A stretch of DNA of 38,873 nt from Akkermansiaceae bacterium (GTDB lineage Bacteria > Verrucomicrobiota > Verrucomicrobiia > Verrucomicrobiales > Akkermansiaceae), in contig CAIRGO010000253.1 of NCBI GenBank assembly GCA_903878115.1, positions 1 through 38,873 on the forward strand. The letters are read 5' to 3'. Numbering within the stretch: position 1 is the stretch's first letter; each line of letters opens with the position of its first letter. Below the pieces are notes generated by a model. The model ran no database searches and had not been told where the DNA came from. It saw nothing but the letters and a program-made list of their open reading frames with translations. The translations under genes were made by a program, and so were the position numbers. Below, piece after piece: positions 1 through 38,873 of this stretch.

Positions 1-76
1 ATTGCGCAAACGCCACTAAGCCCATGAGCCAACATGAGATACGAAATGTAAGTGTTTTAGAAAGTGCCTGTGACAT
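1..76 (-). CDS. N-terminal start of an unidentified secreted protein (partial)
   Basis: An ATG at 74-76 read leftwards opens a frame with no stop to the window edge, giving 25 residues. They look like a signal peptide: a short polar start with a Lys and an Arg, then a hydrophobic run ending near a VAFAQ-like cleavage region. A good AGGA ribosome-binding motif lies about five bases before the ATG, which is rare in this window and supports the start. The rest of the gene lies outside, so the product cannot be named. It is transcribed in the same direction as the ecotin and protease genes to its right and may end that group. Confidence 0.5.
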   Translation of the reverse strand, partial: MSQALSKTLTFRISCWLMGLVAFAQ

Positions 77-156
77 TTGTCCTAGCAAAATCATGAACAC
101 TCATGTAGCAAAAGTCAAGACGCACTGAAAAAACAAATCAGACCTGACAGCAACCA

Positions 157-630
157 CTATTCTTGTGCCGCATTCGTTTCCTTGCCAGCTTTCCAAATGC
201 GATATCTCACCTCTGCCCCCTTGGGAACATAGACGACAATCGGCATGCGTGAATTGTAACGTTGCAACGGCAGTTGCGAATTGACCGCCACAAAAGTATC
301 CACTTGTTTGCCACCCGGTAATGGTTTCATGAGAGTTCCAGCCATCGGACCTAGTTCTTTCATTTCAAAATAGCTGTATCCCCAACCTTTTAGGTCTTTT
401 TCTTCAACCTTACCGGCAAAAAAATGACGATTCACCCCATCGGTAGGCACTGTTTTGCCGATGATTAATTCTACTTTGAAAGCAAATTCATCGTCCGCCT
501 CAGGCACGCGAATCACAAACCTCGATTGATCTTCTGCGGCTTTCGGAAACGCATCAAGCGGCTGATGCTGTGCGAGCAGCGTAGAAACTAATCCGCTTGC
601 TATGGAAAAAATGATCAGTATATTTTTCAT
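157..630 (-). CDS. eco: Ecotin-like serine protease inhibitor
   Basis: Ecotin is a secreted or periplasmic inhibitor of trypsin-fold serine proteases that works as a dimer. The 157-residue protein has a signal peptide (about residues 1-20, ending SGLVSTLLAQ). The family core follows: a KVELIIGKT strand, GWGYSYFEM, the reactive-site loop TLMKPLPGG, and the C-terminal RYNSRMPIVVYVP ... VRYRIWKA block, which matches E. coli ecotin closely. The two cysteines that tie the E. coli reactive loop together (C50 and C87) are absent here. By alignment the P1 position is Leu or Met. The gene starts 25 bases after the stop of a trypsin-like protease on the same strand, so the pair is probably co-transcribed and the protease is the obvious candidate target. 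Family assignment is firm; the target is inference. Confidence 0.9.
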   Translation of the reverse strand: MKNILIIFSIASGLVSTLLAQHQPLDAFPKAAEDQSRFVIRVPEADDEFAFKVELIIGKTVPTDGVNRHFFAGKVEEKDLKGWGYSYFEMKELGPMAGTLMKPLPGGKQVDTFVAVNSQLPLQRYNSRMPIVVYVPKGAEVRYRIWKAGKETNAAQE

Positions 631-655
631 ATCGATAAATCAGACACCGCACTTT

Positions 656-1633
656 TCAATACCTTAGAGAATAATCCACATTCTTGTCCCTAGACCGCCG
701 TAAGATGAGTCCTAACGCGCTCAAACAAACGAACATCGCCGCTGACGGCTCAGGAATCAAACTACCCGTGATGCCAAAAATATCCGTCGAATAGCTACTC
801 AAGTTTAGATGAGCTGCATAGTCTCCAAAAGCTGTGGTAGAAGAATCCTGCCCGACAAGATTGTAGAGAAGATTATTCATCGCCAATAGTTTCCACTGTC
901 CACCTTCTAGGTAAAACATACCTCCTCCTGAATCGCCCACCGCCACGCCAGCTTCATTGGAACTGATCCATTGATTGATACCTGGTTGATCAAAGTCCGT
1001 AAACAGCATCGTCCCATAGCCAGCTATGCTATCAGTGATCATTCCGGTAAATGGACTCGCCGAAACTCGATTAAACCCCCAACGCTTGATCGAAGTAGCG
1101 CTCCAATTGTAGCCACGAATCGAGTTGTCATTTGCCACAGAAACATCAACGGAGTCGGGAGTATTTATACCCACAGTAGCTGTCTCGACTCGATTTCTAC
1201 CGTATCCCGTCATCAGTAATGACGTATTGATCGTGGGGATCATCGTAGCCAAGGGTACCGCCATAAGATTTGGCACAGCGAGATCACCCCGCCTGTAGCG
1301 GTTCAATTCTAAATCTAACCCAGCTATCGTGTAGCGTTGCTGAAAGGGATAACTTTGCCCAGCAATCGTAATTGCTGAGTTATTATCAGTTACATGGGCC
1401 GCGCTCAGCACCCATACGTCTCTAGTAGAAGCATTGTATCCAAGATAGGTGCCAGATGAATCAGAATACTGCACGACATTATCATAGTAAGGAAAAGCAG
1501 AACCAAGAGCGGCATTCAACTGAGCTCCCGTGGTATTATTGGAATTACTTGAACCTCCATTCGCACCCGCTACAATCACTGCTCTGGCAGTAATCACTAG
1601 ACTGAGATTGGCGATGATCATCAGAACTTTCAC
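656..1633 (-). CDS. Secreted trypsin-like serine protease with PEP-CTERM anchor
   Basis: A 325-residue exported protein of the chymotrypsin/trypsin fold. A signal peptide covers about residues 1-20. The catalytic His lies in VLSAAHV, an Asp candidate is in the RRGDLAVPNL segment, and the nucleophile Ser is in AVGDSGGGMF. The C-terminus has a PEP-CTERM sorting signal: a PEPSAA motif, a hydrophobic helix, then Arg-rich LRRSRDK, which in this phylum marks proteins for exosortase processing and display in the cell envelope or matrix. The start chosen is GTG at 1633 because it gives the lysine needed at the front of the signal peptide; ATG at 1621 is an alternative without that charge. The ecotin-like inhibitor follows directly. 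It could process extracellular proteins or act in defence or nutrition; the substrate is unknown. Confidence 0.85.
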   Translation of the reverse strand: MKVLMIIANLSLVITARAVIVAGANGGSSNSNNTTGAQLNAALGSAFPYYDNVVQYSDSSGTYLGYNASTRDVWVLSAAHVTDNNSAITIAGQSYPFQQRYTIAGLDLELNRYRRGDLAVPNLMAVPLATMIPTINTSLLMTGYGRNRVETATVGINTPDSVDVSVANDNSIRGYNWSATSIKRWGFNRVSASPFTGMITDSIAGYGTMLFTDFDQPGINQWISSNEAGVAVGDSGGGMFYLEGGQWKLLAMNNLLYNLVGQDSSTTAFGDYAAHLNLSSYSTDIFGITGSLIPEPSAAMFVCLSALGLILRRSRDKNVDYSLRY

Positions 1634-1648
1634 GAAATCATAAATACC

Positions 1649-2059
1649 GTGGAAGGTGAAAATAGCAAGGAAGAAATCATGTCAACACGGAGGATCACCA
1701 GAAGATTGCTCTCTGTTGCAGGAATGAGATGTCTAGGCGGCGGCTTGCAGGCCAAAATCTGGCCGCGCGATGCCGAAGAAAAACAATCGCTGATCGATTG
1801 TGGTTTCGGCCACAACCTTGATCGCGTCTACCTATTTAGTGATCTCGCAAAAGGTGATCGCATCATTTTCTGCGCCACGGGCATTTCTGATAGCCCGCTG
1901 CTGCGCGGCGTAGAAGTTAATGGCAGCGTCGCCCGAACTCACTCGGTCTTAATGCGTGTGAAAAGTAAAACCGTGCGCTCGATCAAAGCATTTCACGAAC
2001 TTTCCGCCAAATCATTACGACTGCGATCGGCGAACGGCGAAGTATTATTGCTCGACTGA
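1649..2059 (+). pseudogene. glpX: Decayed C-terminal fragment of class II fructose-1,6-bisphosphatase (GlpX)
   Basis: The 136-codon frame matches only the last third of GlpX: AGMRCLGGGLQAKIWPR, then NLDRVYLFSDLAKGD, the IIFCATGISDSPLLRGV motif and ARTHSVLMRVKSKTVRSI. About 200 N-terminal residues with the metal- and substrate-binding sites are missing, and the sequence to the left belongs to an opposite-strand protease gene. The family's GxGGxPEG motif survives in another reading frame (GGSPE at 1689-1703), so at least one small frameshift separates it from the rest near 1704. The only start is GTG at 1649. The natural 3' end seems intact. This is a relic, not a working enzyme; a functional gluconeogenic phosphatase would have to lie elsewhere. 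Confidence 0.8.
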
Positions 2060-2871
2060 TGACCGCCTCGCCCCATTCCCCCATGGCGTTTGCGAAACTC
2101 CAACGGCGACATTCCCATTTTACTTCGGAACTGTCGCGAAAAAGCACTTTGATCACAAAATCCGTAATTCAGAGCAATTTCCGCCACATTTTTTGTGGAA
2201 CCAGTTAATTCATCCGCGGCTCGATGAATGCGCGTATTGACCCAGAAATCCTGAGCCGACATGCCGAAAACTTCGTGAAATTTACGATTCAAATGCCGCT
2301 GTGACCATCCCGCCGCTTTGGTGAGCTGCATGAGATTGATCGCGCTTCGATAATTCTGCTGAATGTATTCTACTGCCTTTCCCAAACTTGATCCTTCCGC
2401 CCACGGGTGAAACAAATTGCTGTGCGACTGCAGGGTGCCCATAATCCCAATCACATTTCCATGTTCATCAAAAATCGGTAATTTATTCGTCGTGATCCAA
2501 TCGAAGCCACCACAAGCCGCAGGAAGCATTTCCACAATTTGCAACCGCGCCTCACCATGCTTGAGAATCCATTGATCATCGATTGCGAATTGCTCAGCGA
2601 TCACTTTTGGATAGAAATCAAAATTTGTAAGACCAATCATTTCCGCCGCATCGCGCAAGCCCAAACGCTCCGCGAATTTTTGACTCACTGCAATATGTCT
2701 GCATTGATCATCTTTAATGAAATAGTGAATTCCCTGCAAGGCATCTAGCATACGCAGCAATTGATGCCCCTTTCCCATACGTTGGAAAAAATCACATTGT
2801 AACGCAGTTGTTGCTATTGTACGATCTTCATCCATTTCCTGTCTGAATACTGACACAGAGAGCATGATCAT
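1993..2871 (-). CDS. PAS-domain AraC-family transcriptional regulator
   Basis: A 292-residue one-component regulator. Residues about 40-150 form a PAS-like sensor (GIHYFIKDDQCRHIAVSQKFAERLG, later LPIFDEHGNVIGIMGT). Residues about 165-265 carry the two helix-turn-helix units of the AraC family (LMQLTKAAGWSQRHLNRKF and NVAEIALNYGFCDQSAFSRQF, ending SPLEFRKRH). The last ~27 residues are low-complexity and lie partly antisense to the 3' end of the GlpX relic (overlap 1993-2059), so the C-terminus may have been extended when a stop was lost. The start ATG at 2871 is supported by a GGAAG motif about ten bases upstream. The ligand is not evident. The SOUL-family gene next door is divergent and shares the promoter interval, so it is a possible target. 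Confidence 0.85.
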   Translation of the reverse strand: MIMLSVSVFRQEMDEDRTIATTALQCDFFQRMGKGHQLLRMLDALQGIHYFIKDDQCRHIAVSQKFAERLGLRDAAEMIGLTNFDFYPKVIAEQFAIDDQWILKHGEARLQIVEMLPAACGGFDWITTNKLPIFDEHGNVIGIMGTLQSHSNLFHPWAEGSSLGKAVEYIQQNYRSAINLMQLTKAAGWSQRHLNRKFHEVFGMSAQDFWVNTRIHRAADELTGSTKNVAEIALNYGFCDQSAFSRQFRSKMGMSPLEFRKRHGGMGRGGHQSSNNTSPFADRSRNDLAESS

Positions 2872-2932
2872 TCAAATAGCTTCCTTTGTGAAAAAATTTG
2901 CAGTATGAAAATTCTATGGTTGATTGCGCGTG

Positions 2933-3520
2933 ATGAAAAATAAATGGATCGTTCTACCGCTGCTCTTCGCATTCAATTCCTGCGCCACACAAGCCGATGA
3001 TAAGCCAACCGCTGCACCAGCATATGTCAGCGAAGCGCCACTGCCTGAAGGTTGGCCACAACCAGGACCTTACAACCAAGTCAGCCTGAAAACCTATCCG
3101 GCTTATCGTGCCGCCTTCACTAAAAAACCAGGACAAGGCATCGCTTTCTGGACGTTATTTTCCCACATCAAAAAGAACGATATTCCGATGACCTCACCCG
3201 TGGAGATGGGAATGGAAGCACAAGAAAAAAATCTGGAAATGGCATCAATGGCATTTCTCTACCAAAGCGATAAAGTAGGCACAGCAGGTGCAGCCAGTAG
3301 CACCGTAGAAGTACGCGATATCGCGAAAGCAGAAGTGCTCAGTTACACATGGCAAGGAGATGACACCAAAGAAAATGTTGCCACCGCTAAAGCCGCCATC
3401 GACGCGGAACTCGCAGCCAAAAAACTCACCTTAGACCGCTATCGCATGCTAGGTTACAACGGTCCTGCCACGCCGAGGAATAAGGCAACATGGGAACTGC
3501 AAGCATTATTGAAAAAATAA
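2933..3520 (+). CDS. SOUL-family (heme-binding-like) lipoprotein
   Basis: The protein resembles the SOUL/HBP heme-binding family: the YPAYRAAFT segment, a long helix region with GIAFWTLFSHIKKNDIPMTSPVEMG, and the C-terminal block with YRMLGYNGPATPRNK are typical of bacterial SOUL proteins. It is exported. Residues 1-17 form a signal peptide ending in FNSC, which could be a lipobox, so an envelope lipoprotein is likely. I chose ATG at 2933 over TTG at 2924 because it gives a regular signal peptide (MKNKW...). It is divergent from the PAS-AraC gene. Heme or tetrapyrrole binding is known for some family members only; the role here is unknown. Confidence 0.8.
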   Translation: MKNKWIVLPLLFAFNSCATQADDKPTAAPAYVSEAPLPEGWPQPGPYNQVSLKTYPAYRAAFTKKPGQGIAFWTLFSHIKKNDIPMTSPVEMGMEAQEKNLEMASMAFLYQSDKVGTAGAASSTVEVRDIAKAEVLSYTWQGDDTKENVATAKAAIDAELAAKKLTLDRYRMLGYNGPATPRNKATWELQALLKK

Positions 3521-3584
3521 TAATTGCGATCCCCTTGCCGTTTCCCTCTTGCACATGACCCGCGCTTCGCTAGGATGCGCGGGC

Positions 3585-4142
3585 ATGCCTAACATCGTTT
3601 ACTTTGACCTAGAATCACAACGCAGCTTTAGCGATGTTGGAGGATTCTCTCAAAAACATAAAATGGGTGTCTCACTTGCTGTCACCTACTCCACGGCTAC
3701 CGAACAGTATCGGATCTATCCAGAAAGTGAAATGCAAGAACTGATCAATGAGCTTACTCGTGCGGATCTCGTTGTTGGCTACAATCACATCAGCTTCGAT
3801 TACGGTGTGCTACAACCATATGCTGTCTTCGATGTATTAGAACAAACGATCAATCTCGACATGCTAGTGGAAGTCGAAAAAGTGTTAGGCCATCGTTTGA
3901 AATTAGACTCGATCGCCTCCGCCTCACTCGGCACCGGAAAAACCGCCGACGGGCTCGATGCTCTCAAATGGTGGCAAGAATACAAAAAAACCGGCAAAGC
4001 AGAACCCATGATGAAAATTGCCGAATACTGCGCGTTTGATGTAAAGGTGACCAAACTGGTCCATGAATTCGGAAAAGAACATGGCTATGTGAACTACGAA
4101 GACCGCGCCGGAAAAATCCAACAATGCAAGGTGAGTTGGTAG
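3585..4142 (+). CDS. Predicted 3'-5' exonuclease, RNase H-like fold
   Basis: A 185-residue single-domain protein with the layout of DEDD exonucleases. Motif I is YFDLE (D8, E10), motif II is VVGYNHISFDY (N67, D72) and motif III is YCAFDVKVTKLV (Y148, D152). It resembles the nuclease module found alone or at the front of helicases in many bacteria. The substrate (DNA or RNA) cannot be told from sequence. ATG at 3585 is chosen because the family starts right at the first beta strand; an upstream start at 3549 would add 12 residues of no character. It converges with the sulfatase that follows, with 16 bases between the two stops. Confidence 0.75.
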   Translation: MPNIVYFDLESQRSFSDVGGFSQKHKMGVSLAVTYSTATEQYRIYPESEMQELINELTRADLVVGYNHISFDYGVLQPYAVFDVLEQTINLDMLVEVEKVLGHRLKLDSIASASLGTGKTADGLDALKWWQEYKKTGKAEPMMKIAEYCAFDVKVTKLVHEFGKEHGYVNYEDRAGKIQQCKVSW

Positions 4143-4158
4143 AAGAACTAGCTGACAC

Positions 4159-5526
4159 TTACTTTTTGGATCGCGCTGGGGCGGGGCCAGTGAGTGGCCA
4201 ATTTGGATCATCTGCATGAGCGGATTTCATTAACTCAACCGCTTTCTCTACCATCTGTGGTTGCTCAGCAGCGATGTCATTTTTTTCACCTACATCATTT
4301 TTTAAATTATAAAGTTCTACTTTTGCTTTAGGCCCATTTTTCACAGCTTTCCATTCCAGTTCCGAGCCAAAACGCACTGCCTGTATCGGTTTACCTTCGT
4401 GAAGCTCCCAGTAAAAATAATCTCTTTTAGGTGCTGGACCGCCTTGGAAATAGGAGACTAACGAAAGCCCATCAGTTTTACAGTTTTCGGGAACTTTAAC
4501 ACCTGCCAGTTCTGCTGCGGTGGGGAGAAAATCCCAAAATGCCCATGCGCCCTCGCTGACGCGACCTGCTGGAATTTTTCCTGGCCAACGGGCGATCGCA
4601 GCTTGGCGTAAAGCACCTTCATAAAGCCCACGTTTGAAGCCGCGCAAACCGTTCGAGGCTTGATCAAATAGCTTGCCTATACCAGATTGTTCGGAAAATG
4701 AAGATCCGTTATCGCCAGTAATGATGACGATGGTTTTTTCATCAATTTTCAATTCTTTCAGCAGAGCAAATAGCTCGCCACAATCGTGATCTAATCTTGT
4801 TACTTGAGCCGCGTAGGCTTTTTGTTCATCCGTCCATGGTTTGTCATTGTAGATTCCAAGCTTATCAATTTCGTGATTTCCATGCGGTAATGTACAGGCA
4901 TAGAATAGAAAAAAGGGCTTCTCGGCATGTTGGCGAACCCACTGCAATGTATCTGCTTGGATCAAATTTTGCGCGTAAGTTTTTTTAGTCTTGTTAGCAT
5001 TTTCACTAAGCTCGATGCGCTTGTCATCATTGTAAAGATAGGTAGGAAAATACGAATGAGCATGACGTTGGCAGTTGTAGCCGAAAAAATGATCCATGCC
5101 CTGCTTCAGCGGGCTACCAGTGGTTTCAAACATGCCCATGCCCCACTTACCAGTGGTGGCGGTAGCATAACCAGCCGTTTTGAGAATTTCTGCAACGGTG
5201 ACGGTTTCCTTTGGCAGTGGATATTGCCCTTCTCCTTTCGCAATTTCCCAGTTTCCGCGCACAGGAGCATGCCCACTATGCAGTCCGGTCATGAGCGATG
5301 TGCGACTTGGGGCGCAGACCGAAGTGCCGCAATACCCCTGAGTAAAACGCGTTCCTTCCTTTGCCATTTCATCGATGCAAGGCGTTTGAATGAGTTTCTG
5401 ACCATAACAACCAAGGTCTCCCTGCGCGAGGTCATCACTGAGAATAAATATAATGTTAGGCTTGTCTGCGGCGTTCAGTGATTGGACGAACAAAGTAACT
5501 AACAACAAAGATAGGAATTTTTTCAT
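4159..5526 (-). CDS. Secreted arylsulfatase-family sulfatase A
   Basis: A 455-residue sulfatase with a signal peptide (residues 1-19, ending SLNA). Metal-binding DD is at residues 31-32, and the formylglycine motif [11 protein letters not shown] has the modified Cys at residue 71. Later blocks include [15 protein letters not shown] and ITGDNGSS. It hydrolyses sulfate esters, probably on polysaccharides, outside the cytoplasm. A Cys-type site needs a formylglycine-generating enzyme, which is not in this window. Start ATG at 5526 is chosen over 5565 because it begins the signal peptide; no ribosome-binding motif is visible. It stands about 240 bases downstream of a second sulfatase on the same strand. 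Substrate cannot be assigned. Confidence 0.92.
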
Positions 5527-5769
5527 AGATAATGCGGTATCTGATCGGGTCAACCAATGGAGCAAATTCTAAGCACCTGCTATTCGCATTGCTAGCATAA
5601 TTATGATTAATAGTTCAACTTGGCACCAGCGACTTTTAAGCGCTGCTTGCACTTCATCCGCGCAAAGCAATCGAGGAAAATACTGGTTCCGATGGACTCA
5701 CATGATCCCATCGTGGATTGCGCGGTAAAAATAGACGGCTTTTCCTTGAATCGATTGCAGTGATATTTT

Positions 5770-7407
5770 TTATTTTATCTTCGGCACATGAACGCCAACT
5801 TTTTTTGCCCATCCATCCCAGAGTTCAACGAGCTCTTTTAACTTTTCAGGCTGTTTGCTTGCGAGGTCATTTTGCTCACATGGGTCCTCGCTCAGATGAT
5901 AAAGCTCCCAAGCGATTACTTCGGGCTGTTTTTTTCCCCAAACAATTTTCCATTCTCCTTTACGCAAACCACGGGCGTAAAGATGCTCGGAAGCAATCGC
6001 ACGCTCGGGCATGGTATCGCCTTTCATGGCGGGCATCAATGACAGTCCCGAAAGTGGCAAAAGCTCGATTCCCTCGCGCTCTAACGGATAGTTGACACCC
6101 GTCGCGGCAGCGACAGTCGGCAAAAAATCCATCACGTGGGCAGGTGTATTGATATATCCTTCACGAGCTTTGATCGCGGCAGGCCACTGCATGACAAGCG
6201 GCGAGCTCACACCACCTTCATGGCAAAAATGCTTATACATATTGAGTGGCGTATTACAAAGATTCGCCCAACCTGAGCCATAAGAATGGTATGTGCCATC
6301 TTGCCCCATGGACGCTAATTTTTCTCCCGTATGCAATTTTGTAATACCAGCACGCGATACATCGTCAAAACCGAACGGCCCCCATTCGTAACAAGCTCCA
6401 TTGTCGCTAGTGAAAATGATCAAGGTATTAGATAATTCTCCATTTTTTTCGAGATCATCGAGGATTCGGCCAACACCGCGATCAATGTGTTGCACCATTG
6501 CTGCAAAAATCGCCATGCGTCGGGCTAAATCTTCGCGCCGATCAGCAGGCAGACTATTCCATGCAGGATTTGGCTGGCCGGCGTATCCATTCGCTATTGC
6601 AGGCGAATCCACGGGAACCTGTGACAGGGGAGGCAAGACTGTGGAGGCTGGCAATAAGCCCATTTTTTTCATGCGTTCAAAGCGGGCAATGCGGAGTTCA
6701 TCCCAACCCTTGCGATAGATTGACATAAAAGGCTCGATGCTTGCCGCTGGTGCCTGAACGGGAAAGTGCGGCGAAGAGTGCGCAAGGTAACCAAACCATG
6801 GTTTTTTCTTGGCGCGCGATTGCTTGATAAACTCTAACGTGTAATCAGTAAACACATCAGTGGCATAGAATTTTTCGGGGGAAAGTTCGGCTGTAGTTCC
6901 TATTGGAAGTCGGATATAATTCGATGCCTGCCATTGATTCTCAGAATGTGAATCAAATTTGCGATAACCATAGTAGTTTTCAAATCCACGCTCTATCGGA
7001 CCAGGTTTTTCCATGTGCCACTTGCCGACCATCCAGGTAGAGTAGCCCTGATTTCTTAACAATTCTGCGATGGTCATGTTATTATCCAACAAGTGCCCCG
7101 TGTAAGCGGGACCTTTCCCTGGCGCAGGCTTTGCCGAGGTAAACGATCCAATTCCAGTTTCGTGTGGATACAACCCCGTCATTAGTGAAGCACGCGTAGG
7201 GCAGCATCGTGCGGAATTGTAACACTTTGAAAACTTCACACCTGCTGCGGCGATTTTGTCAATATTCGGAGTGGGGATCTCACTACCGTAACAAGAAAGA
7301 TCGGAATATCCCAAGTCATCGGCAAGGATGATTAATACATTTGGCCTTTCTGCTGCGTGAGCACTTGAAAAATAAAGAAGTATTAGCAAGATCAATTGTT
7401 GTTTCAT
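5770..7407 (-). CDS. Secreted arylsulfatase-family sulfatase B
   Basis: A 545-residue sulfatase, longer than its neighbour and clearly a different subfamily. The signal peptide is residues 1-18 (ending SSAHA). Metal ligands DD are at residues 30-31, and the formylglycine site reads CCPTRASLMTG with Cys68 as the modified residue. VGKWHMEKPG, SSPHFPVQAP and IFTSDNGACYEWGP follow, and the C-terminal KIVWGKKQ...WELYHLSEDPCEQNDL block is typical of the family. The open frame continues upstream to 7590, but that stretch runs antiphase over the preceding GGQ-protein gene, so I start at ATG 7407; ATG 7425 is also possible. It lies ten bases after the GGQ gene's stop and may be translated from the same message. 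Confidence 0.92.
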   Translation of the reverse strand: MKQQLILLILLYFSSAHAAERPNVLIILADDLGYSDLSCYGSEIPTPNIDKIAAAGVKFSKCYNSARCCPTRASLMTGLYPHETGIGSFTSAKPAPGKGPAYTGHLLDNNMTIAELLRNQGYSTWMVGKWHMEKPGPIERGFENYYGYRKFDSHSENQWQASNYIRLPIGTTAELSPEKFYATDVFTDYTLEFIKQSRAKKKPWFGYLAHSSPHFPVQAPAASIEPFMSIYRKGWDELRIARFERMKKMGLLPASTVLPPLSQVPVDSPAIANGYAGQPNPAWNSLPADRREDLARRMAIFAAMVQHIDRGVGRILDDLEKNGELSNTLIIFTSDNGACYEWGPFGFDDVSRAGITKLHTGEKLASMGQDGTYHSYGSGWANLCNTPLNMYKHFCHEGGVSSPLVMQWPAAIKAREGYINTPAHVMDFLPTVAAATGVNYPLEREGIELLPLSGLSLMPAMKGDTMPERAIASEHLYARGLRKGEWKIVWGKKQPEVIAWELYHLSEDPCEQNDLASKQPEKLKELVELWDGWAKKVGVHVPKIK

Positions 7408-7417
7408 ATTGGGGAAA

Positions 7418-7819
7418 TTATTCATCAGCGGATTGACGCCGCTCGTTTTTCTTTTGCGATTGCATGCGTTTATCAGCAACCATGCGTTGTTTTTGTTTGC
7501 GTGATTTTTGACGTTTTTGGCGCCGAATTTTTTCGATGGCTTGCTGGCGTTTTGATAAAATGCCATTTTTGATTTCATCGATTCGATCACACAATTCCTT
7601 GCGTGCTAAATAACGATTTAATTCGCGCGATCGCTCACGTTGGCATTTGATCTCGATCCCTGTGGGAACATGCTTCAGATAGACGCAGGAAGAAGTTTTA
7701 TTGATCTTTTGCCCACCTGATCCGGATCCGGTGATAAATTTTTCGACAAGCTCATCTGCAAGAATGCCCAGGGCGAGCATCCTTAGTTCTTGTGTCGCAA
7801 TCTTTTCCGGGTAGATCAT
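7418..7819 (-). CDS. Class I release-factor-like GGQ protein (ArfB-type ribosome rescue)
   Basis: A 133-residue protein with one release-factor domain. The catalytic GGQ lies in GSGSGGQKINKTSS, followed by the family sequence VYLKHVPTGIEIKCQRERSRELNRYLARKEL and a very basic C-terminal tail (RRQKRQKSRKQKQR). It has no codon-recognition domains, so by family it should release peptides from stalled ribosomes, with the basic tail entering the mRNA channel as in ArfB. Start ATG at 7819 is preferred to a TTG at 7840; it leaves an 8-base gap after the RlmI-like gene, consistent with co-transcription. Whether it is ArfB or a related peptidyl-hydrolase subfamily is uncertain. Confidence 0.85.
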   Translation of the reverse strand: MIYPEKIATQELRMLALGILADELVEKFITGSGSGGQKINKTSSCVYLKHVPTGIEIKCQRERSRELNRYLARKELCDRIDEIKNGILSKRQQAIEKIRRQKRQKSRKQKQRMVADKRMQSQKKNERRQSADE

Positions 7820-7826
7820 GAAGTTT

Positions 7827-8987
7827 TTATCGTGTGCCAACTACTTCAAAGGTGAAGCCCTTGAGGTATTCAGTTTCAGGAAGATGTAACATGACAGGGT
7901 GATCATAGCGCTGGGTGTGCGTCGCAATAAGACGCAATGATTTTTTCGCGTCATGCGCGGCTTCGGCAATGTTCTCCAAAAACATACCACGTGTTGCATG
8001 GTGTGAACAGCAATAAGTCGAAAGAATGCCACCTTTTTCTAACAATTTCAGCGAACGCAGATGAATTTCTTTGTAGCCACGCATCGCATCCGTGAGCGTT
8101 TTTTTATTACGAGTGAAAGATGGCGGATCAAGAACAATAAGATCATAGTTAGGCTCAGCTTCTTTAAGAAAATCAAACACGTTCGCTTCGATCACATCGA
8201 TAGAGAGTTCATTGCGAGCCGCATTGGCGCGGGTGCTATCGCATGCGCTGGCTGAGATATCCACAGCAGTGACATGACTGGCACCGGCTTTCGCACAGGC
8301 CAAGGCAAAGCCACCTTGATTGGTGAAGCAATCGAGCACACGTTTGCCAGCAGCAAAACGAGCGAGTTCGCCATGAGCTTGCAATTGATCGAGGTATAGG
8401 CCTGTTTTTTGACCATCGAGCAAATCAATCTCGAAAATGATCCCATTTGCTGTGACTGAGAATACACCAGGATTTTCTCCGTGAAAAAGAATCACCTCTA
8501 ATTCCATACCTTCTGCGCGCCGGATCGGGGCATCATTTCGCAAGACGATGGAAGACGGAGCGAGCACATCAATCAATGCTTGTTTGATGATATCCTTGCG
8601 TTGATCCATCGCTAGGGTGAGTGTTTGCATGACCAAATGATCACCATAACGATCGACGATCAATCCAGGAATCCCATCGGACTCAGACCAGACAATGCGG
8701 CACAGTGTCGAATCGAAGGGCATACTTTCGCGGTATGTAACGGCCTGCTGGATACGACGAGTGAAAAACTCCAGATCTAGATCCTGGCGACGGCGAGAAA
8801 ATCGCCGCGCAATGATTTGGGATTGTGGATTATAAATCGCTGTACCCATGGGGCGATCACGAAAATCCTTAAGTGTAATCACGTCACCTGGCATCGGATC
8901 GCCAAAGGTTTTCTTTACTTCTGTGGCGTAAACCCAGTCGTGTCCGTGAAAAATGCGAGCCCTTGGGGCGATGATGAGTCCTGCCAT
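7827..8987 (-). CDS. RlmI-like class I SAM-dependent rRNA methyltransferase
   Basis: A 386-residue protein of the RlmI/YccW type, which methylates cytosine C5 in 23S rRNA in E. coli. The N-terminal PUA-like domain (about residues 1-80, ARIFHGHDWVYATEV) is followed by a Rossmann methyltransferase domain with VLDCFTNQGGFALACAKAGA (SAM site), the LIVLDPPSFTRNKK motif and the STYCCSHH segment with the catalytic-type cysteines. ATG at 8987 starts at the family N-terminus; the frame extends to 9050 without support. The gene is divergent from the small basic protein gene, with a 74-base shared promoter interval, and heads a group with the GGQ protein and sulfatase B. The exact target base in this lineage is not known. 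Confidence 0.88.
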   Translation of the reverse strand: MAGLIIAPRARIFHGHDWVYATEVKKTFGDPMPGDVITLKDFRDRPMGTAIYNPQSQIIARRFSRRRQDLDLEFFTRRIQQAVTYRESMPFDSTLCRIVWSESDGIPGLIVDRYGDHLVMQTLTLAMDQRKDIIKQALIDVLAPSSIVLRNDAPIRRAEGMELEVILFHGENPGVFSVTANGIIFEIDLLDGQKTGLYLDQLQAHGELARFAAGKRVLDCFTNQGGFALACAKAGASHVTAVDISASACDSTRANAARNELSIDVIEANVFDFLKEAEPNYDLIVLDPPSFTRNKKTLTDAMRGYKEIHLRSLKLLEKGGILSTYCCSHHATRGMFLENIAEAAHDAKKSLRLIATHTQRYDHPVMLHLPETEYLKGFTFEVVGTR

Positions 8988-9061
8988 AATATAATTTAAT
9001 TGAAAAAAAGGAAGATTGTTCTTGATGCGGGGGGAAGAGAACTGTAGCAAAGCGCACAGCT

Positions 9062-9313
9062 ATGGGACAGCAAATTAAAAAAGTAATGAAACGTCGTCGC
9101 CGCAAGGACTACCTGCGTCGCAAAAGTGAGCAAGCAAAACTAGGCGGAAGCGTCAAGAAAGCAAGCGTTGTGAAGAAGGCGTCCGATGGATCAGCCGCTG
9201 AAAAACCTGCTAAAAAAGCACCTGCGAAAAAAGCAGCTGCGAAGAAAGCTCCTGCCAAAAAGGCTGCAAAAGTCGTAGCAGAGACACCAGCCGAAGAAAG
9301 CGCTGAGTCTTAA
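9062..9313 (+). CDS. Small basic PVC-type protein with lysine/alanine-rich tail
   Basis: An 83-residue, extremely basic protein. The first ~30 residues (MGQQIKKVMKRRRRKDYLRRK) form a compact basic core of the type shared between Verrucomicrobia and Chlamydiae. Residues about 47-70 are alternating KKAPAKKA-like repeats resembling histone H1-like tails, and the end is acidic (AEESAES). This suggests a nucleic-acid or ribosome-binding role. It is a single-gene unit: a divergent promoter interval to the left and a strong terminator 28 bases after its stop. I recognise the family only by its core and composition, not by a known mechanism. Confidence 0.75.
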   Translation: MGQQIKKVMKRRRRKDYLRRKSEQAKLGGSVKKASVVKKASDGSAAEKPAKKAPAKKAAAKKAPAKKAAKVVAETPAEESAES

Positions 9314-9340
9314 TACATATTTTTTCACCATTTTTCCTTC

Positions 9341-9375
9341 AGCGATCTTCACTCATAGTGGGGGTCGCTTTTTTT
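9341..9375 (+). terminator. Rho-independent terminator after the small basic protein gene
   Basis: AGCGATC pairs with GGTCGCT (one G-T pair), CAC pairs with GTG inside, and the right arm runs into seven Ts. It ends the transcript of the small basic protein before the prepilin peptidase gene starts at 9408. Confidence 0.85.
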
Positions 9376-9407
9376 ATTGATCTGCTTTATTATTGAATCA
9401 ACTCGAT

Positions 9408-10526
9408 ATGTTTCCAGACCTAACATCTTATTGGTGGTATCTTCCTGTCATCCTGCTTGGGGCCTGCGTGGGATCATTTCTCAATGTCGTCATTTATCGA
9501 ATGCCGCTGAATCTATCGGTGAATGATCCCAAACGTTCGTTCTGCCCACTCTGCAAAAACCCCATCCCGTGGTGGCGAAATATTCCGTTGCTTTCATGGC
9601 TCCTGCTGCGAGGAAAATGTGCCGATTGTCACGCAAAAATTCCGATCCGTTATTGGTTTGTCGAACTTCTAACCGCACTACTCTTTGCCGCTTGCTGGCG
9701 CCACTTTGGTCATGAATTGGCGCTCACGCTTTTCATTCTGATGGCAATATTTGTAGCGATTACCTTCATCGATGCCGAGCACCAAATTATCCCCGCTCCC
9801 CTAACCTATATTGGCACAGCCGTGGGACTCATCTCCTCATGCTTTCGTCCGAAATTATTGCATTTGATTTCACCTAACGAAGAGCCGAGCGCATGGTGGC
9901 AAGGACTACTTGATTCCGCCATAGGCTGGACACTTGGATTTTTTGGCCTGTGGTCGGTCGTTTTGTTAGGAAAAATGATGTTCGGCAAAAAGAAAATCTC
10001 GTTAGATCAACCGACCGATTGGCAATTGATCGACGCCACGACTGATGATGAACCGCTGCATTTTTCCTTGGGCGACGAGAAGATTCCATGGTGGGAAATA
10101 TTTTACCGTAAGTCCGATGAAATGTTGTTAGAATGCGATGAAATATTCCTCGATGAAAAAGCATGCGGCAGTGGTCAGTTAAAACTTCGCGAACTAGATT
10201 TCACACTACCCAATGGCGAAATCCATCAACTCACCGAGATAGAATCACTATCAGGAAAAGCAACGAAGGCCATCATTCCGCGTGAAGCGATGGGCATGGG
10301 CGACCCACATTTGTTAGGAATGATCGGAGCATTTATTGGCGGCGGTGGCGTGCTCTTCACCGTATGCTTTTCATCATTTTATGCCCTAGCCATCGCTCTC
10401 TTGGCACGCATCGGGCTTGGCAAACCATTGCCATTTGGGCCCTTTCTCATTCTTGCAGCTGCCACATGGATCTTCGGTGGCTGGAAACTCTGGGAGTGGT
10501 ATATCCAATATTTACAATTCCCGTAG
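9408..10526 (+). CDS. pilD: Prepilin peptidase/N-methyltransferase with large cytosolic insert
   Basis: An aspartyl protease of the type IV prepilin peptidase family (A24), which cleaves and methylates pilin-like precursors at the inner membrane. The start is VGSFLNVVIYRMP, and two CxxC pairs (C46/C49 and C71/C74) form the zinc-binding loop. Catalytic Asp are D122 in TFIDAEH and D299 in GMGDPHLLGMIGAFIG. At 372 residues it is much longer than the usual ~250-290. The extra length is a mostly acidic, soluble segment at about 193-290, just before the second catalytic Asp. Usual members have Lys two residues after that Asp; here it is His. ATG at 9408 is chosen over TTG at 9393. No pilus genes are adjacent. 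Confidence 0.88.
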   Translation: MFPDLTSYWWYLPVILLGACVGSFLNVVIYRMPLNLSVNDPKRSFCPLCKNPIPWWRNIPLLSWLLLRGKCADCHAKIPIRYWFVELLTALLFAACWRHFGHELALTLFILMAIFVAITFIDAEHQIIPAPLTYIGTAVGLISSCFRPKLLHLISPNEEPSAWWQGLLDSAIGWTLGFFGLWSVVLLGKMMFGKKKISLDQPTDWQLIDATTDDEPLHFSLGDEKIPWWEIFYRKSDEMLLECDEIFLDEKACGSGQLKLRELDFTLPNGEIHQLTEIESLSGKATKAIIPREAMGMGDPHLLGMIGAFIGGGGVLFTVCFSSFYALAIALLARIGLGKPLPFGPFLILAAATWIFGGWKLWEWYIQYLQFP

Positions 10527-10530
10527 TGCA

Positions 10531-11484
10531 TCACAATTTGCGCCGCCGCAATCGAGGCCACCATGCCGGGGTATTTTTTCGATAGGCGACCCATTGCTCT
10601 CCGTATCGCGCAGTTAGATCAACACTCTCCGACCAACGCGCCAAGCTCATTGAATAAAGCCAAACACTCACACTCGCGATGGCTAATCCTACATGCATGT
10701 AAAGCCAAGAGCATAGTAACATCGCGACGATCATAGAAACCTGCATAGGATTAACAAGCCAACGATAGATGCCAGAAGTCACTAATTGTTCGGGAGGATC
10801 AAAGGGAAGCGGAGTGCCACCACCCCGCTTGGCAAATACCCAAACTGCACAGAATGCTGGGACTAATGCTAGCGCAATAGAGCAAACAAGACCTATGGTC
10901 ATCCACTGCGGATGCACGATCACAATCGACTGAGTAGAAAAAGGCAGTACGATCAAGATCATTGTCACAAAGGAAATGGCAATCATCAAGCCACGCATAA
11001 GTGGGTATTTTTTGCAGCGAGTGATTTGATAAAGAATCAATCCTGGTAGCAAACAAATCCCTAACAATACCCCCTCACCGAGCAACCAACCAGAGTTCAC
11101 ATCAAGCAACGGCCCTAATTGCGGCATGATCAATAAATCCGCAAAAAAAGCAATCAGTAGAACTAGCGTGATTGCCGCATAAACGGGAAGTCTAACACAA
11201 AAAAAATCGAAGATCAATGGCATTAGCACCCCCCAAATAACACTCCAACCGAGATACAACGATAATGGCATTTTCCACGCAATAATATGCGATGAATGAA
11301 ACTCCCAAAACTCGCATCGCTGACAAAACACATCAACAATTGGCAGCAAAGAAAGATTCCACATGATTGAAAAAACTACAGCCACACGCTTTCTAACATC
11401 TAACGGACGCCACCAAATCAACAGTGCTGAGAAAAAAATCGGCAAGTATAACCCGCCAATTTCTATGATCTGAGCGCGTGTCAT
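10531..11484 (-). CDS. Polytopic membrane protein with ICMT/PEMT-like methyltransferase C-terminus
   Basis: A 317-residue protein with about eight hydrophobic helices. The C-terminal third (RGGGTPLPFDPPEQLVTSGIYRWLVNPMQVS ... ARYGEQWVAYRKNTPAWWPR) matches the isoprenylcysteine carboxyl methyltransferase / phospholipid methyltransferase-like group, where such segments bind SAM and a lipid-like substrate in the membrane. The N-terminal half is not recognisable. It overlaps the upstream gene by four bases (ATGA at 11481-11484), so the two are translationally coupled and may act together. Function stays open; a lipid or protein-prenyl methylation role is inference. Confidence 0.65.
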   Translation of the reverse strand: MTRAQIIEIGGLYLPIFFSALLIWWRPLDVRKRVAVVFSIMWNLSLLPIVDVFCQRCEFWEFHSSHIIAWKMPLSLYLGWSVIWGVLMPLIFDFFCVRLPVYAAITLVLLIAFFADLLIMPQLGPLLDVNSGWLLGEGVLLGICLLPGLILYQITRCKKYPLMRGLMIAISFVTMILIVLPFSTQSIVIVHPQWMTIGLVCSIALALVPAFCAVWVFAKRGGGTPLPFDPPEQLVTSGIYRWLVNPMQVSMIVAMLLCSWLYMHVGLAIASVSVWLYSMSLARWSESVDLTARYGEQWVAYRKNTPAWWPRLRRRKL

Positions 11485-12425
11485 TTTTCGCCTGAATGAA
11501 ACGTTTGCGTTAGAAAAAATTCACCTGCCAAGCGCACCCCATATCGTTCAGCAGGCCCAAAATACCAAGCAGGATCTAACAATCTACGGTAGCGCATTGT
11601 TAACACAACACGCGTATGCTGCTCATCAATTCGGCTTAAATGCCATTCAGCAGACTGCCATTCGAGCCAATGAGAGATATGGCTCGCATCACTAATTTTT
11701 TCCACACGATAGAAATCAGCACTCGCCTCAGTTACCTGTGCGACCAATTCACCAGGTTTTCCCTCGCCACCAGCAAACAGAATTTTCCATTGATCGCCCA
11801 CTGTAAGTCCATTTCCCGATATTGATTGCGGCCGCGGAAATCCCATTTTTAAATAAAGCGGTAACTGCTCATTACGAAAACTCGGACCACGAGCTAGTGC
11901 ACTTGTTGCTTGCTGATGACTCATTGGTACGAGCGTCTCTACCACGATGACTTCATCACGAGAAAAAGAAAGGGTTTCATTAATTCCCTCCAAGCTCATC
12001 AAACCCAGCACTACGATCACCGAGCAATACATGTGAGGCATGTGATTCTTAGCCCGTGCTTTATCAGCAAAAATCCCGATGATAAATCCAATGGAGTAAA
12101 AAAACGGTGCCGCCATCAAGATACAAATAAAACCCTCAATCAATAAAATCGCCAAAATCAAAAGGAAAAAAGTAATACCCTTCATAATCGAACCCGTAAT
12201 GGTTTTCGATGCCGGCATGCGACACATGACCAAGGCAATGACTGTCGGAAGGCCAATAAACATCAATGCCGTCTGCTCCGTTCGACTGATAACAAGTAAG
12301 CGATAAAAGAAAGAACAACAAAACGCAGCAATCACTAAATTGAATACTATTTTTCGATTTCTTCTGGATTTTTCAGCAGCTTGCTTTGCGAGTTGCTCTT
12401 CAAGTTGCGTAATATCATCAGTCAT
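11481..12425 (-). CDS. Membrane protein with soluble START/SRPBCC-like C-terminal half
   Basis: A 314-residue protein. The first ~30 residues are charged and helical (ITQLEEQLAKQAAEKSRRNRK). Several transmembrane helices follow (about 30-150), then a soluble domain from about residue 165 with WKILFAGGEGKPGELVAQV, SHWLEWQSAEWHLSRID and TRVVLTMRYRRLLDPAWYFGP. That second part has the rhythm of polyketide-cyclase/SRPBCC proteins, which bind hydrophobic ligands. ATG at 12425 is chosen over 12479 because residues before MTDDITQ have no character. It overlaps the ICMT-like gene downstream by four bases. I do not recognise a named family. Confidence 0.55.
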   Translation of the reverse strand: MTDDITQLEEQLAKQAAEKSRRNRKIVFNLVIAAFCCSFFYRLLVISRTEQTALMFIGLPTVIALVMCRMPASKTITGSIMKGITFFLLILAILLIEGFICILMAAPFFYSIGFIIGIFADKARAKNHMPHMYCSVIVVLGLMSLEGINETLSFSRDEVIVVETLVPMSHQQATSALARGPSFRNEQLPLYLKMGFPRPQSISGNGLTVGDQWKILFAGGEGKPGELVAQVTEASADFYRVEKISDASHISHWLEWQSAEWHLSRIDEQHTRVVLTMRYRRLLDPAWYFGPAERYGVRLAGEFFLTQTFHSGEK

Positions 12426-12549
12426 GGTGAATTCATTATTTTCAGAAAGTAATGAAACAATCAAGTAATTAATAAACATATTTTCTTAAATTCAACATCT
12501 GATAGCAAAAATACTTCCCATCTCATGAAAATTAGCTAGTGTTTTCCGC

Positions 12550-14943
12550 ATGTCAGAAACTGATGATACCATTGCCTATTGCCACGCTTGTGGAACAGCA
12601 ATGGACGTCGATAAAGTTGCGCCATTCAGCAATGTAGAATGTCCTTCTTGCAAAAAACATACTCGCGTTAAAAGAGAATTTGGCCCTTACACACTCCTCC
12701 GCCGTCATGCAATTGGAGGCATGAGCATGGTCTTCGTCGGTCATGATAATACACTCGACCGTGAAGTTGCTATAAAAATTTTAAGCGAAGATTACTCCGC
12801 TGATGAAAAACGCATTGCTGCCTTTGAAGAAGAAGCACGCATCACTGCCTCATTCACGCACCCGCATGTAGTGCGCGTTTTCAAAACAGGAAAAGCATTT
12901 GGACGTCTTTACATCGCCATGGAGTTGGTAGCGGGCGGACATTTAGAACATCAAATCAAAGAGCGTGGCAAAATCCCTGAAAAGGAAGCGTTGCAGCTCG
13001 CGATTCAAGTGGCGGATGGTTTAAAAGCCGCGCACTCTGCTGGTCTTTTACACCGAGATATCAAGCCAGGAAATATATTGTTAGACTCTGGCGGATCTGC
13101 TAAAATCGTGGACTTTGGACTCGCTTTAATGACGAAAGCAGGTGTAGCGAAGCCAGATGAAATGTGGGCAACGCCGTTCTACGTGCCCCCAGAAACGGTC
13201 GATGGTCTTGAAGAAGACTATCGAGCGGATATGTATGCCTTTGGTTCCACTTTTTATCATGCACTCGCAGGTAAACCGCCGTGCACTGAAGAATCGATGG
13301 TGACTACACAGCTCCGCGAAGCTAAAAAGCACGTCATTCCGCTAAGCATTGCATGCCCACATCTGAGCATGGATACTGCTGCGGTCATTGAGTGCGCCAT
13401 GGCCTACAATCCATCGCAGCGTTTTTCATCCTATGATGAAATGATCGAACTGCTACAAGCGGCATTAGTCACTGTTCAGGTTCGTGAAAAAAACATCAAA
13501 AAAGGCATACCTGTTCCGGCGGCAGTTACCGCTGCGACTGCTGCGAATCGTCGTCAAGTGGCGAAGAAAAAAACAGCCGAGACGGCCATCGTTTGGACTG
13601 CTGTCATCCTCGTCATAGGAGTGGCTTTGTGGGCATTAAAGACATTCATTTTGAGCACAAAACCGGATCCTGTAATTATTGAGACTCCGATTGAACTCAA
13701 TCCCATCGCTACAGATACCAGCGGCGTAGCGATTGGAAACCTTTACTTAGAAGCGCGTAAGCAATTGCAAAATAAAGATTTTGAACAAGCTCGATCCGCG
13801 TTTTTGCAGCTAAGAGCCAATGGAAAATGCCAAGAACCCACCAAGACATGGTGCGCGTTTGAAGCATTGATGGCATCATTTCTTGATGGAAAAACAAGTG
13901 TTGCCATGGAAGATGGCGACCTGCTCTCCACTCACCTAGGCACTGGTAATGCTCCAGATAATATGAGCAAAAGGCTATTGCCATGGATTGGTGAATTACA
14001 AAATTATCCACCGTTAAAAGATGGTGCCATAAGTAACAAAGGAGACGAGGATCTCCTGTATTTGATGACCTGCATGGCGTCTGCCTGTAAGAACTGGGAG
14101 CAAGGAAAAATGGCCGAAGCCATTCCCCTGTTCAATAAGGTAAAAAATGCCCCGCAAAAAGGAGGAAACGAATTGTTAGTCATTTATCAAAAATTTGCCG
14201 CTGACTACATTTCTGATTGGGCAAAACTTCAGTCAAACAATCTAGATAAATTACCAACGACCATCGCACAGTGCAAAGAACGTTCAGAAGCTTTGAACGG
14301 CGTTCTCAGCAGTCTCGATACTCGTGGACGAGCCAAATTTCAAGTGCGTGAATGGCAAATGCTACTTGAACGTGAAGCTAGACGATTGGAAAACCCTGAT
14401 GCCACAAATGCAAAATCCATCACTCTCGATGAAGCATTAGCTCAACTTCCCAAGCTCAACGCAACTTGCCAATTTCTCGATGCTGCTGAGATTATCAAAA
14501 AAGTCAAAACGAGCGATGTCCCGCAGTTAGCAAAACGCACAGCGCTGCTAAGCATGTATGAAGCTGCGGGGCTATTCATTGCTGATCTGGAAAACGATTT
14601 AAACAAAGCCGCGATCGATGCACCGATTCAAAGCCGTGATGGCAAGCGCAGTTTCACCCGAGCATTGAGTGCAGAAAACGGCACTGTGACACTTCTCAGT
14701 GGTGAGTCAGAATCTTCCTTAAACTGGCACGAACTACGCCCCACAGATGTCATCTCTCTCTCCGTCGCAGCGATCCGCCGCAATGCGTCGGAACAAAACA
14801 AAGCCATGCGTTATGAAGCAGCGGTGGCGTTTCAATACCTCAGCGGAGAAACCGCGGCCGCTGAAGTCTCTGCTGGCAAACTTGGCGCTACATCGCCTGC
14901 ATTCAAGACACGCTGGACTACTTGGATGACAGCCATCAAATGA
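12550..14943 (+). CDS. Membrane-anchored Ser/Thr protein kinase with N-terminal zinc ribbon
   Basis: A 797-residue Hanks-type kinase. Residues 1-36 carry two CxxC pairs (C11/C14 and C31/C34) forming a zinc ribbon. The kinase domain runs about 47-305: glycine loop AIGGMSMVF, Lys76 in VAIKIL, HRDIKPGN at 168-175 and DFG at 188-190, so it should be active. One transmembrane helix spans about 346-367. The remaining ~430 residues lie across the membrane; they look like helical repeats with an SLA1-like segment near the end (DGKRSFTRALSAENGTVTL). This build is common in the PVC group. It likely senses something outside and signals inside, but neither ligand nor target is evident. It is divergent from the membrane-protein pair. 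Confidence 0.9.
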   Translation: MSETDDTIAYCHACGTAMDVDKVAPFSNVECPSCKKHTRVKREFGPYTLLRRHAIGGMSMVFVGHDNTLDREVAIKILSEDYSADEKRIAAFEEEARITASFTHPHVVRVFKTGKAFGRLYIAMELVAGGHLEHQIKERGKIPEKEALQLAIQVADGLKAAHSAGLLHRDIKPGNILLDSGGSAKIVDFGLALMTKAGVAKPDEMWATPFYVPPETVDGLEEDYRADMYAFGSTFYHALAGKPPCTEESMVTTQLREAKKHVIPLSIACPHLSMDTAAVIECAMAYNPSQRFSSYDEMIELLQAALVTVQVREKNIKKGIPVPAAVTAATAANRRQVAKKKTAETAIVWTAVILVIGVALWALKTFILSTKPDPVIIETPIELNPIATDTSGVAIGNLYLEARKQLQNKDFEQARSAFLQLRANGKCQEPTKTWCAFEALMASFLDGKTSVAMEDGDLLSTHLGTGNAPDNMSKRLLPWIGELQNYPPLKDGAISNKGDEDLLYLMTCMASACKNWEQGKMAEAIPLFNKVKNAPQKGGNELLVIYQKFAADYISDWAKLQSNNLDKLPTTIAQCKERSEALNGVLSSLDTRGRAKFQVREWQMLLEREARRLENPDATNAKSITLDEALAQLPKLNATCQFLDAAEIIKKVKTSDVPQLAKRTALLSMYEAAGLFIADLENDLNKAAIDAPIQSRDGKRSFTRALSAENGTVTLLSGESESSLNWHELRPTDVISLSVAAIRRNASEQNKAMRYEAAVAFQYLSGETAAAEVSAGKLGATSPAFKTRWTTWMTAIK

Positions 14944-14970
14944 TTGCCAACGCAATCAAACAAATTATAC

Positions 14971-15555
14971 ATGAAAATTCAAACTGCTGTTTTTGAAACA
15001 AGCGCACCAGAACTCGATGATTGCCCAGAAGCGCTGATGCCAGAGTTCGCTTTTATTGGTCGATCTAACGTCGGCAAATCATCGTTTATCAATATGCTCA
15101 CGGGCAAAAAAGATTTAGCAAAAGTATCCGCAACACCGGGCCACACCAAGCTGATCAATTTTTTTATTATCAACCGCAAATGGCGCTTGGTTGATTTGCC
15201 AGGCTATGGATACGCCAAAGTGCAAAAAGAACAACGTGATTTTTTCCATGATGTGATTGCGAATTACATCGCCTATCGTGAAGGGCTAACATGCGTTTTT
15301 GTGATCATCGATGGCAGTATTACCCCGCAGCGCATCGATCTAGAATTCGTCCATTGGTTGATGCAGCGTTCATTACCATTTGCGTTAATTTTCAATAAAA
15401 TTGATAAAGAAAAGCCTATAAAAGTGCAGGCAAACATCGCTGCTTTTGAGGCGGAAATGGCCCAGTGGAGCAACTATAAAGCTAAGATTTTCACCGCCTC
15501 TGCTAAGAACGGCAAAGGCGCAGGAAACATCATCGATTACATCAACCGACAATAA
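14971..15555 (+). CDS. engB: Ribosome biogenesis GTPase EngB (YsxC/YihA)
   Basis: A 194-residue TRAFAC GTPase with all motifs: G1 GRSNVGKS (30-37), the conserved SATPGHTKLINFF switch, G3 DLPGYGYAK (75-83), G4 NKID (142-145) and G5 TASAKNGKG. EngB assists late assembly of the 50S subunit in the cytoplasm. ATG at 14971 is chosen; an upstream TTG at 14944 directly abuts the kinase stop and would add nine residues not found in the family. It follows the kinase gene by 27 bases and is probably on the same transcript. It converges with the small kinase-like gene, with one base between stops. Confidence 0.95.
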   Translation: MKIQTAVFETSAPELDDCPEALMPEFAFIGRSNVGKSSFINMLTGKKDLAKVSATPGHTKLINFFIINRKWRLVDLPGYGYAKVQKEQRDFFHDVIANYIAYREGLTCVFVIIDGSITPQRIDLEFVHWLMQRSLPFALIFNKIDKEKPIKVQANIAAFEAEMAQWSNYKAKIFTASAKNGKGAGNIIDYINRQ

Positions 15556-15556
15556 C

Positions 15557-15955
15557 CTAGGGCATTGATGGTGCTGACCATGGTAAAATTTCTGCTATCT
15601 CAAAATCGATGATGCAAAAACGTCCCAGCTGAGGCGAATACGTTACATTGCGAGCTTCCGCATCACCATGCCGTATACCGTAATCACGTTCCAACTCAGC
15701 AAATAACTCTTTCGCTTTCGTAACTGATAAATCAGGAACGGGGCTACCACAATTGCTACTCACAAAATACAATTCCTCTGGATGTTCTTCCAATAATCTT
15801 GGTGTATACGGGCAAGCTCGTTGCTCTAACACTTTTAGCACCGCCACTTCTGTAGCGTAGCGTTCATCGGCATTAGATCCGCGGAATCTCTTGTGCACAT
15901 GACCATTCCAGTCAATCCGCACATGTGCTCTAATCCCATCTTTTAAATCACGCAT
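15557..15955 (-). CDS. Minimal protein-kinase-like protein (132 residues)
   Basis: The short protein keeps the sequence marks of a kinase fold in about half the normal length: VHKRF with Lys22, Glu36 in an alpha-C-like helix (ERYATEVAVLKVL), a catalytic-loop-like RHGDAEARN (D98, N103) and IIDFE (D117). It resembles RIO/Kdo-kinase or choline-kinase-like minimal members more than Hanks kinases. The substrate could be a small molecule, lipid sugar or protein. It lies 12 bases after mgtE on the same strand and probably ends that transcript. Whether it is active is unknown. The C-terminus (ILPWSAPSMP) shows no sign of truncation. Confidence 0.65.
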   Translation of the reverse strand: MRDLKDGIRAHVRIDWNGHVHKRFRGSNADERYATEVAVLKVLEQRACPYTPRLLEEHPEELYFVSSNCGSPVPDLSVTKAKELFAELERDYGIRHGDAEARNVTYSPQLGRFCIIDFEIAEILPWSAPSMP

Positions 15956-15967
15956 AGTATCAACTCA

Positions 15968-17338
15968 TTAAAAGGAAATAATATAAGAAGCCGCCGAAAA
16001 GTAAATCAACATTCCGGTCACATCGACCGTAGATGCGAGTGAAGGTGCGGAAACGACAGCAGGGTCAAGACTGATGGCGCGCGCTCCCAAGGGCAATATC
16101 GCACCTAACAATGTCGAAGAAAACACCTGCAAGAATAGTGAAATACTCACCGCACAAGCAAGTCGTGTCGTGCTGATCTCCTGCTGATGCTGTATAAACG
16201 GTAAAATAAAATAGATAAATCCGCCCATGCATAGCGCCAATGACAAACCCAATAATAGACCCGTTTGTATTTCTTTGCTAGCGATCCGCAGCGCAGTCCC
16301 GGGACTAACTTCCCCAAGTGACATCGCACGAATCACCATCGTAGCAGCTTGACCGCCTGCATTTCCACCCGCAGCAACTACCATCGGTAAAAATAAACTG
16401 AGAATATATGCTTGGCCGAGAACACCACTAAAACGAAACATGACATAGCCAGAGCAAATCGAGACGAACGCTAAGGCGACCAACCATGGCACTCGCCTGC
16501 GAAAGTGACTATGCACAGAGGTATTGAGATAGCTTAACTCTGATTGTGCGCCACCGATAGCTGCTAATTTCTCGATATCCTCCGTGGACTCCTCTTGCAA
16601 AATTTCCATCGCGTCATCGTAGGTGATGACACCTAACAAATGATCAAATTCATCAACTACTGGCAACACGATCAAATCGTATTTTGATAAAATACGCGCG
16701 GCCGCTTCTTGGTCAATTGTCGCCAATACCCGTTCATCGGCATCTTCCATGATGTCGTGAATCGGTGTCTGCCAAGGATGAAACGCCAAATCTCGCAAGC
16801 GAACTTTACCGACGAGACGACCTTCTTCATCGACAACAAAAATACGCGATAATGTTTCAGCAGAATCTTGATCACGCCGCAACACAGTAACTGCCTGCTT
16901 CACGGTCATATCTGCCGTGATGCGACCAATTGCAGTGGTCATCCGCCCACCTGCGGTGTCTTCTTCGTATTTAAGCAGGTTTCTGGTTAATTGCTCATCA
17001 TGCGGACCTAACAAAGAAAAGTAACGTCTCTGATTTTCAGGTGAAACAATTTGAAAAATATCGACTCGGTCGTCGTCGGACAGATTGCCTAAAATGATGC
17101 GTAGTTGAGCGGGTTTGAAATGTTGTAATGCTTCTTCAATAAGCGAAGATGGCAATTCTCCAATCAAATCAGTGGCCAATTCGGGGCCAATCGTTTTAAG
17201 GAAAAAATCACGATCTTCTTCATCGAGATTTTCATAAAGATTCGCCAAATCAGCATAATGCAGATCTTCTGCCCGCGCCAAAATCGCAGACTCGTCCCGT
17301 GCCGTGATCGCCTCACTGAGGCTCTCGATTCCATCCAT
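15968..17338 (-). CDS. mgtE: Magnesium transporter MgtE
   Basis: MgtE is a dimeric Mg2+ channel gated by cytosolic Mg2+. The order is canonical: an N-terminal helical domain (ADLANLYENLDEEDRDFFLK...), a tandem CBS pair (TADMTVKQAVTVLRRD ... VLPVVDEFDHLLGVITYDDAMEILQEE), a connecting helix, then five transmembrane helices with VAAGGNAGGQAATMVIRAM, the pore-lining conserved motif. It is full length. I start at ATG 17338; a GTG at 17356 would add six residues. Neither has a clear ribosome-binding motif. It follows trmD by 112 bases on the same strand. Confidence 0.93.
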   Translation of the reverse strand: MDGIESLSEAITARDESAILARAEDLHYADLANLYENLDEEDRDFFLKTIGPELATDLIGELPSSLIEEALQHFKPAQLRIILGNLSDDDRVDIFQIVSPENQRRYFSLLGPHDEQLTRNLLKYEEDTAGGRMTTAIGRITADMTVKQAVTVLRRDQDSAETLSRIFVVDEEGRLVGKVRLRDLAFHPWQTPIHDIMEDADERVLATIDQEAAARILSKYDLIVLPVVDEFDHLLGVITYDDAMEILQEESTEDIEKLAAIGGAQSELSYLNTSVHSHFRRRVPWLVALAFVSICSGYVMFRFSGVLGQAYILSLFLPMVVAAGGNAGGQAATMVIRAMSLGEVSPGTALRIASKEIQTGLLLGLSLALCMGGFIYFILPFIQHQQEISTTRLACAVSISLFLQVFSSTLLGAILPLGARAISLDPAVVSAPSLASTVDVTGMLIYFSAASYIISF

Positions 17339-17450
17339 TTCCAATTCGTCGGCCACGCGCGGAGCATGAACTGCTTATCAACATACGGCAAGGGTAAATC
17401 TCCTCTAGAGTTATATAGAATGCCGGGCAATAAAGCAGTAGATACGATTA

Positions 17451-18122
17451 TCAAGCCAACAAATCAGGCCGATTCTTACGGGTGCGTTCTAACGCCTGTT
17501 GCTGCTGCCAAGCCACAATATTTTTATGATGGCCGGATAGTAACACATCTGGAACTTTCATTCCGCGAAACTCAGCTGGCTTGGTGTAGGCAGGTGCTTC
17601 TAATAAATTTTTGTCCGTAAAAGATTCTTCAATGCTCGATTGATCATTCCCCAATGCACCGGGCAACAAGCGAATGATGGCATCACTCACTACAGCAGCT
17701 GCTATCGCACCATTGGTTAGCACATAATCACCGATTGATAATTCTAAATCGATAAGATGATCCACCACTCGCTGATCAACACCCTCATAGTGGCCGCAAA
17801 CGATGAGCAAATTTTTCGCTAAAGATAAATTACGTGCGATTTCCTGCGTGAAAACTTTACCCTGTGGCGTCATCAATATGACTAAGGTATCAGGCTCGCG
17901 TAATTGCTCAATCGCCGCAAAAAGTGGTTCCGGCTTTAACAACATCCCCTGCCCTCCACCGCAGAGGGTATCATCGGTCTTACGATGTTTGTCCGTTGCC
18001 CAATCACGCAATTGATGAGCTTGGATCTCGACGATGCCCGCCGCTTGCGCACGTTTGATAATACTCTCACTCAACGGTGCTAGGGCAATTTCGGGAAACA
18101 GTGTGAGAATATCGATTTTCAT
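17451..18122 (-). CDS. trmD: tRNA (guanine37-N1)-methyltransferase TrmD
   Basis: A 223-residue SPOUT methyltransferase that places m1G at position 37 of tRNAs and prevents frameshifting. Evidence: the MKIDILTLFPE start, DDTLCGGGQGMLLKPEP, VCGHYEGVDQRV, SIGDYVLTNG (SAM knot) and the C-terminal PEFRGMKVPDVLLSGHH-like block (here PAEFRGMK). ATGs at 18122 and 18125 are adjacent and either could be used. Usually trmD sits with rpsP, rimM and rplS. Here it is instead 18 bases after an opcA-like gene, so the ancestral ribosomal operon is broken up. Confidence 0.95.
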   Translation of the reverse strand: MKIDILTLFPEIALAPLSESIIKRAQAAGIVEIQAHQLRDWATDKHRKTDDTLCGGGQGMLLKPEPLFAAIEQLREPDTLVILMTPQGKVFTQEIARNLSLAKNLLIVCGHYEGVDQRVVDHLIDLELSIGDYVLTNGAIAAAVVSDAIIRLLPGALGNDQSSIEESFTDKNLLEAPAYTKPAEFRGMKVPDVLLSGHHKNIVAWQQQQALERTRKNRPDLLA

Positions 18123-18143
18123 CATAAATCATGCCGTCATCGA

Positions 18144-19226
18144 TTATTCTAACAAGTCATAAAACATGGGCAGGATTTTCAGATAGAGTGAATTTTTTCC
18201 GCCCCGAGCCAATTGATCGCTAATCAACTGCGTGCAATCGTCAGATCCTGCGGGTGTTAGAGAATCCGTCACGTGACCATTGATTTCCAATCGTAAATGA
18301 AGATGAGAAGAAAGATTGCAGCGCTCCACACACAACTTCATTCCATCAGAATAAATTGTTAACATCGCAATCGAGGCTCCTTCCGGGTTGGCGGTCAATG
18401 CCACATCAATTACTTCACCAGTTTTGTGCTCAAACGAAAACCCTTGTTTATTGCCATTGGTCTGAGCGAGTGAAAGATTTAATTCTATGCCGCGCCGCCA
18501 ACCAGCCTGCACAGCAAGCCAAGCAAGAAGTTGCAACGCTGCGGTGTGATGTTGTTGATGGTGGGTGATTTCTACGCGATTGATCGATTTAAGTGATTGT
18601 TCTGCAAGCGGGTCATCAAACAATGCCGCAACGGCGAGACGGAAATGGTAGCTGCGTGTCCATGCCAAATCCTGCACGATGAATGAGCGGGTAGAATTTT
18701 CGATTGCTTGGCGGATCATCACGAACGAATTGCTGGATGCTATCCACTCGGAGCTATCGAACACAAATCGATCAACTACCGAGTATAGACGTTCTTCAAA
18801 AATAGGAGAAAGCTCACCTTGCCACCAAAGTATCAGCGGCAGATCACTACTGAGATGCGCGAAAACAGTGTTACGCAAACGACCTCGTGAAACGCCTGTT
18901 AGAGCGAAAGATATTTGCTCGCAACAGACAGATTTTTTCCCTTCGCTCAAATGACAATGCGCGGTAATCCATGCATGGATCGATGCCTCTTTAGCGCTAC
19001 GATCCATTTCAATCAAAATCGCCCGGCACGCATGCTCTTGGGTTAATTCTCTAACGATTTTAGAATTTTTCTGTAATGATCCGGGAGATTCAGAATAGAT
19101 CGCAAAATTGATCAGGCAGGCATTCGTGCGCGCTTCGTCTTGTGCCCAGAGTTTTCGCAGTGATTGATCAATTTGATTCACCGCCACTTCTTGGCCAAGC
19201 TCAGGATCCATGGAAAGGGTACTCAT
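18144..19226 (-). CDS. opcA: OpcA-like glucose-6-phosphate dehydrogenase assembly protein
   Basis: A 360-residue protein that lies 14 bases after zwf. The HLSSDLPLILWWQGEL segment and the overall layout match OpcA, which in cyanobacteria and actinobacteria promotes assembly and activity of glucose-6-phosphate dehydrogenase. An N-terminal part with ACLINFAIYSES and RAILIEMD precedes that motif. The C-terminal half is helical. ATG at 19226 is chosen over 19256 because the longer version would overlap zwf and lacks family support. Identity rests on the motif plus neighbourhood. It is cytoplasmic and its redox control here is unknown. Confidence 0.8.
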   Translation of the reverse strand: MSTLSMDPELGQEVAVNQIDQSLRKLWAQDEARTNACLINFAIYSESPGSLQKNSKIVRELTQEHACRAILIEMDRSAKEASIHAWITAHCHLSEGKKSVCCEQISFALTGVSRGRLRNTVFAHLSSDLPLILWWQGELSPIFEERLYSVVDRFVFDSSEWIASSNSFVMIRQAIENSTRSFIVQDLAWTRSYHFRLAVAALFDDPLAEQSLKSINRVEITHHQQHHTAALQLLAWLAVQAGWRRGIELNLSLAQTNGNKQGFSFEHKTGEVIDVALTANPEGASIAMLTIYSDGMKLCVERCNLSSHLHLRLEINGHVTDSLTPAGSDDCTQLISDQLARGGKNSLYLKILPMFYDLLE

Positions 19227-19240
19227 GCAAAAATTAGTTG

Positions 19241-20773
19241 TTAGAGTCTGCGCCAATTATTTTGATCCTCGTGAAGTAAATCATCAGCTTCTTTCGGACC
19301 CCATGTGCCAGCTACGTATTCAGCCATCGGCACTGTCCCACCGACTTCATGCCATGCATGCTCAATGTGATCGATAAATTTCCATGCCTCTTCCACTTCA
19401 TCACGACGTGCAAAAAGCGTGGCATCTCCCGCCATCGCATCTAACAATAACCGCTCATAGGCTTCTGGGCTCGCTTTGCCAAAACTGGTGCTATATTGAA
19501 AATCCATTTTCACTGGCTCCAGGCGTAAGCTAGTTCCTGGTATTTTGGAAATCATTCGTAATGAGATCCCCTCATCTGGTTGAATGCGAATGGCTAGTAC
19601 ATTTCCTCCGCAGGCACCATCGGAAAGAGTGTTGAATAAGACGCCAGGAGGAGATTTAAAATGCACAGAAATCTCCGTTGCTTTCTTCGGCAACTGTTTG
19701 CCTACTCGAATGTAAAAAGGCACCCCACTCCAGCGCCAAGTATCGATCATGATGCGAAGTGCTACATATGATTCGGTCATGGATTCTGGGTCCACGCGAT
19801 CCTCTTCGCGGTAGCCAGGCACAGATTTTCCGTTAACGCTGCCTTTGATGTATTGAGCACGCACTACATTAGCAGCGACTTTTTCGGGAGTGTCCCATTT
19901 ACGCATCGAGCGAATCACTTTCACTTTTTCATCCCGCACGCCATCGGCACTGAGATCTGTCGGTGGCTCCATCGCCACCAAACTTAGCAGTTGCAGCAGA
20001 TGATTTTGCACCATATCGCGCAAAGCGCCAGCACCGTCATAGTAGCCTCCTCGCCCACCTTCCATACCTAAATTTTCGGCGCATGTGATTTGAATTTGTT
20101 CAATGTAGCGACTGTTCCAAAGGGGTTCAAATATAGCATTCGCAAAGCGCAGCACCATCAAATTTTGTGCTGTTTCTTTACCAAGGTAATGATCGATCCG
20201 ATAGGTGTCTTTTTCGTGAAATGTCTCATTCACCACCTGATTCAAATGTTGCGCTGTTGCCAAATCGGTGCCAAATGGTTTTTCTACAATCACTCGTGAC
20301 CAACATCCTTCTTTCGATTCGCTGAGCCCCGCTTGCTTGAGATGAATCAAAATTGGATCGAAAAATTCAGGTGCACTAGCGATGTAAAACAAACGATTGC
20401 CCTTCCCTCCGCGATCTCGATCGATCGCATCTAACATTTCCGCTAGCCGAGCATAGCCATCGGCATCGTTGAATTCGCTTTGATGATAGAAAATATTGGG
20501 CGCAAAGGTGGCCCAAATGGAATCGTCATGACCATTGCGTGAGACCTTGCGATTGATTTCTTCCAGACCATCACGAAATTCTTTGTCGGTCTTCTCACGC
20601 CGTGCAAAGCCTACAATTTTCACGCCCGGCGGCAATTCACCATCGACCACCAGATTGTACAATGCTGGGATCAGTTTGCGGTGCGTCAAATCACCCGTCG
20701 CGCCAAATATCACCAACGTACAAGCCTCAGGACGAGTTCGGGAAACTAAATCTTCTCGGAAAGGATTACTCAT
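19241..20773 (-). CDS. zwf: Glucose-6-phosphate dehydrogenase
   Basis: Zwf oxidises glucose-6-phosphate to 6-phosphogluconolactone, making NADPH at the entry of the oxidative pentose phosphate pathway. The 510-residue protein has the nucleotide-binding motif FGATGDLTHRKLIPALY near the N-terminus, the active-site RIDHYLGKETAQNL, and VRAQYIKGSVNGKSVPGYREE and PFYIRVGKQLPKKATEI further on. It is full length. ATG at 20773 starts the family-typical MSNPFRED sequence; an upstream frame to 20806 is unneeded. It leads a zwf-opcA-trmD block. Confidence 0.96.
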   Translation of the reverse strand: MSNPFREDLVSRTRPEACTLVIFGATGDLTHRKLIPALYNLVVDGELPPGVKIVGFARREKTDKEFRDGLEEINRKVSRNGHDDSIWATFAPNIFYHQSEFNDADGYARLAEMLDAIDRDRGGKGNRLFYIASAPEFFDPILIHLKQAGLSESKEGCWSRVIVEKPFGTDLATAQHLNQVVNETFHEKDTYRIDHYLGKETAQNLMVLRFANAIFEPLWNSRYIEQIQITCAENLGMEGGRGGYYDGAGALRDMVQNHLLQLLSLVAMEPPTDLSADGVRDEKVKVIRSMRKWDTPEKVAANVVRAQYIKGSVNGKSVPGYREEDRVDPESMTESYVALRIMIDTWRWSGVPFYIRVGKQLPKKATEISVHFKSPPGVLFNTLSDGACGGNVLAIRIQPDEGISLRMISKIPGTSLRLEPVKMDFQYSTSFGKASPEAYERLLLDAMAGDATLFARRDEVEEAWKFIDHIEHAWHEVGGTVPMAEYVAGTWGPKEADDLLHEDQNNWRRL

Positions 20774-20878
20774 GAATGGAACAGGATTACACTCGAAACT
20801 GCCCATTCATGAAAGCAGAAACTGCGTCTGTTCTGCAAAATTAATTCATGCAGGCGATGAGCACAACTGGTTCAAACG

Positions 20879-21319
20879 TCATTTTGCCGTCTGCGATGCT
20901 ATGGTATGCAACTCAGCAGCGATAATTTTCATTGCTGGACCGCGCCCACGGATCGATAACTCATAGACATCTCTGCTTGGGCGAAAGGTAGTGATTTCTA
21001 AATTCGTCACTTCGCCAGCCTGCACTACGGTATAGACTACTTTGAAGTTATTTCCCGAGCGCAAAGCATTGACGCGATGCTCTAAAATTTCCACTTGGCT
21101 TTGCTGGAGCGGCTTGTCGAGGCATTGCCCTAGACGTTTTATGAAGGCGAGAAATGAGTCAATGGTCAGCGTATTTTCGTAACGTTCTTCAGGTCGCTCT
21201 GGCCCATCAAGCGCGGACCAATCAGTATTTACGGGGGTGCCATCCGCATACAATGGGTCGGTTATCACATTATCCACCGCCTTGCGAAATAGCTTACGCA
21301 TGAGAAAATACCAGATCAT
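20879..21319 (-). CDS. Conserved-looking protein of unknown function
   Basis: A 146-residue protein that I do not recognise. It starts with a short hydrophobic-basic segment (MIWYFLMRKLFRKAV) that may dip into the membrane. It then looks like a compact alpha/beta domain with a strand-rich C-terminal half (NNFKVVYTVVQAGEVTNLEITTFRP ... YELSIRGRGPAMKIIAAEL). Composition and codon use match neighbouring genes, which supports a real gene. ATG at 21301 is an alternative start. It lies 105 bases before zwf on the same strand and downstream of the FKBP terminator, so it has its own promoter or shares one with zwf. Confidence 0.5.
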   Translation of the reverse strand: MIWYFLMRKLFRKAVDNVITDPLYADGTPVNTDWSALDGPERPEERYENTLTIDSFLAFIKRLGQCLDKPLQQSQVEILEHRVNALRSGNNFKVVYTVVQAGEVTNLEITTFRPSRDVYELSIRGRGPAMKIIAAELHTIASQTAK

Positions 21320-21354
21320 GGCGCTACTATATATTTCATAAAAAAAAATTGCGA

Positions 21355-21394
21355 TAAAAAAAGCCCCTCCAGCAAATGATGCTGAAGAGGCTTG
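21355..21394 (-). terminator. Rho-independent terminator after the FKBP isomerase gene
   Basis: Read on the minus strand, an AAGCCTCTTCAGCA arm pairs with TGCTGGAGGGGCTT around a five-base loop, followed by a run of seven Ts. It lies just past the FKBP stop at 21409. The minus-strand T run is the A run around 21355-21362. Confidence 0.85.
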
Positions 21395-21408
21395 AAAAAA
21401 ATGTTGAA

Positions 21409-22326
21409 TTATTGGCCAGGTTGTTGCGGCATTGGGAATCCACCGCCTTCAGGTGGTGCTGGTGGAGCGTCTTTGATGTCCACAAGTTCCAATTCGAAAA
21501 TCAGCGTGCTGTTTGGTCCCAGTTCTGCACTTTTACGTTGGTCGCCGTAAGCTAACGCAGCAGGAATGAATAGTTTCCATTTTGCACCAATCGGCATCGT
21601 GGTAATCGCTTCTTTGAATCCTGGAACCACTTGCAGCGTCATCGGCACTGGCTGTCCTGGAGGTGATTTATCAAACTCCTTACCGTCGATCAATGTGCCT
21701 TTATAGTTAACGAGGAATTCTTTATTGTCTTCTACACCTTCTTTCGGAGCGACATATTTTTTGTCACCGCCTTTAGTAAGAACTTCATATTGCAAGCCGC
21801 TCTTAGTGGTTGTCACTTCTTTACGCTTGCCATTTTCGGCAAGGAATTTTTTCTCCGCTTCTAAATTGGAGATCACGAGTGCCGCTTCACGCTTTTCTAA
21901 CAAAGCGCCGAGAGCCTGCATGGCGTCTTGGATGTCTTTTTCTGCCACTTCAGGATCTTTATTGGCTAGTGCAGTCATGAATCCTTTGAGAAATTCAGCG
22001 GAATCGAGATCGCTCAGTCCAATGCCATAACGACCAACTTGACCAGCAAACTGACGGCCATTTTGGAAACCAAATCCGTAAGATGTGTTTTTCTTAATTA
22101 GCTCAGGAGAAACGTCTGGCACTACTGGTTTGGCAGGCACAGCTTCTACAGCTGGCCCTACTTCCACTGCAGGTGCAGTATCAGCAGCAGGTTTTGCTTC
22201 AACAGCTGGCGTTGCCGCTTCAGTCGCTGGTTTTACTTCTTCCGCAGCTTTGGCAGCGGGCTTCTCGGCGCAGATGGCCACAGCAGTAGCGAGCAGTAGC
22301 GCGCCGGGAATTAATGTTACTTTCAT
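21409..22326 (-). CDS. Exported FKBP-type peptidyl-prolyl isomerase with Ala/Pro-rich linker
   Basis: A 305-residue Mip/FkpA-like foldase. The signal peptide is about residues 1-20 (ending AVAICA). A low-complexity segment of short Pro/Ala/Lys/Glu repeats (KPA, EAKPAADTAPAVE) follows to about residue 73. Next come a helical dimerisation domain (to ~170) and the catalytic FKBP domain (KSGLQYEVLTKG ... FLVNYKGTLIDGKEFD ... PIGAKWKLFIPAALAYGD ... LIFELELVDI). It assists folding of proteins outside the cytoplasm. It is a single gene bounded by a terminator on the left and a divergent promoter interval on the right. Confidence 0.92.
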   Translation of the reverse strand: MKVTLIPGALLLATAVAICAEKPAAKAAEEVKPATEAATPAVEAKPAADTAPAVEVGPAVEAVPAKPVVPDVSPELIKKNTSYGFGFQNGRQFAGQVGRYGIGLSDLDSAEFLKGFMTALANKDPEVAEKDIQDAMQALGALLEKREAALVISNLEAEKKFLAENGKRKEVTTTKSGLQYEVLTKGGDKKYVAPKEGVEDNKEFLVNYKGTLIDGKEFDKSPPGQPVPMTLQVVPGFKEAITTMPIGAKWKLFIPAALAYGDQRKSAELGPNSTLIFELELVDIKDAPPAPPEGGGFPMPQQPGQ

Positions 22327-22506
22327 GTATCTAGTATTAAATGGTGGGACGTGAAACTAAACGATTTGCAAGAATTGTCGAGCGGAAAAGCACGAAATCA
22401 GGCGAAAAATGTAGCGGATTGATGATTTTGTTGCCGCGGTGTACCTGTTGCGTCTGTCGATTGTTACCGCTTGATATCAGTGATTATCTGTGAGATACTT
22501 CTTTCG

Positions 22507-23532
22507 ATGGCAGAGGAAAATCAACGTTCTGAGGTTTATGTGGGCATTTTTTTGCTCGCTGGCTTGGTCTTATTGGGAACATTGATTGTACAATTTGGCC
22601 GATTTGGAGATCGATTTCAAAACTACTATCCATTGACGTTAATTGTGGACGATGCGGCTGGCATCATCAAAGGATCGGAGATTCGCATGGGTGGTGCCAA
22701 GATTGGTCGTGTTTCTACATTACCCGCATTGACCGATGATGCTCATGTGCAGATTGACCTAGCGATTGATGATCGCATCAAGATTCTAAAAAATTCCACT
22801 TTAAGCGTTACATCGGCATCGCTTCTCGGTGATAAAATGATCATCGTTACTCCTCCTGTTGATAAAGTTGGGGGTTACATTGAGCCTGGAACTATCATCA
22901 CTGGTGGCGGGCCATCGGGATTAGATGCGATTCAAAATAACGCTGAGATTCTTAGCCGTGATGCTCGTAAACTCATGGAAGGAGCGGGTGTAACTTTGAA
23001 GAAAGTCGATCTCGCCATCGATGATATTCGTAAAGCATCGACTAATTTATCGCAAACGTTAGAGAAAGTGAATACCTCGATTCTTGCCAAAGAAAATCTC
23101 GATCAAGTGGATCAAGCCATCGCAAACTTTTCGCAAACGAGCGAGCGTTTAAAAAAGGCAAGTGACGTGTTAGAGCCGACCATCAGCGATGCGCGCACGG
23201 CGATACAATCGATACAAAAAGCGGCCACTGGTGCAGAGCAGACATTTGCCAAAGTCAATGAACGAATGGATGAGTTACAGCCCGCGTTTAAAGATATTCC
23301 CAATGCCACCAAAGCAATTACTCGTGCTGCTGAAAAGGCAAGCGCTACGATGGATAAAGTCGATCAAGGAAAAGGACTATTGGGCACATTGACCAATGAC
23401 GATGAAGTATCTGGTGACGCGAAGGCGTTCATACGTAATCTGCGAGAAAAGGGCATATTGCGTTACCGTGATGGTGAACAAATTCATCCTGAAGATGATC
23501 CACGCAATCGATATCGTGGAATCCGTAGATGA
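22507..23532 (+). CDS. MCE/MlaD-family lipid-transport protein
   Basis: A 341-residue protein with one N-terminal transmembrane helix (GIFLLAGLVLLGTLIVQFG), an MCE domain (YPLTLIVDDAAGIIKGSEIRMGGAKIGRV ... TSASLLGDKMIIVTP), then a long Ala/Lys/Asp-rich helical tail (about 150-320) that would form a coiled rod in the periplasm. MlaD-type proteins carry phospholipids across the envelope together with an MlaF ATPase and MlaE permease. Neither is in this window; a divergent isomerase lies to the left. ATG at 22507 is chosen over 22471. It is followed after 15 bases by a XylR-like regulator. Confidence 0.88.
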   Translation: MAEENQRSEVYVGIFLLAGLVLLGTLIVQFGRFGDRFQNYYPLTLIVDDAAGIIKGSEIRMGGAKIGRVSTLPALTDDAHVQIDLAIDDRIKILKNSTLSVTSASLLGDKMIIVTPPVDKVGGYIEPGTIITGGGPSGLDAIQNNAEILSRDARKLMEGAGVTLKKVDLAIDDIRKASTNLSQTLEKVNTSILAKENLDQVDQAIANFSQTSERLKKASDVLEPTISDARTAIQSIQKAATGAEQTFAKVNERMDELQPAFKDIPNATKAITRAAEKASATMDKVDQGKGLLGTLTNDDEVSGDAKAFIRNLREKGILRYRDGEQIHPEDDPRNRYRGIRR

Positions 23533-23547
23533 TTTTTCTCGCGTTCG

Positions 23548-24735
23548 ATGAGTGCTGAAAGCGATCATTCCCCAGCTTCTGGCGTTACGCCACCTCGTGT
23601 GGCATTACTGATCGAAACATCGAATGGTTATGCGCGTGGTCTACTTCGCGGGGTGGAGGAATACATTCGAAATCATCGGCCATGGAGTGTGTTCCTTGCT
23701 GAAGCACGCAGAGGAGACGCTCCTCCTGACTGGATGCATGACTGGGATGGCGACGGAATCATTGCACGAATTGAAAATAAAAAAATTGCTAAAGTGTTAA
23801 GTGAAACCAAGCAGTATGTTGTGGATCTCAGCTCACATCGTTTGCTAACCAATGTGCCATCGATCACAACGGATAACGAAGCCATTGCTCAATTGGCGGT
23901 GACTCATTTCCTTGGGCGGGGGTTTCAGAATTTTGCATTCTGTGGCATTGATGGTTATGTGTGGTCGCAAAAACGAGGAAAGTATTTCACGATGTTGTTA
24001 GAGGAAAAAGGCTTCGCTTGTGATCATTTTCAAGTTAGTAATTTTGGTAACAATGAATCAGCTAGTGATATCGATGCAATAGGCCAATGGTTGCTTACTT
24101 TGCCGCAGCCTGTAGCGATTTTAGCATGTTATGATTCACGCGGGCAACAAGTGCTAGATGCATGCCACCGTGTGAATTTATCTGTGCCAGAGCAAGTCGC
24201 GGTGCTGGGAGTGGATGACGATGAGTTGTTATGCTCTTTGTCACCGCCACCGTTATCGAGCATCAATCCAAATGCGCGCCAGTCGGGGTGGTTAGCGGCT
24301 TCGTTATTAGATCAAATGATGAGCGGCACAGCAGTTGATCCGATCTTACATTACACCAAGCCGGCGGGGTTAACTGTGCGACAAAGCACGGATATTCTGG
24401 CCGTTGATGATATACCTCTTGCGAAGGCGCTGCGTTTTATTCGTGAAAATGCGTGCCAAGGAATATCGGTCGATGAAGTGGCAGCAGTAGCCGGAATTGC
24501 CCGCAGAACGATGGAATCGCGGATTAAAAAATTGATCGGACGCAGCCCGCATGAAGAGATTACACGGGTGCAAATCCGTCATGCTCAATTATTGCTGTCC
24601 ACCACGAATCTGCCCATTCAGGTCATTTCTGAACGCTGTGGATTTGATAATCCAGAATACTTCAGCGTGGCGTTTAAGCGAGTCATAGGAAAATCACCGT
24701 TATTGTTTCGGCGCGGCAGAGATCCAAGTTTGTGA
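23548..24735 (+). CDS. XylR-type AraC-family regulator with LacI-like sugar-binding domain
   Basis: A 395-residue one-component regulator. Residues about 17-280 form a periplasmic-binding-protein fold (RVALLIETSNGYARGLLRGVEEYIR, SITTDNEAIAQLAVTHFLGRGF, LGVDDDELLCSLSPPPLSS). Residues about 290-392 are the AraC DNA-binding part with two helix-turn-helix units (SVDEVAAVAGIARRTMESRIKKLIG and IQVISERCGFDNPEYFSVAFKR). This XylR-like architecture is expanded in Planctomycetes and Verrucomicrobia, where such proteins sit by polysaccharide-use genes. The lyase gene immediately to its right is convergent (14 bases between stops). It may be a target, but no operator was identified. Confidence 0.9.
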   Translation: MSAESDHSPASGVTPPRVALLIETSNGYARGLLRGVEEYIRNHRPWSVFLAEARRGDAPPDWMHDWDGDGIIARIENKKIAKVLSETKQYVVDLSSHRLLTNVPSITTDNEAIAQLAVTHFLGRGFQNFAFCGIDGYVWSQKRGKYFTMLLEEKGFACDHFQVSNFGNNESASDIDAIGQWLLTLPQPVAILACYDSRGQQVLDACHRVNLSVPEQVAVLGVDDDELLCSLSPPPLSSINPNARQSGWLAASLLDQMMSGTAVDPILHYTKPAGLTVRQSTDILAVDDIPLAKALRFIRENACQGISVDEVAAVAGIARRTMESRIKKLIGRSPHEEITRVQIRHAQLLLSTTNLPIQVISERCGFDNPEYFSVAFKRVIGKSPLLFRRGRDPSL

Positions 24736-24749
24736 ATAAACTTTGCTGA

Positions 24750-26540
24750 TTATTTTTGATCGATGGACCAATCAACTACTATGTTCATCGTATCTTCTGC
24801 AGGCACAGTAAATCCAAGAATGCGATAATCTTCATTGGTTTTTTCATCGGCTAATTGTGAAGCGAGCGAGAATTCTTGCCATTTTCCACCTAAGTTGTCT
24901 ACACGATTTAGGGTGAGAGTTTTGCCGTTTTGTGTTAGGGTGACTTTTTTTTCATGAAAGGCAATTTTGGCTTTTGTGACCACCGCCCAGCGGACGGGGC
25001 CTGTGGCTTTGCTGAGTTGATCCGATAGTCGAACTTCGCCAGTTTGCTGATGAAATTGCAAGGTGCGTTGTGCATCGGCCACTTGATTTTTATAAGCCGT
25101 GCTCATGTCAATTCGACAACGCAGATAAGATGAATCAACCGTCCATGACGTGATTGGGCAACCTTCGTCTGGAGTGGATTGCAATTGATCATTAATCACC
25201 AGCGTGTTGTGAGAGCGATTGTTCAGTCGAAGATAATTCCATCTTTTTTTCCCGAAGTAATCGGGCAAATTGTAGTTATCGCTGCCAATGTCACAAAACC
25301 AGCGTTCGCCATTCGCTTCATAAACAAAAGATCCCACATCCAAGTGACCATGACTGGCCGCGCCACTACCGCCTTTGATGGCGATCCAGGCAGCATTTTT
25401 TTTCCACGAGGTGCGGGCAAGTGCGATAGCCTGTTCACCGCGAAAACTACTATATTTGGCGGGGTCAGTCTTGTTTTGATGCGCAACGGGAAGCCATAAG
25501 AGGTTGAGGGCATGGAAGCGCGCATCGCTACCGGCGGAGGTAGAATTGATTCTTTTGATATCTTCATGCAGCGCAGTGCGAATGATTTGCGCTTGGTTGT
25601 TGTGGGGGAAAGCTCGCGCGATCCAGCTTTGAGCTGCGGTGATGTATTGACGATGCGCAGAACTGTCGGCGTAATTGAAACAATCACCGCTGGGGCCAAC
25701 AATGTTAAGAATAAAATCACCCGATTTTTCGAGAATGGCAGGTGTTGTCATTTTTTCCTCCCATACTTGCGTGGCGGCAAGATGAAGAATGTGGTAGTTG
25801 GTGCCATAGTGCCAATAGCCAGGTCCCTCGGGATAAGCACCATCGGGTTGGTAAAACTTTTCCGAAAGGCTGATGCTTTTCGTTGTCTGAACGAGTATTT
25901 CGGCGCAAAGGGCCGGTTCTTTTTCGTCCAAAGCAATCGCTGCAAATGCCATGCCAGTTGAGCAAACTTGCGTCCAATTATTATAAGCATCGACCCACCA
26001 TTTTTGCTTTGACCCCTTGATTGGTGTGAGACCTTTTTCTAACAAATTTGCCGCGAAAAAGTTGCGTTGCTCTGCTTTCAGCGCTGGGTAAAGCCAATCG
26101 TAACCGATCGCTAAAGCGGTGCTCATCTCAGCGGTGTCGAGAAAGTGATCAGGATTCCATGACTTCATGGCACAAATCGCATTCATTTCTAACAAAGTGC
26201 GATCATAGAAGCGTTGATCTTTTGTGGTCCTCCATGCCCATGCGCTGTGGAGAACATTATTCACGGCCGTTCTCGATTCTGGCAGTAGACGTTTTCCATC
26301 AGATTTTTCAAAACGGCAGGTGCGTTGGGTGATGATTTTTTCTGCCCGCAGTAGGATCGATTGCTGTAATTCTGCGGCAAGTGGATCATTGCTGATGCTT
26401 TCTGCCACCTGTTTTTCCATTGCGGTAGTGAATAATAAACGCGGGTGAGAAATGTCGGAAGGGCGGGCGGCAAGCAGCAGCGTGGGACAGGAGATAAAGC
26501 TTAGCAAAATCAAGTAATGCGCACGTAAAGATTGAATCAT
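24750..26540 (-). CDS. Secreted heparinase II/III-family polysaccharide lyase
   Basis: A 596-residue exported protein. Residues 1-24 are a signal peptide (ending LLLA). The N-terminal part is an alpha/alpha toroid typical of alginate- and heparin-type lyases (LAIGYDWLYPALKAEQR, VDAYNNWTQVC, AYPEGPGYWHYGTNYHI). The C-terminal part is the heparinase II/III-like beta domain (SGAASHGHLDVGSFVYEANGERWFCDIG and NRSHNTLVINDQLQ). The conserved Asn, His and Tyr of the catalytic centre are in the quoted segments. It would cleave uronic-acid polysaccharides by beta-elimination. The specific substrate cannot be read off, and I assign no PL family number. It is convergent with the XylR-like gene. Confidence 0.88.
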   Translation of the reverse strand: MIQSLRAHYLILLSFISCPTLLLAARPSDISHPRLLFTTAMEKQVAESISNDPLAAELQQSILLRAEKIITQRTCRFEKSDGKRLLPESRTAVNNVLHSAWAWRTTKDQRFYDRTLLEMNAICAMKSWNPDHFLDTAEMSTALAIGYDWLYPALKAEQRNFFAANLLEKGLTPIKGSKQKWWVDAYNNWTQVCSTGMAFAAIALDEKEPALCAEILVQTTKSISLSEKFYQPDGAYPEGPGYWHYGTNYHILHLAATQVWEEKMTTPAILEKSGDFILNIVGPSGDCFNYADSSAHRQYITAAQSWIARAFPHNNQAQIIRTALHEDIKRINSTSAGSDARFHALNLLWLPVAHQNKTDPAKYSSFRGEQAIALARTSWKKNAAWIAIKGGSGAASHGHLDVGSFVYEANGERWFCDIGSDNYNLPDYFGKKRWNYLRLNNRSHNTLVINDQLQSTPDEGCPITSWTVDSSYLRCRIDMSTAYKNQVADAQRTLQFHQQTGEVRLSDQLSKATGPVRWAVVTKAKIAFHEKKVTLTQNGKTLTLNRVDNLGGKWQEFSLASQLADEKTNEDYRILGFTVPAEDTMNIVVDWSIDQK

Positions 26541-26649
26541 TGCCAGAGATACGGCTTTTCACATGGATTTCTTGCACCACGCAATGATGAAACTTTTTTC
26601 TTTTTCTGTGAAACTTTTCATGATGAAACGGGTTACTAATCATAACATT

Positions 26650-28164
26650 ATGTTACCACAAGCAGAAAACAACTGGACAATCGATGAGGCCGCTCATTTG
26701 TTAAATCGTGCTGGTTTTGGTGGGAGCCCTGCCGAGATTGCCGCTTTTCATGCGCTGGGGCGGATTGCAGCGGTAGATTCATTACTGGGTAAGCTGGAGA
26801 ATGCTGATGTGGCAGCACCATCATGGACAGCACCCGAGAAAGCCGCCGAAGATGCGCGAGAGCGTTTTGCGATGTTCCGCGAGAACCGCCAGGCCATGGC
26901 TGATATGACGGCTGAAGAAGCAGAGCGAAAAAAACGAATGGCTCAGCAAAAATTTCAACAGCAAGAGCGCGAGCGAGGCACAGAACTACAGAGTTGGTGG
27001 TTGACGCGAATGCTGGGCAATGCGGGGCCACTCCATGAAAAAATGACTTTGTTCTGGCACGACCATTTTGCCACCAGTGTGCAAAAAGTAAAAAGCCCTG
27101 TTTTGCTGTATCGGCAAAATCAAATGTTTCGTACGCATGCGATCGGAAATTTCAAAGCTCTCACTCATGCGGTTCTCAAAGATCCAGCGATGCTATTCTA
27201 CTTGGACGTGCAGACTTCGAAGAAAGGCAAGCCTAACGAAAACTTTGCTCGCGAGGTGATGGAATTATTCACTTTGGGACAAGGCAATTATACGGAAGAA
27301 GATATTCGTCAGGGAGCGCGTGCTTTTACGGGGTATGAAATCGGTTTCATGAACGGCACTGTGACACATAACAAACGGCAGTGGGATGATGGAGAGAAAA
27401 CATTTCTTGGGCAAAAAGGAAATTTCGATGGCGATGGAATCATTGATGTGATTTTCGAGCAGAAACAGGCGTCGCGCTACATGGTCAATAAACTGTGGGA
27501 ATTTTTTGTCTATGAAGAGCCGACTAGTTCGTCGATCGATGGATTAGCGCAATCTTTCGCAGATAAAAAATATGAGATAGCTCCCTTGTTGCGTGAGATA
27601 TTTTTGTCTAAGGAGTTTTATTCAGAAAAAGCGATGGGCTCTCAGATCAAATGCCCTGTGGTATTCTTGGTGCAAATGTTAAAACAGTTAGAGATTCCTA
27701 CAATTCCGCAAGCCTATTCGCTCTATGTGCAAAGCCAGCTAGGACAAATTCTATTTGCACCACCCAATGTTGCTGGTTGGGACTGGGGCAAAGGGTGGGT
27801 GAATACCAATACATTACTCACCCGATATCAGATCTCTGGATTTATCACCAAAGGTGGTAAGAGCGATGGTGCTCAGCAAAATATGGGCCAAGTGCAAGGA
27901 TTCGGCGGGGGGATGCAACGAATGACCGCCGCCATGTGGACGGGGCCTAACTATGATGTGATCGTGCCGCGTGCTTCGCGTGACAACGAAGAAGCACTAG
28001 TGGACTCGCTCATCGCACGTTTATTCAATCGCAAGCTGAGCGGAAATGTTCGCGACAGTTTTATTGCTTATGCCAAGGATAAAAAAGGTGTGATTTTCAC
28101 CAATCAAGAAGTGGCTGAATTGCTACACTTGATGATGAGCACTCCACACTATCAACTGACTTAA
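26650..28164 (+). CDS. DUF1800 family protein
   Basis: A protein of about 504 residues with the DUF1800 marks: HLLNRAGFGGSPAEIAAFHALG near the start, LQSWWLTRMLGNAGPLHEKMTLFWHDHF, NENFAREVMELFTLGQGNYTEEDI, ARAFTGYE and the C-terminal PPNVAGWDWGKGWVN. This family is almost always followed by a DUF1501 gene, as here after 30 bases, and is abundant in Verrucomicrobia and Planctomycetes. No signal peptide is clear with this start; ATG at 26623 or 26563 would add a weakly hydrophobic lead, so the start is uncertain. Function is unknown, and the partner is exported. Confidence 0.85.
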   Translation: MLPQAENNWTIDEAAHLLNRAGFGGSPAEIAAFHALGRIAAVDSLLGKLENADVAAPSWTAPEKAAEDARERFAMFRENRQAMADMTAEEAERKKRMAQQKFQQQERERGTELQSWWLTRMLGNAGPLHEKMTLFWHDHFATSVQKVKSPVLLYRQNQMFRTHAIGNFKALTHAVLKDPAMLFYLDVQTSKKGKPNENFAREVMELFTLGQGNYTEEDIRQGARAFTGYEIGFMNGTVTHNKRQWDDGEKTFLGQKGNFDGDGIIDVIFEQKQASRYMVNKLWEFFVYEEPTSSSIDGLAQSFADKKYEIAPLLREIFLSKEFYSEKAMGSQIKCPVVFLVQMLKQLEIPTIPQAYSLYVQSQLGQILFAPPNVAGWDWGKGWVNTNTLLTRYQISGFITKGGKSDGAQQNMGQVQGFGGGMQRMTAAMWTGPNYDVIVPRASRDNEEALVDSLIARLFNRKLSGNVRDSFIAYAKDKKGVIFTNQEVAELLHLMMSTPHYQLT

Positions 28165-28194
28165 TTATATCATGACATCTAACAACTATTTCTT

Positions 28195-29508
28195 ATGAAA
28201 ACACGTCGAGATTTTTTACGCACTACTTTACTAGGCGCATCCGCAAGCTGGACAGTGCCAGGATTTATCAATAATACATTCGCCGCACTTGATGCATCCA
28301 CTCGTGATTTGGCGACTCAGTTTACGACAGGGAAAGATGGTCCTATTTTGGTGGTCATTCAAATGGCTGGCGGTAACGACGGGCTTAATACTGTGGTCCC
28401 ATTTGCCGATGATGCTTATTACGCGGCTCGCGCGCGCATTGGCAAAAAGGCGAATGAAATTATCAAGCTATCTGACTATTGCGGTCTCAATGCCAGCATG
28501 CCCTACATGGGTTCACTTTTTAAAGAAGGGGATCTTGCTGTGGTTCAAGGAGTGGGCTATCCGAATCCGAATCGCTCACACTTCGTGTCGACATCGATCT
28601 GGGAAACAGCTGATCCAGCTACGCGCTCGAATACGGGTTGGTTGGGACGCTACTTTGACAATGCTTGCGCTGGTGCCGATCCTACGGTCGGTATTAGTTT
28701 TAATAAAACCCAGCCAGAGTCATTCGGTGCGTTGAAAAATTCTGGAATTTGTTTGTCATCACCCGAGCTTTATCAATGGCTCCATGGCGGTGGGGAGAAA
28801 GCGGAAGCAGAGCAATTTTTCGCCGAGCTCAACAGCCCTAGCGCTGACAAGGATCACGATGATACCCCTTCGGATGGCGCGAGTATCGGGATGAGCGGAG
28901 GCAAACCTGGCGTGGTGCAAGGTGAGTCAAACTTGGCATTTCTCGAGCGTGTCGCAATGGATGCGCGTGTTTCATCGGCGAAGATTTTAGAAATTGCCGC
29001 AAAGTATAAATCAAAAGTCACCTATGAAGGCACGCCTGTGGCGCGTAGTCTGAATCTCGTATCGCGGATGATTGCGGGCGGGCTGCCAACACGCGTTTTT
29101 TATGTTTCCCATGGCGGATTCGATACGCACAACAATCAAGCGAACTCGCATGATCGACTGCTGGCACAACTCGATTCCGCTCTGAAATCATTCATGACCG
29201 ATCTCAAAGATCAGGGAAATGAACAACGTGTCACAGTGATGACATTCTCAGAATTTGGACGCAGGGTGCAAGAAAACGCCAGTGGTGGCACCGATCACGG
29301 TCAAGGGTCTTGCATGTTTGTCGCTGGTGCTCCAGTGAAAGGTGGGCTTTATGGCAAGTATCCAAGTCTCACTGATCTTTCTCAAGGCGATCTAAAATTC
29401 ACCACTGATTTCCGTGGCGTTTATGCGACGATTTTAGAAGATTTCATGAAAACGAAATCGCAATCGATCTTGCAAGGCAGTTATGGGAAACTCGGATTTA
29501 TTGGTTAA
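28195..29508 (+). CDS. DUF1501 family exported protein with Tat signal
   Basis: A 437-residue protein starting with a twin-arginine signal (MKTRRDFLRTTLLGAS ... NTFAA), so it is folded before export. The body has the DUF1501 motifs: VVIQMAGGNDGLNTVVPFADDAYYAARARI, VGYPNPNRSHFVSTSIWE, VFYVSHGGFDTHNNQ, VMTFSEFGRRVQENASGGTDHGQG and the closing block. These proteins are related to alkaline-phosphatase/sulfatase-like folds. It is co-transcribed with the DUF1800 gene. In the PVC group such pairs often sit near sulfatases and polysaccharide genes, in keeping with the lyase next door. The enzymatic role is not established. Confidence 0.93.
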   Translation: MKTRRDFLRTTLLGASASWTVPGFINNTFAALDASTRDLATQFTTGKDGPILVVIQMAGGNDGLNTVVPFADDAYYAARARIGKKANEIIKLSDYCGLNASMPYMGSLFKEGDLAVVQGVGYPNPNRSHFVSTSIWETADPATRSNTGWLGRYFDNACAGADPTVGISFNKTQPESFGALKNSGICLSSPELYQWLHGGGEKAEAEQFFAELNSPSADKDHDDTPSDGASIGMSGGKPGVVQGESNLAFLERVAMDARVSSAKILEIAAKYKSKVTYEGTPVARSLNLVSRMIAGGLPTRVFYVSHGGFDTHNNQANSHDRLLAQLDSALKSFMTDLKDQGNEQRVTVMTFSEFGRRVQENASGGTDHGQGSCMFVAGAPVKGGLYGKYPSLTDLSQGDLKFTTDFRGVYATILEDFMKTKSQSILQGSYGKLGFIG

Positions 29509-29577
29509 TAGATCTTGACATTATGTGAAAGTTATGTTGATTTATCTCGGGGCTAACTACATTAACTACACAAAATT

Positions 29578-29988
29578 ATGATAAAAGAATTCAAGGAATT
29601 TGCATTAAAAGGTAATTTAATTGATATGGCCGTGGCATTTGTTATGGGTGCTGCATTCACGAAATTTAGCACGTCGTTCATTGAGGATTTAATCATGCCA
29701 TTCGTGGCAAAGATCAGCAGTGGTGCAGATTTTTCAAATTCATATATATCGCTATCGGACGCAGTACCTTCTGGTCTTGCGATTGCAGATGCCAAGAAGC
29801 TTGGACCAGTCTTTGCATGGGGTAATTTTATCACCGTTGGTATCAACTTCCTCATCGTTGCATTTGTGATGTTCCTAGTGGTCAAAGCCATTAATAAACT
29901 CAAAAAAGCAGAGGCTGCTGCAGCACCCGCTGCTCCTCCTGCGCAGGAAGTTCTTCTCACCGAGATTCGCGATTTGTTGAAAAAATAG
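29578..29988 (+). CDS. mscL: Large-conductance mechanosensitive channel MscL
   Basis: MscL opens under membrane tension to release solutes on hypo-osmotic shock. The 136-residue protein has the N-terminal amphipathic segment (MIKEFKEFALKGNLIDMAVAF), the first helix (VMGAAFTKFSTSFIEDLIMP), a periplasmic loop, the second helix (ITVGINFLIVAFVMFLVVKAINKL), and the Ala/Pro linker and C-terminal bundle (EVLLTEIRDLLKK) in the usual order. ATG at 29578. It is a single gene in its own interval. Confidence 0.95.
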   Translation: MIKEFKEFALKGNLIDMAVAFVMGAAFTKFSTSFIEDLIMPFVAKISSGADFSNSYISLSDAVPSGLAIADAKKLGPVFAWGNFITVGINFLIVAFVMFLVVKAINKLKKAEAAAAPAAPPAQEVLLTEIRDLLKK

Positions 29989-30079
29989 GCGCTGGTGATT
30001 TTTTCCCAAAACTGCAGCCTATGTTAGGTTGCCGTTTTTTATTGTCGCCGATGTCACTCATCGTGCAAGCTATCTGCGC

Positions 30080-30844
30080 ATGAGAATTAAAGTGACACTG
30101 GCTTACGATGGCAGAGCGTTCGAGGGATCGCAATCGCAAGCCCATGGCAATACAGTGCAGGACACGATAGAGGCGGCGATCGAACTCACCGCAAAAGTCC
30201 CCGTGCGTTTTCACATGGCAGGCCGCACCGATGCAGGTGTGCACGCAATGGCCCAGTGTGGCCATTTTGATGCGCCCGATCATTTGTCGATGAACCCCTA
30301 CAATTGGCTTCCCGCTTTGAATGCCAAACTTCCTCCTACATTGCGCGTGATGGAATGCGAGGAAGTGACGCGCGACTTTCATTCTCGATTTTCTGCCATT
30401 GGCAAAACCTATCAATATCGCATTTGCACACTGCCAGTAATGCCGCCGATGACGGCGGGGCAGGCGTGGCATATTCCGCGTTTGTTCGATGCCGATATGC
30501 TGACGCAAGCACTTCGTAGTTATGAAGGACGCCATGACTTCCGTTGTTTTGGCGCGGTGCGTGGCAATGAGATGCCTGATATGGATTATCATCGGTTGAT
30601 CACTTCAGCTACGGTAGAGGCGAAAGATGATGGTTACTATCTGACTTACAGCGGTGAAGGTTTTCTCTATCGCATGGTGCGTTTGCTAACGGGAGCAGCA
30701 GTGGTCGTAGCGCAGGGTAAAATGTCGTTAGATCAACTGCAATCATACATTGATCCTGGTGATGTGCCATTTTCTAAAACCTGCCCTCATTGCGCTCCAG
30801 CAGATGGTTTGACCTTGATGGCAGTTCATTATCCTCCGGTTTGA
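30080..30844 (+). CDS. truA: tRNA pseudouridine(38-40) synthase TruA
   Basis: A 254-residue pseudouridine synthase acting on tRNA positions 38-40. Evidence: the VTLAYDGRAFEGSQSQ start, the catalytic segment MAGRTDAGVHAMAQCGHF with the essential Asp, FSAIGKTYQYRI and the C-terminal GEGFLYRMVRLLTGAAV. ATG at 30080 gives the family-typical start (MRIKVTLAYDG); the frame extends to 30029 but those residues have no family match. It reads in the same direction as nnr downstream, 51 bases away. Confidence 0.95.
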   Translation: MRIKVTLAYDGRAFEGSQSQAHGNTVQDTIEAAIELTAKVPVRFHMAGRTDAGVHAMAQCGHFDAPDHLSMNPYNWLPALNAKLPPTLRVMECEEVTRDFHSRFSAIGKTYQYRICTLPVMPPMTAGQAWHIPRLFDADMLTQALRSYEGRHDFRCFGAVRGNEMPDMDYHRLITSATVEAKDDGYYLTYSGEGFLYRMVRLLTGAAVVVAQGKMSLDQLQSYIDPGDVPFSKTCPHCAPADGLTLMAVHYPPV

Positions 30845-30895
30845 TCAGGAAAAAATCCTACTGGTAGAAATGACGCACTATGATAGCGTTAGCTT

Positions 30896-32383
30896 ATGAA
30901 TGCGATCACTGTTGAGCAGATGCGTGAATGCGAGAGGGCGGCATTCGCGCGAGGAATCTCCGCAGAGTCCTTGATGGATCAGGCAGGCCTGCTTATGGCG
31001 CGGGAAATCATCAAAATGTTTCCCACTCCGTCTTCGGTAGTCGCCTATCTCGGCAAAGGTCACAATGCTGGCGACGGTTTGGTGGTGATTCGTCATCTGA
31101 AACTTGCAGGTTGGCATGTTTCTGTTCGATTCGTTTTTCCTGAAATTGATTGCACCGTGTTGACTCGTAAGAAGTGGCGTGAGTGTGGCGAAACGGTCGA
31201 TCATACTAACGAAAATACGCCTGCTCTGATCCTCGATGGTTTGCTAGGCATCGGCGCTAAGGGCGCCTTGCGTGATCCCATTCGTGCGGCTGTGCAAGAA
31301 ATGAATGCATTGCGTGAGAGGAGCTACGCTAACACCATCGCTCTTGATCTACCTACTGGCATCAATGCGGATACGGGTGAGCATAGCGATGCATGCGTGA
31401 TCGCCGATCACACGTTTTGCATCGGTTTTCCAAAAATTGGATTACTGCATTCATCTGCCGTTAATTGCGTAGGACGTTTGCATCTGATTCCTCTTACGAA
31501 ACTTTCAACTTCAGTCGATTTATCAGGCAAGGATCTGATTTGTCCTGCGTATTTCCCTCAAGTAATGATGCGTCGCCCGTTTGATTTTCATAAGGGCAAG
31601 GCCGGCCGTTTGGCAATCGTCGCTGGGTCATCAGGGATGGAAGGAGCCGCTTTGATGTCCGCCGCGTCAGCGCTGCGCGGTGGTGCAGGATTGGTTACTC
31701 TCTATGTTCCATCAGAAATTCACGCGAGCGTCTGTGCCCGAGCATTGCCGGAATTGATGGTGAAAGTCATTGATTGGAAAAATATCGATTCGTCAAAATA
31801 TGATGCGATGGTAATCGGCCCGGGGCTTGGAAACCTAACAATTTCAGAATATCATGCCTTTGCTGATTTTCTCAGTCTTAGTTCTTGTCCTTGTGTGTTG
31901 GATGCTGATGCCTTGAATGCCATTGCCCATTATCAAGCCCATCATCTTCTTCAAGCGCGACACGTCATCACGCCGCATCCTGGTGAGTTTTCTCGATTAG
32001 CCCCTGAATCAGCTCGTCGTGTGCGCGAGGACGCATGTGAGCATTTTACTGAATACTCTCCCTCAGTGTTATTGTTAAAAGGGGCGCGCACCTTAATCAT
32101 GCAGCGTGGTAGCAATCTTTATCACAACAGCACTGGGCACCCTGGCATGGCGACAGCTGGCATGGGCGATATTCTTAGTGGTCTCATCGGCGCATTGATG
32201 GCGCAACAAGTCAGCCCGCTGCACGCAGCTTGCCTCGGGGCATGGCTGTGTGGACGCGCCGCAGAGTTGGCGTTAGAATTGGGGAAACAATCACCACAAT
32301 CGTTGATCGCTACTGATTTGCTCAGCTATTTCGGCCGTGCCTTTACCGAGTTTCTTACGGAGAATCGTAGACTCAATCAGTGA
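30896..32383 (+). CDS. nnr: Bifunctional NAD(P)H-hydrate epimerase/dehydratase
   Basis: A 495-residue fusion that repairs hydrated NADH and NADPH. The N-terminal epimerase (about 1-215) has AYLGKGHNAGDGLVVIRHL and LDGLLGIGAKG. The C-terminal ADP/ATP-dependent dehydratase (about 225-480) has HKGKAGRLAIVAGSSGMEGAA, VIGPGLG, DADALNA, ITPHPGEFSRLA, VLLLKGARTLI and GMGDILSGLIGAL with the catalytic Asp. Both halves look complete. The stop lies inside the convergent ftsK 3' end (11-base overlap). Confidence 0.94.
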   Translation: MNAITVEQMRECERAAFARGISAESLMDQAGLLMAREIIKMFPTPSSVVAYLGKGHNAGDGLVVIRHLKLAGWHVSVRFVFPEIDCTVLTRKKWRECGETVDHTNENTPALILDGLLGIGAKGALRDPIRAAVQEMNALRERSYANTIALDLPTGINADTGEHSDACVIADHTFCIGFPKIGLLHSSAVNCVGRLHLIPLTKLSTSVDLSGKDLICPAYFPQVMMRRPFDFHKGKAGRLAIVAGSSGMEGAALMSAASALRGGAGLVTLYVPSEIHASVCARALPELMVKVIDWKNIDSSKYDAMVIGPGLGNLTISEYHAFADFLSLSSCPCVLDADALNAIAHYQAHHLLQARHVITPHPGEFSRLAPESARRVREDACEHFTEYSPSVLLLKGARTLIMQRGSNLYHNSTGHPGMATAGMGDILSGLIGALMAQQVSPLHAACLGAWLCGRAAELALELGKQSPQSLIATDLLSYFGRAFTEFLTENRRLNQ

Positions 32384-34874
32384 TGAATACCTCGCGCGGT
32401 TTTGCTCCTTCGCCTGGTCCGATGAGGCCGCGTTGCTCTAACACATCCATCATCCGCGCTGCTCTGGTGTAGCCAAGTCGGAGGCGACGTTGGAGAAGTG
32501 AAGTGCTGGCTTTTTGCTCCTGCCTGACTACTTCGATGCATTTGATGACCATATCTTCATCGACGTCGGAATCATCGTTATCATTGTCATCGCCAAAGTT
32601 GCCAGTCTCGATCGCTTTGCTGATGTCGGATTCAAAATTTGGTTTGCCAAATGCCGAGCAATGTTCGACGAGTCGTTCTACTTCCGCATCGGAAACAAAA
32701 GCTCCTTGCGAGCGTTCCAATTTCGCTGACCCAGGTGGTAGATACAACATATCGCCTTTACCCACCAGCTTATCGGCACCTTTGGTGTCGAGAATCACGC
32801 GTGAGTCGAGAGCGGAGGAAACTTGGAAAGCAATGCGACAGGGGATGTTCGCCTTGATGATACCTGTGACCACATCCGCGCGTGGTGTTTGTGTTGCGAT
32901 GATCAAGTGAATACCAGCAGCGCGGGCCTTCTGCGCAATGCGGGCAATGCAGCCTTCGACATCAGCTGGCGCGGTCTGCATCAGGTCGGCTAACTCGTCA
33001 ATCAGCACCACGATGTAGGGGAAACGATCGGGCATTTTATCGTCGTCTGGAATGATTTCATCCTCCTCTTCTTCGGGACCTAGCTCACCTGATTCGAGTG
33101 CGGCGGCAATCGATTCAATGGCGTCTAAGTCCACCTCTGGTTCTGGCTCGGGCTCGACGAATGGCACATCGCCCATCAAAGTTTTGTCGGTGCGTGGACG
33201 GCTATTGTAGCCATCGAAATTTCGCACACCGCATTTCGCAAAAATTCGATAACGTTTTTCCATCTCGTTCACAACCCACTTGAGTGCGGCGACGGTCTTT
33301 TTTGGATCGGTTACTACTGGGACGACGAGGTGGGGGAGTTTGTTGTAAATTTGCATCTCCACAACCTTCGGGTCCACCATGATGAAGCGAAGTTCATCAG
33401 GTCCAAATTTGAATAAAATCGATGCGATGATTGAGTTGATGCAGACAGATTTTCCTGAACCCGTAGCCCCTGCGACTAACAAGTGAGGCATGGCTGCTAG
33501 ATCACCAATGACGGTTTTTCCATAAACATCCTTGCCCAGTGCGAGCGGTATTTTCTTTTTCGCGGAGCGGAATTCTGGGTCTTGTAGCAACTCACGCAGC
33601 GGCACAGCCACTTTGTTGTTGTTGGCAATTTCAATGCCCACAGTGTCTTTTCCTGGTATCGGAGCGAGGATATTGATGCGCTCGGCTCGGGTGGCCCGTG
33701 CAATGTCTGCTTCTAGTTGAGCGATGCGAGAAACGCGCAAACCAAGTGATGGATAAATTTCATAGCGTGTGATCGTCGGCCCGCGTGTGATGTCGCCAGC
33801 GGTGACTTCGATGCCGAATGACTTCAGCGTTTCAATGATATTTTTTTGAATGGAAAGTAGTTCATCCTTGTCGGCCTCCGGTGCTGCAGGACTGTCATCA
33901 ATATCTAACAAATCAAACCCTGGAAGTTCGTAATTTTCGAATCCGGTGGTGCTTAGAGTGAGATCGGCATCCTTCTTGCGCTCGAACGGTTTGTCTCCTG
34001 GCATTGGTGCCGCAGGGCGACGCGTGGAAGAATCGATGATTTGTGGCGGGGGAGTGGTGCTGAGTGGTAAAAATGTTTGTTGATCTCCTGGAGCCGGCTG
34101 GAATAGTGGTTTGCTTCGTCCTTGTTCAGGTGGAGTATTTAGCTCGGCCGCAGCGGCTCGTTCTGATTTTTTTCGCTCGCGCTCGATCTCACGTTCGCGA
34201 ACTCGTGCGGCTTCTTTTTCTTCCGCTTGTTTTGCCGCTTGTTTGGCATCGAGTGTCCCATTGATTTTGCGTCGCACTAGGATGTAACAAGCACGAGCAA
34301 ACTGCACGGGCGGCATACCTGTGATCATGATCAATGCGATCAAGTAGAGCGATCCTAACAAAATAAGCCCGCCGGTTTTGCCAAGCAATGCGCGAAAAAG
34401 CAAATCGCCAAGTACCCAGCCAGTCGCGCCACCTGGTCCGGGGATGTAGTAATTTTTTTGCCAATGGGTAAAAAGTAACCCAGAGATTTGTAAGATCGCC
34501 GCACCGCTCAATAGCAAGATCGTGAAACCAACAATCGTTCGCGGCCACAGCCGAGCATTGAAAAAAAGCTTCGCCGCACCGAACCAAAATAAGGCGACAG
34601 GAACCAAGTACCCACAGCCGCCGAAAAGAACGATTTGTAGAAATCCGAAAAATGCGCCGATGGGCCCGATGATATTGTTTCGAGGATCCGCTGGCTCACT
34701 ACTCGCCGCGTATTTGGTGAGCCATCCACCAATCGGCAGATCTTTCGGCGAATAGGAAAGCAACGACAAAAACGCGAACAATCCTGTCACTAGCAAAATA
34801 ATGCCCAGGATCTCACTATTACCCTTATCGGGCTCGGGCGTTTCGCCGCGTTTTGCATTCTCGTTCTTAGCCAT
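32373..34874 (-). CDS. ftsK: DNA translocase FtsK
   Basis: An 833-residue membrane-bound DNA pump for chromosome segregation at the division septum. Transmembrane helices lie at about 22-190, followed by a charged Glu/Arg/Lys helix (about 208-245) and a Pro-rich linker. The motor has Walker A GATGSGKS at 469-476, LRFIMVDPK and VLIDELADLM for Walker B, and AQKARAAGIHLIIATQTPRADVVTG. A C-terminal winged-helix gamma domain (STSLLQRRLRLGYTRAARMMDVLEQRGLIGP) reads orienting sequences. The loop before Walker B is unusually acidic (runs of Glu and Asp such as PEEEEDEIIPDDD). ATG at 34874 is chosen over 34898. Confidence 0.95.
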   Translation of the reverse strand: MAKNENAKRGETPEPDKGNSEILGIILLVTGLFAFLSLLSYSPKDLPIGGWLTKYAASSEPADPRNNIIGPIGAFFGFLQIVLFGGCGYLVPVALFWFGAAKLFFNARLWPRTIVGFTILLLSGAAILQISGLLFTHWQKNYYIPGPGGATGWVLGDLLFRALLGKTGGLILLGSLYLIALIMITGMPPVQFARACYILVRRKINGTLDAKQAAKQAEEKEAARVREREIERERKKSERAAAAELNTPPEQGRSKPLFQPAPGDQQTFLPLSTTPPPQIIDSSTRRPAAPMPGDKPFERKKDADLTLSTTGFENYELPGFDLLDIDDSPAAPEADKDELLSIQKNIIETLKSFGIEVTAGDITRGPTITRYEIYPSLGLRVSRIAQLEADIARATRAERINILAPIPGKDTVGIEIANNNKVAVPLRELLQDPEFRSAKKKIPLALGKDVYGKTVIGDLAAMPHLLVAGATGSGKSVCINSIIASILFKFGPDELRFIMVDPKVVEMQIYNKLPHLVVPVVTDPKKTVAALKWVVNEMEKRYRIFAKCGVRNFDGYNSRPRTDKTLMGDVPFVEPEPEPEVDLDAIESIAAALESGELGPEEEEDEIIPDDDKMPDRFPYIVVLIDELADLMQTAPADVEGCIARIAQKARAAGIHLIIATQTPRADVVTGIIKANIPCRIAFQVSSALDSRVILDTKGADKLVGKGDMLYLPPGSAKLERSQGAFVSDAEVERLVEHCSAFGKPNFESDISKAIETGNFGDDNDNDDSDVDEDMVIKCIEVVRQEQKASTSLLQRRLRLGYTRAARMMDVLEQRGLIGPGEGAKPREVFITD

Positions 34875-34889
34875 GGTGGGGAAACGCCT

Positions 34890-34974
34890 AGTCTGCACGG
34901 GATTGGTCTCTTCCGCAAGCCTGATTTTCTGGAAACTTTAATGATAAGGTATTCATAATTAATTCGTGCAGACT
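34890..34974. repeat. Perfect 10-bp inverted repeat in the ftsK upstream interval
   Basis: AGTCTGCACG at 34890-34899 faces CGTGCAGACT at 34965-34974, exact over ten bases. It sits within the 144-base interval between divergent ftsK and the small gene at 35019. It could be a two-site operator for a regulator of both genes or chance. No clear promoter hexamers were found beside it. Confidence 0.35.
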
Positions 34975-35018
34975 CATTCTTTTTTGGACATTTTGACAAA
35001 TTTGACTATGGTAACGCC

Positions 35019-35300
35019 ATGCCCGATAAGAAAAAAATCGCCGACCTGCATTTCATGGATGCGCGTTGTAAATTGATTGATCTCGCCGCCTTTCTTGATC
35101 GAGTGGACCGCCACGCTGGTGATTCGGATTACCGCGAGCAAGCATTGCGCGCGGCCTTACCTATTTTATTAGAGAATCGCCCCGATCGGGCAAAAGCGGT
35201 GCTGGATTTCCTCTCAGATGATTCCACGGATTTACTCACCTCTGCTCCGTTTCAAGGGGCCTTCGGTGCACCCATGCCGCGCCAAGGAGGTGAGCGATGA
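35019..35300 (+). CDS. Small protein of unknown function, coupled to the EboB-like hydrolase
   Basis: A 93-residue protein that I do not recognise. The first half is helical and charged (LIDLAAFLDRVDRHAGDSDYREQALRAALPILLE), and a conserved-looking tail (FQGAFGAPMPRQGG) closes it. Its stop overlaps the start of the next gene by four bases (35297-35300), so the two are translationally coupled and it is probably a partner of the hydrolase. The position matches the one usually held by eboA in ebo clusters, but the sequence is far shorter and I cannot call it EboA. It is likely cytoplasmic, since no signal peptide is seen. Confidence 0.6.
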   Translation: MPDKKKIADLHFMDARCKLIDLAAFLDRVDRHAGDSDYREQALRAALPILLENRPDRAKAVLDFLSDDSTDLLTSAPFQGAFGAPMPRQGGER

Positions 35301-36097
35301 AATACATCGAGCCCCACGCACACATGGTCAGTCGTACCACCGATGACTACCAAAAACTCGCCATCGCTGGTTGTGAAATCCTCTGCGAACCAGCATTCTG
35401 GGCAGGATTCGATCGCTCATCGGCCGAAGGATTTTACGATTATTTTCGCCAGTTGACCGACTACGAACCAAAACGCGCGCAGAAATTTGGCATCAAGCAT
35501 TTTTGTTGGTTATGCATCAATCCCAAAGAGGCCGATGATCCCGTGTTCGCTCGCGAGGTGATGAGCGTGATCCCGGAATTTTTGGACAAAGAAACCGTGC
35601 TTGGCATCGGCGAGATCGGACTGAATAAAAACACCCGCAATGAATTGATCATTTTTGAAGAACACGTGCAGCTAGCGCTCGATCACGACCTGCCGATTCT
35701 GATTCACACACCGCATCTGGAAGATAAACGAAAAGGGACCAGAATGATTCTTGACGCACTGGCAAATTTTTCCCAATTGAACCGCGAAAAAGTCATCATT
35801 GATCACGTCGAAGAGCACACCATCGCAATGGTCTTAGATCAAGGCTATTGGGCTGGCATGACACTCTATCCAGAATCCAAGTGCACGCCAAACCGCGCCA
35901 TTGATATGTTAGAAACCATGGATGCGGATCGTTTGTGGATGAACTCCGCCTGCGATTGGGGTGTTTCCGATCCGCTAGCCGTGCCGAAATGTGCCCTTGA
36001 AATGCGCAAGCGCGAATACACCGCTGCTCAGATCCAAAAAGTCGTTTACGATAACCCTCTGCGCTTCCTCTCTCAGTCGCCGAAGTTTTCTGTCTGA
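35297..36097 (+). CDS. EboB-like TatD-family metal-dependent hydrolase
   Basis: A 266-residue TIM-barrel amidohydrolase of the TatD kind. Metal ligands can be placed: HxH at H7 and H9 (IEPHAHMVSRTTDDYQ), Glu in LGIGEIGLNKN, His in LIHTPHLEDK, His in IIDHVEEH and Asp in NSACDWGVSD. The start EPHAHMVSRTTDDY and the WAGMTLYPESK segment resemble EboB of ebo gene clusters (eboABCDEF), which move a product toward the cell surface in cyanobacteria and scytonemin-type pathways. The remaining ebo genes are absent: the next sequence is a palindrome cluster and CRISPR-linked genes. The stand-alone activity is unknown. Confidence 0.75.
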   Translation: MKYIEPHAHMVSRTTDDYQKLAIAGCEILCEPAFWAGFDRSSAEGFYDYFRQLTDYEPKRAQKFGIKHFCWLCINPKEADDPVFAREVMSVIPEFLDKETVLGIGEIGLNKNTRNELIIFEEHVQLALDHDLPILIHTPHLEDKRKGTRMILDALANFSQLNREKVIIDHVEEHTIAMVLDQGYWAGMTLYPESKCTPNRAIDMLETMDADRLWMNSACDWGVSDPLAVPKCALEMRKREYTAAQIQKVVYDNPLRFLSQSPKFSV

Positions 36098-36124
36098 TCT
36101 GGCTGTGATGCGAACACCCAAAGT

Positions 36125-36195
36125 GCGGAGGATCGCCTCCGCCAGTGGTTTGGCTCGGCTTGCCGAGTGCGGGGGAGTCTTTAGCGATTCGCTAA
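36125..36195. repeat. Cluster of three short palindromes (REP-like)
   Basis: Three hairpins lie in a row in a non-coding interval: GCGGAGG/CCTCCGC (36125-36142), CTCGGC/GCCGAG (36154-36167) and TTAGCGA/TCGCTAA (36181-36195). None has a T run, so a terminator is unlikely, though they could slow decay of the EboB-like transcript. The layout resembles interspersed palindromic elements. The same sequence opens an accidental minus-strand frame. Confidence 0.6.
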
Positions 36196-36307
36196 GTGCT
36201 TTGGTGCTCATCCCATCATCAGTCAAGCCGTGCGCTCTCTGGAATTCGGCAAGACTATGCAAATAATGTTTGTCCAGCAGTGGATTTTTTTATTACTATC
36301 AGCGCTC

Positions 36308-36760
36308 ATGAAACACTTTCAATTTCTAATCAAATTTGGCACATGGAATGCAACATTGCTTCTGCACGAAAAGCATACCTTGACCGATCTAGCCCAAGCT
36401 ATTTTGAAAGCCGTTAAATTTGAATTGGATCATTGTTATGGCTTTTATGCACCTGAGTATTTTAAGCGCCAGCGTGGTGTTTATAAGAAGGTGCAGTGCG
36501 AGGAATATTCGCTTTTTGCGGATATGGATTCTGGGAACACAGACATTAGCGATGGTGACACAGGAGTAGTAACTACGCTGATCGATGATGTTTTTGTCTC
36601 GAATAAAGAAATGATTTTTCTCTTCGATTACGGCGATGATTGGCGTTTCGATGTTACTTGCTTAAAGGTCTCAGTAGGCCCGGCGTTCAAGCGAGCTAAA
36701 ATTCTAGCGACAGAGGGAATCCCTCCTATACAATACCGTTATGATGAAGAAGGTCATTAA
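36308..36760 (+). CDS. pRiA4b ORF-3-like protein
   Basis: A protein of about 150 residues resembling the plasmid pRiA4b ORF-3 family, found near plasmid and mobile elements and of unknown activity. The match is in LLLHEKHTLTDLAQAILKAVKFELDHCYGFY at the front and EMIFLFDYGDDWRFDVTCL in the second half, followed by KILATEGIPPIQYRYDEEGH. ATG at 36308 is chosen because it begins the domain; the frame runs up to 36230 through non-conserved hydrophobic sequence. It is flanked by palindromes and an AT-rich spacer, so it may be a cargo-type or relic gene at an insertion site. Confidence 0.6.
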   Translation: MKHFQFLIKFGTWNATLLLHEKHTLTDLAQAILKAVKFELDHCYGFYAPEYFKRQRGVYKKVQCEEYSLFADMDSGNTDISDGDTGVVTTLIDDVFVSNKEMIFLFDYGDDWRFDVTCLKVSVGPAFKRAKILATEGIPPIQYRYDEEGH

Positions 36761-36802
36761 TCATCGCTGATTTTTGTCGCGACATTGCTGTGAGTTGTCT
36801 CC

Positions 36803-36822
36803 GCCCGTGTTTTGGCGCGGGC
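36803..36822. repeat. Isolated GC-rich hairpin
   Basis: GCCCG pairs with CGGGC, extended by a G-T and a G-C pair around a TTTTGG loop, within the 263-base interval between the pRiA4b-like gene and the WYL gene. No T run follows, so it is not a clear terminator. The rest of 36761-37023 is AT-rich and no other gene was found there. Confidence 0.4.
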
Positions 36823-36953
36823 TTGCAGCGCGGGGTGGGAGCTTTTGCTATTGCGAATGACTAGAACTGGCATCTCGCAGTTTTTTTGTGAGTGTCTTTA
36901 TTATTTGAATTTATCAAGTAAATCATTTTTATAAAATCAATCAACAAAAACGA

Positions 36954-36982
36954 TTGACAAAATCTTCATGTGTGAAAATATC
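36954..36982 (+). promoter_or_regulatory. Candidate promoter upstream of the WYL and cas3 genes
   Basis: A perfect TTGACA (36954-36959) is followed after 17 bases by AATATC, a weak -10 match. It lies about 40 bases before the WYL start in the most AT-rich interval of the window, with a TATAAAA stretch upstream. It could drive the WYL-cas3 transcript. The call is tentative because the -10 match is poor. Confidence 0.3.
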
Positions 36983-37023
36983 GCGATGTCAGCAGAATTC
37001 GCACTGGCAATAATTTTATCATC

Positions 37024-37449
37024 ATGAATCGTTTGCAATTTCTCCAATCATTCATCGCCACTAGTTTCGCAAGCGGGGTCGGGCTCCCAGATGATCGTGC
37101 CGGCAAGACGTTTTCCGCTGAAACAATTACTACGGTCTCTGCGGAAGAAATCGTTCCCGACTGGCTCACTATTTGGCAAGCCGATGTCATCATCCCGATC
37201 ACTGAGGCCGACGATGATCGAGCGCTCATGATTCTTCTCTCCCACCAACATCGTCAGCAATCATTAGAGATCCTCTACCATGGTGGCACTTGGGACAAGC
37301 GTGAGCCACGCACCATCACCCCCATTCTTCTCTTCGAAAAACGCAACTTCTTCGCCACCTACCTCCTCGCTTGGTGCCATCAACGCCAAGCCGCCAGAAC
37401 TTTTCAGTTGGATAAAATCACCCTCTATCAGAAACGATCTAGTAACTAA
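37024..37449 (+). CDS. WYL-domain protein with Tat-like N-terminus, next to cas3
   Basis: A 141-residue protein. From about residue 79 to 135 it matches a WYL domain (LEILYHGGTWDKREPRTITPILLFEKRNFFATYLLAWCHQ ... ARTFQLDKI), a module that binds nucleic acids or nucleotides and regulates some CRISPR systems and defence genes. There is no helix-turn-helix domain. Instead the first ~22 residues (MNRLQFLQSFIATSFASG) look like a twin-arginine export signal with one arginine replaced by Leu, which fits poorly with a cytoplasmic regulator. cas3 starts 101 bases downstream on the same strand, so the two are probably one operon. It may regulate or assist the CRISPR locus; this is inference from position and family. 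Confidence 0.7.
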   Translation: MNRLQFLQSFIATSFASGVGLPDDRAGKTFSAETITTVSAEEIVPDWLTIWQADVIIPITEADDDRALMILLSHQHRQQSLEILYHGGTWDKREPRTITPILLFEKRNFFATYLLAWCHQRQAARTFQLDKITLYQKRSSN

Positions 37450-37550
37450 CAAATTTCACAATAATATTCTTTTCAATTTCTTCTATCACTTTAGAGTAAA
37501 GAAATTCAAGATAGCATTTTTTCGATTTCCAAAATTCGTTCATTTCATCC

Positions 37551-38873
37551 ATGGCATACTTTGCTCATACTCATCCAGATTTTCCCAGCGATTCGTCAGC
37601 ATGGGAACCTCTCTTCACCCCTTTTGGTGAAGGCGAGCATGAGTGCCAACGCGAGAAATGCTGTAAATGTAAAAATCTTGAACCTTACCACGGTCATCTT
37701 AACAAAGTCGCTTTTTGGGCTTCTAAGTTCGCTTCAGAAATGTTCGCACCGAACTCACCTGCATCCCACTCAGCCTGCGACTGGGGATATCTCACTGGGC
37801 TCTGGCATGATTTGGGGAAATTTCCGCAGGAATGGCAGGACTATCTGCGCTCCAAGGCGGATCCACATACCGACGACCTTTCGGGCAAAGTCGATCATTC
37901 TACCGCCGGAGCTCAACACGCTGTCAACATCCATCCCGCACTTGGTCACCTTGTGGCATACCCCATTGCTGGTCACCACTCTGGCTTGCTTGATGGAAAA
38001 TCAAATACTGCCTGCCAGGCTATGCGGCTTCAAAAAACCGATCTGCCTGACTATCAAAACGCACCGTCGGAGATTACTTCTCATCCTGTCCCTAAATTAC
38101 CTGTATTTCTTTCGCGTGATGCCTGCTCTGTAAGCCTGTTCACACGCATGATTTTTTCTTGCCTTGTCGATGCCGATTTTCTCGCCACTGAGGCATTCAT
38201 GAACCCGTCGCAGGCGAAAACTCGCAATCAATCGCCCGACTCTGCCCTTCATGATATTTCCCTACTGATTGATTCTAGAATCGACGCTTTCGGCATTCCT
38301 TCAGCCGACGACATCGTAAATTTCCAGCGGCGCACAGTGGTTGAAGACTGCCGATCTGCTGCGAACCAATCTTCCGGAATTTTCTCACTCACCGTTCCAA
38401 CCGGCGGCGGCAAAACCCTTTCTTCGCTAAGTTTTGCGCTCCGTCATGCCCTCGTTCATGGTCAGCAGCGCGTCATCTACGTGGTTCCTTTCACTTCCAT
38501 CATCGAGCAGAACGCCGAAGTAATTCGTGAAATCCTTGCTCCACTTCAAACCGTTAGTTTCACACCATTGATCGAGCATCATTCATCGCTCTCTCCGGAA
38601 AAGGAATCCACGCAAGCCCGCCTCGCCACTGAAAATTGGGAATCACCCATCATCATCACCACCGCCGTCCAGTTTTACGAATCCCTCTTCGCAGCGAAAA
38701 CCTCGCGCTGTCGCAAGCTCCATAACATCGCGAACTCCGTCGTTATTCTCGATGAAGCCCAATCACTTCCAGTCGATTTCCTTAAACCTTGTCTCCGCGT
38801 TATTCAGGAACTAGCAGACCACTACCACACCACAGCTGTTGTCTGTACCGCAACCCAACCTGCTGTGCATTAC
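37551..38873 (+). CDS. cas3: CRISPR-associated HD-nuclease/helicase Cas3 (C-terminus outside window)
   Basis: An open frame of 441 codons from ATG at 37551 to the end of the window with no stop. HD nuclease: H49, H86-D87 in LWHDLGKF, DHS at 115-117 and H142-H143 in AGHHSG. Helicase: Walker A VPTGGGKTLSS (P283-T289), VVPFTSIIEQN, DEAQ at 401-404 and the TATQP motif III at 433-437. The frame is cut before motifs IV-VI. Such a single-chain HD-helicase degrades target DNA recruited by a type I Cascade complex. The DEAQ box and layout suggest a type I-C-like variant, but the subtype needs the missing cas genes. A four-cysteine insert (C32, C37, C38, C40) precedes the HD core. Confidence 0.9.
   Translation, partial: MAYFAHTHPDFPSDSSAWEPLFTPFGEGEHECQREKCCKCKNLEPYHGHLNKVAFWASKFASEMFAPNSPASHSACDWGYLTGLWHDLGKFPQEWQDYLRSKADPHTDDLSGKVDHSTAGAQHAVNIHPALGHLVAYPIAGHHSGLLDGKSNTACQAMRLQKTDLPDYQNAPSEITSHPVPKLPVFLSRDACSVSLFTRMIFSCLVDADFLATEAFMNPSQAKTRNQSPDSALHDISLLIDSRIDAFGIPSADDIVNFQRRTVVEDCRSAANQSSGIFSLTVPTGGGKTLSSLSFALRHALVHGQQRVIYVVPFTSIIEQNAEVIREILAPLQTVSFTPLIEHHSSLSPEKESTQARLATENWESPIIITTAVQFYESLFAAKTSRCRKLHNIANSVVILDEAQSLPVDFLKPCLRVIQELADHYHTTAVVCTATQPAVHY

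Follow-up and report, generated by a model that had tools for sequence, protein, structure and literature searches.

Small WYL-domain proteins with a Tat-like leader, often encoded before CRISPR and other defence genes in Verrucomicrobiia

The stretch of DNA analysed here (38,873 nucleotides, hereafter the window) makes up an entire contig, C253, of an Akkermansiaceae bacterium assembly. Near its end, on the forward strand, lies a small gene (37024–37449), followed 101 bp further on, on the same strand, by a cas3 gene (37551–38873). The small gene, here called mini-WYL, starts with ATG and encodes a protein of 141 amino acids, as judged from its open reading frame, Pfam and the alignment of its family. 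Residues 76–133 (37249–37422, + strand) form a WYL domain (PF13280; E=4.9e-11, 42.9 bits against a curated cut-off of 21.8), beyond which no further Pfam family matched up to E=1. Pfam, NCBIfam and PADLOC gave no helix-turn-helix (HTH) match, and a WCX domain is absent as well, the C-terminus lying only 8 residues past the WYL match. Residues 1–75 are read as a leader plus a linker. The leader, delimited by family alignment and hydropathy, covers residues 1–22 (MNRLQFLQSFIATSFASGVGLP; 37024–37089, + strand). In the N-terminus (MNRLQFLQSFIATSFASG, starting MNRLQFLQSF), R-L stands where Tat signals have R-R, that is, the second arginine of the pair is replaced by leucine, and the best 11-residue stretch after R3, IATSFASGVGL, has a mean hydropathy of 1.44. 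Two alternative in-frame starts precede the WYL domain: a TTG at codon 4, which would retain the hydrophobic stretch, and an ATG at codon 69, which would remove the linker. A chance open reading frame was rejected as an explanation for 37024–37449, homologues having been found, and a predicted structure of the protein alone was discarded (mean pLDDT 45.7, pTM 0.34). The mini-WYL gene is preceded, in the same orientation, by a gene of the PRiA4_ORF3 family (36230–36760; E=7.3e-08), which starts with GTG and encodes 176 aa.

The cas3 gene encodes a type I-C-like HD nuclease-helicase, with matches to TIGR01596 (Cas3'' HD, E=4.4e-22) and to PADLOC Cas3c (E=1.6e-123). The window being the whole contig, the gene is truncated by the contig end. 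No Csd1/Cas8c was found in the window's assembly, so that the I-C label is taken from Cas3 only; the half of cas3 present in the window, used as the query, had no second copy elsewhere in the assembly. (A weak HD match was seen on contig C137.) The three observations from which the initial annotation had started, namely a WYL domain with no HTH, a Tat-like N-terminus with RL in place of RR, and a position just upstream of cas3 on the same strand, have thus all held. The link to cas3 is nevertheless facultative. In a search of the order, in which 49 of 288 genomes matched, 30 loci holding the closest cas3 genes were retrieved (a few of them truncated by contig ends), and a mini-WYL gene lies upstream of cas3 in two, the window and G549. 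Constant presence beside cas3 is not seen, and the proposal of a core type I-C cas gene was rejected. Before a type I-C-like cas3 that has no mini-WYL gene, in locus L124, a divergent BrxR/CapW-type HTH-WYL-like frame is found (274–1140; NEENWAAQERLRAIE), which matches the mini-WYL profile weakly (E=0.0088).

The window protein, used as a query, gave matches in 12 of 192 nearby genomes, its own included, several of them ordinary WYL proteins. A profile of eight sequences (A1) matched in 12 of 387 genomes of the phylum, half of these matches being long proteins of another WYL family, and in 23 of 386 genomes of the order. A second profile, of 25 sequences (A2), matched in 59 of 384 genomes of the class, mostly WYL proteins in frames of 292–489 aa. 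(Ten candidates per genome were scored in the profile searches, and further members may have been missed.) After removal of other kinds of protein, the family consists of 28 small proteins, the 25 in A2 and three found later (L173–L175), and it recurs in several families of the class. Left out were L077 (diverged and leaderless), L084 (degenerate), L082 (a 407-aa frame), five look-alikes of HTH-WYL regulators (L025, L027, L029, L014 and L015), the likely spurious L010/L026, the weak matches in 292–489-aa frames from the class search, and L040–L045 (frames of 547–774 aa, from another WYL family). The last belong to a distinct protein family, seen in other families of the phylum, whose long members carry a WYL-like domain at the N-terminus. 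A scan of genome contigs with the window protein returned only the ordinary HTH-WYL look-alikes L014 and L015; no relatives were found on plasmids with two queries, or on viral contigs with one relative as the query. Members of the family share a common plan, in which a leader or N-terminal stretch and a variable linker precede a lone WYL domain with the motif Y.GG[ST].PG..R...P..[LV]F and, towards the C-terminus, an RTFRLDRI-like strand.

Relatives in the class align with the window protein across both the leader and the WYL domain, with R3 and F6 of the window protein matching the RRxF of the relatives. By alignment, a true RR is present in 21 of the 28 members (18 of the 25 aligned in A2 and all three later finds). 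The exceptions carry RL (the window), RT (L079, L080) or RH (L028), or are without a recognisable leader motif (L020, L069, L072). Because starts had been chosen by leader, a start-independent test was also run, for the pattern RR.[FIL] and then ten residues free of D, E and K, anywhere upstream of the WYL core. It was found in 19 of 28 members, against 1.58 expected from residue shuffles, and in 21 of 28, against 1.85 expected, when a longer upstream region was used. With the chosen starts and a looser Tat rule, 20 of 27 members were positive compared with 10 of 283 background ORFs (same loci, ≥250 aa); two of the 20 (L069, L072) look spurious, and one of the ten (L083) is itself a family member. 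This set of 27, which also underlies the upstream-element counts below, includes L077 and L084 and excludes L173–L175.

Since the leader is recovered across the family without any choice of start, a wrong-start artefact was rejected as its source, and the concern raised in the initial annotation that a start further downstream might remove it falls away. The N-terminus, whose conservation had been left as a question there, is indeed kept in most homologues; those lacking it exist, but they form a minority (L020, L069 and L072, and outside the 28 also L077 and L084). The suggestion that the leader had been recruited from an unrelated exported protein finds no support, the leader being family-wide and the window copy the deviant. 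An export-type leader is common and was probably ancestral in the family, with the RL of the window a departure from it. Several members also have, by eye, an AxA-like site and an Ala/Ser/Thr/Pro-rich linker, and such features are often found in exported proteins. Of the 26 genomes with members of the family, 25 have TatC, among them that of the window (E=6.6e-62); the sole miss is a genome that is 78% complete. RL is a poor Tat motif, and of the features of a Tat substrate the window protein has the hydrophobic segment and a TatC in its genome but not the twin arginine. In L021, where a mini-WYL frame (9211–9663) stands before an I-C-like cas3, the leader is not preceded by any ATG, GTG or TTG; an ATT is found exactly at the position of the relatives' start methionine (INRRPFLQ), and may be a rare start or the mark of a damaged gene.

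What lies behind these genes? In at least 15 of the 28 loci, a same-strand defence gene follows within 5 kb. PADLOC was run on the downstream neighbours of 16 loci, picked as defence-looking, and 15 matched (L022 did not); the count is a lower bound, because the 12 other loci had no downstream neighbours scanned, and these 12 are among the 13 loci that are without a demonstrated nearby defence gene. The systems found are diverse: CRISPR types I-C (Cas3c in the window, L021, L067 and L080), I-G (Cas3g in L018, L066, L070 and L074) and II (Cas9 and Cas1 in L079), Hma (HmaA/HmaB in L019), BREX (a PglZ piece and BrxL, behind a trypsin-like gene, in L081), restriction-modification of type I (a methyltransferase in L020) and type III (a restriction enzyme in L078), a PbeC/DndD-like ATPase (L076) and an HKD-Snf2 helicase (L083). 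Nine of the 28 members are linked to CRISPR, eight of them with cas3 and one with cas9, and the distance from the mini-WYL gene to cas3 ranges from overlap to 4.8 kb. As a rough guide, assuming at most two CRISPR loci per 5-Mb genome, chance would place a cas effector gene at 5 kb or less from far fewer than one of 28, against the nine seen. The cas-linked accessory envisaged in the initial annotation was thus partly right: the CRISPR link recurs, but the description is too narrow, since the genes also stand before Hma, BREX, restriction-modification and DndD-like systems and 28 of the 30 cas3 loci have no mini-WYL gene upstream. Some members adjoin apparent housekeeping genes (hisS- and aspS-like in L068, L069 and L072, by eye).

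A second kind of neighbour is frequent. An HTH-WYL-type regulator lies within 1.1 kb of, or overlaps, the mini-WYL gene in 16 of 28 loci, 12 being PafBC-like and four belonging to the BrxR/CapW family; in the remaining 12 loci no such neighbour was found. Two of the PafBC-like neighbours, scanned with Pfam, have WYL and WCX domains and an HTH_11 match below its cut-off, and one that was compared with solved structures matched PafBC at 4e-14. The four BrxR/CapW-family genes are all divergent from the mini-WYL gene, 53–110 bp away, and one of their products matched CapW (1.4e-36) and BrxR (1.6e-35) along most of its length. No HTH-WYL gene was found in the 38.9 kb of the window. In its assembly there is one gene of the BrxR/CapW family, on contig C25 (L030, 4021–5463), which is divergent from a patatin-like phospholipase gene, the two possibly forming a defence pair. 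In two loci the HTH-WYL and mini-WYL genes flank a vWA-type gene (DRSGSM; L018, 2221–2913; L019, 8384–9058).

The DNA upstream of the family holds a recurrent element. TGTCCCACC, with at most one mismatch, occurs within 120 nt upstream of 11 of 27 members, ten of which have it at −28 to −30; among other ORFs the figure is 7 of 270. The seven other ORFs include cas3 in L080 and a 317-aa gene in L070, both with the element at −30, the latter gene lying between the mini-WYL gene and cas3. TGTCCCACC is absent upstream of the mini-WYL gene of the window, and the window as a whole has 5 matches (≤1 mismatch) against 4.6 expected. The 11-mer TGTCCCACCCC precedes vWA genes by 6–76 nt in L018, L019, L093, L095, L106 and L107, making the vWA gene a possible third member of the regulon, and it lies 75 nt before cas3 in L131. 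It also lies about 70 nt before the starts of two genes, in L098 (HTADLHLG) and L101 (HTADWHLG), in which we take these starts to be the motif of SbcD/Mre11 nucleases; a site before SbcD/Mre11-like genes hints at a DNA-damage regulon. Over 20 genomes, TGTCCCACCCC gave 70 matches in sum against 45 for a reversed control, which is only a mild excess, so most single sites may be background and the case for the element lies in its position before genes. In both sequence and position, the upstream element of the family resembles the promoter consensus given for PafBC, tTGTCRgtg-8-TannnT (PMC5656591). The window has instead an inverted repeat, TCAATC-N9-GATTGA(C) (36937–36958, + strand), overlapping a TTGACA −35-like hexamer (36954–36959). 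GATTGAC also occurs before L074 and L075, and a GATTGAT-type near-match before L078, three of the four BrxR/CapW-linked relatives; the repeat is short, however, and the sharing is possibly due to chance.

WYL domains have a conserved, positively charged ligand groove. Of the pocket residues, Y85, R96, Y113 and R125 are kept in the window protein, and Y85, R96 and R125 are invariant across the 25 A2 sequences. By alignment, Gln128 is the equivalent of R201 of PafC, and Lys131 that of R204. Joint mutation of PafC R201/R204 and PafB R211/R214 abolishes single-stranded DNA binding, the PafB pair mattering most (PMC11804915). An arginine is found at the R201 site in 20 of the 25 sequences and is lost in the window, L020, L066, L067 and L070. 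With Gln128 and Lys131 in place of the two arginines, the window copy is unlikely to bind single-stranded DNA just as PafBC does. Its RL leader, together with the loss of these arginines from the pocket, suggests a derived member that Tat exports weakly or not at all.

What might such a protein do? The reading preferred here, held tentatively (a probability of about 0.45), is that the mini-WYL protein would be a portable accessory of WYL-controlled defence regulation, with the leader setting its location. Together with an HTH-WYL regulator in the cytosol, whose gene may lie in cis or, as possibly for the window, in trans, it would help to control expression of the operon that follows, by pairing with that regulator or by competing for its ligand. 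The amount of mini-WYL protein in the cytosol would be set by the leader: while the cell is healthy and energised, the protein would go to or through the membrane, and when export or the membrane potential fails, as in phage entry, it would stay inside and shift the regulator. The boldest form of this idea, which we regard as distinctly unlikely, is an export-based alarm. Tat would continually remove the WYL protein, and when phage entry or membrane damage made export fail, the protein would accumulate, pair with the cytosolic HTH-WYL regulator and turn on the defence operon, CRISPR or other. An alarm of this kind would fit a Tat-type protein encoded beside HTH-WYL regulators. What the sequences show directly is the architecture, the recurrence of the leader, the frequent position before defence genes and the frequent HTH-WYL neighbour; from these we infer the predicted export of the family's proteins, its use as a signal and the binding of a partner. 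Against the preferred reading stand the window's want of an HTH-WYL gene and of TGTCCCACC, the 12 loci in which no HTH-WYL neighbour was found, the members beside housekeeping genes, the mild genome-wide excess of the 11-mer, the absence of WCX pairing domains, and the RL leader. According to PMC11804915, PafBC, which dimerises via its WCX domains, and its orthologues are alone among reported WYL proteins in being heterodimeric; a mixed WYL complex would thus have a precedent, yet the domains that do the pairing there are missing here.

Among the alternatives, the one that survives best, though unlikely, would have the protein work outside the cytoplasm. Once exported by Tat, it might act as a scavenger, a sensor or a barrier by binding a ligand (nucleic acid, nucleotides or another) at the inner membrane or in the periplasm, and its link to the defence genes would be no more than co-expression. 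The twin arginine and hydrophobic segment of most members, the AxA-like sites and Ala/Ser/Thr/Pro-rich linkers noted by eye in several, and the presence of TatC all accord with such a role. It leaves the HTH-WYL neighbours without any known route from such a protein to them, however, and regulation would account more readily for the position before so many intracellular defence systems of different kinds; moreover, the window copy and the CRISPR-linked L079 and L080 do not have the second arginine. Slightly less probable is that the leader has ceased to act as an export signal in the window member, which would then be a cytosolic or membrane-attached WYL accessory with the leader as a relic or a membrane-binding helix. 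The RL of the window, the RT of L079 and L080, the RH of L028 and the leaderless L020, L069 and L072 are in keeping with this, as is Gln128 in the pocket, a sign of general drift in the window copy, but the RL and RT members have retained R3, F6 and a hydrophobic run, and some constraint may remain. That the small WYL genes are fragments of HTH-WYL regulators travelling with defence islands and doing nothing specific is highly improbable, for although their facultative presence (2 of 30 cas3 loci) and the divergent pocket of some CRISPR-linked copies (L066, L067, L070 and the window) would suit mere passengers, the invariance of Y85, R96 and R125 over 25 diverse sequences, the conserved leader, the positioned upstream element and the recurrence in several families of the class would not.

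WYL domains are common ligand sensors in the regulation of bacterial defence and DNA damage, and elsewhere they are known as components of intracellular regulators. A lone WYL sensor with an export-type leader, placed before many unrelated defence systems, is therefore unexpected, and would point to control at a level so far unexamined, possibly connecting the envelope with immunity. Literature searches on WYL domains with twin-arginine, periplasm or signal peptide gave, among the titles listed, none on exported WYL proteins, and none was found that joined WYL, Tat signal and phage, or WYL domain, twin-arginine and defense. WYL control of defence is known, and it is the leader-WYL form that was not found described in the literature searched. 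In CRISPR types I-D and VI-D, the accessory WYL proteins sll7009 and WYL1 modulate CRISPR loci. They share with the window protein a tie to CRISPR, and are set apart from it, as generally described, by carrying a DNA-binding or a second WYL domain and no export leader.

Compared with solved structures, the family profile matched PafBC best (6sj9, 1.1e-14), followed by a DeoR-family regulator, 8tp8, which is presumably DriD. PafBC and DriD are WYL activators of the DNA-damage response (PMC11804915, PMC5656591, PMC6789036; for DriD, PMC12340889), from which the window protein differs in having no HTH or WCX domain, in its leader, and in the Gln and Lys at the two arginines for single-stranded DNA. 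The architectures that cover more than 90% of WYL sequences include an HTH domain (PMC6789036). The BrxR/CapW family of HTH-WYL repressors (PMC9122601, PMC9122588, PMC9122589) likewise combines a WYL domain with a place beside diverse phage defence systems, 48% of 347 BrxR homologues having defence genes within 50 kb downstream (PMC9122601). BrxR, however, has a winged HTH (PMC9122601) and is 291–299 aa long with a further C-terminal region, whereas the window protein, of 141 aa, has neither HTH nor such a region and has a leader instead. A parallel in placement comes from unrelated proteins: CapK and CapS, a DNA damage-responsive regulator pair consisting of a kinase and a STAS-like repressor, are likewise encoded upstream of diverse immune operons (PMC13373217).
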